Source of the DNA: Vulcanimicrobiota bacterium
GTDB lineage: Bacteria > Vulcanimicrobiota > Vulcanimicrobiia > Vulcanimicrobiales > Vulcanimicrobiaceae
Assembly (NCBI GenBank): GCA_027452165.1
Contig: DAIDGX010000026.1
Coordinates: 139,769 to 203,768 of the forward strand
Length of the DNA stretch: 64,000 nucleotides
Direction: 5' to 3'
In this document: positions 1 through 64,000 of the stretch, one piece after another
How positions within the stretch are numbered: the first letter of the stretch is position 1
How the letters are laid out: the number at the start of each line of letters is the position of its first letter
The notes under the pieces: generated by a model
Told to the model about the DNA's origin: nothing
The model's database searches: none
Seen by the model: only the letters and a program-made list of their open reading frames with translations
Translations under genes and position numbers: made by a program

Positions 1-182
1 CCTTGGCCGACAGCGTTGAGGAACTGAAGAACATCTGTGCGTGCGGTCGTAAGGCGACGATGAACCCACGCTTCGACGAGCGCGGCCAACGCATCGTGAG
101 CGGCGCCCAGGTCGCGATCGAAGGGCCGGTCGAGTATCGCCCGATGTGCGCGCGCTGCTTTTACGAAGGGCTCGCACCTTGA
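1..182 (+). CDS. tdk: Thymidine kinase, C-terminal end (partial)
   Basis: Open reading frame entering from the left edge and ending at a TGA at 180-182; 59 residues are visible. It phosphorylates thymidine to dTMP in the salvage pathway. The visible part aligns with the zinc-binding lasso region of the E. coli-type enzyme: VEELKNICACGRKATM, then a glycine-rich stretch, then CARCFYEGL near the end, giving the paired cysteines of the structural zinc site. The catalytic P-loop part lies outside the window. The last 22 bases overlap convergently with the end of hisD. Identification is by recalled family motif and is strong despite the short length. Confidence 0.88.
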   Translation, partial: LADSVEELKNICACGRKATMNPRFDERGQRIVSGAQVAIEGPVEYRPMCARCFYEGLAP

Positions 183-1420
183 CGTAGCCGCGCGGCATGC
201 GCGTGGGCCGCTAAGCCTTCGGCTCGCGCGATGATCTGCGCATCGCGCGCGACCTGGGGATCCACAGCGCCGTTTGCGCGTTCGTAGGTGCGCACGGTGA
301 GGAACGTGTACACGGAGAGCCCCGAACTAAAGCGCGCACTACCCTGCGTCGGTAGCACGTGGTTCGGGCCCGAACCGTAGTCACCGAAGACCTCGCCGAC
401 GCTGCCGCCCAGGAAGAGCGAGCCGTACATCCGCACGCGTCCGGCGAGCGCTTCGGCGTCGGTGCCTTGCAGTGCGAGATGCTCGGGCGCCAACGCATCG
501 CACAACGGCGCGACATCGGCAAGCGGGAGAACGATCGCGGCACCGTGGGCCGCAAGCGACGCGTGCGCCGTTGCCTGCGTGGGCAGCACGCCAATCTGCG
601 CGTGTAACGCATCGTCAACCGCGTCCGCTAGCTCTTCGCGCGTGGTGATGAGGATCGCGCGTGCTTGCGGGTCGTGCTCGGCCTGCGCGAGCAGGTCGGC
701 CGCGACGATCCGCGGATCGGCTCCTGGCGTCGCGACGACGACGATCTCGGATGCGCCTGCGAGTGCGTCGATTCCGCACGCGCCGTACACGGCGCGTTTG
801 GCTGCCGTGACGTAGGCATTACCGGGGCCGACGATCGTATCGACGCGCGGGATGAGTTCCGTCCCATACGCGAGCGCGGCGATCGCCTGCGCGCCGCCGA
901 GTTCGTACATTTCGTCGATGCCGCAGATTGCCGCCGCCGCGAGGAGTACGTCGTTGACACGCGGGGTGCAGACCACGCGGCTGGGTACGCCCGCGACGCG
1001 TGCCGGAATCGCGCCCATCAGCAGCGACGAGGGCAGCGGATGACGACCGGCTGGAACGTAGATGCCGGCGCGCCCGATCGGCACGAGGCGATGCCCGAGT
1101 TCAAGGCCGTGCGCGATCGTGCGAGCCTCGGTGATCGCGTCGCGCTGGACGCGTGCAAACGCCTCGATGCGCCCAGCGGCGCGTTCGAGCGCGCCGCGCA
1201 ACGTCGCATCGACGGCGCCGTATCCGCGAGCGATCTCGCTTACCGGGACGCGGCGCGGTGCAGCATCCCCAAAGCGCCGCGCGTATGCGACGAGTGCAGC
1301 ATCGCCTTCGGATCGCACGTGCGCGACGATCTCGGTGACATCCGGGAGCGCGATTGTGGTGTCGCGCCGTAGCACGTCCTGCGGCGTGAGCCGCGCAAGG
1401 AGCCGCTGCTTGCAACTCAT
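161..1420 (-). CDS. hisD: Histidinol dehydrogenase
   Basis: Last enzyme of histidine synthesis: oxidises L-histidinol to L-histidine with two NAD+, zinc-dependent, cytosolic. 419 residues, close to the usual ~430. Family blocks are present in order: GRAGIYVPAGRHPLPSS, GGAQAIAALAYGTE, DTIVGPGNAYVTAAKR, AGASEIVVVA, LLAQAEHDPQA and YGSGPNHVLPT, covering the NAD fold and the zinc and histidinol-binding histidines and glutamates. The start is fixed by an ATGA overlap with the stop of the HisA-HisI-HisE gene (1417-1420); the longer open frame upstream is only a shadow of that gene. It is the last gene of the his operon and its end overlaps tdk convergently. Confidence 0.97.
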   Translation of the reverse strand: MSCKQRLLARLTPQDVLRRDTTIALPDVTEIVAHVRSEGDAALVAYARRFGDAAPRRVPVSEIARGYGAVDATLRGALERAAGRIEAFARVQRDAITEARTIAHGLELGHRLVPIGRAGIYVPAGRHPLPSSLLMGAIPARVAGVPSRVVCTPRVNDVLLAAAAICGIDEMYELGGAQAIAALAYGTELIPRVDTIVGPGNAYVTAAKRAVYGACGIDALAGASEIVVVATPGADPRIVAADLLAQAEHDPQARAILITTREELADAVDDALHAQIGVLPTQATAHASLAAHGAAIVLPLADVAPLCDALAPEHLALQGTDAEALAGRVRMYGSLFLGGSVGEVFGDYGSGPNHVLPTQGSARFSSGLSVYTFLTVRTYERANGAVDPQVARDAQIIARAEGLAAHAHAARLRQGASPS

Positions 1421-2643
1421 ACGGCTCTCGAGGCGAGGTGGGCCATGACGTCGCGGATGCTCACGCCCGCGGCCTGCATCCTCACCGTAAGAAAATAGAG
1501 AACGTCCGCGCACTCCCACGCAACCTCGTCGCGCGTGCGCGCGGCGACAACCTCGCGCGCCTCTTCGGCGATCTTTTCGGCAAGGAGCTTCGGTTCGTCG
1601 AGCAAGCGACGCGTGTACGATCGGATATCGCCCGTCGCCGCGCGCGCGGCAACGCGGGCGCGTAGCTCCTCCCACGTAAAATCGCTCGCGCCGAAACAGG
1701 TTTCGGCGCCGGTGTGACACGTCGGTCCCGTCTGGTCGACGAAGAATCGCACGGCGTCGCGATCGCAATCGAGCTCGATGCGTACGAGACGCTGCATCGC
1801 ACCGGAGGTTTCGCCTTTGCGCCAGAGCGCATCACGGCTTCGACTGAAATACGTGCCCGTACCGTCGCGTAACGCGACGCGCAACGATGCAGGCGACGAG
1901 TACGCCAGCATCCGCGCCGTTCCGTCACGCGCGTCGCAGACGACTGTGGGAACCAGATTTCCGGCTTTCGTGAAATCCGTAAGCGCGATGATTACCTCGA
2001 TCGGATCGATGAGCCCGGTATACAGTGCCATCCCCGCCTGCACGTCGATGCCGTCGCGATCGAGGGCCGCGATCTCCTCGACGCTCTTCACGCCTCCGGC
2101 GACCGTGAGCGTGCCGCCGACCTGTGCGCGAAGCTCGCGCGCGAACGCAAGCCCGAGCCCGCCGAGCATGCCTTCGCGCTCGATTTGCGTGAAGAGGAAG
2201 CCGCTACAGTACGGTTCGAGTGCCGTAGCGCGCGCAAGCGGCGTTTCGTCCGTGCGCCGGCGCCAGCCGTGTGTCGCGACGGTGCCGTCGCGCGCATCGA
2301 TCGCGACGATCGTGCGTTCCCGCGGCAGCGCGCGTAGCAGGGCAGGCGTTGCGGCGGTGCCGATGATGAGGCGCTGCGCCCCGGCGCGTAGATAGCGCTT
2401 CGCGGTTTCGACATCGCGGATGCCGCCGCCGACGCGGCAACGCGCACGCCCGCAGAGTTGCTCGATGAGCGCACGGTTCTCACCGGTTCCGCGGGCGGCG
2501 TCGATGTCGATCACGGCGATCTCACCGCATCGGCCAAAGCGTTCCGCAAGGGCGAAAATGTCGTCGCGTTCGATGACCAGGCGTTCGCCTTGCTCGAGCT
2601 GCACCGCCTTGCCGCCGATGATGTCGATGCTGCTCACGATCAC
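1417..2643 (-). CDS. hisAIE: Trifunctional HisA-HisI-HisE fusion
   Basis: One continuous 408-residue frame carries three activities of the pathway. Residues 1-218 are HisA (ProFAR isomerase, TIM barrel), with the two expected catalytic aspartates, D7 in SIDIIGG and D116 in AIDARDG, and phosphate loops GGGIRD and VAGGV. Residues about 219-320 are HisI (phosphoribosyl-AMP cyclohydrolase) with YFSRSR, LWRKGETSG and zinc cysteines C293 (DCDRD), C309 (CH) and C316. Residues about 325-408 are HisE (phosphoribosyl-ATP pyrophosphatase) with AEKIAEEAREV and ECADVLYFL. The GTG start overlaps the hisF TGA (GTGA, 2640-2643). HisI-HisE fusions are common; joining HisA as well is unusual. No stop or frameshift separates the parts. 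Confidence 0.95.
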   Translation of the reverse strand: MIVSSIDIIGGKAVQLEQGERLVIERDDIFALAERFGRCGEIAVIDIDAARGTGENRALIEQLCGRARCRVGGGIRDVETAKRYLRAGAQRLIIGTAATPALLRALPRERTIVAIDARDGTVATHGWRRRTDETPLARATALEPYCSGFLFTQIEREGMLGGLGLAFARELRAQVGGTLTVAGGVKSVEEIAALDRDGIDVQAGMALYTGLIDPIEVIIALTDFTKAGNLVPTVVCDARDGTARMLAYSSPASLRVALRDGTGTYFSRSRDALWRKGETSGAMQRLVRIELDCDRDAVRFFVDQTGPTCHTGAETCFGASDFTWEELRARVAARAATGDIRSYTRRLLDEPKLLAEKIAEEAREVVAARTRDEVAWECADVLYFLTVRMQAAGVSIRDVMAHLASRAV

Positions 2644-3392
2644 GTGCGCACCCTCACGCCGCGTTGTGTGCAGCATGCCTTTACATCGGCAATGCGCAGC
2701 AGTCCGTCGTGGAAGACCGTGGCCGCGAGTGCGGCGTCGGCGCCAGCCCCGAAGGCGTCGGCGAACGAAGCACAGGTGCCGGCACCGCCCGATGCCACGA
2801 TCGGAATGCGTAGCGCCGCACGCGCCTGGGCGAGCAATGCGGTGTCGAAGCCCGCCTGCGTTCCGTCGCGATCGATCGAGGTGAGCAGCAGTTCGCCCGC
2901 GCCGCGCGCTTGCGCTTCGCGTGCCCATGCGATCGGATCGCGCGAGATGGCGACGCGTGCGCCATGCGTTGCGATCGCGTTGCCGGACGCGGTGCGACGC
3001 ACGTCGATTGAGATGACCACGCACTGGCGTCCGAAGCGCTCGGCCGCGCGCGTGAGCAGCGACGGATCGGCGACCGCCGCGCTGTTGATCGCCACCTTGT
3101 CCGCGCCCGCGTCGAGCAGGCGGGCGACGTCATCGATGTTTCGGACGCCGCCACCGGCCGTAAGCGGCACGTCGATCGCCGCTGCCACCGCGGCAACGGT
3201 ATCGATCGCGGAGGCGCGCCGCTCGCTTGTCGCCTTGACGTCGAGCAGTACGAGTTCGTCGATGCCCTCTTGGCAGTAGGTCCGCGCCGCTTCGACCGGA
3301 TCGCCGGCGTCGCGTAATGCCAGAAAGTGTATGCCTTTGACGATACGTCCGGCGGCGACGTCGAGACACGCGATCACGCGCTTTGCGAGCAT
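2640..3392 (-). CDS. hisF: Imidazole glycerol phosphate synthase, cyclase subunit
   Basis: Cyclase half of IGP synthase: uses ammonia from HisH to turn PRFAR into imidazole glycerol phosphate and AICAR. 250 residues, the normal length. The N-terminus LAKRVIACLDV carries the catalytic aspartate at position 11; the second catalytic aspartate is in VISIDVRR. Barrel phosphate-binding segments GGGVRNIDD, DKVAINS, TSIDRDGT and VASGGAG are all present. It starts within the end of hisH (19 bp overlap) and its stop overlaps the next gene, so it is translationally coupled to its glutaminase partner. Confidence 0.97.
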   Translation of the reverse strand: MLAKRVIACLDVAAGRIVKGIHFLALRDAGDPVEAARTYCQEGIDELVLLDVKATSERRASAIDTVAAVAAAIDVPLTAGGGVRNIDDVARLLDAGADKVAINSAAVADPSLLTRAAERFGRQCVVISIDVRRTASGNAIATHGARVAISRDPIAWAREAQARGAGELLLTSIDRDGTQAGFDTALLAQARAALRIPIVASGGAGTCASFADAFGAGADAALAATVFHDGLLRIADVKACCTQRGVRVRT

Positions 3393-3985
3393 GCTGCCTC
3401 CCGCGCGAACGCGACGAATGCGTCGAGGAATGCGCGTCCGTATGTGCCGCTACGCTCCGGATGGAACTGCGTACCGACCGTGTTGCCTTTGCGGGCGACG
3501 CTGACGAAACGGTGTCCATCGAGTTCGGTCGTGGCGATTGCACACGTGCTTGCAACGGGGGCGAAACCATGCGCGAAGTAGGCCCAGTCCCGCACGCCGT
3601 CGCCGCCCTCGACGAGGTTCCAGCCCATGTGCGGCAGACGTGCTGCAGCAAGTGCGCGCACCCGACCGTCGAAGAGCCCGAGCGCGCGCGCCTCGGGGGC
3701 CTCGTCGCTACCTTCGAAGAGGAGTTGATAGCCCGCGCATATCCCGAGCAGCGGCATGCCGCGCTCGACGGCGTGCAGCAGCGGCTCGCGCAGGGTCAGG
3801 CGATCCAATTCCGCGGCGATGTAACCCAGGTTCGCGACACCGGGAATAACGAGTGCCGCGCATTCCTGGAACGCGCGGGGCGTGCATACGAACGCGACGC
3901 GAGCGCCGCTGCGTTCGAGGCCGCTTGCGACGTTTGCGCGATTAGCGGCCCCGAGGTCGAGGATCCCGATCGAAGGTTCTGACAT
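3374..3985 (-). CDS. hisH: Imidazole glycerol phosphate synthase, glutaminase subunit
   Basis: Glutaminase half of IGP synthase: class I amidotransferase releasing ammonia from glutamine for HisF. 203 residues from the ATG at 3983-3985, which begins the conserved MSEPSIGILDLGAANRAN strand; an in-frame upstream extension is discarded because it runs into hisB. The nucleophile cysteine is in LLGICAGYQLLFEGS and the catalytic His and Glu in TQFHPERSG. GVANLGY and MGWN blocks fit the family. Five bases separate it from hisB and it overlaps hisF by 19 bases. Confidence 0.96.
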   Translation of the reverse strand: MSEPSIGILDLGAANRANVASGLERSGARVAFVCTPRAFQECAALVIPGVANLGYIAAELDRLTLREPLLHAVERGMPLLGICAGYQLLFEGSDEAPEARALGLFDGRVRALAAARLPHMGWNLVEGGDGVRDWAYFAHGFAPVASTCAIATTELDGHRFVSVARKGNTVGTQFHPERSGTYGRAFLDAFVAFAREAACSQSA

Positions 3986-3990
3986 GGCGG

Positions 3991-4575
3991 CTAGAAACGT
4001 CCTTTGGTGGATGCGATGAGCGTAGATGCGGCCGGAGCGATCGCCCATGCCTGGGCGCAGGCACGTGCGGCGGCCTTGAAAGCGGCCTCGACGAGGTGAT
4101 GCGGATCGTCACCTGCCAAACGATCAACGTGTAGCGCCAAAAGCGCGTGCTGTGCAAAGCTCGCGAAAACGTGCGCAACGAAGACGGTTTCGAGATCCTC
4201 GACGCGTTCGTGGGTGAGGTCGAGCGCGATGCGTGACCACGGGCGCCCGCCGATATCCACCACCGCTCGTACGAGCGCGTCGTCCATCGGTATCGTACTC
4301 TCGCCGTAGCGTACGATCCCGCGACGATCGCCGAGTGCGCCATCGAGCGCCTGACCGAACGCGATCGCCGTGTCCTCGACGAGGTGATGGCGGATCCCGT
4401 CGATCGTGCGCGCCTGGATGTGGCACCCGATGCGCGCGTGGAACGCAAACGCGAGCAAGAGGTGATCGAACATCGCGATGCCCGTCTCGACGACGGGCGT
4501 GCTCGGATCATCGAGCAACAGGTCGACGCTGATGTCGGTCTCGGCGGTCGTACGCCGCGCTGCTCCGCTACGCAT
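3991..4575 (-). CDS. hisB: Imidazoleglycerol-phosphate dehydratase
   Basis: Dehydrates imidazole glycerol phosphate to imidazole acetol phosphate; Mn2+-dependent, forms a 24-mer in characterised members. 194 residues, the length of the monofunctional enzyme, so the histidinol-phosphate phosphatase domain of the enterobacterial fusion is absent and must be encoded elsewhere. Metal-binding histidine blocks: MFDHLLLAFAFHARI, IRHHLVEDTAIAFGQAL and GDDPHHLVEAAFKAAA. The start at 4575 overlaps the hisC stop by 8 bp and gives the family N-terminus RTTAETDI; a long upstream in-frame extension is a hisC shadow. Confidence 0.96.
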   Translation of the reverse strand: MRSGAARRTTAETDISVDLLLDDPSTPVVETGIAMFDHLLLAFAFHARIGCHIQARTIDGIRHHLVEDTAIAFGQALDGALGDRRGIVRYGESTIPMDDALVRAVVDIGGRPWSRIALDLTHERVEDLETVFVAHVFASFAQHALLALHVDRLAGDDPHHLVEAAFKAAARACAQAWAIAPAASTLIASTKGRF

Positions 4576-5659
4576 TGAATCTTCCGCGTAGCATCGTCGC
4601 GAGTGACGCCGTGACGCGTGCTGTCGTTGCGTCGTCGGTGGCGCAGAAACGAAGCATGCCGGAGAGCTCGGGGGTGTCGTAGGAGCGCACGGCGATGCCG
4701 TCCGCGAGCAGCGCGTTTGCGATGTGCGAGGCGCCGGAACCAAGCTCTGCAAGCATGAAGTTGCCCGCTCCGCGCCAGATCGCGCGAGCGCTCGGCGCGA
4801 TCGTGCGTTCGAGGGCATCGAGGCTCCTCGAAATTTGCGCGCGGAGCGCGGACTCAAATGCGGCGATCGTGGTGCCACCGGTGAGGTATGCGTTCGCGGC
4901 CGCGAGCGATGCAACGCCGATCGGGTAGGGCCCGATCGAGCGCCGGAACGCCGCGGTCAGGTACTCTGCGGCGACGGCATACCCGACACGAGCGCCCGCA
5001 AGCGCCGCGCTCTTCGAAAACGAGCCGATCACGGCGACGTTCGGCGCATCGGCACGAACGCAGCCGATCAGCGAGCGTTCCGAGAATGCGAGATAGACCT
5101 CGTCGATCGCGACGAGCGCGTTGGGAAGTGAGGCGGCGATGTACGCAACGGCCTCGGCGCTGGGCGTGTCCCCGGTGGGATTGTTGGGATTGCCCAGCAT
5201 GACGAGCTTTGCGCGCGCGTCGGCCGCGGCGACCACCGCGTCTGGATCGAGTTGCCAACGCGTGGTGTAAGGGACGCGCGTCACGCGCGCGCCTGCGCAG
5301 GCCGCAACGCGTGCATACATGCCGAACGACGGCGCGGCGGCAACCATCGTGTCGCCGGGTTCGAGGACGGTACGAGCGACGGCATAGAGCAACTCGTCGG
5401 CGCCGTTGCCGATCGTGATGCGCTCGACCGTGCAGCCGAGCCGTCTCGCGAGGTTGCTCGCGAACGACCGCATGAGTTCGGTCGGATAGGTGCGTAGCAT
5501 CTCGCCGTCGATCGCGCGCACGGCGTCGATTACGCACTGGGGCACGCAAAGCGCCGCCTCGTTGCGGTGCATGCGGACCACGATGCCGCGGTCGTCGAGA
5601 TCGCGCGCCGGATAATCGTCGAGCGCGCGAATGGCGGGGCGAATGAGGCTCTCGATCAT
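4568..5659 (-). CDS. hisC: Histidinol-phosphate aminotransferase
   Basis: PLP-dependent class I/II aminotransferase converting imidazole acetol phosphate to histidinol phosphate with glutamate. 363 residues. Seen: RMHRNEAAL substrate segment, GNGADELL cofactor loop, GNPNNPTGD, AIDEVYLAFSE (PLP-binding Asp and Tyr) and SFSKSAALAGARVGY with the Schiff-base lysine. The start is set by the ATGA overlap with the hisG stop at 5656-5659. Position between hisG and hisB in the operon supports HisC over other aminotransferases of the fold. Confidence 0.95.
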   Translation of the reverse strand: MIESLIRPAIRALDDYPARDLDDRGIVVRMHRNEAALCVPQCVIDAVRAIDGEMLRTYPTELMRSFASNLARRLGCTVERITIGNGADELLYAVARTVLEPGDTMVAAAPSFGMYARVAACAGARVTRVPYTTRWQLDPDAVVAAADARAKLVMLGNPNNPTGDTPSAEAVAYIAASLPNALVAIDEVYLAFSERSLIGCVRADAPNVAVIGSFSKSAALAGARVGYAVAAEYLTAAFRRSIGPYPIGVASLAAANAYLTGGTTIAAFESALRAQISRSLDALERTIAPSARAIWRGAGNFMLAELGSGASHIANALLADGIAVRSYDTPELSGMLRFCATDDATTARVTASLATMLRGRFNA

Positions 5660-6258
5660 TGCGTTACCAGCATCGCGAGGTCGCTGCGAAAAAGGACGTC
5701 GCGCACCTCGAGCCCCATCGCATCGATGGTGCTGCCGGTGAGCACGATATCGATCATGACGTCGGCCATGCCGTAGGCAATCGCGCTCTCGACGGTGCCG
5801 CTGATCGCGATCGGCTCGATGCTTCGCTGCGCGGTCGCAAGGGTGGTGAGATAGCTCCGGGCGAGCATAGGATAGCGCGCACAGTAGGCGGCACGCACGG
5901 TGCCCGATGGCGGAAAGTCGTACCCGCGTGGGGTGATCGCGCAGAGGGTCGGCTTGCCGTAGCGCGCGCGCGGATCGACCCAGGGGATCGTCACGGTTTC
6001 CAGGCGTGCGTCGAGGCGATTGCCCGCGGCGAGCCACTCTGCGAGCAGGTCGCACCCGGTGTAGGCGATGACGCTCCGTCCGCGTCGCGCGAGATCGCTT
6101 GCGAGCAGCGGGATGTCCTCACCGCGCGCGAGCGTGCGCGCCGCTTCACCGGCCGGCGCGTATGCATCGAACGCGGCGGCGGCGGTCGCTGCAAGACCAC
6201 GGTTCTTCGGGAGGATCACGACGGTTGTTGTGGGGTGGCTGCTCACAGGCTGGTACAC
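5656..6258 (-). CDS. hisG: ATP phosphoribosyltransferase, short form
   Basis: First, committed step: ATP plus PRPP gives phosphoribosyl-ATP. 200 residues, so this is the short catalytic form lacking the C-terminal regulatory domain; such enzymes normally need HisZ as partner, and no hisZ is in this window. The PRPP-binding segment ISGTVESAIAYGMADVMIDIVLTG matches the family pattern in two adjoining blocks (E, GxAD, D, TG). The N-terminal strand is somewhat divergent (VVILPKNRGL). GTG start at 6256-6258 with GAAAGG about 6 bases upstream. It is the first structural gene after the attenuator. Confidence 0.9.
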   Translation of the reverse strand: MYQPVSSHPTTTVVILPKNRGLAATAAAAFDAYAPAGEAARTLARGEDIPLLASDLARRGRSVIAYTGCDLLAEWLAAGNRLDARLETVTIPWVDPRARYGKPTLCAITPRGYDFPPSGTVRAAYCARYPMLARSYLTTLATAQRSIEPIAISGTVESAIAYGMADVMIDIVLTGSTIDAMGLEVRDVLFRSDLAMLVTQ

Positions 6259-6280
6259 GGCAAACCTTTCGGGCGAGAAT

Positions 6281-6317
6281 AAAAAAGACGGGGTCGCGGT
6301 AATCGCGACCCCGTCTT
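6281..6317 (-). terminator. Histidine operon transcription attenuator (intrinsic terminator)
   Basis: On the minus strand a perfect 14-bp stem (arms AAGACGGGGTCGCG and CGCGACCCCGTCTT, 5-base loop) runs straight into a run of six T. It lies 29 bp after the leader-peptide stop and 22 bp before the hisG start, exactly where an attenuator terminator belongs. By analogy with enterobacterial his leaders, stalling of the ribosome at His codons would be expected to disfavour this hairpin; the competing antiterminator pairing was not worked out. Confidence 0.93.
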
Positions 6318-6345
6318 CGTGAGCTTTGCAGCTACTTCGAACGCG

Positions 6346-6423
6346 TCAATCGATCATCCGCACGAGATCCTGCGATCCGTGATGATGGTGATGATGGACG
6401 ACGTGCGCGAAGGCGAACGACAT
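6346..6423 (-). CDS. hisL: Histidine operon leader peptide
   Basis: A 25-codon frame, ATG at 6421-6423 to TGA at 6346-6348, beginning MSFAFAHVV and continuing with six consecutive His codons (CAT/CAC mixture), then GSQDLVRMID. Seven of residues 7-15 are histidine, which cannot be chance immediately ahead of an intrinsic terminator and hisG. Function as a sensor of charged tRNA-His by ribosome stalling follows from known his, trp and thr attenuators. No Shine-Dalgarno is visible; the predicted transcript begins about 3 bases before the ATG, so translation may be leaderless. Confidence 0.93.
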   Translation of the reverse strand: MSFAFAHVVHHHHHHGSQDLVRMID

Positions 6424-6432
6424 AGTGGGACG

Positions 6433-6462
6433 GTTATATCAGGGCGAGCAGCGAGCTGTCAA
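6433..6462 (-). promoter_or_regulatory. Sigma70-type promoter of the his operon
   Basis: Minus-strand TTGACA (6457-6462), 18-bp spacer, TATAAC (6433-6438): 6/6 and 5/6 matches to the vegetative consensus. The predicted start is the A at about 6426, three bases before the leader ATG. Confidence 0.85.
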
Positions 6463-6535
6463 GCGCGGCGGCGTGGCAGCGCGCCAAGCAAGCCCGATAC
6501 CGGGCGCCACTGGTTACGGCGGGGAAGATAGGAGC

Positions 6536-8047
6536 ATGGAAGCTCTCGCGCACAATCCAGCGCTCGCCGTCGAACTCGCGGCGGTGTTCGTGCTGGTCGC
6601 TGCGATCGCTGCGCGCGTGCTCTCGCGCACGCTGGGAGTCCCCTCGATCGTCACGCTGCTGGCCTTCGGGCTTGTGGCCGGCCCAAGTGGTTTCGACGTG
6701 ATGCATCTTTCGCTCACGCAACCTGGGCCCCGCGCCCTGCTCTCGCTTGCGGTCGTGATCGTGCTCTTCGAGGTGACCCTCCGCGTCGATCTACGCCATA
6801 CGCCGAAGGCGACGCTCGGGTTGCTGGCTTTGTGCGGATCGGGTTTGGCGCTCCTGGTCGTGCCGGCGATGGCGCATGCCTTCGGCTACACGCGTCTGGT
6901 CGGTGCGTTGATCGGGGCGATCTGTATCGTAACGGGGCCGACGGTAATCGGCCCGCTGATGGCGCGCTTGCGCCCGCGTCCGGCGGTGGCGCATCTGCTC
7001 GAGACCGAGGGATTGGTGCTCGACGCGCTCGGCGTTATCGTGGCGGCGGTTATCTTCGCATCGTTTACAACGCGTCCGATGGGGCCGCTCGATGCGGCCT
7101 GGTATGCGGTTGTGCGCGTGGCGATTGGCGTGGGTGTGGGCGCGCTCGTCGGCCTGATCGGGCGCTATAGTGTGCGTGCCATGGTGGGGGCGTCCAGCGA
7201 CATCGTCAAGCTCTTCGTTCTTTTGCTTGGTATCGGGGCGTACGGTTTTGCCGAACTCGCATCGCACGAGAGCGGTCTCTCGGCGGTGGTCGTGTGCGGG
7301 CTGCTCGTCGATTTGAAATCGCTACCGCACGAGCGTCTGCTGCGCTCATTTAAAGAGGATCTCTCGATGCTCGCGCTCTCGACCGTATTCGTCCTGCTTG
7401 CCTCGCAGATTCAGGTTCGATTGCTTGTTCCCGAGGTCGTGCACGCGCTCGGTATCGTCGGCGCCCTCGTGGTGATCCGCCTGGTGTCGGTGCTCGTTTC
7501 AACAATTGGCGCGCCGCTGCGCTGGGGGGAACGCGCGCTGATGGCCGCGGTCTTTCCGCGCGGCATCGTGGCGGTGTCGCTTGCGACGTATTACGCGACG
7601 CAGATTCCGGCGTGGGGACTGCGAGGCGGAAATCGTTTGGCAGGCGTCCTCTTTCTCGTGATCATCGCCACGATCGTGCTTTCGACTGCGGCTTCGGTGC
7701 TTGTGACACGCGTGTTTCGTTTGCAGATGCCATCGCTCATCATTGCCGGCATCACGCCAAGCTCGATTGCGAGCGCGCTGCGCTTTCGCGACCGTGGTCA
7801 CCTTGCACTGCTCGTGGACACCGACGAAGCGGTGGTGAGTTTTGCGCGCGCAAACGATTTGGAAGCGGTATTCATCGAGAACGGGGCAGACGTGAGCGCG
7901 CTCGCGCGCGAACGCAAGGCGCGCGCGGTGATCGTGGACGAAGAGGAACGCTGGCACGAGGCGGTGGCTTCGATTCGGCGCCATCTTCCGGTGTTGCGCT
8001 CCGGGTCCGACGAGGAGCGCCGCTTCTTCGACGAGTTCGCGTCGTAG
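6536..8047 (+). CDS. Cation:proton antiporter (CPA1/NhaP-like) with cytosolic C-terminal domain
   Basis: 503 residues, start chosen at the ATG preceded by AGGAGC. About twelve hydrophobic segments span residues 1-400 with typical antiporter features: ARVLSRTLGVPSIVTLLAFGLVAGP near the N-terminus, TGPTVIGPLMARLRP (discontinuous helix 4 region), LLETEGLVLDALGV (acidic ion-binding pair region) and FPRGIVAVSLA. The C-terminal ~100 residues resemble a degenerate TrkA-N-type nucleotide-binding fold (LALLVDTDEAVVSFARANDLEAVF), suggesting regulation by a small ligand. It probably exchanges Na+ or K+ for protons across the inner membrane; the ion is not determinable. Divergent from the his promoter. 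Confidence 0.85.
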   Translation: MEALAHNPALAVELAAVFVLVAAIAARVLSRTLGVPSIVTLLAFGLVAGPSGFDVMHLSLTQPGPRALLSLAVVIVLFEVTLRVDLRHTPKATLGLLALCGSGLALLVVPAMAHAFGYTRLVGALIGAICIVTGPTVIGPLMARLRPRPAVAHLLETEGLVLDALGVIVAAVIFASFTTRPMGPLDAAWYAVVRVAIGVGVGALVGLIGRYSVRAMVGASSDIVKLFVLLLGIGAYGFAELASHESGLSAVVVCGLLVDLKSLPHERLLRSFKEDLSMLALSTVFVLLASQIQVRLLVPEVVHALGIVGALVVIRLVSVLVSTIGAPLRWGERALMAAVFPRGIVAVSLATYYATQIPAWGLRGGNRLAGVLFLVIIATIVLSTAASVLVTRVFRLQMPSLIIAGITPSSIASALRFRDRGHLALLVDTDEAVVSFARANDLEAVFIENGADVSALARERKARAVIVDEEERWHEAVASIRRHLPVLRSGSDEERRFFDEFAS

Positions 8048-8131
8048 CTGACGTTTCTGCGCCCTCCCTGGCTCGCTCGCTCGGCTGCCGCTTGCCTCGA
8101 TTGCCTTGGGCGACGTGCCGATATTGATGGC

Positions 8132-8656
8132 ATGCGCCTGATCGCTTACACAGCTAGCTGCATCGCTCTCGTCGCCGGATGCGCGGCTCTGGCAGCGCCG
8201 TCCGCCGCCGCACCGACGACGAAGCCCGCCGCCATCGCCGCGCCCGCCGCTCCGGTCGACGAGTACTTCGGACGCATGCGGCTCAGCCCGATCGGTATTC
8301 GCAACGAACTGCACCTCATCGCGATGCGCTCGCGCAATCCGGACGATGCGCGTGCTTCTCTTCCGCTGCTCACCTTGATCGAAGACGCATTGCACGACTG
8401 GGAGCACAAGTATCCGCACGATGATTGGATCCCGGCGAACCTAGCGCGACTCGAGCACGATTATTTGCTCGTGCCGACGCTCGGCGGCCGCATTCACGCG
8501 CTGCACGTAATCGAATGGATGCGTTCGGATTACCCGGGCAGTATCGCACTCGATGGCGCACAACGCGAAGCGGAGGTTGCGATGGGTATACCGACGCCCA
8601 CGCCGGAGGCAAGCGTGACGCCGACACCCGAGGCAAGCGTGACCACGACGCCATAG
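8132..8656 (+). CDS. Predicted lipoprotein with C-terminal PTPEASVT repeats
   Basis: 174 residues, no family recognised. The N-terminus is a signal sequence ending in a lipobox (V14-A-G-C17), so the mature protein is probably acylated. An Ala/Pro linker leads to a helical middle part (residues ~45-150; HALHVIEWMRSDYPGS) and a C-terminus with tandem PTPEASVT units, a flexible tail. It follows the antiporter by 84 bp on the same strand. No function can be assigned. Confidence 0.7.
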   Translation: MRLIAYTASCIALVAGCAALAAPSAAAPTTKPAAIAAPAAPVDEYFGRMRLSPIGIRNELHLIAMRSRNPDDARASLPLLTLIEDALHDWEHKYPHDDWIPANLARLEHDYLLVPTLGGRIHALHVIEWMRSDYPGSIALDGAQREAEVAMGIPTPTPEASVTPTPEASVTTTP

Positions 8657-8688
8657 CCGCGCCATCGCGTGCGGAACGGCGCGTTGCC

Positions 8689-9555
8689 TTACGATAGGGT
8701 CTGTGTGATCAGTTCATCTACCCACGTTGCAAAGTACGCCGAGAAGACTTCATCGGCATAGCGCGAGTCGCCGTGGCTGTGAATGCCGTTCGCGATCGTC
8801 TGTTCGCCCTCGAGCAGCCACGGATCGCCGCTGGCCCCCGTGCCGAACGTGCCTTGCTTGCCGATGATGGTGCCGCCATCGGTCGTGCGCGTGTACGGTC
8901 CCTCCTCCGCGTACATCGTCTTGCCGGCGCCGTAGTTCGACGGATAGCCGACATCGTTCCACGACGGTTGCCCGGTGCGGTTGACGCTGTAGCCGAGGTA
9001 GCCGACCGCCTCACCGACGTTCGTGTTGTGCAAGCCGCCGGTGCGGAGTTTGATCGTGCCGACGTCCCAACCGAAGTTTCCGGTATCTTGCCATTCCTTG
9101 CGATAGTGCGCACTTTCAAATTCCCATGCACCGAACGGACGCGTCCCATCGGGCAACGACGCCGGAACGAAGAGAAAGAATCCAGCCGCAACCTTCTCGG
9201 CATAGCTGTAGATGCAGTGCGCCGCAGTCAGGATGCCCGTATTACGAATCGCGCATGCGGTCGCGTTGTAATCCTTGCCGTTTCGCGAATAGTAGAGCCG
9301 TCCGACCGTACTGAACGGATAGGTTGTCGGGCTTGCAACCGCCGCTGGCTGCGCGAGCACCGCCGACTGATGTTCCGTGGTGGTCGCGTCGTATCCGGCA
9401 CGCGTCATCTCCGGCTCGGCGACGGTGCGCATGGGGCTCGGTGCGGTAGAGCGCGCTGGGACGGGTTCAGGTATCGAGGCCGCCATGCGTTCGGGCGTCC
9501 AATAGGCAAGTACGCTCCCCGCGCGTTCGCGGGTGCCGAATGTTTCGAAGTTCAT
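8689..9555 (-). CDS. Trypsin-like (S1) serine protease without obvious signal peptide
   Basis: 288 residues from the ATG at 9553-9555, which has AAGGA 8 bases upstream. Residues ~80-288 are a chymotrypsin fold with the full triad: H113 in LTAAHC, D164 in GWDVGTI and S242 in GTGASGDPWL, where GASGDP replaces the usual GDSGGP. C101 and C114 could form the His-loop disulfide. Glutamyl endopeptidase-like bacterial S1 proteases are the nearest type. The first ~75 residues are low-complexity, with no hydrophobic signal. It is the last of three minus-strand genes with the paralogous pair at 9584-10942, so those proteins may be substrates, partners or co-exported products (inference). Confidence 0.82.
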   Translation of the reverse strand: MNFETFGTRERAGSVLAYWTPERMAASIPEPVPARSTAPSPMRTVAEPEMTRAGYDATTTEHQSAVLAQPAAVASPTTYPFSTVGRLYYSRNGKDYNATACAIRNTGILTAAHCIYSYAEKVAAGFFLFVPASLPDGTRPFGAWEFESAHYRKEWQDTGNFGWDVGTIKLRTGGLHNTNVGEAVGYLGYSVNRTGQPSWNDVGYPSNYGAGKTMYAEEGPYTRTTDGGTIIGKQGTFGTGASGDPWLLEGEQTIANGIHSHGDSRYADEVFSAYFATWVDELITQTLS

Positions 9556-9583
9556 GATGTGGTCCTTTGTGGCGTCGCCTGGT

Positions 9584-10231
9584 TCAAGACGACGACGTAA
9601 GAAAAAATGCCTGAGTTTGATCATTGAAACCGACTTGTGCTTCTGGAGCCGTTGAGGAAAGCGTGATCGTGAGCGCATTGTCTGGAATGCTCCCGGCAAC
9701 CGTCCCCGACGAATGTTGAGGTGAGAGGAAGACGGCAACAACGCCGTTATCGACGAAGAACGCAGTCTCGTTGTACAAAGCGCGGATGGCGACAATCGGA
9801 ACGATCGACGTCTCTCCGTTCACTGTTATCGTACGCGTAAGTCCAAACGCAAGCCGATTGCTTGTATCCGCGTTGTAGGCCGAATAGGTTCCCGGCGTCG
9901 CCGCCTGCGGCGACTCGAACACGCCGTTGGCGAACGTGTAGCGTTCTCCGATCGTCGCCGGCGTCGTTATCGAGAGAATGCTCACCGTCGCTCCGGACGT
10001 CAATGGCGTGCTGGTGACGTAGATTCCGACGTTTGCGTCCCACGAGACCGTGTTGGATTCGAATGGAGCAAAGGCGCAAGCTACGATTGTGCCCTGCGAT
10101 ACCGATGCATCGGCTACGGATCCGCTGATCACCGTCGCTTGCGCAGAGAATGCAATAGCCACCGCGTTACCGGTGTTGTAGATTTCCGAAAGACCGGCGT
10201 CGTCGATGTCGATCTGAAGTGTGAAGTTCAT
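9584..10231 (-). CDS. Beta-rich protein, paralogue B of a tandem pair
   Basis: 215 residues, start at MNFTLQIDIDD. No family recognised. It is clearly homologous to the upstream protein at 10274-10942: shared N-terminal LQI(D/N)ID motif, the FxPxESNxVxW block (FAPFESNTVSWDANVGIYVT), an internal YTFxNGxF block and the C-terminal QVGFNDQTQAFFLTSSS. Sequence is rich in T, S, V and I, suggesting an all-beta fold. No signal peptide, no transmembrane helix and almost no cysteine. 28 bp separate it from the protease gene. Possible roles (surface, lectin-like or toxin-like) are speculation. Confidence 0.75.
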   Translation of the reverse strand: MNFTLQIDIDDAGLSEIYNTGNAVAIAFSAQATVISGSVADASVSQGTIVACAFAPFESNTVSWDANVGIYVTSTPLTSGATVSILSITTPATIGERYTFANGVFESPQAATPGTYSAYNADTSNRLAFGLTRTITVNGETSIVPIVAIRALYNETAFFVDNGVVAVFLSPQHSSGTVAGSIPDNALTITLSSTAPEAQVGFNDQTQAFFLTSSS

Positions 10232-10240
10232 GGAGAGAGT

Positions 10241-10265
10241 GGGCAGCCCGCGGCGCGGGCTGCCC
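10241..10265. repeat. Perfect 10-bp inverted repeat between the tandem paralogues
   Basis: GGGCAGCCCG and CGGGCTGCCC flank a 5-base loop in the 42-bp gap between the two paralogous genes. In the transcript it would be a very stable hairpin without a T-tract, more likely an mRNA-processing or stability element than a terminator. Confidence 0.7.
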
Positions 10266-10273
10266 AAGTCACC

Positions 10274-10942
10274 CTAGCGCGCGGCGAGACGCGTCGAGAA
10301 GTCCGACGCGGAGAGCTGTGCGCTCGAGCTGTTCAGGTAGAACGTGTTGTTCGAATCGTTGAAGCCGATCTGTGCGGTCGGATTCTGGCTCGTCAGTGTA
10401 ACGGCGAGTGCGTTACCGGCGACCTGCGAGATGACGACGCCGTTATTCGAGTAGCTGGAGAGAAAGATCGAGAGGGACTCGATCGGCGTGAAGCTCGCGT
10501 CCTCGTTATAGGGCACCGGGACGCAGTTGAGCGGTGCCATCACGGAGACGTTGTTCACGATGGCCTGCTGCGTTAGGCCGAAACCGAAGGCATAGGCGCT
10601 GTCCTGGTTATCCACGTTGAACGTGCTGCCGACGCCCGAGGCTCCGGAGAAGATGCCGTTCTCGAACGTGTACAGCCATCCGGGCTGGACGGTTCCCGAC
10701 GACTGGCTCGTCATCGCGATCGTCGCGCCGGCCTGCGACTGCGTCGTGGTGGCATAGAGCCCGTAGTTCTCTTGCCACGTGACGATGTTTGATTCGAGTG
10801 GGCTGAAGGTAAGCCACGCGACCGGAAGGTTGCCGCCGCTCAAGCTCGAGGTGATGCTTTTGACGATCGTGACGCTTTGACCGGTGCTGTTGATCTGCTG
10901 CACGCCGGGCTGGTCGATGTTGATTTGAAGTTGGTACTGCAT
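10274..10942 (-). CDS. Beta-rich protein, paralogue A of a tandem pair
   Basis: 222 residues from ATG at 10940-10942 with GGAGA about 9 bases upstream. First gene of the minus-strand trio. Same layout as paralogue B: QLQINIDQPG at the N-terminus, LTFSPLESNIVTWQENYGLYAT, WLYTFENGIF, and AQIGFNDSNNTFYLNSSS near the end, followed by a short tail (SASDFSTRLAAR) missing in B. No signal peptide or membrane segment. Family unknown to me. The shared blocks suggest recent duplication followed by divergence. Confidence 0.75.
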   Translation of the reverse strand: MQYQLQINIDQPGVQQINSTGQSVTIVKSITSSLSGGNLPVAWLTFSPLESNIVTWQENYGLYATTTQSQAGATIAMTSQSSGTVQPGWLYTFENGIFSGASGVGSTFNVDNQDSAYAFGFGLTQQAIVNNVSVMAPLNCVPVPYNEDASFTPIESLSIFLSSYSNNGVVISQVAGNALAVTLTSQNPTAQIGFNDSNNTFYLNSSSAQLSASDFSTRLAAR

Positions 10943-11290
10943 TGTGTTCGTTTCTCCAAAGTTGCGAAAAGAGACGCCCCTGCGGCCGCAAAAGCGGCCA
11001 CCGATGGAACACGAACGCAAGCCGTCTGCTTGGATAGCGTTCGTCACTCACCCGCAAGGACGATAGCCATACCGTTTGACCGGTGCAGTGATGGTAGCCG
11101 ACCGATATCGCGCTGTAAATGCGCGCTGGCAAATGCTTACAATTGTGTCCAAGCTAAATGCGAGTCGCACGGCGCTGCGGAGTATAGCGAAAGACCGAGC
11201 GTTTAATTGAAATCAACCAGCAGGCTCGTCGTTCTGAAACGGCATATCGCGCAATAACGCGCCGGACTAGCTTGCGCCGTTGAGCGGCGC

Positions 11291-11557
11291 TCAATCTTTT
11301 CCCGAGAGGATGTCGCGCAGCGCTGCCAGCTCGATTTCATAACGGCGCAGGCGCGAGCGAAGCAGATGCACCTCGGCGCGCAGGTCGGTGAGCTCTTGAT
11401 CGATACGCGCATCGCTCGCGCGAAGGCTCGCCTTCCAACGAAAGAACGTGGCTTGACTGATGCCGAAATCTGCACAGATTTGTGCGATCGGGATGCCGTC
11501 GGCGGCGGCCGAGACCGCGCGACGGCGCTGCGCTACGCTGAATCGCGAGCGGCGCAT
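11291..11557 (-). CDS. Orphan transposase-type helix-turn-helix protein (IS3 OrfA-like)
   Basis: 88 residues. RRSRFSVAQRRRAVSAA followed by ICADFGISQATFFRWK is the HTH_Tnp_1-type DNA-binding domain seen in OrfA of IS3-family elements, and residues ~50-85 form a Leu/Arg/Glu coiled coil (LRAEVHLLRSRLRRYE) as in OrfA. No OrfB integrase frame follows and no IS ends were found, so it is either a remnant of an insertion sequence or a domesticated DNA-binding protein. A 13-bp inverted repeat lies just upstream of its start. Confidence 0.7.
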   Translation of the reverse strand: MRRSRFSVAQRRRAVSAAADGIPIAQICADFGISQATFFRWKASLRASDARIDQELTDLRAEVHLLRSRLRRYEIELAALRDILSGKD

Positions 11558-11568
11558 ACGTGAAGCGA

Positions 11569-11604
11569 GAGCCGAAAATGCTCACCCACAGGCATTTTCG
11601 GCTC
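11569..11604. repeat. 13-bp perfect inverted repeat upstream of the orphan HTH gene
   Basis: GAGCCGAAAATGC and GCATTTTCGGCTC separated by 10 bases, 12 bp before the HTH gene start. It could be its operator, an IS end remnant or an RNA hairpin. The rest of 11558-11754 shows no gene. Confidence 0.65.
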
Positions 11605-11754
11605 CTAAACTACGAACGTTCGAATGATACGATCAATTAAAACGCATGCACGTCGCTTCAATCAAGGTGCAATCATGCTGCCGGTATGAACACTTTGGAC
11701 TATCTGCATACTGAGCTGGTCGGATGGAACGCGGCGGCCCCGGTTTTCTGATGG

Positions 11755-13044
11755 TTAGGTGTGTGCCGGCTGGAGCGTCTGGTGTGCTGAAGGGCCGGGA
11801 CGCGGAAGAAGTGCCGACGCGATGGCGGTGTGGTGGGCAAGGAGTGAGAGCGCGTTTACTTCGTCTTCGAGATAGGTCGTGCGATCGGGCTTGGGTCCGC
11901 AGCACAGAAAACCGACGAGATCTCCGCGCACGCGCATCGTGACGAAGAGCATATGCAGCTGTTCTTCGGAATCATCGTCCAATTCGAACGCTTCCTGCCA
12001 CCGGCGCAAGCGCAGCGGCACCGCTTCGTTGAAGGCGTAGGCCGTTGGGAAGACCCGGTCGTCGACATCCGTGTCAGCGCCTCGCTCGTACCGGTCGCCG
12101 CGACGCAGGTAGTAGGCGACGCCGAGCGGGTTGAGCGCGTGCCGCACCGTCTGCACGCCGAGTCGCATGAGGGCATCCGAATCGGTCGCAACGTCCGCTT
12201 CCCCCGCAAGCCGTTCGATCTCCGCCAGTCCCTGCATCCGCTTGCGGAAGAACGCTTTTGTGAGCCGCTCCTCGACGAAGCCGTGAATGGAGCGGGCAGA
12301 CATCCCGAGCGCCAAAACGAGCGGGAGGGTGAGGAACTGCGCTGCCAGTCCGCTGCTGCTGTGCGAGAGACCGAACGACTCATCGAAGAGCTTGCAGATT
12401 CCCCATTCGGCAGCAATGAAGAGTCCGACGACGATCGTGGACGCGACGGTAAAAACCGTCGCGCGCGAGACCAGAATGTTGAGGTCGCCCAAGCGGTGGC
12501 GCAAAACGGGGTAGGCGACACCGAACGCGATGAAGAGCACGTAGGCGGCCTGCACGAAGTCGCCATAGTGGCTCCGGAGCGTCGGTCCGCCCGCCAAGAG
12601 ATCGACGGCAGGCACTGCACTGAACACGGTGGCTATCAGCCACATGCCGCCGAGCCAGCGTACCGGCGCGGCATCCTCTCCGCGAGCGTTAGCGATGGCA
12701 TCCACGATTGCGGCGATCATCGCAATCGCGAAAATCAGCGTTAATAATCCGCCTCCACCGGTTACTATGAACTGGTAGAGGGGCTGAAACACGAGGCCGG
12801 TCGCAATGAAGAGTACTCGCTCAATGCTTCCGATGAGTGATAGGAGAAATTGCGCGCCGCCGAACCACCAGAGAATGCTCCACAAGGTCGTTCGCATCGG
12901 TGGATAGATCGCAAGCATCGAGAGCGCCGACCAATAGCTCGCGCTCAAGAGCACGGATCCGCTATCGCGCACCAGCGCAAAACGCGGTACGCATGCACGG
13001 ATTGATATCGAGGAATCCTTCGATGATCTCCAAGCCAGCCTCAA
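11755..13044 (-). CDS. Membrane protein with C-terminal GAF-like domain, probably N-terminally truncated
   Basis: 429 residues in the open frame. Residues ~35-270 hold about six to seven hydrophobic helices; residues ~290-425 look like a GAF-type sensory domain (GVQTVRHALNPLGVAYYL, LHMLFVTMRVRGDLVGFLCCGPKPD), with no kinase, GGDEF or other output domain. The first ~30 residues (RSSKDSSISIRACVPRF) overlap the end of the HEPN gene and do not look like a natural membrane-protein start, so the original N-terminus seems to have been lost at the junction with the lower-GC island. A functional start could be the Met in PPMRTTLW. Confidence 0.65.
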   Translation of the reverse strand: MRLAWRSSKDSSISIRACVPRFALVRDSGSVLLSASYWSALSMLAIYPPMRTTLWSILWWFGGAQFLLSLIGSIERVLFIATGLVFQPLYQFIVTGGGGLLTLIFAIAMIAAIVDAIANARGEDAAPVRWLGGMWLIATVFSAVPAVDLLAGGPTLRSHYGDFVQAAYVLFIAFGVAYPVLRHRLGDLNILVSRATVFTVASTIVVGLFIAAEWGICKLFDESFGLSHSSSGLAAQFLTLPLVLALGMSARSIHGFVEERLTKAFFRKRMQGLAEIERLAGEADVATDSDALMRLGVQTVRHALNPLGVAYYLRRGDRYERGADTDVDDRVFPTAYAFNEAVPLRLRRWQEAFELDDDSEEQLHMLFVTMRVRGDLVGFLCCGPKPDRTTYLEDEVNALSLLAHHTAIASALLPRPGPSAHQTLQPAHT

Positions 13045-13435
13045 CCAGTTGTCGATCCCTGTCTTTGTACGGTTGCTTACCGCCGTGAAAGAGATTGTTC
13101 CGAATGCGTTTCAGCGCTTCGCAGATCGCTTCGTTGCCGGACCCAGCAAGAGCTTCGAATTCAAACTGCGGTTGACCGTCTCGAGCCTTCTGTATCATCG
13201 GTGGATTGTTGAGCACGCAGTTGATTGCGGCCTTAAGAGTCCCGTTTGCATTAGCGTTCAGATCCGGGGAAGTGCGAATGAATGCGCACCAGTTCGGCCA
13301 GGCGATTCCTGACCCGTTAACCGGGTACGTCTGTTTCAGTGCGTACTCAAAGAGCGCGAACGCGCCGCAGAATGCGAAGCGTTCCGGGCCGGCCGAATAC
13401 ATCTGATTGAAGGTGTCGTCAACGATTCTAGGCAT
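12962..13435 (-). CDS. HEPN-domain protein (putative RNase/toxin-like)
   Basis: 157 residues from the ATG at 13433-13435. The block KRIRNNLFHGGK contains the HEPN signature R-x4-H (R112, H117), which is the RNase active site in many toxins and defence proteins; the following RDRQLVEAGLEIIEGFLD is a typical last HEPN helix. The final ~14 residues (PCMRTAFCAGAR) may be junction-derived because they overlap the truncated membrane gene. Codon use is visibly less GC-rich than that of neighbours. Whether it acts as a toxin, and on what RNA, is not shown; no certain antitoxin is adjacent. Confidence 0.65.
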   Translation of the reverse strand: MPRIVDDTFNQMYSAGPERFAFCGAFALFEYALKQTYPVNGSGIAWPNWCAFIRTSPDLNANANGTLKAAINCVLNNPPMIQKARDGQPQFEFEALAGSGNEAICEALKRIRNNLFHGGKQPYKDRDRQLVEAGLEIIEGFLDINPCMRTAFCAGAR

Positions 13436-13643
13436 TATCACTCTCCCGTGAGCGGCGATTCGCGCCGCTGGTTTCGGCAGGCCTCTCGAAGATCGGAAAG
13501 CGGGCCATTTGGCTCATGCAGCGGGATGAAACGTCCTTTGCCTGCGCGGCCACGGAAAACAGCTTGCGCAACGCGAACTCGCCCCGGTGGATAACGCAGA
13601 ATTGGAGCCGCGCATAGTTGATCGGTTTCCGGCGGAATTGCAT
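13428..13643 (-). CDS. Doubtful small ORF upstream of the HEPN gene
   Basis: 71 codons, ending in a TAG that overlaps the HEPN start (ATGCCTAG), an arrangement that suggests coupling. The product is basic with no recognised domain. Its only ATG lies on the same CATG as the divergent ORF at 13642, so both cannot have good promoters and leaders; it may start later or be spurious. If real, it would be the natural candidate for a HEPN partner. Confidence 0.25.
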   Translation of the reverse strand: MQFRRKPINYARLQFCVIHRGEFALRKLFSVAAQAKDVSSRCMSQMARFPIFERPAETSGANRRSRESDNA

Positions 13644-14099
13644 GGCGAGCCGCACAAACCGCGCTTTTCATACGGAGCACGGAGCGGCCTTGCTGGCTGC
13701 AATTGAAGAGCTTTACGATGCTTTCGCCACGACCCGTCTAGCCGAGCCTTTGAGCTATTGCCCTCATTGCTTCAAGGAAAATGACGCCCGATACCTTACA
13801 TCGACGCCGCTGCGTGGGCTGCCGCTGGAAGCCATCGCATTTATTCTTCCAAAATCCGTCACTACGCTGGGAACGGCTGAGGATTTCAATTACTTCCTGC
13901 CGCGCATTTTGGAGGCGCTAGCCTACCAACGGGACTACATGGAACAGGTCATACCGGATAGGCTTGCGCAAGGGCGGAAGGCAGGATGGTCGGAACGTCG
14001 GCTTGCCGCGTCGGTCGAACAACTGCGTGGCGGTGGACCAATAACTCCGCCATATAAAAGAAACAGGTCCGACAACGTTTCCGTTATCGGACCTGCGTT

Positions 14100-14121
<22 letters not shown>
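13642..14121 (+). CDS. Truncated island ORF with CxxC motif, running into the tRNA-fMet gene
   Basis: 159 codons, no family recognised. Residues 1-125 look like a real protein, with a zinc-ribbon-like SYCPHCFKENDARYL and a helical region. The last ~25 residues are read through the terminator hairpin of the tRNA and end antisense inside the tRNA-fMet gene, so the native C-terminus is missing. This fits insertion of an element next to the tRNA gene followed by decay. Lower GC than the flanks. Confidence 0.5.
14065..14094 (-). terminator. Terminator of the initiator tRNA gene
   Basis: Minus-strand 13-bp stem (AGGTCCGATAACG with CGTTGTCGGACCT, one G-T pair) closed by a GAAA tetraloop and followed by GTTTCTTTT. 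It lies five bases past the CCA end of the tRNA. Confidence 0.85.
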
Positions 14122-14176
<55 letters not shown>

Positions 14177-14232
14177 ATGCGACTGATGGGAATACGGCGG
14201 GTAAGCCGGAGTTCCTTCCGAATCGTTGGAGC

Positions 14233-15276
14233 ATGCACTCCGCCGACGCGGCAATCGCCAGTCTACCAAAGATTCATCTCCATTGCCACCTCGAGGGGAG
14301 CCTTCGGGCTGAGACGTTTGTCGAGTTAACCAAGCGGGCTGGCATCTCCACGCGCTACCGTCCCGGCCAACCCGATATCGCGGGCCCCGACGATCCGGCC
14401 GAGGTCTATCGCTTCGCGGATTTCGGCGAGTTTTTGCTGACCTTCGGCGCGGTGAGCCGCTCACTCGCCGGGCCCGACGATTATGCACGGCTCACGCGCG
14501 AGTTCGTCGCCGACGCGCTCGCACAACATGTAGTGTACGGCGAGTTGTTCGTCTCACCGTCGGTGTGGGCGTTCTTTCATCCCAAGCTCGATCTGCCGGC
14601 GACGATACGGTTGATCGTCCAAGAGCTGCGCGCGGCGCGCGCGTACGGCACGGAGTTTTCGTTGATTGTCGATGTCACGCGAAACTTCGGCGCGGAGTCA
14701 GCGATGCGCACGGCGCAGATCGCGGCGTCGCTTGCGGGCGAAGGCGTCATCGGTATCGGCCTCGGTGGTGACGAAGCGCGGTTTCCACCCGAACTTTTCA
14801 CTCGTGTCTATGCCTTCGCGCGGGCTCAGGGGCTGCGCACGGTTGCGCATGCGGGCGAGGCGGCGGGGGCGCAGAGCGTGCGCGATGCCCTCGACCATTT
14901 GGGGGCCGAGCGAATCGGGCATGGCATCCGCGCGCTTGAGGATCCGGCGGTCGTGGCGATGTTGCGGGACCGGCGCATTCCGCTCGAAGTCTGTCCCACC
15001 TCCAATCGTCTCACCGGGGTCGCGTCGCTGGATGCACCGCAGCCCTTCATCGAACTCGACGCTGCGGGTGTCTTGGTCGCGATCGATGCTGATGACCCCG
15101 CGCTTTTTGGCACCTCGATCGCGCGCGAGTACGCAATCGTCGCGCACGAGGCGGGCATCGATACGCTCAAGCGTTTCATCCTCCAAGCCGTCGATGCGTC
15201 ATTTCTCGACGATCCGGGCAAACGCGCCCTCCGGGAGCGCGTCGGCGCGGAACTCGGTCGTCCGTTCGCGTATTAA
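14233..15276 (+). CDS. add: Adenosine deaminase-family hydrolase
   Basis: 347 residues. Metal-dependent deaminase of the Add family: PKIHLHCHLEGSL (HxH metal ligands), RTVAHAGEAAG (catalytic His and Glu), ERIGHGIRAL, PLEVCPTSNRLTG and IDADDPALFGTS (metal Asp pair). It deaminates adenosine (or adenine; the branch cannot be separated here) in purine salvage. Start at the ATG after TTGGAG; an upstream in-frame extension through the tRNA is rejected. The DtxR gene starts 8 bp downstream. Confidence 0.9.
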   Translation: MHSADAAIASLPKIHLHCHLEGSLRAETFVELTKRAGISTRYRPGQPDIAGPDDPAEVYRFADFGEFLLTFGAVSRSLAGPDDYARLTREFVADALAQHVVYGELFVSPSVWAFFHPKLDLPATIRLIVQELRAARAYGTEFSLIVDVTRNFGAESAMRTAQIAASLAGEGVIGIGLGGDEARFPPELFTRVYAFARAQGLRTVAHAGEAAGAQSVRDALDHLGAERIGHGIRALEDPAVVAMLRDRRIPLEVCPTSNRLTGVASLDAPQPFIELDAAGVLVAIDADDPALFGTSIAREYAIVAHEAGIDTLKRFILQAVDASFLDDPGKRALRERVGAELGRPFAY

Positions 15277-15284
15277 AGCAGCGT

Positions 15285-15953
15285 ATGTCCGGACATAGTC
15301 ACTTTGCCGAGTCGATCGAGGAGTATCTCGAAGCGGTCTATCGCCTGGAGCGCGAGGGACCCGGTGTCACGACGTCGGGACTGGCTTCGTCGCTTGGCGT
15401 CGCGCCTGCCTCGGTCTCGGGTATGCTCAAGAAGCTTGCGAAAGACGGCTACGTGGAGCAGATCGCGCGCGGCGAAGTGAAACTCACGCGCCAAGGCCTC
15501 GACGTGGCCGTGCGCGTGCTGCGGCGTCACCGCTTGGCCGAGCGCCTGCTTACCGACGTGCTTGGCATGCCCTGGGACGAGGTGCATAGCGAAGCCTGCA
15601 TGCTCGAACACGCGATTTCTGATCGTGTCGAAGCCCGTCTATTGCACCTGCTCAACGAACCGCAGACCTGTCCGCACGGTCAGCCGATTCCCCCGCGCGA
15701 CTTGAGCGATCCGGTCGTACGCGGTGAACCGCTCGCGCAGCTCCCCGAGGGAGCACGCGTGCGTGTGGAGAGCGTTACCGAAGAGCTGCCGGAGATTTTG
15801 CGGTACCTCGGCGAGATCGGCGTGCGCCCCGGCGTCGCGTTGGCGCTCGTGCGAAAGGCGCCGCTCGGCGGACCCCTCACGATCGACGTCGGCGGCACGC
15901 AGCACGCGATCTCGCTCGAACTCGCGCGTATGGTGATGGTGAGCGCCGCATGA
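15285..15953 (+). CDS. DtxR/MntR-family metal-dependent repressor
   Basis: 222 residues, three-domain layout: winged HTH (YLEAVYRLEREGPGVTTSGLASSLGVAPASVSGMLKKL), dimerisation/metal domain (RHRLAERLLTDVLGMPWDEVHSEACMLEHA with the usual His/Glu/Cys ligands) and a C-terminal SH3-like domain (~145-222). Such proteins bind Fe2+ or Mn2+ and repress uptake genes. A DtxR-type palindrome at 42891 upstream of an NRAMP-like transporter is a plausible target in this window. Its stop overlaps the rhomboid start (ATGA). Confidence 0.92.
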   Translation: MSGHSHFAESIEEYLEAVYRLEREGPGVTTSGLASSLGVAPASVSGMLKKLAKDGYVEQIARGEVKLTRQGLDVAVRVLRRHRLAERLLTDVLGMPWDEVHSEACMLEHAISDRVEARLLHLLNEPQTCPHGQPIPPRDLSDPVVRGEPLAQLPEGARVRVESVTEELPEILRYLGEIGVRPGVALALVRKAPLGGPLTIDVGGTQHAISLELARMVMVSAA

Positions 15954-16633
15954 CCAAGCAGCGCTACCCGCTCACGCGCGCGCTCATCGCCATGAACGTC
16001 CTGGTCTTTCTGTGGGAAGTGGTCGTCGCGGGGCCGGGCATGCTCTCGTTGCTCGGCGGTGGCAATATCGGCGCGGTGCTGCAAGCCGGCGCCCTCTCCC
16101 CAGCATCGGTGCTTGTGGGTGGTCAATGGTGGCGCATCCTCACCTCGGCGTTCTTGCACGGCGGCCTGTTGCACATCGCCGTCAATATGATGTCGCTCTG
16201 GTTTCTTGGGCGTTTCATCGAGGTTGTGGTGGGACCGGTACGCATGGGCATCATCTATGCGATCGCCCTCGTCGCATCGGGGCTCGGCGTCGTCTTTCTC
16301 AGCGCCCCCGCGGCCGCCACGGTACCGACCCTCGGCGCGAGTGGTGCGATCTTCGGTCTCTTTGGCGCGCTCTTTGCCATCGGCTTCAAAGCGCGTCCAT
16401 ATGGCCTTCAACTCGTGCGTGACAACGTCAGCATCTTAGTCGCCAACCTCATCATTACGTTCACCGTGCCGGCGATTTCGTGGCAAGCGCACGTGAGTGG
16501 ACTGCTCGTCGGATTTCTGTTGACGCTGATGATCTATTCCCCGCCGCGTCGCATACAGCCGGTTGTCGTGGATGCCGCAACCGGCAGTGCGTACGAGACC
16601 GAGTACCAAGAGCCCGACGCCACGCGCCGATGA
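15950..16633 (+). CDS. Rhomboid-family intramembrane serine protease
   Basis: 227 residues, about six transmembrane helices. Catalytic dyad S131 in LGASGAIFGLFGA and H181 in SWQAHVSGLLVG; the oxyanion-side HGGLLHIAVNM motif is at 70-80. It cleaves transmembrane substrates in the inner membrane. Hydrophilic C-terminal tail (~200-227). Stop-start overlaps on both sides (ATGA) couple it to the DtxR regulator and the helicase, though no functional link is known. Confidence 0.93.
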   Translation: MTKQRYPLTRALIAMNVLVFLWEVVVAGPGMLSLLGGGNIGAVLQAGALSPASVLVGGQWWRILTSAFLHGGLLHIAVNMMSLWFLGRFIEVVVGPVRMGIIYAIALVASGLGVVFLSAPAAATVPTLGASGAIFGLFGALFAIGFKARPYGLQLVRDNVSILVANLIITFTVPAISWQAHVSGLLVGFLLTLMIYSPPRRIQPVVVDAATGSAYETEYQEPDATRR

Positions 16634-18531
16634 GTCTGGACACCGTCGAGGATTGCTTCGTGCCGGGCGGCCCGCTCGCGAAGGCACTTGCGGGCTTCGA
16701 AGCCCGTCCTGGGCAGGTACAGATGGCGCAACTCGTGGAGCGCGGTATCCTGGAGGGCATGCACACGATCGTCGAGGCGGGAACCGGCGTCGGCAAGTCG
16801 CTTGCGTACCTCGTGCCGGCGGTGCGCAGCGGGAAGAAGATCGTGCTCTCGACCGGCACGATCGCGTTGCAAGAACAACTCGTACGCAAGGATATCCCCC
16901 TGGTCGAGCGCGCGCTCGACGTCCAACTGCGGGTTACGCTACTTAAAGGGCGCAACCACTACATGTGCAAGCAAAAATACGAACGCATGCGCGCCGACCG
17001 TTTGGTGCCGCACTCACGTGGCATGCAGGAGATGTGGGCCTGGGCCGAACGCACGCAGAGCGGTGACCGCGCCGAACTCGGCTTCGTGCCGAGCGGCGAT
17101 GAGTGGGAGCAACTCGATGCCGACGCCGACGATTGCGTTGGTGAATTTTGCGAGCGCTTTCGCGATTGCTATTTCTTCAAAAAGCGCGATGAGGCACGCT
17201 TTGCCGACATCGTGGTCGTAAACCATGCGCTCTTCTTTCTCGACCTTGCGGTTGGTGGCGGGCTCTTGCCGCCGTACGACGTGGCGATCCTCGATGAAGC
17301 GCATCAGTGCGAGCGCTGGGCGACCGACGCCCTGACGGCCACCATCTCGCGTAGCACGGTCGGGCGCATGATGCGCAAACTCCACCGTACCTATACCGTA
17401 CCGGCCGCCTTCGATGCCGAACTGGACGATGGCATGCGCGCCATGGAATCCACGCTCGCCAAGGTCCCCGGCGATCGCTATCCGCTCGCAGCGAACGAGG
17501 ATGCGTGGCCCGCGCTCGAGCGCATGCGCGAGACGTTCTACAAACTCGAAAACTGGTTGTATGCGAATTGGCATGCGGCGCTCAAGAAACGCCCCGAAAA
17601 CGATGCCGAGGCAGAGCGTCGCCGCGATCTCGCCATGCGTGCGATCGCCGCGCACGAGCTCGCCATCGATCGCGCGCAGCTCACGGGCGACGAAGCGATC
17701 GCCTGGGTCGAACGCGGCGACGGCGACGGGCGTTACGAGGTGAATAGCGCACCGTTTGACGTGGCCGAATTTCTGCGGGCGGCGCTCTTTGCGCGCACGC
17801 AGAGCGTGGTGCTTACGAGCGCAACGATCTCGGCACAGGATGGAAATTTTGATTATCTCAAACGCGCGCTCGGCATCGACGACGCGCAAGAGTTGATCGC
17901 GCCGTCACCTTTTGACTATGCGAGCCAAGCCCGGCTGTACATCGCGCCATCGCACGTAAACCCGAAAGCAGGCGACTTCGCGCGCCGCGCTGCGCCGATC
18001 GTCGAAGAGTGCCTCGATCGCAGCCGCGGGCGCGCGTTCGTCCTCTTTACCTCGCATGCGCGGCTGCGCGAAGTGTATGCCCTCGTGCGCGAGCGGATTT
18101 CGTTTCCGGTCAAACTGCAGGGCGAATTGCCGCGCGCGCACCTTTTGCACTGGTTTCGCAGTACGCCCAATGCGGTGCTCTTTGCCACCGGCACGTTTTG
18201 GGAGGGGATCGATGTCGTGGGCGAGGCGCTCTCGTGTGTGATGATCGATCGTCTGCCGTTTCCATCGCCTGCCGATCCGCTCGTTGCGGCCAAAGTGAAG
18301 GCACTCGAAGCGCGGGGGCTCGATGGTTTCGAGCGTTTCATGATTCCGGCCGCGATCGTGCGCTTGAAACAAGGATTCGGACGACTCATTCGCAGTACGA
18401 ACGACCGTGGTGTGGTCGCGATCCTCGATGGACGCGCTGCATCCACACGCTACGGTGCAACGATCCTCGCCGCATTGCCGCCGGCAACGCGCATCGATCA
18501 CTTGGACGAACTGACGGAGTTTTTCGCATGA
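16630..18531 (+). CDS. dinG: DinG/XPD-like ATP-dependent DNA helicase
   Basis: 633 residues, superfamily 2 helicase with an iron-sulfur domain. Walker A EAGTGVGKS (49-57); motif Ia LSTGTIALQEQL; four cysteines of the Fe-S cluster (MCKQK, DCVGEFCERFRDC); DEAH box in AILDEAHQCE; late motifs TSATIS, GTFWEGIDV and KQGFGRLIRS. DinG-type enzymes unwind DNA and R-loops 5' to 3'. The ATG at 16630 overlaps the rhomboid stop; an upstream extension in the same frame is a rhomboid shadow. Confidence 0.93.
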   Translation: MSLDTVEDCFVPGGPLAKALAGFEARPGQVQMAQLVERGILEGMHTIVEAGTGVGKSLAYLVPAVRSGKKIVLSTGTIALQEQLVRKDIPLVERALDVQLRVTLLKGRNHYMCKQKYERMRADRLVPHSRGMQEMWAWAERTQSGDRAELGFVPSGDEWEQLDADADDCVGEFCERFRDCYFFKKRDEARFADIVVVNHALFFLDLAVGGGLLPPYDVAILDEAHQCERWATDALTATISRSTVGRMMRKLHRTYTVPAAFDAELDDGMRAMESTLAKVPGDRYPLAANEDAWPALERMRETFYKLENWLYANWHAALKKRPENDAEAERRRDLAMRAIAAHELAIDRAQLTGDEAIAWVERGDGDGRYEVNSAPFDVAEFLRAALFARTQSVVLTSATISAQDGNFDYLKRALGIDDAQELIAPSPFDYASQARLYIAPSHVNPKAGDFARRAAPIVEECLDRSRGRAFVLFTSHARLREVYALVRERISFPVKLQGELPRAHLLHWFRSTPNAVLFATGTFWEGIDVVGEALSCVMIDRLPFPSPADPLVAAKVKALEARGLDGFERFMIPAAIVRLKQGFGRLIRSTNDRGVVAILDGRAASTRYGATILAALPPATRIDHLDELTEFFA

Positions 18532-19535
18532 AACAGTTTTGGGTGGCCATGCTTGCGCTCTTCCTCGCGCCGGTCGCGGCGCTCGCGTGGGGAACGCAAG
18601 GACACACGATGATCAATCGCCTTGCGGCGCAGGGGCTGCCTGCAACCCTGCCCGCGTTCGTGCGCACGCCTGCGGCGGTCCGGGAGATCGCATATCTTGG
18701 GCCAGATGAAGACCGCCTCAAGGGCGCGGGGCGATCGTGGGATGCGGACAACGATCCGGGCCACTATCTCGATATCGGCGACGACCTCACGGTGTTCGGC
18801 GTGGTACGGCTCTCGGCGCTGCCGCCGACGATGGAGGCATACACGCGGGCGCTCGAAGCCGCGCACAGCGATCCGTATCGCGCAGGCTACGTCCCCTACA
18901 CGATCATGGACGGCTGGGAGCAGGTGCGCCAAGATTTTGCGCTCTGGCGCGTCGATAACTATCTCGCGTCGCACGCCGCGACGGCACGGGCGCGTGCAAG
19001 TTTTGCAGCGGAGCGCGCGTTACGTCAGACGCTCACGCTTGCCGATATCGGGCGGTGGGGGCACTTCGTCGCCGACGGGAGCCAGCCGCTGCACGTTACC
19101 GTACACTTCAACGGCTGGGGTAACTATCCGAACCCGAACGGCTACTCCACCGCGCACAACATCCATGCGATGTTCGAGAGCGAATTCGTTGACCGTTACG
19201 TGACGTTGGCGGACGTCCGTCGCGATCTCAGCCCCATGCATGTCATGCAGCCGCAGACGCTCATCACGCAGCGGAGCCTAGCTTCGCTCGTCGGGCGTTA
19301 TCTTACCGGCACGGCGCGTGCGGTGCCGCACCTCTATGCGATTCAGAAGGCGGGCGGCTTTACACGCGGTACGCCGCAAGCCGTCGATTTCACCGCGGCG
19401 CAGCTCGCACGCGGCGCCTCGATGTTGCGCGATCTCATCACGCTTGCCTGGGACGACAGCCTGAATGCAAACGTCGGGTATCCAGAGGTGCGCGTACGCG
19501 ACGTGCTCGCCGGCAAAGTCGTACCGCGCGGGTAA
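18528..19535 (+). CDS. Exported S1/P1-type nuclease
   Basis: 335 residues with a cleavable signal (MKQFWVAMLALFLAPVAALA) so that the mature protein begins with Trp (AWGTQGHTMI), the N-terminal zinc ligand of the S1/P1 and phospholipase C fold. Further zinc ligands: RWGHFVADGSQPLHVTVHFNGWGN and HNIHAMFESEF. Such enzymes hydrolyse single-stranded nucleic acids and 3'-nucleotides in the periplasm or outside. ATGA overlap with the helicase stop fixes the start. Last gene of the run from 15285. Confidence 0.88.
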   Translation: MKQFWVAMLALFLAPVAALAWGTQGHTMINRLAAQGLPATLPAFVRTPAAVREIAYLGPDEDRLKGAGRSWDADNDPGHYLDIGDDLTVFGVVRLSALPPTMEAYTRALEAAHSDPYRAGYVPYTIMDGWEQVRQDFALWRVDNYLASHAATARARASFAAERALRQTLTLADIGRWGHFVADGSQPLHVTVHFNGWGNYPNPNGYSTAHNIHAMFESEFVDRYVTLADVRRDLSPMHVMQPQTLITQRSLASLVGRYLTGTARAVPHLYAIQKAGGFTRGTPQAVDFTAAQLARGASMLRDLITLAWDDSLNANVGYPEVRVRDVLAGKVVPRG

Positions 19536-19603
19536 TCCGCCGGCGCGCGGGCGGCGTACATGGAAAGAGATTCACTCTTTTTGCACCGGAGGAACCCCAC
19601 GCA

Positions 19604-19876
19604 ATGCGACTCCCGACCCTGATGCTCGCCGCCGCGATCGCGGCAATCGCGATCGCCCCTGCCATGGCAAACAGTGCAAAGGCTACGCCCAAACCCCACC
19701 ACGCGATGATGAAGAGCTCGATGAAGCCGGATCATATGATGAAATCGGACCACACGATGAAATCGGACCACACGATGAAGTCGGACCACACGATGAAGTC
19801 GGACCACATGATGAAGTCCGATCACATGAAGGGTCACATGTCCAAGCCCAAGCCCAAAGCTACGGCAAAGCCGTAG
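19604..19876 (+). CDS. Small secreted Met/His-rich repeat protein
   Basis: 90 residues. Signal peptide (cleavage near PAMA-NS), then a Lys/His/Met segment and about seven copies of a five-residue unit MKSDH(T/M), ending in Lys/Pro. Good ribosome site GGAGG. No catalytic domain; similar small proteins with pentapeptide MKxDx units occur in bacteria without known function. The regular Met and His side chains could bind Cu+/Cu2+ or other soft metals in the periplasm (inference). The 15-bp DNA units are nearly identical, implying recent expansion. Confidence 0.8.
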   Translation: MRLPTLMLAAAIAAIAIAPAMANSAKATPKPHHAMMKSSMKPDHMMKSDHTMKSDHTMKSDHTMKSDHMMKSDHMKGHMSKPKPKATAKP

Positions 19877-19888
19877 CACGCGCGATCG

Positions 19889-21844
19889 TCAATCCTCGCT
19901 CGTCACTTCGACCTTCGCGCGCTCCTGAAGTTCGTGAACGATGCTCGAGTCGGCGAGGGTGGTCGTATCGCCGAGCGTACGCCCCTCGGCGATATCGCGC
20001 AACAAGCGGCGCATGATCTTACCGCTGCGCGTCTTGGGCAACTCTTGCGTGAACGTGATGTATTTCGGTCGCGTGAATTTGCCCAAGCGCTCGGCTACGT
20101 GATCGCGTAGCTCGTCGGCAAACTCGGGCGTGCCGGCGATACCGGCCTTCAGCGAAACGAAGGCGTAGATCGCTTGGCCCGTCATGTCGTCGTTCTTGCC
20201 GCAAACGGCGGCTTCGGCGACGCTTGGATGATCCACGAGCGCGCTCTCCACCTCGGTCGTCGAGATGCGATGACCACTCACGTTCATCACGTCGTCGATG
20301 CGTCCCATGAACCAGAAGTTGCCGTGGTGATCGCGGCGGCAGCCATCGCCGGCAAGATAGCGGTGCGAAAACTTCGACCAATAAGTCTGTCTATAGCGTT
20401 CGTCGTCGCCCCAGATGCCGCGCAGCATGCCCGGCCACGGTTTCGTGATGACGATAAAGCCGCCGCCGCCGAGCGGCACCGACTCGCCCTTTTCGTTTAC
20501 GATGTCGGCGTAGATGCCGGGGAGCGGATGCGTTGCCGAACCCGGTAGCGTGGTTGTGACACCCGGGAGCGGCGCGATCATGATTCCGCCCGTCTCCGTC
20601 TGCCACCACGTATCGACCACCGGTGTGCGATTGCCGCCGATCCACTCGCGATACCACATCCAGGCCTCGGGGTTGATCGGCTCACCCACCGATCCGAGTA
20701 CGCGCAGCGTGCTCAAGTCGTGCTTGGCCGGATACTCGGTCCCCCACTTCATGAACGTGCGAATCGCGGTCGGCGCTGTGTAGAGAATCGTCACCTTGTA
20801 ACGCTCGACGATCTCCCACAAGCGATCCTTGTCGGGATAATCCGGCGTGCCTTCATAGATCACGCTCGTTGCGCCGTTGGCGAGCGGGCCGTACACGATA
20901 TACGAGTGTCCGGTCACCCAGCCGATATCGGCGGCACACCAATACACGTCGCTTGCCGGTTTCAGATCGAAGACCAGATCGTGCGTCGCGGTGACCTGTG
21001 TCAAATAGCCCGCGGTCGTGTGCTTGATGCCCTTGGGTTTCGCGGTGGTGCCGCTCGTGTAGAGCAAGAACAGCAGATCCTCGGCGTTCATGGGTTCGGG
21101 CTCGCATGTGGTGGGCTGGTTTGCCACCAACTCACTCAACCAATAGTCGCGTCCCTCGTGCATGAACACATCGTCACCGATGCGCCGTGCGACGATGCAG
21201 TGCTTTACCGAGGGCGTCTGCTCCATCGCGATATCGCAGTTGCGTTTGAGCGGAACCTTGTTTCCGCGACGCCAACCCCAATCGGCGGTGATGATCGCTA
21301 CGCACTGCGCATCGTTGACGCGATCGATGATCGAGTCAGGCGAGAAACCGCCGAAGATGACCGAATGAGCCGCGCCGATGCGCGCGCAGGCCAGCATCGC
21401 TACCGGCAACTCGGGGATCATCGGCATGTAGATCGCGACGCGATCTCCCTTCTTGATGCCGAGCGAACGCAAGCCGTTCGCAAGCCTGCAGACATCGTCG
21501 AGCAGTTGCGCGTAGGTGATGGTCCAACGATCGCCGGGCTCGCCCTCATAGTAATAGGCGATCTTCTCGCCCTTCCCGGCCCGCACGTGGCGATCGAGAC
21601 AATTCACCGATGCGTTGAGCTCGCCGTCATGAAACCATTTCGCAAACGGCTCGTTCCATTCGAGCGTTTGTGTGAACGGCTTCATCCATTCGAGTTTGCG
21701 CGCCCAGGCGGCCCAGTAGGCCAGATAATCAGCGTCGGCCTGCGCGTAGAGATCGGGCTGTGCGTTGGCCTGCGCGGCGAAGGCGGGCGACGGTGGGAAC
21801 GTACGATGCTCGTCAAAGAGGGCTTCGATCGCGTGCGAATCCAT
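19889..21844 (-). CDS. acs: Acetyl-CoA synthetase
   Basis: 651 residues, the family length. Activates acetate with ATP and CoA to acetyl-CoA via acetyl-AMP. Motifs: YTSGTTAKPKGIKHT (P-loop-like A3), GWVTGHSYIVYGPLANGA, LGSVGEPINPEAW, DTWWQTETGG, and PKTRSGKIMRRLLRD containing the lysine that is acetylated in known Acs proteins. Start chosen at MDSHAIEALFDEHR; a 31-codon upstream extension overlaps the divergent thioredoxin gene and is rejected. Feeds the acetyl-CoA carboxylase pathway whose AccA/AccD subunits are in this window. Confidence 0.96.
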   Translation of the reverse strand: MDSHAIEALFDEHRTFPPSPAFAAQANAQPDLYAQADADYLAYWAAWARKLEWMKPFTQTLEWNEPFAKWFHDGELNASVNCLDRHVRAGKGEKIAYYYEGEPGDRWTITYAQLLDDVCRLANGLRSLGIKKGDRVAIYMPMIPELPVAMLACARIGAAHSVIFGGFSPDSIIDRVNDAQCVAIITADWGWRRGNKVPLKRNCDIAMEQTPSVKHCIVARRIGDDVFMHEGRDYWLSELVANQPTTCEPEPMNAEDLLFLLYTSGTTAKPKGIKHTTAGYLTQVTATHDLVFDLKPASDVYWCAADIGWVTGHSYIVYGPLANGATSVIYEGTPDYPDKDRLWEIVERYKVTILYTAPTAIRTFMKWGTEYPAKHDLSTLRVLGSVGEPINPEAWMWYREWIGGNRTPVVDTWWQTETGGIMIAPLPGVTTTLPGSATHPLPGIYADIVNEKGESVPLGGGGFIVITKPWPGMLRGIWGDDERYRQTYWSKFSHRYLAGDGCRRDHHGNFWFMGRIDDVMNVSGHRISTTEVESALVDHPSVAEAAVCGKNDDMTGQAIYAFVSLKAGIAGTPEFADELRDHVAERLGKFTRPKYITFTQELPKTRSGKIMRRLLRDIAEGRTLGDTTTLADSSIVHELQERAKVEVTSED

Positions 21845-21872
21845 GCGAGGCGTTTTTCGGGGGTGGGCCGCG

Positions 21873-22409
21873 ATGCCTGCCGAAAAGATCGCAAGGATGT
21901 TTGCCGCGCTCATGCTGGCCGCGCTCACCGCAACCACCCAAGCGACGGGGTTGCAGAACGTGCATTTCCACCAGCCGCCGCCAAACTTCGGCGTTCCGGC
22001 ACGTTACGGGACCAAGCTGCTGAGCGACTGGCGCGGCAAACCGGTGGTGTTGAACTTCTGGGCATCCTGGTGTCGCCCGTGCACGAACGAACTGCACGAC
22101 TTCGTGCGGGCCGAACGCACCTACGGCACGCGCATCCACCTGCTGACCATCTCGTCCGAACCGCACGACGTAGCCGCGAGCTACTTGCGTCTCTGGAACA
22201 TCGAGCTGCCCCTGCTCGAGGACTTCGACGGCTCGATCTCGCATGCGTACTCGGTGCCGCCTATCCCGGTCACGGTCGTCCTCGATCGCAATGGGGACGT
22301 CACCTACGTCTCGGTCGGCGGCCTGAATTGGCGGCAGCTCAACCGGGCGATTCAGGCCGACCTCACGCCAAATGTGCTTGGCACTCCGACTCCAAGAGTG
22401 CTAAGATAA
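21873..22409 (+). CDS. TlpA-like thioredoxin-fold protein
   Basis: 178 residues with an N-terminal hydrophobic signal/anchor. The thioredoxin domain has VVLNFWASWCRPCTNEL with the CRPC redox centre and a cis-Pro loop in VPPIPVTVVLD. Probably reduces periplasmic disulfides, for example in cytochrome maturation. Divergent from acs (28 bp apart). Its last codons contain the CIRCE element that controls the following hrcA gene. Confidence 0.85.
   Translation: MPAEKIARMFAALMLAALTATTQATGLQNVHFHQPPPNFGVPARYGTKLLSDWRGKPVVLNFWASWCRPCTNELHDFVRAERTYGTRIHLLTISSEPHDVAASYLRLWNIELPLLEDFDGSISHAYSVPPIPVTVVLDRNGDVTYVSVGGLNWRQLNRAIQADLTPNVLGTPTPRVLR
22378..22404 (+). promoter_or_regulatory. CIRCE operator (HrcA binding site)
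   Basis: TTGGCACTC, 9-bp spacer, GAGTGCTAA: one mismatch to the consensus TTAGCACTC-N9-GAGTGCTAA. It lies 12 bp before the hrcA start, inside the end of the preceding thioredoxin gene, and implies HrcA autorepression of hrcA-dnaJ released on heat shock. Confidence 0.92.
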
Positions 22410-22415
22410 CGGGCT

Positions 22416-23462
22416 ATGAAGGGCGGGGACGGACTCGACAAGCGGAAGGCCTATATTCTGGCTACCGTCGTGTACGAATACATCGCGACCGCGGAACCGG
22501 TCGGCTCGAATACCCTGACGCAGAAGTATAACCTCGGCGTCAGTTCGGCGACCGTCCGTAACGAGCTGGCCGAACTCGAGGCGGGCGGCTACCTCGTGCA
22601 ACCGCACACGTCGGCCGGCCGCGTGCCCTCGGACTCGGGCTACCGCACCTACGTGGACGACCTGATGAGCCCCGAACCCCTCGCAGCCGAGGATCGGCGT
22701 CGTATCCGGGACGAGTTGCGCGAGGCGAGCCGCGAGCTCGATGAGATCATCGAACAAGCCACGCGAATGCTCGGCCGCCTCTCGAATAACCTGGCCTTTG
22801 TCACCAAGCCGCAACTCGACGCTCAGCTCTTCAAGCACGTCCAGTTGATCTGGCTCTCGCCGCGCACCGGCGTTGCGATCGTGGTCACCTCGCTCGGCGT
22901 CGGGGCACAATCGCTCTTCGAAGTGGCTCGCGACATGGATGCCGATGCGCTCACGCGCCTTTCGAACGCGCTCAACGCACGCTTGAGCAATCGCCCGTTG
23001 CGCGAGCTCGCCGACGCCGACGTAGCACCGCTCGTCGAAGAGATTGGCTTGAGCGACGACGTACGCCGTGCGGTGATGACGGCGTTGCGCAGTGCGCGCC
23101 AAAACGAGTCGAGCGCCGTGGCGTCATCGGGTGCGCAGCATTTGCTCGACCAACCTGAATTTCACGATTTGCGCAAGATGCGTTCGATCTTGCGCATCGT
23201 CGAAGAGCAGAAGACGCTCTACGACTTGGTCGCCGACGAAATGGCGACCGACGCGCCGAGCGTCAAGATCGGGGGCGAACTCGGTAACGATGAGCTTGCC
23301 GATCTCTCGATCGTCACGGTGCCGTATCGCTTCGGCGACTCGGCGCTCGGCATGCTCTCGATTCTCGGCCCGCGGCGCATGCCGTACGCGCGTTTGCTCG
23401 CGCTTGCGTCAGGAACCGCCGAAACACTCTCCGAACGACTCTCCGACGTCGAGATTAAATAG
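22416..23462 (+). CDS. hrcA: Heat-inducible transcription repressor HrcA
   Basis: 348 residues, the family length. N-terminal winged helix (KRKAYILATVVYEYIATAEPVGSNTL, SSATVRNELAELEAGGYLVQPHTSAGRVPSDSGYRTYVD in two adjoining blocks) and C-terminal GAF-like/dimerisation region. Binds CIRCE when folded with the help of GroEL. Immediately behind a CIRCE element and ahead of dnaJ; the usual grpE and dnaK are not between them. Confidence 0.97.
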   Translation: MKGGDGLDKRKAYILATVVYEYIATAEPVGSNTLTQKYNLGVSSATVRNELAELEAGGYLVQPHTSAGRVPSDSGYRTYVDDLMSPEPLAAEDRRRIRDELREASRELDEIIEQATRMLGRLSNNLAFVTKPQLDAQLFKHVQLIWLSPRTGVAIVVTSLGVGAQSLFEVARDMDADALTRLSNALNARLSNRPLRELADADVAPLVEEIGLSDDVRRAVMTALRSARQNESSAVASSGAQHLLDQPEFHDLRKMRSILRIVEEQKTLYDLVADEMATDAPSVKIGGELGNDELADLSIVTVPYRFGDSALGMLSILGPRRMPYARLLALASGTAETLSERLSDVEIK

Positions 23463-23495
23463 CTCCACCCATCCGCACGAAGCAGAAACCAGGGA

Positions 23496-24614
23496 ATGCC
23501 CACCAAGGATTATTACGAGGTCCTCGGCGTCGCACGTGACGCCTCGCCCGACGATATCAAGCGTGCCTATCGCACCCTTGCGCGCAAGCACCATCCCGAC
23601 GTCGCCGAAGACAAGTCGCAGGCCGAGCATCTTTTTAAAGATATCAACGAAGCCTACGAAGTGCTCTCCGACCCGAACAAGCGCGCGCAGTACGACCGCT
23701 TCGGCAGCGTTGGCGGGCCCGGCGGTCAGGACATGGGCTTCGGCGGCTTCGGCCCGTCGGGCTTCGGCGATATTTTCGACATGTTCTTCGGTGACATGCG
23801 CACCGGCGCGCCGCGGCGCAACGGCCCGCAGCGCGGATCCGATCTGCGCTACGATCTCGAGATCTCGCTCGAAGAAGCGTTCGCCGGAACGACCAAGGAG
23901 ATTCAATTCTCTCATCTTGCGCAGTGCGAGGCATGTAAGGGCTCGGGTGCTCAACCCGGCACGTTGATCGTGCAGTGCGATCGTTGCGGCGGTTCCGGCG
24001 CGATGCGCACCGTACGCCAAACGCCGCTTGGGCAATTCGTCACGCAATCGGTCTGTACGCAGTGCGCGGGCGAGGGGACGGTGATTCCGCAGCCTTGCGC
24101 AACGTGTGGCGGGCGTGGCCGGCACGAAGTCGAGCGTAAGCTCAACGTGAAGGTTCCGGCGGGTGTGGACGACGGGTCGCGGATTCGCATCGCGGGCAAT
24201 GGCGAGGCGGGCATCCATAGCGGACCGGCGGGTGACCTGTACGTCTATCTAAGCATCGCGCAGCACGCGCTCTTCCGGCGCGACGGGTTGGATACGTACG
24301 TCGATGTGCCGATCAGCTTTACGCAGGCGGCGCTCGGGGCATCGCTCGAGGTGCCCTCGCTCGAAGGCATGCTGCCGCTGACGATTCCCGCCGGTACGCA
24401 GAGCGGAACGACGCTGCGCCTGCGCGGTCACGGTATGCCGAGCGTACGCGGTTCGCAGCGCGGCGATCACCACGTTACCGCGCACGTGGTCGTGCCGACG
24501 AAGTTGAGCAAACGGCAACGCGAGGTGCTCGAAGAGTACGCGCGCGCGGGTGGCGACACCATCGAGGAGAAGAGCTTCTTCGACCGCGTGAAGGACGCGT
24601 TCCGGCCCGAATAG
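23496..24614 (+). CDS. dnaJ: Chaperone DnaJ
   Basis: 372 residues. J domain with H33-P34-D35, Gly/Phe-rich linker ([10 protein letters not shown]), and the zinc domain with all four CxxCxGxG repeats ([32 protein letters not shown]), then the two beta-barrel substrate domains. Stimulates DnaK ATPase and binds unfolded proteins. 33 bp after hrcA and presumably co-transcribed under CIRCE control; dnaK must be elsewhere. Confidence 0.97.
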
Positions 24615-25342
24615 TGGGGGCTCGCCGCTTCTTCGTCGCAGACACGCACGCGAGCGGCGATCTCGTTGCAATCGAGGGCAGCGACGCGCACAAGATCGTA
24701 CACGTGCTTCGCTTGCGCGCGGGCGACGCGATCGAGCTGGTCGATTCGGCAGCGCACGTGTTCGACGCGATCCTGCGCGTGGAGGGCGAGCGCGTGCAAG
24801 CGCTGCTCGGCGCCACGCAGACGCCGCACCGGCAAACGCTCGTCGTCGATGTTGCCCAAGGCGTGCCCAAGGGGCAAAAGATGGACTTCGTCGTGGAGAA
24901 GCTGACGGAGCTCGGGGTGGCGACGCTGCTGCCGCTCGTGAGCGAACGGACCGTGGTGCGCGACGTCGGCGACGCCAAGCTCGAACGATGGCGCAGGCTC
25001 GCGCGCAGCGCCGCACAACAGAGCGGCCGCGTGGATATTCCGCAGGTGACGCAGGCGCTCGGATTCGCCGACGTCCTGGCGCGCTTCCGCGACTACGATA
25101 CGGTCTTGATGCCGTGGGAGGTGGCCGAGCCGCAGGCGCTTCGCGAGCGTCTGCCGGCCCTGCTTGCGGGCGCGCAGCGCGTGCTCGTGCTGATCGGCCC
25201 CGAGGGCGGTTTCTCTCACGATGAGGCTGCCCGGGCCCGCGATGCCGGAGCCCACCTCATCTCGCTCGGGCGGCGCATCCTGCGCACCGAGACCGCGGCG
25301 CTTGCAACCCTCGCCGTGCTGGAATTCCTCACCGCCTCGTAA
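24614..25342 (+). CDS. rsmE: 16S rRNA (uracil-1498-N3)-methyltransferase RsmE
   Basis: 242 residues. PUA-like N-terminus (GSDAHKIVHVLRLRAGDAIELVD) and SPOUT methyltransferase domain with the knot signatures KGQKMDFVVEKLTELGV, RWRRLARSAAQQSGR, LVLIGPEGGFSHDE and SLGRRILRTETAAL. Methylates U1498 of 16S rRNA using SAM. The GTG start shares one base with the dnaJ stop; dnaJ-rsmE linkage is common in bacteria. Confidence 0.95.
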   Translation: MGARRFFVADTHASGDLVAIEGSDAHKIVHVLRLRAGDAIELVDSAAHVFDAILRVEGERVQALLGATQTPHRQTLVVDVAQGVPKGQKMDFVVEKLTELGVATLLPLVSERTVVRDVGDAKLERWRRLARSAAQQSGRVDIPQVTQALGFADVLARFRDYDTVLMPWEVAEPQALRERLPALLAGAQRVLVLIGPEGGFSHDEAARARDAGAHLISLGRRILRTETAALATLAVLEFLTAS

Positions 25343-25400
25343 ACGATCGCGGCAAACGCGCCGGAATTTCCCGGCCGGTCGTCGTAAAAGCCCCGTTTGA

Positions 25401-26114
25401 ATGGCTAGTCTTCCGTTTTCATTTGTTATCCCCACGTACAACGAGGCAGGCGGCATCGAACGCTTGTTGCGTGCGCTCGACGCGTTGTTCAAGGCCAACG
25501 GCCTTGACGGCGAGATCATCGTCGTCGATGACAACTCGCCCGACGGCACCGGCGCAATCGTCGATCGGCTCTCGGCTGAGTTGCCCGTACGCTGCGTGCA
25601 TCGCCCCGGCAAACTCGGGCTTTCGAGCGGCGTGATCGATGGATGGAAGGCTGCACGGCCAGAATCGCGGGCGCTCGGCGCGATGGATGCCGACTTTAGC
25701 CACGACATTGCGATCATTCCGCAGATGGTCGCGGCACTCGAGTCGGGTTCCTACGGTCTTGCGATCGGCAGCCGGTACGTCAAGGGCGGCGGTATCACAA
25801 ACTGGCCTGCGAAGCGTATCATCACCTCGCGCGTGGCCTGCTGGCTTGCGCGTCCGTTGACCAACGTCAAAGACATCACGAGCGGATTCTTTTTGGTCAA
25901 GCGCGAGGCGCTCGAGGGCGTCCAGCTCGACCCGATCGGATTTAAAATCGGACTTGAGGTGGTTGCGAAGGCGCGATACGGTCGCGCGATCGAGATTCCG
26001 TACGTCTTTACCGACCGCATCGTCGGCGAATCGAAGCTGAACCAAAAAGAAATCTTCAATTATCTCAAACAGTTACGCGGGCTCTACGCCGCGCGTCTGC
26101 GCGGGAAGCGTTAG
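25401..26114 (+). CDS. Glycosyltransferase family 2 (polyprenol-phosphate mannosyltransferase-like)
   Basis: 237 residues, single GT-A domain without C-terminal membrane helices. SFVIPTYNEAGGIERLL, VVDDNSPDGTG, GAMDADFSHD (DxD metal motif) and the late VGESKLNQKEIFNYLK block match dolichol/polyprenol-phosphate mannose synthases. It would transfer a hexose from a nucleotide sugar to a polyprenyl phosphate at the inner membrane. First gene of a seven-gene run to 29805; 3 bp before accD. Confidence 0.85.
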   Translation: MASLPFSFVIPTYNEAGGIERLLRALDALFKANGLDGEIIVVDDNSPDGTGAIVDRLSAELPVRCVHRPGKLGLSSGVIDGWKAARPESRALGAMDADFSHDIAIIPQMVAALESGSYGLAIGSRYVKGGGITNWPAKRIITSRVACWLARPLTNVKDITSGFFLVKREALEGVQLDPIGFKIGLEVVAKARYGRAIEIPYVFTDRIVGESKLNQKEIFNYLKQLRGLYAARLRGKR

Positions 26115-26117
26115 CCG

Positions 26118-26969
26118 ATGCCGATGCCAGAATGGCTGCGCATCCGGCGCGGAAAACATGCCGACCAGCGTGACGCGGCGTTGTGGAGCAAATGTCCGAT
26201 GTGCGGCGAGGTGCTCTACCGGCGCGATCTCGCGGCCAACCTCTTCGTCTGTACGAAGTGCGCGCACCATTTTCGCATGAGCGCGTACGATCGTATCAGC
26301 ATGCTGATCGATGGTGATTTTGCCGAGATCGGAGCCGAGGTCACAACGGGCGATCCACTCGCGTGGGTCGATAAGAAGACGTATCCGGTGAAGATTGCCG
26401 CCGATCGGGAGAAATCGGGTATCAACGAAGGCGTCGTCTGCGGGATCGGCGCGATCGACGGATGCGAGGTCGCGCTCGGCGTGATGGACTTCCACTTTCG
26501 CGGCGGCACGATGGGAACGGTTGTGGGCGAGCGTCTGACGATGCTGCTCGAAGAAGCACGCAAACGCGCGCTTCCGTGCATCATCTTCACCGCGTCGGGT
26601 GGCGCGCGCATGGAAGAGGGCATGTTTGCGTTGATGCAGATGGCGAAAACCACCGCTGCGGTCGCGCGCTTCATGGGCGACGGAAACTTCTTTGTCACGG
26701 TGCTTACCGATCCGACCACGGGTGGCGTTTCGGCATCATTTGCTTTCGAGTCCGACGTGATCGTGGCCGAGCCCAAAGCGATGATCGGCTTTGCGGGTCG
26801 CCGCGTGATCGAGCAGACGATCCGCCAGAAACTCCCCGATCAATTCCAGCGCGCGGAGTTTCTGCTCGAGAAGGGGCATATCGACATGGTCGTCGAGCGG
26901 CACGAGTTAAAGAGCACGCTCACGCGGCTGCTGCGCTATGCGGCGAGCGGGAAGAAGGTGCGCGCATGA
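26118..26969 (+). CDS. accD: Acetyl-CoA carboxylase carboxyltransferase, beta subunit
   Basis: 283 residues. Zinc ribbon CPMCG...CTKCAHHF at residues ~31-55, then the crotonase-fold domain with GGARMEEGMFALMQMAKT, TDPTTGGVSASFA and IGFAGRRVIEQTIRQKLP. With AccA it transfers CO2 from carboxybiotin to acetyl-CoA, giving malonyl-CoA for fatty acid synthesis. ATGA overlap with accA. Confidence 0.97.
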   Translation: MPMPEWLRIRRGKHADQRDAALWSKCPMCGEVLYRRDLAANLFVCTKCAHHFRMSAYDRISMLIDGDFAEIGAEVTTGDPLAWVDKKTYPVKIAADREKSGINEGVVCGIGAIDGCEVALGVMDFHFRGGTMGTVVGERLTMLLEEARKRALPCIIFTASGGARMEEGMFALMQMAKTTAAVARFMGDGNFFVTVLTDPTTGGVSASFAFESDVIVAEPKAMIGFAGRRVIEQTIRQKLPDQFQRAEFLLEKGHIDMVVERHELKSTLTRLLRYAASGKKVRA

Positions 26970-27946
26970 ATCCGATCGTGGAGCGCGAGAAGGGGCTGCT
27001 CGAAGTCGAGCGCCGGATCAACGACCTGCGCACGGCCAATGCGAATCAGCCCGTCGATATGTCGGCCGAGATCGCGGCCCTCGAACAGAAATACGAAGAG
27101 CTCCAGCGCGAACTCTTTGCATCGCTCACGCCATGGGAGAAGGTCCACATGGCGCGCCATCCGGAGCGTCCGACCGCCCTCGACTATATCTCGCAGTTCG
27201 AGGCCTTCGACGAGTTGCACGGTGACCGTCACTTTCGTGACGACGCCGCGATCGTGGGCGGCTTTGCCATGCTCGGTGGCCACGCGGTCATGGCGATCGG
27301 GCAGCAGCGCGGCCGCGATACCAAAGAGAACATCAAACGCAACTTCGGCATGGTAACGCCCGAGGGGTATCGCAAGGTCAAACGCCTCGCGCACACCGCA
27401 TCGCGTCTTGGCCTGCCGATCGTAACCTTCATCGACACGAAGGGCGCCGATCCGGGGATAAGCTCCGAAGAGCATGCGCAGTCCGAGGCGATCGCAATGT
27501 GCCTGTACGAGTTCGTCGAGGCACGCGTGCCGATCGTCGCGACCGTGATCGGCGAGGGTGGCTCGGGCGGAGCGCTGGCGCTCGGCATCGCGGATCACGT
27601 GCTCATGCTCGAACATTCGGTGTACTCGGTGGCCTCCGCGGAGGGCTGCGCGGCGATCCTGTGGAGCGATGCGACAAAAGCGGAAGAAGCTGCGACGCGG
27701 TTGAAGTTGACCGCAGCGGATTTGCAGCGCTTCGGCATCATCGACGAGATCGTGCCCGAACCGCTGGGGGGCGCGCATCGCGAGCCCTTGGCCGTCGTCG
27801 CACGGGTGCTCGAGGCGGTCCGTCGCGCGGTGCAACGGCTCTCGGCGGGCACGCCGGAGGCGTTGCTGGAGGAGCGCTATCGGAAGTATCGGCGGATAGG
27901 CGCATGGGGAACCGGGCGCCGGGAGAACAACGGAACGACTCCGTGA
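26966..27946 (+). CDS. accA: Acetyl-CoA carboxylase carboxyltransferase, alpha subunit
   Basis: 326 residues. N-terminal coiled-coil (EIAALEQKYEELQREL), WEKVHMARHPERPTALDYI, GDRHFRDDAAIVGG, MVTPEGYRKVKRL, FIDTKGADPGISSEE, GEGGSGGALALG and SVASAEGCAAILW are hallmark blocks. Partner of AccD. Start fixed by the ATGA overlap with accD; the C-terminal tail (YRRIGAWGTGRRENNGTTP) is a little long. Ends in a GTGA overlap with the next gene. Confidence 0.97.
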   Translation: MNPIVEREKGLLEVERRINDLRTANANQPVDMSAEIAALEQKYEELQRELFASLTPWEKVHMARHPERPTALDYISQFEAFDELHGDRHFRDDAAIVGGFAMLGGHAVMAIGQQRGRDTKENIKRNFGMVTPEGYRKVKRLAHTASRLGLPIVTFIDTKGADPGISSEEHAQSEAIAMCLYEFVEARVPIVATVIGEGGSGGALALGIADHVLMLEHSVYSVASAEGCAAILWSDATKAEEAATRLKLTAADLQRFGIIDEIVPEPLGGAHREPLAVVARVLEAVRRAVQRLSAGTPEALLEERYRKYRRIGAWGTGRRENNGTTP

Positions 27947-28275
27947 AGCGAGGCACACGCGCACCGCTTTACGTTCGTATTGCCGGCCGGCTCGCCGCGA
28001 CCGGAGTCGCGCTCATGATCTTCATCCTCGTCGGCATCCAATTTGCGCGTGTGATCGAGCAGAACGTTGCGCTTGCGCATGAACTCTCGACGACCAATGG
28101 CGACATCGCGCACCTCGAAGCCCGTCGCATTTGGCAGCAGCGTCAGCTACGCCGGCTCGAGAGTCCCGAGGGCGCCATTCCCGAGATCCACGAGCGGCTG
28201 CGTCTGGTGCGCAAGAACGAAGCGCTGGTCTTCGTGAACCCGGCCCCGTCGGCCGACCCCTCATCGGCTCCGTGA
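27943..28275 (+). CDS. FtsB/DivIC-like septum formation protein
   Basis: 110 residues with GTG start overlapping the accA stop. One transmembrane helix (residues ~18-40, VALMIFILVGIQFARVI) followed by a coiled coil (~45-85) and a short periplasmic tail: the layout of FtsB/DivIC, which with FtsL and FtsQ recruit the division septum machinery. Sequence alone is weakly conserved in this family, so the call rests on topology and size. Confidence 0.65.
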   Translation: MKRGTRAPLYVRIAGRLAATGVALMIFILVGIQFARVIEQNVALAHELSTTNGDIAHLEARRIWQQRQLRRLESPEGAIPEIHERLRLVRKNEALVFVNPAPSADPSSAP

Positions 28276-28607
28276 GCGATTCCGTTCGCGGCGTCGTCAT
28301 CAATCTCAATGCCTACGGTGCAACCGTGCGTCTGGATACGGGCGAACTCGCAAGCGCTCCGGCCGGCGACGTAGAGGCGCACCGGGGACAGTACGAGCGC
28401 TCCTTCGCGCAGCGCAAGAGCATGGGATTCGTGCAGCATCCCGGCCGCCGCCCGATGGTCACGCTGGCTCCGCAGATTGCCGAGCCCGAGCTCGACGAAC
28501 GGTTGGCCGAGTTTTTCAAGAGCACGAGCGACTGGGAGAACGATGCGAGCGGCGTCCCCGCGCACGAGCGGCACTTCTTGCAAAAGAAGAAACGCGCCGA
28601 ACGCTGA
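28272..28607 (+). CDS. Small protein with S1/OB-like N-terminus
   Basis: 111 residues, GTG start overlapping the previous stop. Residues 1-40 (VRGVVINLNAYGATVRLDTGELASAP) have the strand pattern of an S1 RNA-binding domain; the rest is polar and ends in a basic tail (QKKKRAER). Possibly RNA- or ribosome-associated; not identified further. Its TGA overlaps the CTG codon proposed as the start of the phosphatase gene. Confidence 0.65.
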   Translation: MSDSVRGVVINLNAYGATVRLDTGELASAPAGDVEAHRGQYERSFAQRKSMGFVQHPGRRPMVTLAPQIAEPELDERLAEFFKSTSDWENDASGVPAHERHFLQKKKRAER

Positions 28608-29566
28608 GCAAGCACCACGCCGTCATCTCGATCGGAACCAACTCCACCCGCGTGCTGCTCGCCGACATGGCGCCCGAGACGCCGCACGTGGATCTTGCGC
28701 GTTCGATCGGCACGCGCATCGGTGAGGGTTTGCGCGAGAGCGGGCATCTCGGGATCGAACCGATGGCGCGAACGCTCGATGCGGTGCGGTCGCACCTGCG
28801 CGCCGTCCGCGGCCACTATGTGAAGCTCTTCGCGATCGCGACGAGTGCGGTGCGTCGCGCCGATAACGGCGATCACTTCACGCGCGAGGTACAGCGCGCG
28901 CTCGGCGTGCCCGTGCACGTGCTCTCCGGCGATGAAGAGGCGAGCGCGTCGTATCGCGGTGCGATCAGTGCGCTCGGGAACTTGCACGGCGCCCAGGTGG
29001 GGGTGGTGGATACCGGCGGCGGTAGCACCGAGTATGCCATCGGCGCGACGGCGACGCCCGCACGCACGGTTTCGTGCGAGATCGGCGCGGTGCGTCTCAC
29101 CGAGGCGATTCCTGCGCTCGCCGGACGCGACGGCATCGTCGATCTCGATACGATCGAACGCGCCCGGACCCTGGCGCGCGAAGCGCTCGCGCCGCTGCGC
29201 GATTTCCCCGCGGTCGAACGCTTGGCATTCGTGGGCGGTTCGGCAACGACGGCGGCCGCGATGGTGCGCGGGAAGAAGACGAAGATCGACCGCTTCGAAC
29301 TCACGCGCAGCGATTTGCAGCGCGCGCTCGTGCGGCTCTGCGCGCTCTCGTTCAAGGAGCGCAAGGAGGTGCCCGGGATGAAGCCGCAGCGTGCCGACAT
29401 CTTGCCCGCGGGCATCATCGTGCTGGAAACGGTGCTCGATATCGTGGGGATCGACCGGGCCACGGCGACGACGGCCGACTTATTGCTTGGCTATCTGCTT
29501 GCGGAGCGCGACCGCCACCCGTCCGGCAGGACGTACCCAGCCGCGTCCCGGAGCTCCACCCCATGA
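28604..29566 (+). CDS. Ppx/GppA-family exopolyphosphatase/guanosine pentaphosphatase
   Basis: 320 residues if begun at the CTG at 28604-28606. The ASKHA-fold phosphate motifs are AVISIGTNSTRVLLAD, VGVVDTGGGSTEYAIG and FVGGSATTAAAM; PQRADILPAGIIVLE is the family's C-terminal block. It removes terminal phosphate from polyphosphate or pppGpp. The first motif lies upstream of the first standard start (GTG 28652) and the frame has no ATG, GTG or TTG before it; the CTG forms a CTGA overlap with the preceding stop, like other junctions in this run. Single-module length (~300) rather than the longer Ppx. Confidence 0.88.
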   Translation: MSKHHAVISIGTNSTRVLLADMAPETPHVDLARSIGTRIGEGLRESGHLGIEPMARTLDAVRSHLRAVRGHYVKLFAIATSAVRRADNGDHFTREVQRALGVPVHVLSGDEEASASYRGAISALGNLHGAQVGVVDTGGGSTEYAIGATATPARTVSCEIGAVRLTEAIPALAGRDGIVDLDTIERARTLAREALAPLRDFPAVERLAFVGGSATTAAAMVRGKKTKIDRFELTRSDLQRALVRLCALSFKERKEVPGMKPQRADILPAGIIVLETVLDIVGIDRATATTADLLLGYLLAERDRHPSGRTYPAASRSSTP

Positions 29567-29805
29567 ACGACCAGAGTATCCTCGGGCACATCGAAGCGCT
29601 GGTTGCCGAGGAGCATCGCCTGCTCGAACACGGCGAGGCGGGGCACCTGACGCTTGACGACAAGGCTCGCCTGGAGACGGTGCAAGTCCAACTGGACCGC
29701 TACTACGACCTCTTACGTCAACGCCGTGCGCGTCGTGATGCCGGACAAAATCCAAACATCGCGAAGATGCGCTCGGCCGATACGGTCGAACACTACCAAG
29801 AGTAA
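29563..29805 (+). CDS. DUF2630-like small protein
   Basis: 80 residues, helical: MNDQSILGHIEALVAEEHRLL, then LETVQVQLDRYYDLLRQRRARRDAG, then NPNIAKMRSADTVEHYQE. The pattern (short acidic helix, LRQRRARRxAG, NP...R...VE.Y) matches small actinobacterial-type proteins annotated DUF2630 as I remember them; function unknown. ATGA overlap with the phosphatase stop. The tRNA-Leu gene begins 12 bp downstream, so the mRNA may read into it. Confidence 0.7.
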   Translation: MNDQSILGHIEALVAEEHRLLEHGEAGHLTLDDKARLETVQVQLDRYYDLLRQRRARRDAGQNPNIAKMRSADTVEHYQE

Positions 29806-29816
29806 ACGACCGCCGT

Positions 29817-30258
29817 GGGACGGTGGTGGAATTGGCAGACACAGCAGACTTGAGGAAATCTCCTTGAGCCGTACGATGGGAAACCGCGTGCGGGATGCGT
29901 TCAAAGTCGGCGAACTCTACTCGTAGCTCGAAAGGCCTACGAACGACAACGCCGAGCCAAACCCAAATTGCAATGGTTGCGAGCAGCCGGTGGGGGACCC
30001 GCGAAGCGGGGGCGCGCAGGACCGAAGTTCCGTAGCGCGTTCCAAGGATGTGGGGCCCCCAAGTTGCGAGCAGCAACTTGGGGAGGTGTAGAGACTGGAT
30101 GGACGCAGTCTAAGCGCGTTTACGAACGCGTATGACTAAGGCACAGTCCGGACCAACAAATCGCGGCGGTGCGCGCACCGGTGCGAGTGGCGAAAGCCAT
30201 AGTGGTGCGAAAATTTGCCGCTCGTGAGAGCATGCGGGTTCGATCCCCGCCCGTCCCA
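29817..30258 (+). tRNA. tRNA-Leu (TAA) interrupted by a group I intron
   Basis: Exon 1 is 29817-29851 and exon 2 is 30210-30258. Joined, they make an 84-nt class II tRNA: acceptor GGGACGG with CCGTCCC and discriminator A, D arm GGTGGAATTGGCAGACA, anticodon stem GCAGA/TTTGC with loop CT-TAA-AA, a long variable arm (CGCTCGTGAGAGCAT) and T arm GCGGG-TTCGATC-CCCGC. CCA is not encoded. The intron splits the anticodon between U34 and A35, the position used in cyanobacterial and plastid tRNA-Leu(UAA). Confidence 0.93.
29852..30209 (+). ncRNA. Group I intron in tRNA-Leu(UAA)
   Basis: 358 nt, beginning after the exon U and ending in the expected G. Conserved core elements can be aligned by eye with the Anabaena tRNA-Leu intron: TTGAGCC near the 5' end, GGATGCGTTCAAAGTCGGCG (P3/P4), CGCCGAGCCAAACCC closing P4 (TCGGCG with CGCCGA), P5 TCGTAG with CTACGA, GGTGTAGAGACTGGATGGACG (P7 and guanosine site), P8 CGCGTT with AACGCG, and ACAGTCC (P7 3' strand, GACTG with CAGTC). 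A long extra hairpin CCCCAAGTTGC/GCAACTTGGGG lies before P7. No homing endonuclease frame. Presumably self-splicing with external guanosine. Confidence 0.9.
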
Positions 30259-30266
30259 TAATAGCG

Positions 30267-30902
30267 TCATGCCGGGTGTGTCGATGCACGCACAAAGGCG
30301 GCGATCGCGCGTGCGGCATCGGTGCCGAGGTCGTTGAGGGCGCCGACCACGCTCTCGATGTTCTCGGGTGGATGGTTCTGGTGCAGTTTGAAGGTTCCCA
30401 ACAGGGTCTCGACGCGCATCTCCACGCCCACGATCGCCTGTAACTCGATATCGATATACGCGCGCGGCGCGTCATCGACGGCCCAGGTTCCGCCTACCTG
30501 CGCTTCGTGTTCGGTGGTGAGCGTGCGCACGATCGCTTCGATGCGTGCCGGTTCGTGGATGAACTCAACCGGCCCGCGTGCCTCGATCGCGACGTAATCG
30601 AAGGTCGGCACCGTGCGCGGATCGGCGCGTTTCGAGGCATACCAGGTCGGCGACATGTAGTGGTCGGCGACGCGGTAGATCGCAACCGCTTCGTTCGGCG
30701 GCGTGCGCCACTGCGGATTCGCGCGCGCGATGTGGCCGCGAAGCCACAGCGTCGTGCCTACCACTTCGACGTGCAACGGCAGGTGGGTGAGTTGCAGGCC
30801 ACCCTCGCCGCTCGTGACTAGCGTCGCGAGCGTATGCGCGCGCATGAGCGGCACGAGCGCGTCGCGGTCGTCCACGCGGAATCGAGGCGGCCGATAGGTC
30901 AT
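30267..30902 (-). CDS. PaiB-like FMN-binding protein/regulator
   Basis: 211 residues. TYRPPRFRVDD at the N-terminus, MRAHTLATLVTSGEGGLQLTHLPL, GHIARANPQWR, YMSPTWYASK and FKLHQNHPPENIESVV follow the PaiB (negative regulator of sporulation and protease genes in Bacillus) family, a split-barrel flavin-binding fold. The biochemical role is unclear in most bacteria. Start at the ATG giving MTYRPPRF; an upstream extension is rejected. Divergent from the OYE gene (65 bp), so the pair may share a promoter region. Confidence 0.88.
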   Translation of the reverse strand: MTYRPPRFRVDDRDALVPLMRAHTLATLVTSGEGGLQLTHLPLHVEVVGTTLWLRGHIARANPQWRTPPNEAVAIYRVADHYMSPTWYASKRADPRTVPTFDYVAIEARGPVEFIHEPARIEAIVRTLTTEHEAQVGGTWAVDDAPRAYIDIELQAIVGVEMRVETLLGTFKLHQNHPPENIESVVGALNDLGTDAARAIAAFVRASTHPA

Positions 30903-30967
30903 CGTACGACCCGGCTTCTCGCTCGAACGTGCAACTCCGCTGCGCGACGCGAGGTCCTTAGCCACCG

Positions 30968-32050
30968 ATGAGCAAGCTCTTTTCACCACTTTCACTGCGT
31001 AACGTCACGTTCGAGAACCGTATCGTGGTCTCGCCCATGTGCCAGTACTCCTCGATCGACGGTAACGCCAATGATTGGCACGTCGTGAACTTGGGGCACT
31101 TCGCGCTGAGCGGACCGGGCCTCGTCTTCTTCGAGGCCACACACGTGAGCCCCGAAGGGCGCATAACCGATCGCGACCTCGGGCTCTACAGCGACGAGAA
31201 CGAGGCGGCGATGTCGCGCGTCGTGGCCTTCGTCCGGGAATGGACCCGCTCGAAGATCGGCGCGCAACTCGCGCATGCGGGGCGCAAGGCATCGACAACC
31301 CCGCCGTGGGAAGGCGGCGGCGCCGCGAGCGGCGCGCACGCGTATGAAACGGTCGCACCATCGGCGCTCGCCTACGATGGCTACGCGACGCCGCGCGCGC
31401 TCGATGCCGCGGGCTTGGAAAAAGTGCGGCGTGACTTCGTATCCGCGGCGCAACGCGCGGCGCGACTCGATCTCGACGTCATCGAGCTCCACTTTGCGCA
31501 CGGGTATCTCGCGCACCAATTCCTCTCGCCGCTCTCGAACGTGCGCACCGACGCGTACGGTGGTTCGCTCGAGAACCGTATGCGCTTTCCGCTCGAACTT
31601 TTCGACGCGGTGCGCGCCGTCTGGCCCAAGAGCAAACCGCTCGGCGTACGTATCTCCGCAACCGATTGGGTGGATGGTGGTTGGGACATCGAGCAGTCGA
31701 TTGCATTTGCGCACGAACTGCATCGACGCGGATGCGATTTCATCGACGTATCGTCGGCTGGCCTCTCGCCGGATCAGAAGATCGTTCTCGGCCCCGGTTA
31801 TCAGGTGCCGTTCGCGAGGGCGATACGTGCGGCAACCGGCATCGCGACGATGGCGGTCGGCGCGATCACCGATCCGCAGCAGGCCGACGCGATTGTCGCG
31901 AACGGCGATGCGGATTTCGTGGCGCTTGCCCGCGGCTTCATTCGCGATCCCCGTTGGGTCTGGAATGCAGCCGATGCGCTCGATGCCACATCGTTCGTGC
32001 CCAATCAGTACGCGCGCGGACGCGCGACCCGCATGCACCAACGTGCTTGA
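30968..32050 (+). CDS. Old yellow enzyme-type NADPH/NADH:flavin oxidoreductase (YqjM-like)
   Basis: 360 residues, TIM barrel with FMN. PMCQYSS near residue 23 carries the Cys typical of the thermophilic-like/YqjM class; AQLAHAGRKAS, the substrate-binding His pair in ELHFAHGYLAHQFLSPLSN, DAYGGSLENRMRFPLE, GVRISATDW and ALARGFIRDPRW complete the family set. Reduces activated C=C bonds of enones and similar electrophiles; physiological substrate unknown. Confidence 0.93.
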   Translation: MSKLFSPLSLRNVTFENRIVVSPMCQYSSIDGNANDWHVVNLGHFALSGPGLVFFEATHVSPEGRITDRDLGLYSDENEAAMSRVVAFVREWTRSKIGAQLAHAGRKASTTPPWEGGGAASGAHAYETVAPSALAYDGYATPRALDAAGLEKVRRDFVSAAQRAARLDLDVIELHFAHGYLAHQFLSPLSNVRTDAYGGSLENRMRFPLELFDAVRAVWPKSKPLGVRISATDWVDGGWDIEQSIAFAHELHRRGCDFIDVSSAGLSPDQKIVLGPGYQVPFARAIRAATGIATMAVGAITDPQQADAIVANGDADFVALARGFIRDPRWVWNAADALDATSFVPNQYARGRATRMHQRA

Positions 32051-32075
32051 CACGCGGGTGTACGATACCTAAGGA

Positions 32076-32246
32076 TTCCTCGTTAGGTGAGGCGTCTGCG
32101 CGAACATAAGCCGCTACCCGGAAAGGTCGAGAGACCCCAATGGGTGACCAGGAACCGTCGAATCAAGGCGTTTCCTAACGCGGCTGTGAGGCGAACCGAA
32201 AGGTCGCCCGCTACGGCGTGCAGTGCTAAAACTCGACGTTGAGGGG
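32076..32246 (+). promoter_or_regulatory. M-box (ykoK) Mg2+ riboswitch
   Basis: Conserved stretches of the M-box aptamer occur in the right order: CCTCGTTAGGTGAGGC, GCCGCTACCCGGAAAGGTC, GAGACCCCAATGGGTGACC, and CAGTGCTAAAACTCGACGTTGAGG, where CCTC and GAGG close P1. Length ~170 nt as in B. subtilis mgtE. An intrinsic terminator follows at 32280, giving a transcriptional off-switch at high Mg2+. No Mg2+ transporter gene follows. Confidence 0.92.
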
Positions 32247-32279
32247 TTGCACGACGTCGTGAGACGTATTGTGATTTCG

Positions 32280-32315
32280 AAACCGTCGCAAGCGAGGAGC
32301 AGCGACGGTTTTTTT
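32280..32315 (+). terminator. Expression-platform terminator of the M-box
   Basis: 10-bp perfect stem AAACCGTCGC/GCGACGGTTT with a 12-base loop followed by a run of seven T. Located 34 bp after the aptamer. Confidence 0.92.
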
Positions 32316-32358
32316 GTTGTTGCGCGTCGTGCGCTCTTGAGGGGAGGTGAGTGTCCGC

Positions 32359-32602
32359 ATGGACGATGGCCCGAGTCGATCGACCGATGACGCCGGTTCG
32401 CAGGAACCGTATTTTTCGCGTGCCTCTTCAGGCGGCACGCCATCACCGACATTCCCATGGAGAACGTGTCATGCGTATGCTTGTAACTTTGCTCTTCCAC
32501 GTGATTGAGAAGCCACGCCGTGACGAACGGTTGCGCGCGAATCAGTATCGCACCCCACGATGCAACGGCTATCTCGCGGCGATGCTGCCGCGCGTGGAGT
32601 AG
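32359..32602 (+). other. Short reading frames behind the M-box, possible decayed target gene
   Basis: After the terminator a strong ribosome site (GGGGAGGTGA) precedes an ATG at 32359 that opens a 49-codon frame (begins MDDGPSRSTDDAG) ending at 32508. A second frame, ATG 32471 to TAG 32602 (43 codons, hydrophobic start MRMLVTLLFHVIEK, then basic), has GGAG 8 bases upstream. Neither matches a family I know. They could be a leader peptide, a small membrane protein, or the remains of a truncated transporter once controlled by the riboswitch. Confidence 0.3.
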
Positions 32603-32632
32603 CACGAACGTGGTTCGGGGAATGGTGGCGGC

Positions 32633-33481
32633 ATGATGCATGTGCTGCTGGCCGCAGTGCTCGCCGGCATCGCGCCGTCGCCATCGCCGGCGCCGCGCAC
32701 GGTCGCCACGCAACCAAGCGATCCCTGTGGCGGACCGACGCGCATGCTTGCAACGCTGAATCGTCCGACGATCGGCTACAGTGCGTGCGCGGTGAAAGCA
32801 GGCTCGGTCGTCTTCGAAGAAGGCTATCAATCGCAGGTCAACGGTACGCGCGGCAGCGGCTCGTCGTACCTCGATCAATATCCGCAGAGTTTCGTGCGCT
32901 TCGGTGTTGCCAAGCGCTTCGAACTCGATCTCATCGGGCCGTCGTACAATCGCGTGGCCGCACCGGATGGCACGGGCGGCCTTGCGCGAGCGCACGGCTA
33001 TTCCGACGGCGGACTCGGTTTCAAATACGAGTTCGTGCCCGCCGGTAAAACGACGTTCGCCATCGACGGGCTCTACACGTCGCCGAACGGCACGCCCGGT
33101 TTCACCGCGGGCGGCGCGACCGCGACGGTCAACCTCGATGTCGCCTATGCGATAAGCGGTGCCCTCAACGTCGGAACCACGCTCTCGGCCCAAGCGGCAA
33201 GCGGGTACGACGCGGCCGGGCAGGCCGCGCGCTACGGCTTGCTGCAGCCGTCGTTCGTGGTGACCGACCTCTTGCCGGGGGCGACCCAGCTCTACGGCGA
33301 GTACGTCTATAGCTCCAAGCTCGCTCCGGACCAGGGCGGACGCGCCTTTCTCGACGGTGGGGTGCAGAAGTTGCTCGGGAAGCGCTTCGAGCTCGATGTC
33401 GAGGTCGGCCAATCGCTGATCAGCGACCCGTCCAAGCGTTTCCACTACATCGGCGTGGGCATCGGCTGGGAGCTGCGATAA
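32633..33481 (+). CDS. Exported outer-membrane beta-barrel-like protein
   Basis: 282 residues. A short hydrophobic N-terminus acts as signal; an APSPSPAPRTV linker and two cysteines (SDPCGG, YSACAV) follow; the rest is alternating strands with aromatic ends (VNGTRGSGSSYLDQYPQSFVR, LGFKYEFVPAGK, FHYIGVGIGWEL), resembling the MetA-pathway-of-phenol-degradation type barrels (PF13557-like; from memory). Ends with aromatic Trp-x-Leu-Arg, typical of barrel C-termini. It is the first sizeable gene after the M-box and may be under its control if transcription reads through. Confidence 0.7.
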   Translation: MMHVLLAAVLAGIAPSPSPAPRTVATQPSDPCGGPTRMLATLNRPTIGYSACAVKAGSVVFEEGYQSQVNGTRGSGSSYLDQYPQSFVRFGVAKRFELDLIGPSYNRVAAPDGTGGLARAHGYSDGGLGFKYEFVPAGKTTFAIDGLYTSPNGTPGFTAGGATATVNLDVAYAISGALNVGTTLSAQAASGYDAAGQAARYGLLQPSFVVTDLLPGATQLYGEYVYSSKLAPDQGGRAFLDGGVQKLLGKRFELDVEVGQSLISDPSKRFHYIGVGIGWELR

Positions 33482-33504
33482 GAACGGTGGACCTGGCTGG
33501 GTAA

Positions 33505-33524
33505 ACCTGATAAAAATATCAGGT
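33505..33524. promoter_or_regulatory. Palindromic operator-like site upstream of etfBA
   Basis: Perfect inverted repeat ACCTGATA-AAAA-TATCAGGT, 80 bp before the etfB start. The AT-rich 8-4-8 form looks like a binding site for a dimeric repressor rather than a terminator (no T-tract). The regulator is unknown. The rest of 33482-33604 shows only a GC-rich hairpin and the ribosome site AGAGGAGGTC. Confidence 0.5.
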
Positions 33525-33604
33525 ATTGCCCGGGCAGGGGTCGGTCTCCCCGAACCCCAATAGCGCCGGGTTCCGCCCCACGTTAGAGGAGGTCAAGACT
33601 CCAC

Positions 33605-34393
33605 GTGAAGATCGTGGTCACGGTCAAGCTTGTGCCGGATCCGAACGCCGAGAAGCGTATCGATCCCGCCACCAAGCGTCTGGTTCGCACCGGCGTCGAG
33701 ACGGTGCTCAATCCTTACGACGAGTATGCCCTCGAGGCCGCGCTGCAGCTCAAAGAGCGCATCGGCGGCGACACGACGGTAACCGTCTTTTCGATGGCGC
33801 CCGAGTCGCTCAAAGAGACGCTGCGTAAGGCGCTTGCCATGGGTGCCGACGATGCGGTGCTCTTAAGCGATGCCGGACTCGAAGGCAGCGACGTGTGGGG
33901 AACATCCTATGCGATGGCGCACGCCCTCAAAAAAGTCGGCTTCGATCTGCTCTTGGTCGGCGGACTCTCGGACGATGGCTCCACCGGCGCGACGCCCGGG
34001 GCGATCGCGGAGTATCTGCAGATGCCGCTCGTGACGAACGCCCGCAAGGCTGAGATCAAGGACGGCGCACTACACATCGAGCGCGAGACCGATACGGGCT
34101 ATCAACTCGTCAAAGCCCCCCTGCCCTCGGTGATGACGACGGCGCTCACCTTCGGTGAACCGCGCTACGCGTCGCTCAAAGGCATCATGGGCGCGAAGAA
34201 AAAGACGATCGCGGCGATGTCGCTCGGCGATCTTGGACTCGAACTTCCCGTCGGCAGCGCCGGCGCGAAGACCGAGTTGCTTGCGTTCGCGCCGCCTGCT
34301 GCGCGCGGTAAGGGTATCGTGGTCGAGGCTGCCGACGGCGCGACCGGTGCGAAGGCCATCTTCGACTTCCTGAAAGAGAAGAAGCTCGTCTAA
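33605..34393 (+). CDS. etfB: Electron transfer flavoprotein, beta subunit
   Basis: 262 residues. Family blocks: KIVVTVKLVPDPNAEKRIDP, NPYDEYALEAALQLKE, KALAMGADDAVLLSD, LLVGGLSDDGSTGATP and ASLKGIMGAKKKTI (the AMP/recognition loop region). With EtfA it passes electrons from acyl-CoA and other dehydrogenases to the quinone pool through ETF:quinone oxidoreductase. GTG start with AGGAGG upstream. The stop overlaps the etfA start (TAATG). Confidence 0.96.
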   Translation: MKIVVTVKLVPDPNAEKRIDPATKRLVRTGVETVLNPYDEYALEAALQLKERIGGDTTVTVFSMAPESLKETLRKALAMGADDAVLLSDAGLEGSDVWGTSYAMAHALKKVGFDLLLVGGLSDDGSTGATPGAIAEYLQMPLVTNARKAEIKDGALHIERETDTGYQLVKAPLPSVMTTALTFGEPRYASLKGIMGAKKKTIAAMSLGDLGLELPVGSAGAKTELLAFAPPAARGKGIVVEAADGATGAKAIFDFLKEKKLV

Positions 34394-35370
34394 TGCAAAA
34401 CGTCATCGTTTACGTTCAACACAAGAACGGCGCAACGCCGAAGGTTACCTTCGAGATGGCGACGCTTGCGCGCAAACTCGCCGACCAACTCGGCGGAAAA
34501 GCCCATGCGCTCGTCGTCGGTGCGGGTTCGTCACAGCTCGCCGATACGCTAAAGACCTACCCACTCGACGTCGTGCACGTGAACGACGATGCGCACGTGG
34601 ACGGCTTCTTGCTCGATCCCGTCATCGATTATCTCGATGCCGCGGCGCGTGCGATCGGTTCGTCGCTGGTGCTTGTCGCCAACACGCTCGGCGGCAAAGA
34701 CGTCGCGGGACGACTCGTTGCGCGCCTCGGTGCGGGTGTTGTGGCCGATGCGACCGATTTCAAGATCGAAGGCGGTAAGGTCGAGGCCGTGATGCCCAAG
34801 ATGGGCGGCGCGGCGATCACGACCGCGGCGTTCAAGGCCGGTGATTACGGCGTTGCAACGATCCGTCCCAACGCGTTTGCCGCGCAAGCGGGTGGCGCGG
34901 GCGCAACCGTTCAGCCGATCGAAAAGCCGGCGGGAAAGAGCTACGCGGTCGTCGTCGAGAAGGACGTCGAAGAAGGCACGGGCGAGCTTGCGCTCGAGGA
35001 AGCGCCCGTGGTCGTGGCCGGCGGACGGGGTCTCGGCGGACCGGATCCGTTCGAGAACATGCTCAAGCCGCTTGCTGCGGAACTCGGCGGAGCGGTCGGT
35101 GCCTCGCGCGCCGCAGCCGATGCCGGGTGGGTTCCGTACAGCCTGCAGATCGGACAGACCGGCAAGACCGTGAGTCCGAGCCTCTACATCGCCGTCGGTA
35201 TCTCCGGCGCGATACAACATAAGGTCGGGATGCGTTCATCCGGTACGATCGTGTCGATCAACAAGGATGCTGCCGCGCCGATCGCCGAGTTTTCGGATCT
35301 GACGGTCGTGGGCGACGCGTTCGCTATCGTGCCGGAACTCACGAAACTCGTGGCCGCATCCAAGGCATAA
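34393..35370 (+). CDS. etfA: Electron transfer flavoprotein, alpha subunit
   Basis: 325 residues. N-terminal domain pairs with EtfB; the C-terminal FAD domain shows [56 protein letters not shown] and [21 protein letters not shown], the standard FAD-binding pattern. Cytosolic heterodimer with EtfB. Confidence 0.97.
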
Positions 35371-35395
35371 CCAACCAGTTAGGATCGAGAGTACG

Positions 35396-36910
35396 TTGAA
35401 ACGTTTTGCCCTTCTATTCACGATGGTAGCCGCGTTTATCGCGGCTGCCGCCGTAACGACGCCGAGCGCGCAGGCGGGCCTTTTCGGCCACAAGAGCAGC
35501 GCGACGCCGACGCCTTCGCCCTCGCCCTCGGCACTCCCGACGGCATCGCCGGAGCCGCCGAGCATCGCGATTCCGCGCCTGCAAGCCAAGCTCAAGGCGA
35601 ACCCGAACGACCAGCAGGCGATGCTCGAACTCGCTGCGCAGTTCCTCGGGATCAATCGGCCAGATTACGCCCTCGAGCTCACGCAGCGTCTCTTGCAGAT
35701 GGGCGACAAGAGCGCACAAGTGTACGCCTTCGACGGCTACGCGATGTCGCAACTTGGACGTCTCGACCAGGCGATCTCCGATCTGGAACAGGCGGCCACA
35801 TTGGATCCGAGCAACGAGAGCATCCTCGGCCAGCTCACCGATCTCTACGTCCAAGCCAACCGCTTCACCGACGCCGAGCGCATCGCCAATCGCAGCATGG
35901 TGCTCAATAAAGGCGATGAAGGAAGCCTGTTGATGCTTGGGACCGTGCTTGCATCGGAGCAAAAATTCGACGATGCGCGTGCCGACTTCGAGAAAGCAGC
36001 GAAGCTCGCGCCGGCCGATTCGCAACCGATATTCCAGATCGCGCGCACGTACGCGACCCAGAACAACATTCCTAAGGCGATCGCGACGATCGACCGAGCA
36101 CTGACGATTAACCCGCAGGACGTCCAGGCGCTGCAATTCAAGGCTGACGAGTATGCGGCACAACACGACGATACGCGTGCGGCGGCGGCCTACGACGACG
36201 CGATCGTCGCCGCCCCCGACGACGTCACCAAGGCGGCGCTGATCGTTCGAAAAGCCAGCTACTTCGCCCAAGAGAAGAAGTATCCGCAGGCGGAAGCGGT
36301 GTTTCAAGACGGCATCGCTCGCTATCCGCAAGAGGGCACGATCCATATCGCTTTCGGCGATTTCTGGGCGGGTCAGCACAACTTCACGAACGCGCAGAAA
36401 GAATGGCTCGCTGCGCTCGCGATCGACAAAAACGATCCCGAGGCACTCTCGCGTCTGGGACAACTCTCGCTCCAGAACGGGAAGGTGACGGCGGCGATCG
36501 GCTACCTGAAGACCTTGACGACGGTCACTCCCGACCCGCAGGGCTTTGCGATGCTCGGCCAGGCGTATAGCCTGATTCGCCAATACGGCAACTCGAAAGA
36601 CGCCTGCAGCAAGAGCTTCCAGATGGCGCGTAGCCCGGTTACCCTCGGTTGCATCGCCGGTGCCGATTTCGAGTTGAAGAACTACAAAGAAGCGTCGCAG
36701 ATCTTCGACGTGCTTGACGGGAACGCTAAGGGCTTCTTGGATCAAAATCCGCAACTGCTCTATGTCGCGGCGCAGTCGTACGCGCGCACGAAGCAAGATC
36801 AAAAGGCCGTCGCTGCTTATCGCCGCCTGCTGCCGATGATTCGCAAAGGAACCCCTGAGTACAAGAAGATCGCCGAACGCATCAGCATGCTCTCGAAGAT
36901 CAAGAACTAG
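35396..36910 (+). CDS. Exported TPR-repeat protein
   Basis: 504 residues from a TTG start. Signal peptide (KRFALLFTMVAAFIAAAAVTTPSAQA), a Thr/Pro/Ser linker, then about eleven tetratricopeptide repeats from residue ~60 to the end (for example YALELTQRLLQMGDKSAQVYAFDGYAMSQLGRLDQAISDLEQA split over two helices pairs). A protein-interaction scaffold, probably periplasmic or on the outer membrane; partners unknown. 25 bp after etfA. Confidence 0.85.
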   Translation: MKRFALLFTMVAAFIAAAAVTTPSAQAGLFGHKSSATPTPSPSPSALPTASPEPPSIAIPRLQAKLKANPNDQQAMLELAAQFLGINRPDYALELTQRLLQMGDKSAQVYAFDGYAMSQLGRLDQAISDLEQAATLDPSNESILGQLTDLYVQANRFTDAERIANRSMVLNKGDEGSLLMLGTVLASEQKFDDARADFEKAAKLAPADSQPIFQIARTYATQNNIPKAIATIDRALTINPQDVQALQFKADEYAAQHDDTRAAAAYDDAIVAAPDDVTKAALIVRKASYFAQEKKYPQAEAVFQDGIARYPQEGTIHIAFGDFWAGQHNFTNAQKEWLAALAIDKNDPEALSRLGQLSLQNGKVTAAIGYLKTLTTVTPDPQGFAMLGQAYSLIRQYGNSKDACSKSFQMARSPVTLGCIAGADFELKNYKEASQIFDVLDGNAKGFLDQNPQLLYVAAQSYARTKQDQKAVAAYRRLLPMIRKGTPEYKKIAERISMLSKIKN

Positions 36911-36924
36911 CGGGGCGAACGCGG

Positions 36925-37923
36925 CTGCGTTTCGTTACCGACGCATCATACGGCGACCACCTTCGCGGGATCGGGCATCCGGAATCGCCCGACCGCGTGG
37001 AGGTGGTCGCTGCGCGTTTGCGGGCGAGCGGCGTGCTCGGCGAGGCGCTTGCGGCACGTGATGCGTCCGACGAAGAGATCGAGCGCGTCCATACTGCGCG
37101 CTATCTTGAACTGGTCAAGCGCGAGGTCGGCGCGCTCGACGGGCCGCGGTATCTCTCCACGGGTGATGTGATCGTGGATCCGTCGTCGCTTGCGGTTGCG
37201 CGACGTGCCGCCGGCGGTGCCATCGCCGCGCTCGATGCCGCGGTTGCGTACGGCGAGCCGGTCTTCGCGCTCGTGCGTCCACCCGGACACCATGCCGAAG
37301 CCCGGCGCGGCATGGGTTTTTGCGTGTTCAACAATGCCGCAATTGCGGCGCGTGCGTATCGCGTGCGCTACGGCGGACGCGTCACAATCATCGACTTCGA
37401 TTATCACCACGGGAACGGCACGCAAGATGTGGCTGGCGAGGGCCTCTCGTACGTCTCCACGCATGCCTCGCCCGCCTATCCGGGAACCGGCACCGAGCTC
37501 GAGCGTCGCGGTGAGGACGCAATCGTCAACGTGCCACTACCGGCGAGCGGAATTGCGACCGAAGCGTTCGTCGCCGTGTGGGAGCGGCTGTTGCGCGAGG
37601 CGATCGCTCCGCTGCGTCCCGACGCGCTCGTCGTCAGCGCGGGCTTCGATTACGTGGCCGGCGATCCGGTCGGTGATTTGGGTGTCGGTGTGGAGGCTGC
37701 GTACGACCTTGCACGCGGGATTGGCGCGCTCGCGCGCGAGTGCTGCGGCGGCCGCGTTGCCTATGTGCTCGAGGGCGGGTATGCGATCGACGCGCTCGTT
37801 CGCTCGATTGAAGAGGTCGCTCGCGCAAGCGATGCAGCGCAGGGTGACGCGAGCGGCGCCGGTCACGCTGCGATTCCCTCGGCGGTACGCGTACAGCTCG
37901 AACGCGCGAAGGCGTTGATGTAG
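36925..37923 (+). CDS. Histone deacetylase-family amidohydrolase
   Basis: 332 residues if begun at CTG 36925. Zinc-dependent arginase/HDAC fold: GIGHPESPDR, RPPGHHAEARRGMGFCVFNNAA (tandem His), IDFDYHHGNGTQDV (metal Asp/His), STHASPAYPGTG, SAGFDYVAGDP and LEGGYAI. Bacterial members deacetylate polyamines or small amides, or acetoin-related proteins. The conserved N-terminal H-P-E-S-P-D-R block lies upstream of the first GTG (36997), and no ATG, GTG or TTG occurs in frame between the previous in-frame stop and that point. Confidence 0.88.
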   Translation: MRFVTDASYGDHLRGIGHPESPDRVEVVAARLRASGVLGEALAARDASDEEIERVHTARYLELVKREVGALDGPRYLSTGDVIVDPSSLAVARRAAGGAIAALDAAVAYGEPVFALVRPPGHHAEARRGMGFCVFNNAAIAARAYRVRYGGRVTIIDFDYHHGNGTQDVAGEGLSYVSTHASPAYPGTGTELERRGEDAIVNVPLPASGIATEAFVAVWERLLREAIAPLRPDALVVSAGFDYVAGDPVGDLGVGVEAAYDLARGIGALARECCGGRVAYVLEGGYAIDALVRSIEEVARASDAAQGDASGAGHAAIPSAVRVQLERAKALM

Positions 37924-37928
37924 CGCGC

Positions 37929-38969
37929 TTACGGCGCGACCGATGCCGCGATCTTGCTCAGTTCGGAGAGTTCGAGGTCTCCGACGAGCGTAAAGAGCAG
38001 TCCGTCATCGGACCAGGTGAGCAGCGTCGTGGGGCCGTCGGTGACGTAGCGCGCGCGATGGTTTGCGAGTTTCGTCACTTTGACCGCGTAGCGCGAGAGA
38101 TTAACCGTCGCGTGCTTTGCGTTTTGAAAGAGCGACACGGTGCGAATGCCGTCGGAGTAGAGCAGGTGCAGCGTGCGCACACCGTTGACGATCGATACGT
38201 CGCCTTCGACGGGTGCGAATCCCTCGGGAAGATATTTTGGGCCACGCGCTTTGAATCCGGCGCGGCTGACGACCTGCTGCAGATCGACCGAGGGAAGCGA
38301 GCGCGCTGGGCCGGTGAAACGCACCAGATGCGCCGGCACCTCGAAGAGTGCTTTCGGGATGTTTGCCGTGTAGCGCACGTGTTCGAAACGCATCTGCGAG
38401 ACGATCGAACCGCTTGCGTCGTAGATCTCTTTTCCGACGACGAGATCGGTCTTGGCATCGATGCGCACGCGCATGGTGGGCTCGCCGGTATACTTATTGG
38501 TCAGCAGCACGACGTGGACCGGCCGCCCCTCGAACGACTCGTCGGGCGCGTATGCTGCGGTGTAGTTTGCCATGAGCACGCTAAAGTTGTCATCTTCGGC
38601 AATTTGGTCGTCGATAGAATCGTCTTGTGCGACGAGCACCCGATCCCGCTTCACGTTGATCGAGTAGGTCGTCTCACCGCGCGAGATGACGGAATCGCCG
38701 TAAAAGCGGCGCGGCGCGAGATACCAGCGGCGCGTGAGATTCGGCGCAAGATGCTCGATGCGAAAGATCGACGCTTCGCTCTGTTCCTCGCCGAATTGGA
38801 GTACTTGCACCTCGCCGACGTACGATAAATGGCGCGGCGCGGCCATCGCGCGGCGTAGCAATTGGTCGGCGGGCGGAAGCGTTTCTGCCGGGGTGTGTGC
38901 GGTCCCGCACAAGAGCAGCGCTGCGGCGAAGGCGAGGGTGCCCGCGAGCCGCGGGTTAGCGCATCGCAT
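37929..38969 (-). CDS. RseB/MucB-like periplasmic sigma-E regulator
   Basis: 346 residues with a signal peptide (TLAFAAALLLCGTAHTPAETL). N-terminal LolA-like beta fold (LSYVGEVQVLQFGEEQSEASIFRIEHLAPN, TTYSINVKRDRVLV) and a C-terminal domain (FAPVEGDVSIVNGVRTLHLLYSDG) match the two-domain RseB/MucB layout. Such proteins bind the anti-sigma factor and lipids in the periplasm and tune envelope stress release. It overlaps the anti-sigma gene by 14 bp and is third in the sigma module. Confidence 0.82.
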   Translation of the reverse strand: MRCANPRLAGTLAFAAALLLCGTAHTPAETLPPADQLLRRAMAAPRHLSYVGEVQVLQFGEEQSEASIFRIEHLAPNLTRRWYLAPRRFYGDSVISRGETTYSINVKRDRVLVAQDDSIDDQIAEDDNFSVLMANYTAAYAPDESFEGRPVHVVLLTNKYTGEPTMRVRIDAKTDLVVGKEIYDASGSIVSQMRFEHVRYTANIPKALFEVPAHLVRFTGPARSLPSVDLQQVVSRAGFKARGPKYLPEGFAPVEGDVSIVNGVRTLHLLYSDGIRTVSLFQNAKHATVNLSRYAVKVTKLANHRARYVTDGPTTLLTWSDDGLLFTLVGDLELSELSKIAASVAP

Positions 38970-39492
38970 AGACGCCGATCGAGCCTCCGGTGGTCGAGGC
39001 GATGGTCTTCGCGGTGGTTTGCGTGGCAGCGTGCTCGAGGGTGGACGGGAGCACCGCGCGGTCGCCGAAGGGCACCGTGCCGGTAAGGGCGGCATGGTCG
39101 TCCAGATAGTACGCGGCATCGATCGTCGGCGCCGTCGCGTGGGGGATGATCGCGAAGCCGATGACGATCGCGAGCGCAAGCGCAAGCGCCGCGGCCGCCG
39201 GGAACGCGACCGCCGGGCGGAGCAGCGCGCGCACGAGCGCGGCGAGCCCCGGGCGCGCGTTTTCTCGTTCGACCGCGTCCCAGATGCGATGGACCACGCC
39301 TTGCGGCAACTCGCGTTCGCTCGCGCGCGCATACACGCGGAGCGCGTCGTTGAGATGCGCTTGTGCTTCGTATTCCGCGGCGCACGACGGGCAGTGCTCC
39401 AGGTGAGCCAGCGCCCGTGCGTCCGCTTCGGCGTCGAGTTCGTGGTGTAGGTAATCGACGATGTCGCCGGGAGAGAGGTGTTGTGTTGTCAT
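38956..39492 (-). CDS. Zinc-finger anti-sigma factor (membrane)
   Basis: 178 residues. N-terminal zf-HC2 motif LAHLEHCPSCAAEYEA (HxxxCxxC), a single transmembrane helix (~residues 105-130, AAALALALAIVIGFAII), and a periplasmic tail. It should hold the ECF sigma factor at the inner membrane until a signal triggers release. ATGA overlap with the sigma gene confirms the start at 39492. Confidence 0.9.
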   Translation of the reverse strand: MTTQHLSPGDIVDYLHHELDAEADARALAHLEHCPSCAAEYEAQAHLNDALRVYARASERELPQGVVHRIWDAVERENARPGLAALVRALLRPAVAFPAAAALALALAIVIGFAIIPHATAPTIDAAYYLDDHAALTGTVPFGDRAVLPSTLEHAATQTTAKTIASTTGGSIGVYAMR

Positions 39493-40055
39493 GATACTGC
39501 CGAAAAGTGCTCGAGGAGTTTGCGTAGCTGGAGTCGTGCGCGGTGCAGGCGCGAGCGTACCGTTCCGATCGAGCAACCGACGATCTCGGCGATCTCTTGG
39601 TAACTGTACTCTTCGACGTCTGCAAGAACGATCACGTGCCGTTGGTCGGGCGAGAGTGCCGCAAGCGCCCTGGACATCGCCTCGCCGAGCTGTGACTCGA
39701 CCATGTCCTCGATGGGCTCCACCGCGAGCGGTCGCTCCCCACCGTACTCCTGATACGCATTGTCCTGTGGGAGCTCTTCCTGATAACGTCCTTTCCGCCG
39801 CCGAAGTTCATCCCGGTGCAAATTCGTGACGATCCGGTAGATCCAGGACAGGAACGAGGTGCCCGGCTGGAAGCTGCGCCAGGCCCGATAGACCCGGATG
39901 AAGGCCTCCTGCGTCAGATCGCGGGCATCGGCCTCGTTGTGGGTGAGACGCAGCGCAAAAGAGTACGTGGCTTTGCCGTACTCTTCGATCGTACGCTCCA
40001 GAAAGGCCGTTTGTTCGGGGCTCGGCGGCTCGAACGGCTTACGCGGTGCTGCCAT
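39489..40055 (-). CDS. RpoE-type ECF sigma factor
   Basis: 188 residues. Region 2: ATYSFALRLTHNEADARDLTQEAFIRVYRAWRSF with the -10 recognition segment TSFLSWIYRIVTNLHRDELR; region 4: LSPDQRHVIVLADVEEYSYQEIAEIVGCSIGTVRSRLHRAR in adjacent blocks. Directs RNA polymerase to envelope-stress promoters when freed from its anti-sigma. Followed by anti-sigma and RseB-like genes, preceded by two SCO1 genes on the same strand (31 bp gap), suggesting a redox/copper link. Confidence 0.93.
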   Translation of the reverse strand: MAAPRKPFEPPSPEQTAFLERTIEEYGKATYSFALRLTHNEADARDLTQEAFIRVYRAWRSFQPGTSFLSWIYRIVTNLHRDELRRRKGRYQEELPQDNAYQEYGGERPLAVEPIEDMVESQLGEAMSRALAALSPDQRHVIVLADVEEYSYQEIAEIVGCSIGTVRSRLHRARLQLRKLLEHFSAVS

Positions 40056-40086
40056 TGATTACCGCTGTCACTACCCGCCTGGGGTG

Positions 40087-41043
40087 CTATCCGCCTTCTG
40101 CCTTGGCGCCCCAGAGCACGCGAGCCACGATCCACAGAGAGATCGTGACCACGATCAGGATGATAAAGAAGAGCGTGAGCTCGAGCAGGACGATGCCCGC
40201 AAACTGACTGCCGCCGCACAGCGCGACCACGCTTGCGATGAGCGAAAGCTTGAAACGCTCGAGCGGATTGCTCGCCATGCCGGCAACCGAGCGAGCCTCG
40301 GCGACCACCCCGCTTGGATCCCAGCCTGCGGTATCGACGACGTAGGCCACACGGCCAGTCGGCGTTACGACGAAGAGCCGGTCGCCATGGATGAAGTCGT
40401 CGGAGCTCACCTGCAGCGAGTTGATCCCGAACTCATCGAGCACGCGTGACACCGCCGTGCCCGTTCCGGTAAGCAGCGTCCACACGCGCGGGTCTTGCTC
40501 GTACTTTGCGCCGTAGGCGCGCAGCACCGCGGGCGAATCGTAGGGTGGATCGAGCGTGATCTCAAGGATTGCGAAGCGGTGCGGGTCGAGCTCGCGCTGC
40601 ACTTCGGTGAACTTCGCCGAGATCGCAGGGCAGACGTCCTTGTCCTTGCATCGCGTGAACGCAAAGCTGATGAGCAACGTTTTGCCGCGATAGGTGCGCG
40701 CGAGATCGACGAGCTTTCCGGCCTGGGTAACCAGTTGGGCGTGGGGCAAGGGCTTGCCGATATCGACGATGTTCACGCGACCCGGCTGCGGCAGCCCCGG
40801 GGCAAAGGGCGCGGCCGGGATCGCATCGCGTAGCGTCCACGGCGTGGTGGAGCGATCGAGCAGTCCGTCGAGCCCCGTTCCCGGCGTGAGTTTGGCGCTG
40901 CTCTCGACGCGCATGCGGTAGGTGCCGGCCGGTAGCTCGAGTGTGATCGGATCGGCGCGCACGATGGCGACGCCGTGTGCGCCCGGCGCAATGACGGTGC
41001 CGTGCAGCGGCGCAAGCAGCGCGGCAAGAACGAGCGCGATCAT
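40087..41043 (-). CDS. SCO1/SenC-like protein with C-terminal membrane anchor and CX5C motif
   Basis: 318 residues. Weak N-terminal signal, a beta-rich ~80-residue domain, then a SCO/thioredoxin fold (~residues 95-255: LLISFAFTRCKDKDVCPAISAKF, LEITLDPPYDSPAVL, FIHGDRLFVVTPTGRVAYVVD) and two C-terminal hydrophobic helices. The copper motif, normally CxxxC, is expanded to CKDKDVC; the conserved His is present in FIHGD. SCO proteins deliver copper to the CuA site of cytochrome oxidase or act as thiol reductases. ATGA overlap with the upstream SCO gene. Confidence 0.82.
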   Translation of the reverse strand: MIALVLAALLAPLHGTVIAPGAHGVAIVRADPITLELPAGTYRMRVESSAKLTPGTGLDGLLDRSTTPWTLRDAIPAAPFAPGLPQPGRVNIVDIGKPLPHAQLVTQAGKLVDLARTYRGKTLLISFAFTRCKDKDVCPAISAKFTEVQRELDPHRFAILEITLDPPYDSPAVLRAYGAKYEQDPRVWTLLTGTGTAVSRVLDEFGINSLQVSSDDFIHGDRLFVVTPTGRVAYVVDTAGWDPSGVVAEARSVAGMASNPLERFKLSLIASVVALCGGSQFAGIVLLELTLFFIILIVVTISLWIVARVLWGAKAEGG

Positions 41044-41618
41044 GGCGTCACCGTACGAATCGTCGTCGCGAGCGCAGCGACGTGGATGGTGTCGTCCTCG
41101 ACGAGCGCGCGTTCGTTTGTTGCGCCGTCGATGACGTACGTGACTGCCGTGTGCATGAGATCGTATCCATTCCCCGGTTTTTCGGGCGACGTCCGTTTTG
41201 CGTAGATGCCGTAGGCGCGCTCAAGGGCCGCGATCTGCGCGCGCGTGCCGGTGAGCGCAACGATCGGTGCCGGCTTGAAACGGCGGACGTAGCGCGCAAG
41301 CACCGCCGGCGTATCGCGTGCGGGATCAAGCGTAACGAAGATGACGCTTGCATGCGCAACGTGCGCGTCGTACACGGCACGCGAAAGTTTTGCAAGGGTC
41401 GTTGGGCACGTGTCGCGGCAATGCGTGTACCCAAACATGAGCGCGAAGGTCGTTCCGCGATGCGCCGAGAGCGTCCAGGTAGCGCCGTGTTGGTCGGTGA
41501 GCGTGAAGTCGGGTGCCGGGCGCGAAAACGCCGTGCTTTGCGACGAGCCGCGCGCGCTCGCGCAGCCGCCGGCAAGCAGCATAGCGGCCATGGCAACGAA
41601 CGAGAGGGCGCGTGTCAT
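41040..41618 (-). CDS. SCO1/SenC copper-chaperone lipoprotein
   Basis: 192 residues, signal with lipobox-like LLAGGC19. SCO fold with canonical CxxxC in MFGYTHCRDTCPTTLAKL, FVTLDPARDTPAVLARYV and the copper-binding His in YDLMHTAVTYVID. Probable role: copper delivery to cytochrome c oxidase CuA. 23 bp downstream of the NRAMP-like gene and overlapping the second SCO gene. Confidence 0.92.
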   Translation of the reverse strand: MTRALSFVAMAAMLLAGGCASARGSSQSTAFSRPAPDFTLTDQHGATWTLSAHRGTTFALMFGYTHCRDTCPTTLAKLSRAVYDAHVAHASVIFVTLDPARDTPAVLARYVRRFKPAPIVALTGTRAQIAALERAYGIYAKRTSPEKPGNGYDLMHTAVTYVIDGATNERALVEDDTIHVAALATTIRTVTP

Positions 41619-41641
41619 GCGTCTTTAGTGTAGCGTATCGC

Positions 41642-42886
41642 CTAGCCGCCGGGATGGAGAATCGTCGTAACGGCCATCCAGATGCCGAGCGCAACCACGA
41701 CGCCCGAGAGCGAGAACGCGATAGCGTTGCCGAGCGCTCGGTTGTGCCGCTCGCCGATCACGCGCCGGTCGTTCACCAGCACGAGTAAGAAACCGAGCAC
41801 GATCGGGAGCACGAAGCCGTTGAAGGCCTCGACGTTCACCGTGATCTGCACGAGCGGGAGCTTCGGGATCAGGACGATGCCCGCCGCGATCGCCACGCAG
41901 GCAATGTAGAGCGCGCTGAAACGCTTTGCGCGCAGCCCGTCGTTGAGCGAACAACGCCAGCCGAAGGCTTCACCGAACGCCCAAGCGGTCGCGAGCGAGA
42001 CGACGAAGGCGCCGAGCATCGACGCGCCGATCAGCGCCACGCCGAACGTGACGCCGGCAAGTTTGCCCACGAGTGGTTCGAGCGCGATCGCCGCATGCGC
42101 GGCATCGGTCACCGGAATATGCCGGGCGTACAGCGTCGCGGCCGTGGTCAGAATCACGGCGCACATGATCGCTTGCGTGAAGACGGCGCCGAGCGCGGTA
42201 TCCAGACGCGCGAAGTTCAGATCGCCGAGCTTGAGGCCCTTATCGACCGTCGCGCTCTGCTGGTAAAAGATCATCCACGGCATGATCACCGCGCCGATGT
42301 TCGACGCGATCAGCAGCAGGTAGGCGTAATTACCGAGCGGCTGGCTGCCGAAGATGCCCTGCATGACGATCGCGCGCACGGGCGGATGCGCGGCGAACGC
42401 CGCCGGGATGAAGAGAATCTCGATCAGGCACAGCCCGAGCGCGAAGGTCTCCGCGCGCTTGTACGATGCGGTGAAGATCACGACGCCGAGCAACACCGCG
42501 GCAATGACGACGAGCGGTCGCGGGTCGATTCCGAAGATCATGGCGGCGCCGGCGATACCGGCGAACTCGGTGACGAGCGCCGCGATGTTGGTGATCAGCA
42601 TCGTCCCGAGCGAGACCCACGTCCAGCCGAGGCCGTAATGCTCGCGAATGAGGCGAGCGTGCCCTTTGCCCGTAACGACGCCCAGACGGACCGTCATCTC
42701 TTGCACCACGAAGAGTGGGACGATCAGCAACAACTGCAGCAGGATGAGCTTGTAGCCGAACTGCGCGCCCGAGGTGGCCGCGGTCGTGATGCTACCCGCT
42801 TCGGTGTCGGCGAAGGCAACGACGAGCCCCGGCCCGGCAACGGCGAGAAAGCGAAGAAGGGTCGGGCGTAGGCGGATCGCGGCCAT
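41642..42886 (-). CDS. NRAMP-family-like metal transporter, atypical motif
   Basis: 414 residues, eleven to twelve transmembrane helices. Overall NRAMP pattern: GPGLVVAFADTEAGS in helix 1, SGAQFGYKLILLQLLLIVPLF, KRAETFALGLCLIEILF, and IGAVIMPWMIFYQQSA in helix 6. The canonical metal-binding DPGN of helix 1 is replaced by DTEAG, and helix 6 MPHxxxxHS by MPWMIFYQQS, so substrate choice may differ from Mn2+/Fe2+ (Mg2+ or another ion possible). A DtxR-type palindrome sits 5-23 bp before the ATG, implying metal-dependent repression. First gene of a minus-strand run with the SCO and sigma genes. Confidence 0.82.
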   Translation of the reverse strand: MAAIRLRPTLLRFLAVAGPGLVVAFADTEAGSITTAATSGAQFGYKLILLQLLLIVPLFVVQEMTVRLGVVTGKGHARLIREHYGLGWTWVSLGTMLITNIAALVTEFAGIAGAAMIFGIDPRPLVVIAAVLLGVVIFTASYKRAETFALGLCLIEILFIPAAFAAHPPVRAIVMQGIFGSQPLGNYAYLLLIASNIGAVIMPWMIFYQQSATVDKGLKLGDLNFARLDTALGAVFTQAIMCAVILTTAATLYARHIPVTDAAHAAIALEPLVGKLAGVTFGVALIGASMLGAFVVSLATAWAFGEAFGWRCSLNDGLRAKRFSALYIACVAIAAGIVLIPKLPLVQITVNVEAFNGFVLPIVLGFLLVLVNDRRVIGERHNRALGNAIAFSLSGVVVALGIWMAVTTILHPGG

Positions 42887-42890
42887 CGTT

Positions 42891-42909
42891 ATTTAGGTTA
42901 GCCTAATAG
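42891..42909. promoter_or_regulatory. DtxR/IdeR-type metal-repressor box
   Basis: ATTTAGGTTAGCCTAATAG contains TTAGG-TTAG-CCTAA, close to the DtxR/IdeR iron-box half sites TTAGG...CCTAA. It lies just before the NRAMP-like start and 25 bp before the divergent gene, so it may control both. The window encodes a DtxR-family protein at 15285. Confidence 0.65.
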
Positions 42910-42979
42910 ACTCGTTCGTACCTGCTAGAAAAGCATGTTCAGGTGGTTTTCGGTCTCGGGTCCCCGAACCGACGGCTCG

Positions 42980-43414
42980 ATGAACGCCCTCGTTGCGCTC
43001 CTGCGCGTCGCGCTCGGCCTGCTCTTGCTCGTAACGGGCGCGCTCAAGGTGGGACACCCCGCCGATCTCGCGGCGGCGATCGCCGGGTTTCGTCTCCTGC
43101 CCGGGTCGGTGGTGGCACCCTTGGCCATCGTGCTGCCGTACTTCGAACTGCTGCTCGGCGCGTATCTGGTAATCGGGCTCCTCACGCGGGCTGCCGCCTG
43201 GATTGCGTGCGCGCAGTTCGTCACGTATGCCGGGGTCATCGCCTCGGCGGTGTTGCGTCACATTCCGGCAAATTGCGGATGCTTCGGTCCGCATGACCAA
43301 GCGACGGCGGATTGGCCGCACGTCGCCTTCGACCTCGGACTCGCTGTCGTCGCCGCCGTTGTCGCGGTGCGCAGTACCGGTGCACTCGCTCTCGATGGGA
43401 GACTCTCGAAATAA
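42980..43414 (+). CDS. MauE/DoxX-like redox-associated membrane protein
   Basis: 144 residues from the ATG at 42980 (an in-frame ATG at 42935 would add 15 residues). Four transmembrane helices; LLRVALGLLLLVTGALKVGHP at the start and the ANCGCFGPHD cysteine motif between helices 3 and 4 match MauE-type proteins that work with thioredoxin-like partners in disulfide formation or reduction. The next gene is a TlpA-like protein, supporting an electron-transfer pair. Confidence 0.8.
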   Translation: MNALVALLRVALGLLLLVTGALKVGHPADLAAAIAGFRLLPGSVVAPLAIVLPYFELLLGAYLVIGLLTRAAAWIACAQFVTYAGVIASAVLRHIPANCGCFGPHDQATADWPHVAFDLGLAVVAAVVAVRSTGALALDGRLSK

Positions 43415-43984
43415 ATGAATCAGCGCATGCTCGCGATGCTCTCGGTCGCCGTCGTGGTCGTTCTTGCGATCGCCGGTGTCCTCTACGTCAAGCTGCATCC
43501 ATCGCAGCAGTTGCAGAACGCATCGGTGGCCCCGGTGAAGGCGGCCGCGGCGATGGGGCAGCGCGCGCCCGAGTTCGTCACCGCGACCACGCATGGGGTG
43601 TTCGATTTGAACAAGCTCAAGACGCCGGCATTTATCGAGATCTTTGCAACGTGGTGTCCGCATTGCCAGCGCGAGACTGCGGTGATCGAGAGACTCTACA
43701 AGGCCTACGGTTCGCGCGTCGCCTTCGTCGCGATCCCCGGGAGCGATACCGGCATGGACGGTACCTCACCGGAATCGCAACTCGACGTCCTTGCCTTCCA
43801 AAACCGATTCGGCGTGAGCTATCCGATCGGCGCGTACGATCCGAGCCTGACGATCGCCAATCAATATCTGCAAGGCGGTTTCCCGACGATCGCGATCGTC
43901 GATACGAACAAGACGATCTCGTATTTGAACAGCGGCGAGGTCCCCTACGGAGAACTCGCCGCTGCTATTGCACGTACGTTGTAG
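43415..43984 (+). CDS. TlpA/ResA-like membrane-anchored thioredoxin
   Basis: 189 residues, N-terminal anchor helix (LAMLSVAVVVVLAIAGVLYV), then a thioredoxin fold: FIEIFATWCPHCQRETAVIE with CPHC, and the cis-Pro GGFPTIAIVD. Faces the periplasm. It abuts the MauE-like gene with no gap, so MauE would supply or accept electrons. The CPHC centre (as in DsbA) suggests a more oxidising potential than the CRPC protein at 21873. Confidence 0.85.
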   Translation: MNQRMLAMLSVAVVVVLAIAGVLYVKLHPSQQLQNASVAPVKAAAAMGQRAPEFVTATTHGVFDLNKLKTPAFIEIFATWCPHCQRETAVIERLYKAYGSRVAFVAIPGSDTGMDGTSPESQLDVLAFQNRFGVSYPIGAYDPSLTIANQYLQGGFPTIAIVDTNKTISYLNSGEVPYGELAAAIARTL

Positions 43985-43994
43985 CTACGAGCGT

Positions 43995-44759
43995 TTAGTC
44001 GTCGGGCGGGAACGCATAGTTCGGCGGCGGTACGACCGGCGTGCCGACTTCGAGCGTGATTTCCTGATGTGAGAGCAACGCGATCTCGCGCAGCGAGCCG
44101 TCGTACTTCACGCCGTTGACGAACGCCGTGACCGGCCCCTTGAGGCCAGCGACGTTGTTGCGCGAAAGCGGTTGACCCCAAATGTCGAAGAGGATTCCGA
44201 GCGTGTATCCACTGCCGCCCGGCGGCGCGAGTTGCGGTGCTTCGACGTGGATGATGCCGTCTGGGTTGTGGGTGTGGATCCAGTAGAGGCAGCCTCCGCT
44301 CGCGGTCGCTGCAGCCCCGATGAACTTCGGTACCTGCACTTGCTTGCCGTGATCGAAGATCGCAAGGTGGGGATGGACGTGCAGCGTCACGTACTCTTGC
44401 CCCGCGCACGGAATGCCGTCCACATTTTGGCCGCGACCGCCCGAGGGTGTGTCGGCGATGTTGCCTTTATCGTAGGTTGGGATAACCGCTTTCCCAAGCA
44501 CCTCGCCATCGACGAGCGGAATCGGCGATGCGGTCGGTACGCCGCTCGCGGTTGGCGCGGGCGTCGGCGTTGCGTATGCGGCGGTCAATGCGCGCTGCTC
44601 TTGCCAGCGCATGAAGCCGAACACGGCGACGATCAATACGACCGCCACCGCGACGCCGATGTACACGTTGGTCATGGGATCGCGCGGCGGCGGAGTGCCG
44701 GAGTTTCCGCGCTGCTGTTGACGACGCGTGGATCGCGAGTTGGGCTGTGACAAGGGCAC
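43995..44759 (-). CDS. Membrane-anchored protein with conserved His-rich periplasmic domain
   Basis: 254 residues: basic cytosolic start (RSTRRQQQR), one helix (~30-52, VYIGVAVAVVLIVAVFGFM), a Thr/Pro linker and a periplasmic domain with EYVTLHVHPHLAIFDHGKQ and GCLYWIHTHNPDGIIHVEAP, then FTLG-like GYTLGILFDIWGQPLS. The clustered His residues suggest metal binding. I recall similar bacterial hypothetical proteins with HxHxHL and HTHDxDG motifs but no function. 2 bp before hldD on the same strand. Confidence 0.7.
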   Translation of the reverse strand: MPLSQPNSRSTRRQQQRGNSGTPPPRDPMTNVYIGVAVAVVLIVAVFGFMRWQEQRALTAAYATPTPAPTASGVPTASPIPLVDGEVLGKAVIPTYDKGNIADTPSGGRGQNVDGIPCAGQEYVTLHVHPHLAIFDHGKQVQVPKFIGAAATASGGCLYWIHTHNPDGIIHVEAPQLAPPGGSGYTLGILFDIWGQPLSRNNVAGLKGPVTAFVNGVKYDGSLREIALLSHQEITLEVGTPVVPPPNYAFPPDD

Positions 44760-44761
44760 CT

Positions 44762-45787
44762 CTATGACGAAGCGAGTGCGGTTGCGCCGTGCTCGGACGG
44801 TTCGAGGACACGGCCGGGGATCAGGTAGTTCGCGACGTAGTCATGGACCGCGTCGGCAAGCGGCGTCACCTCGGCGGTGTAGCCGCTCGCACGCAGGCGC
44901 TCGATACGCGCTTGCGTGCAATATTGATACTTCGGGCGCATGCTCTCGGGCATCTCGATGAATTCGATACGCTCCGGCACATCGAGCGCGCGGAAGATCG
45001 GGCGCACGAGATCGAGCCACGTATGCGCATCGCCCGATCCGATATTCAGGATTCCGGTCGCGTCCGACGTTGCGGCATGCACCGTCATCGCCACGGCGTC
45101 TTTCACGTAGATGAAATCGCGGCGTTGTTCGCCGTCGTGAAACTCGGGACGATAGCTCTTGAAGAGCTTGACCGTTCCGGTTGCGCGAATCTGCTCGAAG
45201 GCCTTGACGACGATGCTGCGCATGTCGCCCTTGTGATCTTCGTTGGGGCCGAACACGTTGAAATATTTTAGTCCGACGCACCGCTTGTCGAGCCCCGTGC
45301 GCGCGGCGTAGAGATCGAAGAGATGCTTCGAATACGCGTACATGTTGAGCGGGCGCAGGCTGCGCAGATCGGCTTCGTCGGAGAGCCCGTCTTCGAGCGG
45401 CCCGTACGTTGCTGCCGACGACGCGTACACAAAGCGTGCGCCGAGATCGATCGCCCAATGCGCTACATGCTTGGTGTACTCGTAGTTGTTGCGCATAAGG
45501 TAGTCGCTGTCGGTCTCGGTCGTTGCGCTGCATGCGCCCAAGTGAAAGACCGTGCGAACGTCGCCGAAATAGTTCCGGTGCTCGGCGATCGTCTCGACGA
45601 AGTCTTCGTGATCGACGTACTCGGCAAAGCGCAGCGGGACCAGATGCTTCCATTTCTCGGTGTGGTCCATTACATCGACGACGACGATGTTTTCGAGACC
45701 CTGGTCGTTGAGGGCCCAGATGAGAGCGCTGCCAATGAGGCCCGCGCCGCCGGTGACGACGATGGGGCCGGAACTGAGATCGTGCAT
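44762..45787 (-). CDS. hldD: ADP-glyceromanno-heptose 6-epimerase
   Basis: 341 residues, extended SDR fold: VVTGGAGLIGSALI (NADP loop), LGACSATTETDSDYLMRNNYEYT (typical HldD block), SSAATYGPLEDG, Y-x3-K in MYAYSKHLFD, LKYFNVFGPNEDHKGDMRSIV and RRDFIYVKDAV. Makes ADP-L-glycero-D-manno-heptose for the LPS inner core, evidence for an outer membrane with LPS. Start at MHDLSSGPIVV; a 21-codon upstream extension has no support. Confidence 0.9.
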   Translation of the reverse strand: MHDLSSGPIVVTGGAGLIGSALIWALNDQGLENIVVVDVMDHTEKWKHLVPLRFAEYVDHEDFVETIAEHRNYFGDVRTVFHLGACSATTETDSDYLMRNNYEYTKHVAHWAIDLGARFVYASSAATYGPLEDGLSDEADLRSLRPLNMYAYSKHLFDLYAARTGLDKRCVGLKYFNVFGPNEDHKGDMRSIVVKAFEQIRATGTVKLFKSYRPEFHDGEQRRDFIYVKDAVAMTVHAATSDATGILNIGSGDAHTWLDLVRPIFRALDVPERIEFIEMPESMRPKYQYCTQARIERLRASGYTAEVTPLADAVHDYVANYLIPGRVLEPSEHGATALASS

Positions 45788-45858
45788 AAGGCGAAAACCG
45801 CTATTCCCCGGCAGTGCGGGACGCCCCCCCTTCGAGCGAACGCCCCGCATGCCCGGCG

Positions 45859-48285
45859 TTAGAACGGCGCCGTGAGGCGGAAGAGAACCGAGCGGCCGTT
45901 CGCGATTTGGGTCGTGTTAAAGCCGTTCGCCACCTTGATCGGGTACTGGTGGTTGAGCAGGTTTTGGATGTCGAGCGTCACCCCGAGACCCCGCGCGCCG
46001 CGTCCGGCCGGGGTCAGGCGCCCAAGGCTCAGATCGAGCGTGGTGTGCGCCGGAAGCGTGCCGTTGAGGGTGAGGTTGGCATCCTGAAAGTTCACCGGGA
46101 ATCCGCTCCCGTAGTTGGCCTGCAGGGTTGCAAACCACGCCCGGTCCTGGCCGAAGCGTGCGGTGTAGCCGCCCGTCGAATCGACCGTCTGCGAGTGGTC
46201 CTCGAGTGAGAGCGTCACCGGCCCCGGCGGGTTCGGCGGGAAGAGGAACGTGGAGCCCGAGATGCCCCCCGCGTACGAGCCCGACACGGTCGCGGTGTAG
46301 AACCACGAGTTCCCGTTGTCCAAGCGGTCCTGGAGTCGCAACTCGACGCCGGTATCGACCGCAAGCGCGTTGTTGTACACCGCAAAGAGCGGCGTATTGA
46401 GCAACTGGGTGGTGTCGAGCACGTTGACTACCGTTTTACGGAAGAGGTTCACCCAGCCCGTGAAGTGATCGTTGAACGTGTGCTGTAAGCCCATCTCGAA
46501 ATACGCGTCGTTCTCGGGGGCGAGGTCGTAGGCGGGCGCGGTGCTCGCGCATCCACCCTGCGCCGAGAAGATGACGCATGCGCTGCGGACGTCTTCCAGG
46601 AGCGGCGCCGCATAGAAGCGTCCGTAGAACAGGTGGCCGATGTTCTTGCCGCCGTCGGAGATGTTGACGCCGATGCGCGGTTCGATCATGTTCCCGTCGA
46701 CGTACCCGGTGGAATGATCGTAGCGGATACCGTAGTTGAATTGCACGAGCTTGCTGACGTGCCATTCGTCTTGCGCGTAGGCTCCGAACTGCGTGCCCGG
46801 GTGCGCTTGGGCCGCGGTCGCCGAGTAGTAACCAAGCGCGTATCCATTGGCGGGTGAGGCGACGACCGGTGTCGTGGCCCCGCCGGCGAGCGCGCAGTTG
46901 ACGTAATAACAGGCGTACGTTTGCGCCGACGACGTGTTCTCGCGGCTCACGTCAATGCCGGCCTTCCAGGTGTGATGGTCGCTCGTGCGCTCGAGGGAGG
47001 TGCGCAAGCCCACGTAGTTGGCGTTCGTTGCTTGATTGAGCCCGACGTTGTTGATCAGGTTCGGTGTGACGCCGTCGGCATTGCAGTTCGGATAGTTGTT
47101 CGGGTTGCCGGCGGGTGCGCACGAGAAGTTCGGCCCCATGCCGAGGACGTCGTTGGCAAGGTCTCCGTTATAAGCGACGCGCGTGGAACGGAACCATGGG
47201 ATGAATTGGAAGACGCCGTTCTCGTCCTTCGAGAGCCGCGTGTAGTTTAGGTTCGCGAAGCGATCGTATTCACGCTGCGTATCGTTCGTGCCGGGAACCG
47301 CATAGATCGGGTCGTTCGGGTTGTTCGGGTTCGTATTGATGGGGATTTGAAATTGGCTCAGTTGGTTCGAGTAATCGAACGCCAGCGACGAACGCTGGTC
47401 GATCCGCGAGACGAACCGCAAGAACTCGTCGCCCGTCGAGCTGTTGTCGTGATTGGGCTGATACGTCGGGGCGTCGATGCCGCGATTGGTGTGCGAGGTG
47501 TTGAGCGAGAGGAAGAGCTCGTTGTTGCCAAAGCGCGACGCGGTATCGAAGGCGCCCTGCGCCTGGCCTTGATTGCCGAAACCGCTGCTGATGCGCCCGG
47601 TGGTGCCTTCCGGGATATTCTCGAAGCGATCGGTGATGATGTTGACGACCGCTCCCATGCGGTCGCCGCCGTACTCGGCGGGAATGGCGCCCGTGAAAAT
47701 CTCGAGCGAATCGATATCGCGGGGATCCATGATCTCGGCAAAGTTCGAGGTCGTCGCGAGCGGTAACGGCGCGCCGTCGAGTTCGTAGGTGATGCCGTGG
47801 AAACCGTTGATCACGGGCTCGTTATACGAGAAGCGCACGGCTCCCGGAATCGTCGCGATCAACTTGTTGAGGCTGCCGCGGTCGGGCGAGGTTTGGATCT
47901 GGGCATGGTCGATCGTGGTGACGGCGACGGGCGTTCCGCTGACGCCGGCCGACGCGCGCACCGCGGTCTCGACGATCGTGCGCAGCATCTGGAGATTGAC
48001 CGTCGCGACGGCATCCGAGTGGACTTCGACGGCGACCGTCTTTGAAGGAAGCCCGGGCTCTTGGGCCGTGAGGGTGTACCGGCCGAACGGAATCTGCGCG
48101 AAGACGAAGGCGCCGTTCGCGGCGGGTCTCGTGTGGTAACGGGCGCCCTCCCCGACGAGGGTGATGGTAGCGCCGGTATGTGCGGGCGTGATCGAGCCGC
48201 GCACGATGCCGGACGACGCTGCGAGCGCCGGTACGGCAAGGACGAGCAAAAAGACGGCGAGCAGCGCCGCTGAAAAACGTGACAT
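45859..48285 (-). CDS. TonB-dependent outer-membrane receptor
   Basis: 808 residues with signal peptide (LLAVFLLVLAVPALAAS). An N-terminal carboxypeptidase-regulatory-like domain (SGIVRGSITPAHTGATITLVGEG, FGRYTLTAQEPG) precedes the plug (TTIDHAQIQTSPDRGSLNKLIATIPG, IDSLEIFTGAIPAEYGGDRMGAVVNIIT) and a 22-strand-type barrel ending in SVLFRLTAPF. Imports an unknown ligand (siderophore, sugar or metal complex) using TonB energy. No TonB/ExbBD genes are near. Only eight Cys in two short loops; nothing odd in the plug. Confidence 0.93.
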   Translation of the reverse strand: MSRFSAALLAVFLLVLAVPALAASSGIVRGSITPAHTGATITLVGEGARYHTRPAANGAFVFAQIPFGRYTLTAQEPGLPSKTVAVEVHSDAVATVNLQMLRTIVETAVRASAGVSGTPVAVTTIDHAQIQTSPDRGSLNKLIATIPGAVRFSYNEPVINGFHGITYELDGAPLPLATTSNFAEIMDPRDIDSLEIFTGAIPAEYGGDRMGAVVNIITDRFENIPEGTTGRISSGFGNQGQAQGAFDTASRFGNNELFLSLNTSHTNRGIDAPTYQPNHDNSSTGDEFLRFVSRIDQRSSLAFDYSNQLSQFQIPINTNPNNPNDPIYAVPGTNDTQREYDRFANLNYTRLSKDENGVFQFIPWFRSTRVAYNGDLANDVLGMGPNFSCAPAGNPNNYPNCNADGVTPNLINNVGLNQATNANYVGLRTSLERTSDHHTWKAGIDVSRENTSSAQTYACYYVNCALAGGATTPVVASPANGYALGYYSATAAQAHPGTQFGAYAQDEWHVSKLVQFNYGIRYDHSTGYVDGNMIEPRIGVNISDGGKNIGHLFYGRFYAAPLLEDVRSACVIFSAQGGCASTAPAYDLAPENDAYFEMGLQHTFNDHFTGWVNLFRKTVVNVLDTTQLLNTPLFAVYNNALAVDTGVELRLQDRLDNGNSWFYTATVSGSYAGGISGSTFLFPPNPPGPVTLSLEDHSQTVDSTGGYTARFGQDRAWFATLQANYGSGFPVNFQDANLTLNGTLPAHTTLDLSLGRLTPAGRGARGLGVTLDIQNLLNHQYPIKVANGFNTTQIANGRSVLFRLTAPF

Positions 48286-48322
48286 GGGACTCCTCTGATG
48301 TCAGGTGTGAGAGCGATCGAAA

Positions 48323-48895
48323 CTAGGCGGGAACGATCGCGGACATCGGAGGCGGCCGCGTGACGGGCCGGCGGAGCACGCCCGGTTGGGGGCGCGGTGC
48401 CGGGGCGCGGCGGGTGCGCACGCGCAGCGAGCGGCGCGGTGCGAAGGGTGAGGAGACGATCGCTATTGCGATCGCGGCGATGGTGCGCAGTAGCAGCCGT
48501 GCAAGCGCACGGACGCCGAGCACGGCCGCGACGAGCGCGGCGGCGATCAACAGAAAGGCGGCCGGAGCATGGGCCGGTTCGAGCGATTCACCCAGGGTAA
48601 ACCAGCCGACGCTCGCGAGCGCGAGCATGGTTTTCCCGGGGCAGTAGCGGGCCAGGTGGGCCGCTAGGATGCTGCCGTCGCGGTATGCCCCGGCACGCGT
48701 CGCGGCAAGCGCGAGCGCCCACACCGTCAGAGCGAGAAGCCCAAAGGCGGCCAGGCCGTAGAACGCGGTATGAAGAGGGCCCGCCTGGGCGTGCGAGTCG
48801 CCGTACGCCAAGGTATGGGCGACGAGCGAAGCAAGCAAGCCAAGGACGAGCGCTCCGGGCAACCCCCGAAGTTTCACCTGTGTTAGGTTCTCCAC
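48323..48895 (-). CDS. Hypothetical membrane protein
   Basis: 190 residues, four or five hydrophobic helices in residues ~12-145 (GALVLGLLASLVAHTLAYGD, AFYGLAAFGLLALTVWALALAAT, APAAFLLIAAALVAAVLGV, TIAAIAIAIVSS) and an Arg/Pro-rich cytosolic tail. No family recognised. Same strand as the TonB receptor, 37 bp upstream of it. Confidence 0.6.
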   Translation of the reverse strand: MENLTQVKLRGLPGALVLGLLASLVAHTLAYGDSHAQAGPLHTAFYGLAAFGLLALTVWALALAATRAGAYRDGSILAAHLARYCPGKTMLALASVGWFTLGESLEPAHAPAAFLLIAAALVAAVLGVRALARLLLRTIAAIAIAIVSSPFAPRRSLRVRTRRAPAPRPQPGVLRRPVTRPPPMSAIVPA

Positions 48896-48955
48896 AGGAC
48901 GCAGGGGTACTGCTTGACCCGTGTCGTACTGAGGGGGCCCGCCCCCCTGAAAATC

Positions 48956-49507
48956 ATGATGAATAGCCGTTTACCCGTCGAAAATGCCGATACCGTGAGC
49001 CTGGTCTGCGCGCTCCTCGTGCGCTTTCCGGAGCTTGCTTCGATTCGCTCGATGCCCGCCGACCGGACCGTGCGCCTTACCTTCGCGCTCAAAGCGCGTC
49101 TGGATAAGAACGCGCAGCGAGCGCTCGCGGATGCTATCGAAGATCATATCGCCGGGTACCTGCTGCTGGCCAAGGACGAGGCGCGGACGGTGCGCATGGA
49201 GTGCGAGAGCGATCGCGCCACCTCGTTCGTGCACCTGACGCGCGACACCGAGAGCTTCTCGAAATCGGAATTGGAGTTGCTCGTCGCGCTGTTGCGCGAA
49301 CGCTTCCCCGAGGCGCTCGTGCGCAACCCGCTGCCCGACGATCACCTTGACGCTGACCCCGTGGCGCAGGATGAATCGGCGCTCTATGCGATCGAAGCGC
49401 TACGCGACCCAACCCAGTCGAAGAGTTTGGTCGGCTTCCGCGAAGAAGCGCGCGTCTTGGTCTATTTCTTAAAGTCACGGAAAGCGAAGGCCTCGTCTCG
49501 CCGCTAG
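48956..49507 (+). CDS. Conserved-looking hypothetical protein upstream of ymdB
   Basis: 183 residues from the first of two adjacent ATGs (48956, 48959); a TTG further up at 48914 is less likely. Mixed alpha/beta, soluble, no signal. Two tandem halves look alike (VSLVCALLVRFPELASI... and LELLVALLRERFPEALV...), hinting at an internal duplication. No family recognised. A GC-rich hairpin GGGGGCCCGCCCCC lies just upstream. Its stop is 12 bp before the proposed ymdB start. Confidence 0.6.
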   Translation: MMNSRLPVENADTVSLVCALLVRFPELASIRSMPADRTVRLTFALKARLDKNAQRALADAIEDHIAGYLLLAKDEARTVRMECESDRATSFVHLTRDTESFSKSELELLVALLRERFPEALVRNPLPDDHLDADPVAQDESALYAIEALRDPTQSKSLVGFREEARVLVYFLKSRKAKASSRR

Positions 49508-49518
49508 CACCGCTCAAC

Positions 49519-50298
49519 CTGCTCCTGATCGGGGATGTCGTCGGCTCACCCGGTCGCGACACGCTCAAACGTTGCGTGCCGCTCTTGCGGGATCAGTATC
49601 AGATTCACGCGTGTATCGCCAACGGTGAAAATGCCGCGGGTGGCTTTGGGCTGACCGCGCAGACCGCCGAAGAGATGTTCGAAACGGGCATCGATTTCAT
49701 TACAAGTGGCAACCACATCTTCGACAAACGCGATTTCAAAACGTACTTGGAGTCCAGCGATCGCGTGATCCGTCCGGCCAACTACCCGCCGTCGGCGCCG
49801 GGCCGCGGCTACGGCACGTTTGTGGCTGACGGAGCGACCGTCGCGGTGCTCAACGTCATGGGGCGTACGTTTATGCCGCCGGTGGACGATCCGTTTCGCG
49901 TGATCGATCCGCTGATCGACGATCTTCGCGTGCAGACGCCGATCGTGGTGGTGGACGTACACGCCGAGGCGACGAGCGAAAAAGTCGCGCTCGCGCGTTT
50001 TCTCGACGGGCGCGCCTCGGTGATCTACGGCACGCACACCCACGTGCAGACCGCCGACGAACAGATCCTCGCCGGCGGCACCGCGTACCTTACCGATGTC
50101 GGTATGACCGGGCCGACCGACGGCGTAATCGGCATGGAGAAGGAAGCGGTGCTCGACCGCTTCCTGACCGGCATGTCGGAGCGCTTCAACGTGCAGAAGA
50201 CCGGGCCCAAACAGTTTTGCGGAGCGGTGGCGAGCATCGATCGCGAAACCGGGCGGGCGCTCGAGATCAAGCGCATCTTTCTGCGCGGTATCGCATGA
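49519..50298 (+). CDS. YmdB-family metallophosphoesterase
   Basis: 259 residues if begun at CTG 49519 (CTG 49525 also possible). Di-metal phosphodiesterase motifs: LLLIGDVVGSPGRDTLKR, ANGENAAGGFG, TSGNHIFDK, VDVHAEATSEK, GTHTHVQTADE and MTGPTDGVIGME. YmdB of Bacillus hydrolyses cyclic nucleotides in vitro and affects biofilm decisions. The essential metal-binding IGDVVG strand lies upstream of the first standard start (GTG 49576), and the frame back to the preceding gene has no ATG, GTG or TTG. Confidence 0.88.
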   Translation: MLLIGDVVGSPGRDTLKRCVPLLRDQYQIHACIANGENAAGGFGLTAQTAEEMFETGIDFITSGNHIFDKRDFKTYLESSDRVIRPANYPPSAPGRGYGTFVADGATVAVLNVMGRTFMPPVDDPFRVIDPLIDDLRVQTPIVVVDVHAEATSEKVALARFLDGRASVIYGTHTHVQTADEQILAGGTAYLTDVGMTGPTDGVIGMEKEAVLDRFLTGMSERFNVQKTGPKQFCGAVASIDRETGRALEIKRIFLRGIA

Positions 50299-50311
50299 GT
50301 GCGCCCCTCGC

Positions 50312-51112
50312 GTGATCGTTGACTTCCATTCCCACACGGCCGAAAGCGACGGAACGCTGCACCCGCAAGCGCTCGCCGATTTCATGGTCGAACGCGGTGT
50401 GGAGTGGTTCTCGATCAGCGATCACGATACGCTAAGCGCCTACGGACAATTCGAGACGCCGCGCGCGACGCGCGTGGTTACCGGTATCGAGATCAATACC
50501 ACGTACCGCGGCAACGAGGTGCACGTGCTCGGGTATCGCGTCGAACGGTCGGGATCGCCGCTCGATACGATGATCGCGCACAACCGCGCCGAGCGCGCGA
50601 AACGGGTGGAGAAGATGGTGGCCCAACTGCGGCGCGCCGGCTACGGGATCACGTACGACGACGTGTTGCGCGAAGCGACCGATGCGAAGGCGCTTGGCCG
50701 CCCGCACGTTGGCAAGGCGTTGATCGCGCTCGGGATCGCGCCTGATATCGAGTGGGCGTTTCGCAACCTGCTGCGCGGCGGCAAACCGGGCTACGTGCCC
50801 TCGACCCATGTCACCCCGCATCAGGCGATTGCCGCGATCGAAGCCGCCGGCGGCATCGCCGTGCTCGCACATCCGGGGCGGTTGAAGGATCGTGCGATCA
50901 TCGACGAGTTGGCGGGCGCCGGCCTGCGTGGCCTCGAGGTGTTCTATCCGTCGCATGATGCCGACGACGTGCGGGCCTTTCGCGAGAAAGCTCGTCGCTA
51001 CGGCCTCGTGATGACCGCGGGATCAGATTTTCACGATATTCGCTACCACACCCAGGGAGTAGGCGTCAGCGTGGACGACGAAGATATCCGCGCTTTTCTC
51101 GAGCTTTTGTAG
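50312..51112 (+). CDS. PHP-domain phosphoesterase (YciV/RNase AM-like)
   Basis: 266 residues, GTG start giving VIVDFHSHTAESDGTLHP. PHP metal motifs: DFHSHTAESD, SISDHDTLSAY, GIEINTTYRGNEVHVLGY, AVLAHPGRLKD and TAGSDFHDIRY. Characterised YciV/TrpH members are 5'-3' exonucleases for short RNA or hydrolyse 3',5'-bisphosphonucleotides. Follows ymdB by 13 bp. Confidence 0.9.
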   Translation: MIVDFHSHTAESDGTLHPQALADFMVERGVEWFSISDHDTLSAYGQFETPRATRVVTGIEINTTYRGNEVHVLGYRVERSGSPLDTMIAHNRAERAKRVEKMVAQLRRAGYGITYDDVLREATDAKALGRPHVGKALIALGIAPDIEWAFRNLLRGGKPGYVPSTHVTPHQAIAAIEAAGGIAVLAHPGRLKDRAIIDELAGAGLRGLEVFYPSHDADDVRAFREKARRYGLVMTAGSDFHDIRYHTQGVGVSVDDEDIRAFLELL

Positions 51113-51143
51113 CTCCTCTGCCCTGAAGGTGTAGGCTCCCAAC

Positions 51144-53804
51144 GTGAAACGTCCGCTCCTCGCCGGTATGATTGCCGGTGTTCTCGTATGTCTGCTCGGC
51201 GGGTTGGCGCGCGCCGCCACCGTGACGCCGGTCGATGCGACGCTGCCCAACGGCATGCGCGTTGTGATCGTGCGCAACCGGCTGGCACCGGTGGTAACCA
51301 CGTCGCTGATCTACGGCGTCGGCGGCGTCGATGACACGATTCCGGGCATCGCGCATGCGACCGAGCACATGCTTTTCCGCGGGACGACCGACGTTTCGAG
51401 CGATCAGTTTGCGAATATTGCTACGCGCATGGGAGCGCAGTACGACGCGGAAACGACCGCGCTGTGGACTCGCTACTACTTCACCGTGCCCGCGAGCTAC
51501 CTGGACGTGGTGCTGCGTCTCGAGGCCGATCGCATGCAGCACGCGCGTATGAGCGAAGCCGACTGGAAAAACGAACGCGGTGCGATCGAGCAAGAAGTGA
51601 AAGCGCATCTGAGCAATCCGTTGCGCCCGGCGATGAAGGTGATGAACGACGTCTTCTACGGGAATTCGCCGTGGGGGCGCGATCCGGTCGGAACGCTTGC
51701 CGGATTCCAGAAGATGCGCGCGTCGGATATCGACGCGTTTTACAAGACGTGGTATCACCCGAACAACGCGACGCTTGCGATCGTCGGCGACGTGAATCCG
51801 CAAACGGCTCTACAAGCGGTAGAGCGCTGGTTCGGTCCGATACCGGCGGCACCGCTGCCGGGACATCCTCCTTTGCCGCTTGCAAAACTTCCGAACAAAA
51901 CGATCGTGCAGAAGGTGGATTTTCCGATCCCGTTCGCGGTTGAGATCGCGCGCGGGCCGGGTTTGAATTCGAGCGACGAGGCGGCCAACGAGGTGCTCTT
52001 CGCCGCGCTCGACAACGGGCGCGGCGCGCTCGCCGACCTTGCGCTGCATGGTAAGGCGCTCGCGGCGCTCGGCATCTCGTCGGCGCTTCCGGAGGGTGGG
52101 ACCGATGCGTTCGTCGAGGCACCGCTGCCGGGAACCGATCCGGCGGCAGCGCTCGCCGATATCAACGGCGTCATCGCGCAGTACGCTAAGGACGGCATCC
52201 CCGACGATTTGATCGCGGCGGCGAAAGCACGTCTGCTCGCGAGCAAAGCTTACGAAGCCGCGAGCATTCCCGGACAAGCACAAGAGTGGTCGATCTCGCG
52301 AGCGATTGCTCATCGTCCACCGTCGGCATATTTCGACGCGCTCGAAAAAGTGACGCCTGCCGACGTGAACCGCGTGTTTCGCACCTACGTGAGCGGTGCG
52401 ACGCGCGTCTCGCTCGCGTTGCAGGCGAATCCCGCTGCACCGATGCCGAACCTTTCGGGAATGGCTGGCGCGATCGAGAACGTGGCCGTCAAAACAAGCC
52501 ACGAAGCGCCCTTGCCGGCCTGGACCAAACCGTATTTCTCGGCGCCGCTACGCGCGCCGCGCGGCGACGATCGTGCGGTGACGTTCAAGCTGCCGAACGG
52601 TTTGACGATCGCCGTCCGTCAGGAAGATTTTTCCCCGACCTTCGTGGTTCGCGGATTTATCACGTCGAATCCGGATCTCTACGAGCCGCATGGAAAAGCG
52701 GGCGTGGCGTCGCTGACGTCGGAGCTCTTGCCGTTCGGAACCACGACGTACGGTGTGAAAGCCTATCAAGCGCAACTCGACGCGATCGCTGCGTCGGTCA
52801 CGCTCGGCACCACGTTTGCGGCGCAAGCGCGCACGCAGGACTTTGACCGCACGATCGCTCTGCTCGCCGATGGAGAGCTGCATCCGGCCTTCGCTGCCAA
52901 TCGCTTTGCCGTGGTGGCGCAGGACACGATCAAATCGCTCAAAGCCTTGGAAGACCGCCCCGAAACGAAGGCAGCGCTTGCGCGCATCGACGCCCTCTAC
53001 CCGCCAGGCGACCCGCACCGGCGCCATGCGACGGCCGCGAGTGTGGCGCGCGTGACGCTCGCCGACGTGAAACGCTGGTATGCCTTCGCCTATCGTCCCG
53101 ACCTCACGACGATCGCGATCGTCGGCGACGTGACGCCCGCGCAAGTGAAGGCGGCGTTCGCGAAGGACTTCGGCGGATGGAAGGCCGTTGGGAAGAAGCC
53201 CTCGATGGAGTATCCGCCCGTCAAACACCCGCGCAAGCCGACCACGACGACGATCCGCTCGGCGACGAACAAGCAGTCCGACGTGACGCTCTCGCAGCAT
53301 CTCCCGCTGCGACACGGCGACAAGGACCTGGTTGCGCTCGACGTGGCCAACACGATGCTCTCGGGTGAAGGCACGGGCTCGATGCTCTTCCGCGACGTGC
53401 GCAAGGAGCACGGGTACGTGTACTCGATCGACTCGAACCTGCACGTTGGGGATACTGGATCGACCTTCTCGCTCGAGTTCGCGTCTGATCCGAAGAACGT
53501 CGATCGCGCCCAGAAGGCGGCGGTTGCAACGCTCGACCGGTTGCGCGCGCTGCCGCCGACGGCCGATGAGCTAGCACTTGCAAAGGCGATGTTGCTCTCG
53601 AACTACACGGTCTCGCTCGATAGCTATGGCGCGGTCGCCGATACGCTGCTCTTCGACGTGCGTGATGGCATCGACGACAACGACGTCACGCGTTACTATA
53701 CCCGGGTTTTAGCGGTGACGCCGGCCCAGGTGCAGCGCGCGATGAAACGCTGGATTCGCCCGAGCAGCTTCACGCGTGTGATCGTCGCGCCGTCAGCGCC
53801 CTAG
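51144..53804 (+). CDS. M16 (pitrilysin-like) zinc metalloprotease, two-domain
   Basis: 886 residues, GTG start, signal peptide (LLAGMIAGVLVCLLGGLARA). The N-terminal half carries the inverted zinc motif HATEH (71-75) with the distal Glu in NERGAIEQEVKAHL; the second half (from ~480) is the inactive M16 repeat without HxxEH. A periplasmic clamshell peptidase for small unfolded proteins or peptides. The last 12 bp overlap the convergent cyclodeaminase gene. Confidence 0.92.
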   Translation: MKRPLLAGMIAGVLVCLLGGLARAATVTPVDATLPNGMRVVIVRNRLAPVVTTSLIYGVGGVDDTIPGIAHATEHMLFRGTTDVSSDQFANIATRMGAQYDAETTALWTRYYFTVPASYLDVVLRLEADRMQHARMSEADWKNERGAIEQEVKAHLSNPLRPAMKVMNDVFYGNSPWGRDPVGTLAGFQKMRASDIDAFYKTWYHPNNATLAIVGDVNPQTALQAVERWFGPIPAAPLPGHPPLPLAKLPNKTIVQKVDFPIPFAVEIARGPGLNSSDEAANEVLFAALDNGRGALADLALHGKALAALGISSALPEGGTDAFVEAPLPGTDPAAALADINGVIAQYAKDGIPDDLIAAAKARLLASKAYEAASIPGQAQEWSISRAIAHRPPSAYFDALEKVTPADVNRVFRTYVSGATRVSLALQANPAAPMPNLSGMAGAIENVAVKTSHEAPLPAWTKPYFSAPLRAPRGDDRAVTFKLPNGLTIAVRQEDFSPTFVVRGFITSNPDLYEPHGKAGVASLTSELLPFGTTTYGVKAYQAQLDAIAASVTLGTTFAAQARTQDFDRTIALLADGELHPAFAANRFAVVAQDTIKSLKALEDRPETKAALARIDALYPPGDPHRRHATAASVARVTLADVKRWYAFAYRPDLTTIAIVGDVTPAQVKAAFAKDFGGWKAVGKKPSMEYPPVKHPRKPTTTTIRSATNKQSDVTLSQHLPLRHGDKDLVALDVANTMLSGEGTGSMLFRDVRKEHGYVYSIDSNLHVGDTGSTFSLEFASDPKNVDRAQKAAVATLDRLRALPPTADELALAKAMLLSNYTVSLDSYGAVADTLLFDVRDGIDDNDVTRYYTRVLAVTPAQVQRAMKRWIRPSSFTRVIVAPSAP

Positions 53805-54413
53805 CATCTGGGCAACGGCCCGGCGCGCGCCCTGCAGCAAGGCGGCGCACTCGCGCTCGTACCGCGCGAGTGCGTTCTCCTGTGCCTCGACCGCCGCGGA
53901 ATCTTTCATGAAGCGGTGGTTGATGCGCACGTTATACGCGCACGCTGCAAGCGCCGCGGCGGCAAACTCGGCTGCGCAGCCGACATCGCTGACGAGGTTG
54001 GTGTTCGGGATATCGAGGCTCTGCACGCACAGTCGCATCGCCTCGAGTGCCTGTTGCGCGGCGAGGAGCGGCTCGGCGGCGGCGTGATGGAGCGCCTCCT
54101 CGAGCACGCGGCGTCGCGTGGCTTTCTCGGCGTCGGTCGCTTTGGGCATCGCGGTGGCGGCCACGACCCGGTCGAAGGCGGCCTCGTCGCGCAGTCGCGC
54201 CTGCATGAACTCCGCGCGCAGCGCATCGGCCCGCGCGACGAGCTCGTGTGCGAGATCGGCCTGCGCGGCGTATTTGGGGTTGGCCGAGTTAATGCGGGCA
54301 ACCATGGCGACAAGCGCCGCCGCCGCGGCTCCGACCATGGTCGCAGCGCTTCCGCCGCCGGGAGTCGGCCATTCCGAGGCGAGTTGTGTTAAATACTCGT
54401 CGAGGGTTTCCAC
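53793..54413 (-). CDS. Cyclodeaminase/methenyltetrahydrofolate cyclohydrolase-family protein
   Basis: 206 residues. WPTPGGGSAATMVGAAAAALVAMVARI and the C-terminal VSDVGCAAEFAAAALAACAYNVRIN match the FTCD_C/FchA family (formimidoyltetrahydrofolate cyclodeaminase or methenyl-THF cyclohydrolase). Places the gene in one-carbon folate metabolism, in keeping with the ahcY-metK pair next door on the other strand. Confidence 0.88.
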   Translation of the reverse strand: METLDEYLTQLASEWPTPGGGSAATMVGAAAAALVAMVARINSANPKYAAQADLAHELVARADALRAEFMQARLRDEAAFDRVVAATAMPKATDAEKATRRRVLEEALHHAAAEPLLAAQQALEAMRLCVQSLDIPNTNLVSDVGCAAEFAAAALAACAYNVRINHRFMKDSAAVEAQENALARYERECAALLQGARRAVAQMLGR

Positions 54414-54478
54414 GCGGGCCCTCTTCTCGCCGGGCGAGGTAGGCCCCTTACCCGCTTCGCCGAACCTGGCTAGGTTAA

Positions 54479-55783
<1,305 letters not shown>

Positions 55784-55785
55784 GC

Positions 55786-57012
55786 GTGGCCGAATACAAG
55801 CGACTCTTCACCTCGGAATCGGTAACCGAGGGGCACCCGGACAAAGTAGCCGATGCGATTTCGGATGCGATTCTGGATGCGATGCTCAAAGACGACCCGA
55901 TGTCGCGCGTCGCCTGCGAAACGTTTGCGATCACGGGACAGATCCACATCGCGGGCGAGATCACGACCAAGACTTACGTTGATATTCCGCGGATCGTGCG
56001 CGACACGATTCGCGAGATCGGCTATAACGGCTCGGTGGTGGGCTTCGATGCCGATACCTGCGGCGTGAACGTGTCGCTCGACGAGCAGTCGCCCGACATC
56101 GCGATGGGCGTGGATCAATCGCTCGAAGCGCGCGGCGGTGACGATGACGTGTTCGAACTGACCGGTGCTGGCGATCAGGGCATGATGTTCGGCTACGCGT
56201 GCCGTGAGACCGAGGAACTGATGCCGTTGCCGATCACGCTTGCGCACAACCTGACACGCCGGCTGACGAAGGTGCGCAAGGACGGTACGCTTGCGTACCT
56301 GCGGCCGGACGGCAAGTCGCAGGTGACCGTGGAGTATGAAGGCGACAAGCCGGTGCGCGTGGATGCGGTCGTGATCTCGACGCAGCACGACCCCGACGCA
56401 TCGCTCGAGCAGATTCGCAAGGACGTGACCGAGCACGTGATCAAGGCGGTGATTCCGCCGTCCATGATGGATGCGCAGACGCGCATTTATGTGAACCCGA
56501 CGGGACGTTTCGTCATCGGCGGACCGATGGGCGATGCGGGCCTTACCGGACGCAAGATCATTGCCGACACGTACGGCGGTATGGCGCGTCACGGCGGCGG
56601 CGCCTTTTCGGGCAAGGATCCGACGAAGGTGGACCGTTCGGCTGCGTACGCGGCGCGCTACGTGGCCAAGAACGTGGTTGCGGCCGGTCTCGCGGATCGC
56701 TGCGAGGTGCAGGTTGCCTACGCGATCGGCGTGGCCAAGCCCATGAGCGTGCTCGTGGAGACCTTCGGCACGGCGAAGATCGCCGAAGAGCAGATCGCGC
56801 ACGCGGTGATGCAGGTGTTCGATCTGCGTCCGGCCGCGATCATCCATAACCTCAACCTGCGTCGCCCGATCTACAAGCAGACCTCGTCGTACGGTCACTT
56901 CGGCCGCCCCGACCTGGAACTGCCCTGGGAGCGCGTGGACAAGGTCGAGGCGCTGCGCGCGGCGACCGGCTTCACCGGCGAGGCGCTTCGCGTTCCGAAC
57001 TTCGCGAAGTAG
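55786..57012 (+). CDS. metK: S-adenosylmethionine synthetase
   Basis: 408 residues from GTG with GGAGGG upstream. Makes SAM from methionine and ATP. Motifs: [72 protein letters not shown] (two adjoining blocks) and [19 protein letters not shown]. Length is slightly above the usual ~385-400. Followed by a strong terminator hairpin. Confidence 0.97.
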
Positions 57013-57037
57013 CGAACGCCGCCAAGCCTCTTTGGAA

Positions 57038-57069
57038 AAGAACCCCGCGCAACGATGCGCGGGGTTCTT
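57038..57069 (+). terminator. Terminator-like hairpin after metK
   Basis: 14-bp perfect stem AAGAACCCCGCGCA/TGCGCGGGGTTCTT with an ACGA loop. The T-tract on the plus strand is weak (ACGTTTG), on the minus strand TTCTTTTCC, so termination efficiency is uncertain. Confidence 0.75.
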
Positions 57070-57124
57070 ACGTTTGTGGGTAAGAAGCACCGTGAAGATC
57101 GGTTTCGCGATGGAAGGAGTACCC

Positions 57125-57715
57125 ATGAAATTTCGTAACGGCCTGCTCGCGCTCGCGGCGGTCGCCGCGCTTGCCGGCACCACGGTGGTGGCATCCGCGC
57201 AGCAAACGCTGACACTCTATCAGGGCGCGCAGATCAACGGCCGCCTGCGTACCACCCTCGATAGCGGCAGCGCGCACGTAGGCGATCGCTTCGTGATGGA
57301 TGTGGTGCCGCCGTATCCAAGCGGCGACCCGACCTACCAGGGCGCAATCATCGCCGGTGAGGTGACGAGCGTGACGCCCGCGGGCCAGGGCCGTAAGCCT
57401 CATATCGGCCTGCAGTTTGACTACCTACGGCTCGCCGACGGCAGCACGGTCAATATCTCCGCCTCGCTGACGCAGGACCAGCGCAAGCAGCAGCAGGCAA
57501 ACGGCGGCCACGTGGCCCTCACCACCCTGGGCGGCATGCTGCTTGGGAACGTGCTTGGCAAGACGCTCTTCCACACCGGTGGCGGTGGGTTGGTCGGCGC
57601 GGCGGGTGGCCTGCTCTATGGCGTCAACCAGAAGACCAACTTCCAGCTACCCGCCGGATCGAACGTGCAGATCACGCTGAATCAGACCGTGACGATCCGC
57701 CGCCAGAGTAACTGA
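57125..57715 (+). CDS. Exported hypothetical protein with glycine-rich segment
   Basis: 196 residues, ribosome site GGAAGGAG, signal peptide (LLALAAVAALAGTTVVASAQQ). Beta-rich first half (QTLTLYQGAQINGRLRTTLDSGSAHVGDRFVMDVV) resembling bacterial SLBB/TrbI-like or pilus-assembly accessory barrels; a Gly-rich stretch (GGMLLGNVLGKTLFHTGGGGLVGAAGG) like a glycine zipper may insert in a membrane. Family not recognised. Followed by 130 bp with no gene up to tRNA-Asn. Confidence 0.7.
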   Translation: MKFRNGLLALAAVAALAGTTVVASAQQTLTLYQGAQINGRLRTTLDSGSAHVGDRFVMDVVPPYPSGDPTYQGAIIAGEVTSVTPAGQGRKPHIGLQFDYLRLADGSTVNISASLTQDQRKQQQANGGHVALTTLGGMLLGNVLGKTLFHTGGGGLVGAAGGLLYGVNQKTNFQLPAGSNVQITLNQTVTIRRQSN

Positions 57716-57847
57716 CGAGCGCGCGGGGCACGTCCGGGAGCGCCGGGAGGGGCAACGCCGGGTTCGCAGAACCTGGCTCCCCGGCCCTGTGGCGATACGG
57801 GTTGCGCAACGCATCCCGCATCGAGTAGAATCCCGCAGGTGGCGCGT

Positions 57848-57923
57848 TCCGGATTAGCTCAGTTGGTAGAGCAGCTGACTGTTAATCAGCGGGTCGCTGG
57901 TTCGAGTCCAGCATCCGGAGCCA
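57848..57923 (+). tRNA. tRNA-Asn (GTT)
   Basis: 76 nt with encoded CCA. Acceptor TCCGGAT/ATCCGGA, D arm TAGCTCAGTTGGTAGAGC, anticodon loop CTGTTAA in stem CTGA/TCAG, T arm CGCTGGTTCGAGTCCAGC. It borders the lower-GC accessory region to the right, a common integration site type; no repeat of its 3' end was seen inside the window. Confidence 0.97.
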
Positions 57924-57927
57924 TCAG

Positions 57928-57968
57928 AAGAAGTCCCAGTGCAGTGATGCGCTGGGGCTTCTTGTTTT
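57928..57968 (+). terminator. Terminator after tRNA-Asn
   Basis: 12-bp stem AAGAAGTCCCAG/CTGGGGCTTCTT (one G-T pair) followed by GTTTTA. The stretch 57969-58120 that follows shows no convincing gene. Confidence 0.85.
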
Positions 57969-58120
57969 ACTGGGCATTCCCCGTTTGTGCGCCGATATGA
58001 ACGCGTTGCATTGACGTGCATCAACGTTTCAGCGGCCCGATGACTACACGGGGCGATGACAGTCCGAACGGCCCACTGACTCGCCTAGGGTCTAACCCAG
58101 GGCATGCCAAAGAATCGGCA

Positions 58121-58471
58121 ATGGGTGACAGTGCTCTAATCCTCACCTACGTGGTCGCCTACCCCGATGTCGGCAAAGTCAAAATCGGGCGAGCCAAATA
58201 TTATGGCGACCGAATGATGCAATTGCGAAATGGCTCGCCCGTTGAACCGCAGCCGTTATGCGCCTTCGTTGGTGCGCACCACGAGAAAGAACTGCACGCT
58301 CGGTTCGCACATCTTCATACGCGCCTGGAATACTTCCACGACACCCCAGAATTGCGCGAACATTTAGCGCGGCGCGAGGGACGCATTTCCCACGAAGAGG
58401 CCCTTGCGATGTCACCGATGCTACCGCGCGCTAAGAAAACGAATGTAGGTGTATCGAGACCTCCGCAGTAG
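58121..58471 (+). CDS. GIY-YIG/T5orf172-like (Mug113-type) protein
   Basis: 116 residues from ATG 58121 (MGDSALILTYVVAYPD). The pattern VYVV-YPDVGKVKIGRAKYYGDRMMQLRNGSP, then ELHARFAHLHTRLEYFHDTPELREHL matches small GIY-YIG-fold proteins of the T5orf172/Mug113 kind (KIG, Arg, Glu in E-x-LH, EYF). These are predicted nucleases or DNA-binding modules, often in phage or defence islands. It lies 51 bp upstream of gajA on the same strand and could be an accessory gene of that locus. A longer in-frame start at 58016 lacks support. Confidence 0.65.
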   Translation: MGDSALILTYVVAYPDVGKVKIGRAKYYGDRMMQLRNGSPVEPQPLCAFVGAHHEKELHARFAHLHTRLEYFHDTPELREHLARREGRISHEEALAMSPMLPRAKKTNVGVSRPPQ

Positions 58472-58522
58472 CCACATTGTGCAAAATGCCTGCGGTAGCG
58501 GGCGCAAATAACGGGTGGAAAA

Positions 58523-60247
58523 ATGTATCTGAAAGAGTTGCGCATTGACGGCTTTCGACGCCTTTCGGATTTTCGTCTGCGCTTACAGCCCGGGCTGAAT
58601 TTGATTCTGGGCGAGAATAACGTCGGGAAAAGTACGGTATCCGATGCAATTCGGCTGCTCGTAGACAACTCGACCGAAACGTATCGTGTTACGGTCGACG
58701 ATTTTCAGGTCGCTGGAAAAGAGCGGAGACAAGATTTTACGCTATCTGCTATTTTTGGCGGACTAACTGGCGCTGAGCAAGGGGCGTTTTTAGAAGCGCT
58801 CGTGTTAAATGCAGAAGGCGCGATGGACGCTCACATTCACCTTCGCTTCGAACTTGACCAAAACACTGAGCAGGTGCGACGAACGGCGTGGTTCGGAGAA
58901 CGCGAAGGTAGAGGAAGCATCCAAGAGTTTCAAGACCTATTTCGGTTTACATATCTCCCGCCACTCCGCGACCCAAACGTTGGACTACGCCCTGGGCGGC
59001 AATCTCAGGTTGCGAATTTGCTGACAAAACTTGTCCCGCCTGAAAGACGTGGTGAATTCGAGGCAATCGCGAACGATGCGAACGACGCCCTCGCTAATCT
59101 TGGGCCAGTCGGCGAACTTGCCAAAATACTCCAAGAAAATCTGCAATCAATTACAGGCGCCCAAATGGCCCAAAAGCCGTCCGTGGACTTCTCCCCGCAC
59201 GAGTTCCGTCGCATAGTGAGCAACTTGCGTGCCCGAGCGGACGACATGGAAATCACGCAGAACGGGCTGGGATTTAATAACCTGTTCTTCATTGCTACTG
59301 TTATCGGCAACGCATTGAACGAGCGGAAAGACACCTATCGCGCAATCTTGGTGGAGGAGCCGGAAGCGCATCTGCACCCACAGTTGCAGGCCGTGCTATT
59401 ACGATTCCTATCGGCCTCAGCATCCGCTGAGGCTGGCCTCCAAATATTTCTCACCTCCCACTCACCAATTGTAGCAAGCCAGACCGACGTTCGCGCGATA
59501 AATACTGTTCGCGCGCGAGCGCAAGAAATCACGGCGTCGCCCTTAGCAGCGCTCAACTTGGCCGACCGTCCTCGGCGTAAATTGCAGCGCTACCTGGACG
59601 CCACCCGCTCGGAACTCTTCTTTGCGCAGCGGCTTATATTCGTAGAGGGCCTATCAGAAGCACTACTAGTTCCGGTGTTGGCAAAGTGCCTACCCGACGC
59701 AGTTGACCTTCACGACTATGCAACGACGCTAGTAAACGCGAGCGGTCTTGATTTCCAACCGTTCATCGACCTCTTCTCGGGCAACGCGCCGTCGGTGCCC
59801 GTAGCCGTCCTAACGGATTGCGACCCGCCCAAAGATGCGTTTCCCGCTTTAGGCGATACGGCACAGCCTTCCGCAAGCGTGGGTGCATTGAAAGGACGCG
59901 AGACGAGCAACATTAGGGTTTTCCACGGTCTCAAAACCTTCGAATACGACCTTGCTCTCGAGTCGGGGAATCTCGTCCTAATGATGGACGCACTTCGCAC
60001 GATGCATCCTGACGTTGGGAAGGGACTCGACAAGCGTCTTCAGGACCTGACTGGGCAAGCCGCTGCGAAAGAATTTTTTAGCACTGTGTTCATCAGCCGC
60101 ACTACTTCAAAGCCCGAATTCGCACAGATATTGGCCGAACTTATCGAAGACGAGGGACATCGTTTTGTAGTGCCTGGATATATAGCGAATGCCATTCATC
60201 ATGCTTGCGGAATTGTAGTAGAACCTACTGCCAATGAGTCAGCCTAG
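58523..60247 (+). CDS. gajA: Gabija GajA-like ATPase-TOPRIM endonuclease (OLD family)
   Basis: 574 residues. ABC-type ATPase: Walker A GENNVGKST (30-38), signature-like ITQNGLGFNN (~244-253), Walker B VEEPEAHLHP (278-287), H-loop TSHSP (311-315). C-terminal TOPRIM nuclease: FVEGLSEALLVP (E375), LTDCDPP (D432, D434) and TFEYDLA (E474). OLD-family nuclease directly followed by a UvrD-like helicase is the definition of Gabija, an antiphage defence system in which GajA nicks DNA when nucleotides are depleted. The stop overlaps gajB by 14 bp. Codon use is less GC-rich than the core genome, as expected for an island. Confidence 0.92.
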   Translation: MYLKELRIDGFRRLSDFRLRLQPGLNLILGENNVGKSTVSDAIRLLVDNSTETYRVTVDDFQVAGKERRQDFTLSAIFGGLTGAEQGAFLEALVLNAEGAMDAHIHLRFELDQNTEQVRRTAWFGEREGRGSIQEFQDLFRFTYLPPLRDPNVGLRPGRQSQVANLLTKLVPPERRGEFEAIANDANDALANLGPVGELAKILQENLQSITGAQMAQKPSVDFSPHEFRRIVSNLRARADDMEITQNGLGFNNLFFIATVIGNALNERKDTYRAILVEEPEAHLHPQLQAVLLRFLSASASAEAGLQIFLTSHSPIVASQTDVRAINTVRARAQEITASPLAALNLADRPRRKLQRYLDATRSELFFAQRLIFVEGLSEALLVPVLAKCLPDAVDLHDYATTLVNASGLDFQPFIDLFSGNAPSVPVAVLTDCDPPKDAFPALGDTAQPSASVGALKGRETSNIRVFHGLKTFEYDLALESGNLVLMMDALRTMHPDVGKGLDKRLQDLTGQAAAKEFFSTVFISRTTSKPEFAQILAELIEDEGHRFVVPGYIANAIHHACGIVVEPTANESA

Positions 60248-61967
60248 CGCACTTCCGGAGGGCCTTACCGACGAACAACACATGTTCGTGGTGGAGCCCA
60301 GAGCGGACATCGTTTTACGTGCTTGTCCTGGTAGCGGTAAGACGCACGCCGCCGTGGTGCGCTTTCTGCGTCGTATAGGTGAGAGTCAAAGCATACTTAG
60401 TGGAATTGCTATGTTGTCTTTTACCAATGTCGCAGTCGATGAAGTCTTTCAGCGTGCAAGCCAACTGGGAATTAGGATTCGCTTTCCGCATTTCGTCGGT
60501 ACCCTTGATGCGTTTATTCAAAGATTCGTAATTCAAGCGCATGGCCATCGAGAGATGGGTTGCGACAACAAGCCCTTTCTGGCTGTAGAGGCCGCTAACT
60601 CAGGTGACCTCGCAAATGAGTTCGCTTTTGTGCAAATGGAGGGGAAACGACTTAAGGCGAAAGAGCCAATCTGGAATGTGGATTGCATTGAGGTCGAGCC
60701 GGAACCAAGGTTCCGTGTAGGTCGTCTTTCATTATCTGATGCTGACCACAAGCGGATAATGACGATTAAGCGACGTTATGCGCGGACAGGGCGATACACG
60801 CATTCGGACGCTAGCATGTGGGCCCACAGTCTGCTAAAGAAAGATAAGCGAATTCGTGACGCTTTGGCGGCTCGATTTCCAGAAATAATTGTTGATGAAG
60901 CGCAGGACACCTCGGCAGTTCACCGGAGCATCTTGACGCTCCTGATGCGCAGCGGCGTAAAGGTCACTATCGTGGGGGACCCAGACCAGTGCATCTACGA
61001 GTTTAACGCCGCAGACGCTCGATACTTTGAATCATTGATTGCCGACGGCCATAAGCCGTTCGAACTTATGGAGAACAAGCGTTCGACGCGAACGATTGTC
61101 GATTGTGTTCGCCCTTTTGGCACAGCAGCAGACATGTTCTCAAACATTCAGCCGCCCACCGAAGACCGATACTTAGCGATTTACGACCCGTCGAATATTA
61201 TCGCTATCCCGAGGAACTTCTCAAGTCTCATATGTGAGCGGGGCCTATCTCCGAAGAAAGCCGCCGTTGTGGTTCGAAGCCATTCACAACTAACGCAACT
61301 CGCTGGCAGCAGTGCTCTGGAGAATGTTGCCAGCACGGCTCTACGCTACTTCATAGCGGCAGCAGTCAAGCGCGATAAGACAAAGGATTACGTTGAAACC
61401 CTTCGCCTCGCCTCACGCGCTTTCAAAAGTCTTGCGCATGAGTTCTTACATTCGGAGGAACACGAACGGCAGGACAGCCTCTCCGCGCAGGAATGGCGCA
61501 ATCTGGTATGGGCGTTCGCGCGCTCGAGTGAGTCTCTTCCATCTGTTGACCTTCTTGGCGTCGACTGGCACAGCCGTCTCAAGGCTAATGTCACGAAGTT
61601 TTTAAGTGAGCGCAACTTCATGCCCAAGACCCCCATAGGTGGTCGGCTTAAAACCACTGGAATCGACCTGAAACGTTCAATACAGGAGCAATTTGCTGAA
61701 GGCAGCGGTGAAATACGCATCGACACTATTCACAAAGTAAAAGGCGAGACGTTGTCGGCGGTAGCATTGGTTGCGACCGCGAGGCAGGAGAAGCACTGGA
61801 TAGAGCATGACATGAGTGCGACGGTTAAGGACGAGTTGGTTCGCCTGGCGTATGTAGCAATGACGCGACCGCAGCACCTCCTGATTGTGGCAGTTCCTCA
61901 TGACACGCCAGAGAGCCGCCTTAAAAAATGGGAATCACTGGGCTTTAATCGCATGAGTTGGTTGTAG
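60234..61967 (+). CDS. gajB: Gabija GajB-like UvrD/PcrA-type helicase
   Basis: 577 residues, superfamily 1 helicase: Q-motif LTDEQHMFV, Walker A CPGSGKT (31-37), Ia LSFTNVAVDE, DEAQDTS (221-227), GDPDQCIYEFNAAD (248-261), LMENKRSTRTI, and C-terminal DTIHKVKGETLSAV and LVRLAYVAMTRPQHLLIV. In Gabija, GajB binds GajA, senses DNA ends and supports the defence response. Overlaps gajA by 14 bp. Nothing is missing from the helicase motifs. Confidence 0.92.
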   Translation: MSQPSALPEGLTDEQHMFVVEPRADIVLRACPGSGKTHAAVVRFLRRIGESQSILSGIAMLSFTNVAVDEVFQRASQLGIRIRFPHFVGTLDAFIQRFVIQAHGHREMGCDNKPFLAVEAANSGDLANEFAFVQMEGKRLKAKEPIWNVDCIEVEPEPRFRVGRLSLSDADHKRIMTIKRRYARTGRYTHSDASMWAHSLLKKDKRIRDALAARFPEIIVDEAQDTSAVHRSILTLLMRSGVKVTIVGDPDQCIYEFNAADARYFESLIADGHKPFELMENKRSTRTIVDCVRPFGTAADMFSNIQPPTEDRYLAIYDPSNIIAIPRNFSSLICERGLSPKKAAVVVRSHSQLTQLAGSSALENVASTALRYFIAAAVKRDKTKDYVETLRLASRAFKSLAHEFLHSEEHERQDSLSAQEWRNLVWAFARSSESLPSVDLLGVDWHSRLKANVTKFLSERNFMPKTPIGGRLKTTGIDLKRSIQEQFAEGSGEIRIDTIHKVKGETLSAVALVATARQEKHWIEHDMSATVKDELVRLAYVAMTRPQHLLIVAVPHDTPESRLKKWESLGFNRMSWL

Positions 61968-62108
61968 AAGCGAGCAGCATCGTTCTCGTGTGCTAGCGCG
62001 ACGTCGGCATCTTCGGCATCTGCTGAAAGTGCAGAAGAATCGAAGGCGCGCCCATAAGAACTCAAGTTTTGCTTTGAGATAATGCCAACCGGTGATTAAA
62101 TAGGCAAG

Positions 62109-62489
62109 ATGTACGATTCTACCGTGCTCTTGCTGCGAAAAAGTGCTCCAGATGTGTACGAAACGATAATCTCGGAGGTCGGCCTGTACGGCGTGTATGG
62201 ACGAGACGCAACCGCCCTACAACTAGCATTAAACTTGCGGCGCTCATGGTACGAAGCGCGCATAGCAAGGCGGTGCACCTGTGAGACAGTCGGTTGTCGA
62301 ACGATGAGGATGCGGCACGACTGCACTTCACGTCATCTGGAAACGCTAGCATTTGACATGCCGCGCTTTCATGCGCTCAACGTCTCATACTGCGAACGTG
62401 GACACGTAGTAGGCATCGAGTGGCTTGAGGACTTGCCTAGAGGCAGACTGCGTCCGGATTTGTGTGTAATTTCGGGCAAACTCACTTGA
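62109..62489 (+). CDS. Hypothetical protein bordering the IS element
   Basis: 126 codons, no family recognised. Cys-rich centre (RRCTCETVGCRTMRMRHDC) could bind zinc; the rest is mixed. Codon use resembles the gaj genes rather than the core genome. Its stop lies one base before the inferred left end of the IS256-type element, so the C-terminus may have been cut by the insertion. The 61968-62108 gap holds only a weak hairpin (CTCAA/TTGAG). Confidence 0.45.
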   Translation: MYDSTVLLLRKSAPDVYETIISEVGLYGVYGRDATALQLALNLRRSWYEARIARRCTCETVGCRTMRMRHDCTSRHLETLAFDMPRFHALNVSYCERGHVVGIEWLEDLPRGRLRPDLCVISGKLT

Positions 62490-62490
62490 G

Positions 62491-63820
62491 CTGATGGCTC
62501 GTCGGTTACGTCGCCAGGACGAGCTCCAGGCTCTCGGGCGACATGTACCGCCTTTCGGTCATCCAGTCCTCGCTCTGCTCGATCAAGATCATCGTGATGA
62601 TCGCAGCGCCGATGCTTCCGACGGGAAGATACCGATGGAGCGGGTGCGTCTCCGAATCTCTCGGTTGAGGTGTTCGATTGGATTCGTCGTCGCGATCTTG
62701 CGATGGTGTTCAATCGGAAACGCGAGGAACGCGAGCGCGTCAGCGATACCGGCATCGAAGATATCGATGGCTTTCTTGAGTGTTCCGCCGTAGCGCTCGC
62801 GAATATCTTGAACGGCGCGGTCAGCATTCACTTTGGAAACCTGGGTGAACACGCTGCGCAGCGATGCCGCAACCTCCGTTTTGCGGTTCTGCGGGACGTG
62901 GGCAAGAATGTTACGGACGAAATGGACCGTGCAGCGCTGCCAGGACGCGCCCTGCAACACCGTTGCGATCGCCGCCTTCACACCTTCATGCGCGTCGCTG
63001 ATTGCCAGCTTGACGCCCGACAATCGACGTTTTTTCAAACCTCGCAGGAACGCCGTCCAGGCATCTTTGCTCTCGGTGTCCACGACGTCGATCCCGATCA
63101 CGTCGCGATGCCCGTCGGCGCCGACGCCATACGCAATGACGACGGCATTCGAGACGACTCGATCGTCGATCCGCAGCTTCTCATAGAGCGCATCGAACCA
63201 GACGTAGGGATAGGCTTGCGTCAATTCCCGCCTCCGAAAAGTGGTCGCGGTGGCATCGAGTTCTTGACACAGCGCGCTGATCTGCGACTTGCTCAGGTGC
63301 TCTACACCCATCGCCGCGAGCACGTCCTCCATCTTGCGCGTGCTGATACCGCCGATGAACGCCTCTTGGATCACCGAAACCAGCGCTCGTTCGCTGCGCC
63401 GGAACTGCTCGATGACGGTCGGTCGAAACGGCGTTTCGCGCGAGCGCGGGATCTCGAGTTCGATGCTTCCGGCGCGGGTGTTGAGGCCGCGGGTCCTGCT
63501 GCCGTTGCGGCGGTCTTGCCGCTCGTCGCCGCGCTCGTAATGCCCGACGCCGATGTGCTGCTCAAACTGCGCCTTGATGGCCGCGTCGTACACGGTCGCG
63601 AGCATCTCACGCAGCACGTCGACATCTTTGTTGCTGAGCAGGTCGGCCAGGGCCAAGCGCTGCTCGTGCGTAAGGTTGGGGATGGTCATCGGGTCCTTTC
63701 TCTTGCGTTTACTCATTACAATCACAAGAGTTAGCCCGATGGCCGCCTGCGACCTCGACGGCCAGCAGGACGACCATTCTACACACTTATCCGGGCATTA
63801 CCAATTGGTCGAGCCGTCAG
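62491..63820. mobile_element. IS256-family insertion sequence
   Basis: About 1.33 kb, the usual IS256 size, containing one transposase gene on the minus strand. Candidate terminal inverted repeats are CTGATGGCTCG at 62491-62501 and CGAGCCGTCAG at 63810-63820 (10 of 11 bases match); the exact outer ends are uncertain and no 8-bp target duplication is evident. Confidence 0.75.
62506..63689 (-). pseudogene. IS256-family transposase, frameshifted near the C-terminus
   Basis: Start at ATG 63687-63689 (GAAAGGA 6 bases upstream). The main frame gives HEQRLALADLLSNKDVD..., YPYVWFDALYEKLRID, GLKKRRLSGVKLAISDAHEG, WQRCTVHFVRNILAHVP and TNPIEHLNREIRRRTRSIGIFPSE: DDE-type MULE/IS256 transposase with Asp, Asp and (late) Glu. 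After IGIFPSEA the frame reaches a stop, while another frame continues with ILIEQSEDWMTERRYMSPESLE to a TAA at 62506, the normal family end. A one-base indel or a frameshift site near 62610 therefore splits the gene. Confidence 0.8.
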
Positions 63821-64000
63821 GGGGCGCTAATGTACTTGATCGCGTCTGACGAAGGAATGTTCCCTGCCGAAGCAGCTGCATCGTGGCTTAACCTAGCAGT
63901 TGATTTAAATGCGTTACTCAATGCATCGCCTTCACGAGGAACGCACGATGGAGGTTCAGTCGGCGATCAAGAATAGCGCCCTCCTCATAGTTCTGCCGGG
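63821..64000 (+). other. Right flank of the IS, short ORF only
   Basis: A 48-codon frame (ATG 63831 to TAG 63977, beginning MYLIASDEGMFPAEAAASWL) is open, of AT-richer composition; no family recognised. It may be a remnant of the gene or island interrupted by the insertion. Confidence 0.3.

Follow-up and report, generated by a model that had tools for sequence, protein, structure and literature searches.

A probable near-leaderless histidine attenuator ahead of a divergent hisG operon in Eremiobacterota

Attenuation requires a ribosome on the leader soon after RNA polymerase has started, and the locus described here raises the question of how that would be achieved by a transcript that seems to begin almost at the start codon of its leader peptide and to offer no Shine-Dalgarno. 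The locus lies in the window (the whole stretch of DNA that was analysed, 64,000 nucleotides) of an Eremiobacterota MAG, whose assembly comprises 2.64 Mb in 27 contigs, with 63% G+C in the 83% of the genome that was read. Our analysis leads us to regard it, with high though not full confidence and on the strength of sequence comparison, as a ribosome-mediated transcription attenuator of the his operon, the leader peptide of which would be translated from a near-leaderless 5' end. If the AUG is indeed at the 5' end of the RNA, a ribosome could load once the first bases emerge, giving a tighter coupling between polymerase and ribosome, and the switch would depend on the leaderless route of initiation. 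An uncultured phylum would also gain annotated regulatory elements.

Anatomy and conservation of the his leader

The features of the locus, all on the minus strand, are listed in Table 1. The genes after the leader follow the order hisG-hisC-hisB-hisH-hisF-hisA/IE-hisD. The initial annotation had described a consensus promoter, a 25-codon peptide with seven His (six of them consecutive) and a 14-bp terminator before hisG, and had read them as his attenuation. Apart from small counting differences, its coordinates and description are right: the promoter—TTGACA-18-TATAAC with an extended -10—and the peptide are read directly from the minus strand, and the terminator is present, with a stem to which the folding tool gives 15 pairs rather than 14. 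The reading as his attenuation, against which a loss of the His codons and terminator in related genomes was said to count, is well supported, both being kept in eight genomes.

Table 1. Features of the his leader and operon in the window
Feature	Position	Strand	Basis
-35 box TTGACA	6457..6462	-	sequence, 6/6 match; 8-9/10 bases kept in its bin among three congeners
Extended -10, TGA-TATAAC, 18-nt spacer to the -35	6433..6441	-	sequence; TGnTATA in 9/9 homologous leaders
Predicted transcription start, A, 7th base past the -10 box, 3 nt before ATG	6426	-	inferred from promoter geometry
Leader peptide ORF, 25 codons + stop, MSFAFAHVVHHHHHHGSQDLVRMID, no Shine-Dalgarno (ATG 6423-6421; stop TGA 6348-6346; seven His in total)	6346..6423	-	sequence; kept in G001, G002, G032, G069, G086, G103, G112
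Six tandem His codons (regulatory codons)	6379..6396	-	sequence
Hairpin CACGGAUC...GAUCUCGUG capping the longer 1:2 stem	6361..6381	-	RNAalifold, nine leaders; both partners changed in two pairs, C-G to U-A
Candidate antiterminator element (region 2) UGAUCGAUUGAC, sharing bases with the leader stop codon; potential pairing partner GUCGCGAUUA in the 5' arm plus loop of the terminator	6345..6356	-	folding of ribosome-free RNA
Intrinsic terminator, 15-bp stem, 5-nt loop, U6 (stem-loop 6318-6284; U6 6286-6281; stem 27 nt past the leader stop)	6281..6318	-	folding tool; both partners changed in six pairs, nine leaders
Shine-Dalgarno of hisG, GAAAGG	6265..6270	-	sequence; AAAGG also in G001, G002, G069, G086
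hisG, divergent ATP phosphoribosyltransferase, first operon gene (start GTG 6258, 26 nt past the terminator stem)	5656..6258	-	Pfam PF01634 E 1.7e-12, above gathering score; NCBIfam TIGR00070 47.2 bits, below cut-off 75.75
hisC, hisB, hisH, hisF, hisA/IE, hisD	161..5626	-	ORFs; hisC by Pfam aminotransferase class I/II; others read from their translations and matched to the genes that follow the leader in relatives and other phyla

Searches of 149 genomes of the phylum, based on hisG and on sequence patterns, yielded nine leaders from eight genomes that belong to a single family (G000, G001, G002, G032, G069, G086, G103 and, twice, G112). Each of the nine combines TGnTATA, tandem His codons, a stop and a terminator with a divergent hisG directly downstream, and the tandem His codons number five or six in all copies except one of the two in G112, which has four. 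A covariance model built from these leaders recovers the same nine at 98-139 bits in the 149 genomes, where the next match scores 33 bits; the other matches in the phylum (23-33 bits) were rejected as terminator-like or low-complexity, bar one branched-chain amino acid (BCAA) leader in G032, a near-leaderless one preceding ilvB. The same leader is carried by contigs DAHUZB010000013 and DAIDHQ010000040 (Candidatus Eremiobacterota), and these relatives are all known from assembled genomes only. In 30 of the phylum's genomes, whose HisG is of the standard type, no His-rich short ORF was found in the 1.5 kb upstream. The his leader accompanies the divergent hisG operon.

A few other observations concern HisG and His-rich frames in the phylum. 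HisG has a patchy distribution, being present in 63 of the 149 genomes; within genus g51 it occurs in G086 only, where it is of the divergent, leader-bearing type, and G112 has two divergent hisG copies with a leader of its own before each. The single PF13393 match in the source genome is a 434-aa open frame that we take for HisS, and a separate HisZ was not seen there. A pattern of His codons in about ten genomes, CEPxHHHHH, was considered as a second His leader and dismissed: judged by sequence, these ORFs form the C-terminal portion, read in frame, of a longer protein of Fur/Zur type.

Promoter and predicted 5' end of the transcript

The position of the transcription start decides whether the leader is to be called near-leaderless, as had been claimed from the spacing of promoter and ATG. 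When the upstream regions of three congeners are compared in 10-nt bins, the -35 box has 8-9 identical bases, the spacer 2-6 and the -10 box 9-10, and each bin above the -35 box has only 1-6 out of 10. We read this identity at the two boxes as the footprint of the promoter, and by the same comparison an alternative conserved promoter is absent upstream. In G002, a different region lies beyond the promoter and similarity to the other leaders ends at that point. Between the extended -10 and the leader ATG at 6423 there are 9 nt (minus strand; CGTCCCACT), and the distance from the end of the -10 to the ATG is 9-12 nt in nine of nine copies (eight genomes, one family). A Shine-Dalgarno core is absent from the 20 nt before the ATG in eight of the nine leader copies, and the single AAGG in the remaining one (G001) sits at the -10 box and so precedes the predicted start. 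A generic promoter scan misses this promoter for the sole reason that it demands a T at the sixth position of the -10.

The near-leaderless start, which is a prediction, is supported because conservation covers the promoter boxes and their spacing from the ATG but does not extend upstream of them, and because none of the copies has a Shine-Dalgarno past the predicted start. The his leader transcript very probably begins only 3 nt before the ATG of the peptide. An attenuator that is real but not leaderless, transcribed from another promoter further upstream and translated by internal initiation or by scanning without a Shine-Dalgarno, would be compatible with a 3-nt leader for which promoter geometry is the only basis. 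We consider this unlikely in view of the congeners, which conserve the -35 and -10 boxes and nothing above the -35, of the differing sequence past the promoter in G002, and of the constant spacing in the nine copies.

Leader RNA and the proposed switch

The near-leaderless attenuator, which is the reading we prefer, makes demands on the RNA between the promoter and hisG. The leader RNA folds at -64.4 kcal/mol, compared with -44.3 +/- 3.8 for shuffled sequences (z -5.3). Two scans were performed on 83% of the genome: the first, which is blind to residues, looks for short ORFs that have a -35/-10 pair 3-13 nt ahead of them and a terminator and a gene behind, and the second, which is blind to promoters, looks for a run of one residue class in a terminator-linked short ORF. 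The his leader ranks first in the former, and its His run ranks second of 310 terminator-linked short ORFs in the latter. Because of the z score and these high ranks in both scans, the locus is not a matter of chance. RNAalifold on the nine leaders finds eight pairs with both sides changed in the hairpin and the terminator together.

The initial annotation had suggested that the leader be folded for a competing antiterminator, and a candidate does emerge in the ribosome-free RNA, in the form of the UGAUCGAUUGAC/GUCGCGAUUA helix. Its nine pairs are formed in 96.3% of cells in six sequences (G000, G001, G002, G032, G069 and G103), compared with at most 44% for versions of the helix slid by 1-3 columns in the same six. 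It shows one U-A to C-G double change, probably a single event in two sister genomes, and its pairing score is reached by 37 of 500 shuffles, which makes this a borderline control. In G086 and G112, folding gives another helix at the equivalent place that matches the logic of an antiterminator. Terminator and leader hairpin covary, and the antiterminator is proposed with lesser, moderate confidence.

The geometry of the leader would allow a ribosome to govern this helix. The antiterminator element begins at nt 68 of the ORF and the last His codon occupies nt 43-45; going by usual footprints, a ribosome on the last His codon would reach approximately nt 58, and the element would be covered if the ribosome stood on the stop codon. 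When folding is repeated with the ribosome masked, eight of the nine leaders have a more stable nascent structure for a ribosome at the last His codon than for one at the stop, a comparison in which arm pairing and the two states are poorly separated. With no ribosome on the RNA, folding pairs the His-codon region with the antiterminator element (CAUCAUC with GAUGAUCG).

We therefore offer the following mechanism as a proposal. RNA polymerase would start about 3 nt ahead of the leader ATG, and a ribosome would load on the 5'-end AUG without a Shine-Dalgarno and trail the polymerase. With ample charged tRNA-His, the ribosome would pass the six His codons to the stop and mask the element (6356-6345), whereupon the terminator (6318-6284) would form and transcription would end. 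With scarce charged tRNA-His, it would stall on the His codons, some 25-40 nt upstream, leaving the element free to pair with the terminator in its 5' arm and loop, so that the polymerase would read into hisGCBHFA-IE-D. In RNA that has no ribosome, the His-codon region would bind the element and the terminator would again be free to form.

A different role can be imagined for the same parts, in which leader and terminator mainly yield a short RNA and a His-rich peptide acting in trans, cis attenuation being secondary. The terminated near-leaderless RNA, of about 145 nt and with an ORF, does share the anatomy of rnTrpL (PMC7298713), but the peptide outside the His run varies among genera while the RNA elements are kept, and the leader always lies immediately before hisG, which makes this improbable in our view, somewhat more so than a start further upstream.

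Near-leaderless leaders in the source genome and beyond

Another outcome of this study is that the his leader has company, and at least five further near-leaderless attenuator candidates were found in the same genome: thrC/Thr, hom/Met-Cys, DAHP synthase/Trp, proC/Pro and trpS/Trp. The top five of the residue-blind scan are the his leader, MTTFAFSWWWHQ... before DAHP synthase, MISANVTTSTTTTTTTTILVRCRVDVG before threonine synthase, MTIRFANPCPPQPHQEMPVR before proC and MFAPTAVMMCSMCCRMQMRTAWVVMEHRV before homoserine dehydrogenase, and in the promoter-blind scan Thr, His and Met/Cys take the first three places, Trp the eighth and Pro the twenty-fourth. A sixth leader, MSLHAWWWPRTDR before trpS, was found by its promoter pattern. 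In these additional leaders, whose downstream genes were identified by NCBIfam, the distance from -10 to ATG is 7-10 nt and a terminator follows each, while the proline and homoserine dehydrogenase leaders are recognised by residue content, position and terminator only. Among the best 30 of the promoter-blind scan, no leader of a cognate gene was seen without a near-leaderless promoter; leaders with weak codon runs may escape both scans. The leaderless build thus appears to be the rule for attenuators in the source genome. That leaders for Thr, Met/Cys, Trp and Pro recur with their cognate codons in one genome also favours the reading of the locus as his attenuation. Six consecutive His bind Ni and Zn in vitro, but that the peptide should be a metal-binding sensor instead of a gauge of histidine is hardly credible when similarly built leaders in the genome have runs of Thr, Trp, Pro or Met/Cys, each before the cognate amino-acid gene.

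Several of these leaders are kept in relatives. The WWW leader before DAHP synthase (G000:C3:138608, L403-L419) occurs in 16 genomes of the family with a spacing of 7-10 nt, and DAHP synthase is visibly the printed downstream ORF in 13 of the 16; conservation of this leader was also seen in G001. The WWW leader of trpS (G000:C24:224535, L423) is present in G000 and G002, and the Pro-rich proC leader MTIRFANPCPPQPHQEMPVR with its terminator (G000:C23:37841 region, minus strand) has a counterpart, MTTRVAFPCPPQPHLEMPVR, at locus L373 of G001. Outside the window, the Thr8 leader before thrC and the Met/Cys-rich leader before homoserine dehydrogenase (G000:C14:1169 and 3351) lie 2.2 kb apart.

The layout of the his leader extends beyond the phylum. 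When 84,980 species genomes were scanned for TTGAC-17/20-TATA-25/52-five His codons, 100 stretches matched; of the 80 that were read, 42 have an in-frame short ORF. In at least 22 loci with an ATG leader, the -10 ends 4-13 nt before the ATG and his genes lie downstream, a count that is not a census, since leaders behind a long 5' UTR fall outside the scan and each ORF was read from its first in-frame start. These 22 loci belong to Acidobacteriota, Chloroflexota, Bacteroidota, Spirochaetota (Treponema), Planctomycetota (Phycisphaerae), an Alcanivoracaceae MAG, unassigned MAGs and Eremiobacterota, and their clustering at 4-13 nt is informative because the scan pattern allowed distances up to about 28 nt. 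Near-leaderless poly-His leaders ahead of his operons in several other phyla are at loci L107, L108, L113, L114, L119, L130, L131, L132, L144, L152, L163, L165, L168, L170, L174, L175 and L180. It is conceivable, and we put it forward as a tentative idea that we hold with less than even confidence, that near-leaderless leaders are the normal build of attenuators across many phyla (Eremiobacterota, Acidobacteriota, Chloroflexota, Bacteroidota, Spirochaetota and Planctomycetota), with the Shine-Dalgarno-led his and trp leaders of enterics as the special case, and that the set seen here (His, Thr, Met/Cys, Pro and twice Trp) controls much of amino-acid synthesis in this organism. At least six candidates in one genome, together with a his-operon layout found in several phyla outside the Rfam family, make a testable case for leaderless initiation as a general partner of attenuation, not just an actinobacterial one.

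Comparison with known systems highlights similarities and differences. Like enterobacterial hisL (RF00514), the locus has tandem His codons in a short leader ORF, a terminator and a competing antiterminator (here a candidate) before a his operon; unlike it, the leader is near-leaderless without a Shine-Dalgarno, precedes a divergent hisG and belongs to a different phylum, and its RNA shape differs enough for the RF00514 His_leader model to score 28.9 bits, below the gathering score of 49. No T-box match was found up to E 1 in 401 nt. PMC9413887 names attenuators in Proteobacteria and T-boxes in Firmicutes and Actinobacteria as the regulators of his genes, with new attenuators proposed in some Firmicutes; the latter resemble our locus in having His-leader peptides outside RF00514 with terminator and antiterminator, and differ in phylum. 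The initial annotation had considered leaderless loading an unusual combination for attenuation, a view that does not hold: it has been reported in Streptomyces lividans (PMC8079986) and for trpL of Sinorhizobium meliloti (PMC7298713), and is seemingly the rule in this genome. In S. lividans, trpL, leuL, ilvL, metL and thrL are reported from RNA-seq to be transcribed leaderless, and its leaders (trpL1/2, leuL1/2, ilvL, metL and thrL) share with ours a leaderless ORF with cognate regulatory codons, its trpS leader and its Met and Thr leaders having counterparts in the source genome; however, histidine is not among the eight reported and several lack a clear intrinsic terminator (PMC8079986), whereas each leader here has one. 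The S. meliloti rnTrpL starts with the ATG of trpL and is likewise an attenuator transcript giving a terminated small RNA (predicted here), but it concerns tryptophan, comes from Alphaproteobacteria and has reported functions in trans (PMC7298713). Mycobacterial poly-Cys short ORFs, leaderless according to the title of Canestrari 2020 as cited in PMC13236596, are alike in that repeats of a single codon govern the operon that follows; they are termed translational attenuation in that citing text, whereas the strong intrinsic terminator here points to transcription. The leaderless aspect has precedents in Streptomyces, Sinorhizobium and mycobacteria and is hence not new. A partial literature search found no paper on Eremiobacterota leader peptides, which is weak evidence of novelty. 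The his attenuator belongs to a known type, and the wider near-leaderless pattern is the more interesting part.

Finally, leaderless promoters were counted irrespective of attenuation. In the genome itself, the crude pattern TGNTATAN{9,13}ATG shows no enrichment (15 matches vs 21 in reversed controls), and the pattern that includes a -35 box is enriched (22 vs 11), with ratios of 28:4, 29:3 and 31:9 in three relatives. Leaderless promoters look common in the lineage: at G000:C23:301924 and L378, the promoter of an apparent ribosomal protein L21 gene (MYAIIETGGKQVRVAEGEI...) ends a few nt before the ATG, an arrangement that is kept in G002.

Follow-up and report, generated by a model that had tools for sequence, protein, structure and literature searches.

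A group I intron in the tRNA-Leu(UAA) gene of an Eremiobacterota genome, with a dispersed palindromic element in its P6 helix

An insert that splits the anticodon of a tRNA-Leu(UAA) gene in a bacterium of the Eremiobacterota/Vulcanimicrobiota raises the questions of what it is, whether it can still be spliced and how long it has resided there. A tRNA-Leu(UAA) group I intron was reportedly described in J Bacteriol in 2002 from a deep-subsurface gammaproteobacterium, and more generally tRNA introns of this type are already known; Eremiobacterota is a new phylum for them. A search of the available literature returned nothing relevant linking Eremiobacterota, WPS-2 or Vulcanimicrobiota to tRNA introns; published records of group I introns in tRNA genes come from cyanobacteria and from alpha- and betaproteobacteria (PMC4033280). 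The locus lies in a 64-kb stretch of DNA (the window, in which position 1 is the first letter), for which a first-pass annotation had proposed an endonuclease-free group I intron in a non-cyanobacterial host, leaving open a horizontal transfer or an older, wider distribution. Very probably, the sole tRNA-Leu(UAA) gene detected in this genome carries a long-resident group I intron without endonuclease, mostly inherited with its locus, often lost (including in both same-genus relatives), maintained by structural selection and holding a palindromic element in P6. What is usually a cyanobacteria-and-chloroplast story would thereby become that of a widespread, endonuclease-free Eremiobacterota resident with many losses.

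The interrupted gene and its empty sites

With introns allowed, ARAGORN called a tRNA-Leu (taa) with a 358-nt intron exactly where it had been claimed, whereas with introns disallowed it found no tRNA at 29.8-30.3 kb. On the forward strand, the 5' exon (29817-29851) extends from the acceptor to U34 at 29851, ends in ACUU and has uninterrupted orthologues at two loci (L014, L019). The intron occupies 29852-30209, between U34 and A35, and is followed by the 3' exon (30210-30258), which starts with AAAAU and runs to the discriminator A73, CCA not being encoded. The last base of the 5' exon is U and the final intron base is G, and a U.G pair is formed with the internal guide GAG (29866-29868). None of the three longest ORFs across the intron had a Pfam match, in line with the proposed absence of a homing endonuclease.

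Two relatives of the same genus (G001 and G002) present the uninterrupted junction GACTTAAAATTTGCC, with exons 96-98% identical to those of the window tRNA and a shared gene neighbourhood, which in the window comprises Ppx/GppA, DUF2630, an FMN-binding protein and an NADH:flavin oxidoreductase. Because the tRNA is uninterrupted and the flanking genes are the same, these are orthologous empty sites, and together with the ARAGORN call they bear out the proposed split at U34/A35. Elsewhere in the window, an M-box magnesium riboswitch is found at 32072-32250 (135 bits); the next sizeable ORFs downstream of it (e.g., 32633-33481) look by eye unlike a Mg2+ transporter.

Among the 44 tRNAs detected in the 95%-complete host genome, the other leucine anticodons are UAG, CAA, CAG and GAG; a second, intact tRNA-Leu(UAA), which would have spoken against the intron, is not among them, although another could be missing given this degree of completeness. 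In 11 genes of the window, 6 of 294 leucine codons are UUA. With UUA codons in use and no UAA tRNA found besides the interrupted gene, splicing should be needed, and on these sequence grounds it is probably essential to the host. Moreover, these genes escape standard annotation (Rfam, plain tRNA finders), and such genomes therefore seem to be devoid of a UUA-reading tRNA.

Intron structure, covariation and detection

The intron displays the core features of group I, i.e., a P3-P9 core with its P3/P7 pseudoknot and conserved P, Q, R and S stretches. As read from the sequence, P1 (29849-29868) pairs exon CUU and intron GAGG with CCUUGAG, placing the U.G pair (29851.29866) at the 5' splice site, and all aligned homologues retain the GAG guide (columns 20-22). 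P2 with its GAAA loop (29869-29893) makes up helices 1 and 2 of the drawn structure. The following helices were taken from the drawn structure and the alignment. The 5' strand of P3, GCGUUC (29897-29902), pairs with GGACGC (30101-30106), and P4 (29907-29912 with 29950-29955) encloses P5. The P6/P6a region (29956-30087) has an expanded loop, with P6 formed by 29956-29958 and 30085-30087 and P6a by CCC (29962-29964) and GGG (30080-30082). In the guanosine-binding helix P7, the 5' strand GACUGG (30093-30098), invariant in all 30 copies, faces the 3' strand CACAGUC (30142-30148) with its bulged A30143. P8 (30107-30137) pairs AGUC (30107-30110) with GACU (30134-30137), and the P9 region (30152-30206; 30152-30156 with 30202-30206) includes a GAAA-capped hairpin at 30188-30199. 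The layout agrees with subgroup IC3, P5abc being absent and P5 short, although P6, with a short extension in this subgroup, is enlarged by an element in the window copy; by anatomy, the intron would be of the tRNA IC3 type.

The hand-drawn P2-P9 structure, pseudoknot included, comprises 56 pairs and was tested on 30 aligned copies from Eremiobacterota. In this alignment, 98.1% of cells pair, compared to 87.1 +/- 0.5% after shuffling (none of 500 shuffles reached 98.1%) and to 27-39% when partner strands were slid, and 27 of the 56 pairs show changes on both sides. The window copy is the most divergent in the core tree, yet it retains every drawn P2-P8 pair. Compared to its 29 relatives, it has U-A instead of an otherwise universal C-G in P3 (columns 55-293) and in P8 (columns 299-347), as well as A-U in P8 (columns 297-349), where 27 of the 29 have G-C; it lacks one P9 pair and part of the variable P9 hairpin (P9b). 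Such a pattern indicates a fast-evolving copy that appears to be still under structural selection.

Detection by covariance models was less straightforward. The match to Rfam Intron_gpI (RF00028) that had been suggested as a check did not materialize, the locus giving none at the gathering score nor at E=10, and none of the Eremiobacterota intron loci searched matched at gathering. Under a lax threshold, the highest score among three tRNA-Leu relatives from Eremiobacterota was 30.4 bits (gathering score, 50), and a Pseudomonadota-type copy obtained 36.8 bits. The model works but is narrow, as two other group I introns of the phylum, in tRNA-Tyr and tRNA-Asn, reach 91 and 78 bits, respectively. 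Lack of a covariance-model match, put forward earlier as evidence against a group I intron, would therefore mislead here because the Rfam model is insensitive to this subfamily; a RF00028 match is a detection tool and not a defining biological feature. On the contrary, a covariance model built from relatives with the window copy left out (R1) matched the intron in two pieces, at 29894-30005 (E 3.8e-18) and 30009-30159 (E 2.4e-9), and nothing else significant across the 64-kb window. Structure, covariation and this match all agree with the group I identity that had been proposed.

Judging from this architecture, the intron would be self-splicing with a guanosine cofactor. In the transcript, P1 would pair the CUU end of the 5' exon with the GAG guide, and an exogenous guanosine held in P7 would attack at the U.G splice site, just downstream of U34. 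Once released, U34 would in turn attack after the terminal G, joining the exons and restoring the UAA anticodon.

A palindromic element in P6 and in RNase P RNA

The P6 segment spans about 125 nt in the window, compared to 17-63 nt in the relatives compared, and its loop has taken up a copy (29992-30082, forward strand) of a dispersed palindromic element of ~95 bp. The extra GC-rich hairpin of the first-pass annotation is therefore real; it is not a peculiarity of the intron, since a model built from other copies of the element with the window copy left out (R2) matches it with 57.5 bits (E 1.6e-8). The element consists of a closing stem rich in G, a hairpin in the center and a CCCC...GGGG hairpin at the end, and in P6 it would fold on its own.

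Genomes of the window's genus and one genome of another genus (G105) hold 5-9 copies each. Five were detected in the window's genome (G000), three of them in catalytic RNAs, namely one in the intron and two in the RNase P RNA gene (L229 539-737, G000:C19:117538-117736). The rnpB genes of G001 and G002 (see L181 and L182) similarly contain two copies each, which are inverted there and in tandem in G000; alignments of G001 and G002 place the site by position in P12. In G105 (L268), a similar element sits in the same P6 loop of an intron with intact core motifs. Other relatives (L003, L141, L075) carry a different repeat, CCCTGAGC...CGAAGGG, in P5, P6 or P9 of the intron. Peripheral intron loops and an RNase P RNA helix are thus recurrent landing places. 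Another copy of the element precedes a partial tRNA-Ala duplicate in G001.

Cyanobacterial RNase P RNA carries STRR repeats in P12. The P6b stem-loop of the cyanobacterial tRNA-Leu intron is also described as collecting repeats (PMC4476775). Repetitive DNA thus occupies the same two peripheral helices, although the window harbors a ~95-bp palindromic element rather than short tandem repeats. That a single palindromic element occurs in two ribozymes of the same genome points to catalytic RNAs as possible landing sites for short repeats. We tentatively propose, as a possibility somewhat short of even, that a small mobile palindromic element of Eremiobacterota prefers peripheral helices of catalytic RNAs (P6, P12), since it folds by itself and leaves the ribozyme working.

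Relatives, distribution and history

The closest known likeness is with the tRNA-Leu(UAA) introns of Pseudomonadota (mostly Alphaproteobacteria), which share the gene, the U34/A35 site, the short P1 guide pairing, the core and the terminal G, and which, at about 200-260 nt, are too short for an endonuclease gene. They differ by alternative base pairs in P3, P4 and P8 and form a separate clade; a P4 pair that is C/U-G in Eremiobacterota is G-C in these homologues, and P7 of Eremiobacterota has an extra G-C pair beside the bulge. As such introns are also common in Pseudomonadota, the textbook cyanobacterial and plastid frame of the first-pass annotation is too narrow. By published accounts, the cyanobacterial and plastid intron (Anabaena type) shares tRNA, site and small tRNA intron class. 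Alphaproteobacterial tRNA-Arg(CCU) introns (Agrobacterium, Bartonella BbgpI) have a nearly identical R motif and core, but lie in another tRNA at another site and in a separate clade; BbgpI has been shown to self-splice in vitro and is also spliced in vivo (PMC7717549).

Over the whole phylum, R1 matched in 57 of 149 Eremiobacterota genomes. Once tRNA-fMet loci (G035, G047, G048 and G053, read from flanks), tRNA-Tyr (G059), tRNA-Asn (G056) and a weak match in G010 are set aside, about 50 of the 149 genomes remain as carriers of the tRNA-Leu intron; full sequences were read for about 30 distinct copies. Carriers span two families of the class and, where flanks were examined, share a syntenic locus. 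A motif scan, whose pattern derives from the Eremiobacterota-type clade and is not expected to retrieve cyanobacterial introns, named carriers in Candidatus Eremiobacterota/Vulcanimicrobiota, in Pseudomonadota and in one Actinomyces; a search of phages gave no match, and one clade-specific pattern had none in viral contigs.

In a core tree of 123 rows and 148 columns, all 30 Eremiobacterota copies fall on one side of a branch with 100/100 support, and Pseudomonadota Leu and other introns on the opposite side; only this deep split was used, because of the few columns and of the very long window branch. On a Ppx tree of 32 loci with a ppx neighbor, presence and absence of the intron require eight changes. 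Intron and Ppx agree on several nearest neighbors (L003-L035, L012-L109-L022, L016-L020-L010, L054-L141). With P6 excluded, the introns nearest to the window copy among those compared are those of G105 and L035, then L013 and L003; Ppx likewise places L035 and L003 closest to it. Intron and Ppx distances correlate weakly (r 0.27, p 0.025) when the deep family and the window copy are set aside, and not significantly once these are included. On the whole, descent seems to have been mostly vertical, possibly alongside transfers within the phylum. Whether such distributions go back to a single ancient intron or to an anticodon reached several times can now be tested on a much broader sample.

A recent horizontal transfer of a cyanobacterial (or another phylum's) tRNA-Leu intron, followed by local spread, could account for the patchy presence and for the empty sites within the genus, and tRNA-Leu introns do travel, since a complete alphaproteobacterial-type copy lies beside a resistance gene on a clinical plasmid and more than 1,000 plasmid records match. 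This scenario is nevertheless unlikely, as the Eremiobacterota copies form one clade well apart from those of Pseudomonadota, occur in two families at one syntenic locus where checked, include a window copy close to those of its nearest host relatives, and gave no viral counterpart with the clade-specific pattern. Between the two origins considered at first, the older distribution fits better at the phylum level, the recent transfer being less favored: the sequence comparisons, made within Eremiobacterota and against Pseudomonadota introns, gave no sign of a recent import from cyanobacteria and favor an old, phylum-wide intron with mostly vertical inheritance and repeated loss.

The very long branch, the palindromic element in P6, the losses in P9 and P9b and the blindness of RF00028 to the window copy might instead denote a degenerate relic that no longer splices. 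We consider this very unlikely, given that no drawn P2-P8 pair is missing and that P3 and P8 have undergone compensatory changes, that P7 and the surrounding conserved core, the exons and the splice-site bases are intact, that a host using UUA codons has no other UAA tRNA detected, and that the intron of G105, which also has such an element in this loop, retains intact core motifs. Finally, the failure of the Rfam group I model would also suit an enzyme-spliced intron of the archaeal/eukaryal BHB type or an assembly artefact; both are ruled out, for all practical purposes, by covariation, by the R1 matches and by the presence of the intron in about 50 separate assemblies, in addition to its length, P1-P9 anatomy, U.G site and terminal G.

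Other tRNA introns were encountered. On clinical plasmids, an unannotated tRNA-Leu(UAA) with a group I intron of alphaproteobacterial type adjoins an aac(3)-IId / AAA-ATPase module; a complete copy lies at about 3463-3763 of L230 (pCTX-M3, NC_004464.2, about 61.8-62.1 kb), another (L231), close to IS26, no longer has its 5' exon, and the intron matches in 1,273 plasmid records. Within Eremiobacterota, group I introns interrupt tRNA-Tyr(GUA) in L263 (G059) and tRNA-Asn(GUU) in L269 (G056), both above the Rfam gathering score. A second intron family of the phylum occupies, by its flanks, the initiator tRNA-fMet (L262, L264, L265, L266 and L267, in G047, G053, G054, G048 and G035, respectively), so that Eremiobacterota mirror the Leu/fMet intron pair of cyanobacteria; one of these loci, L265, encodes a PDDEXK_5 endonuclease domain (E 1.5e-29).
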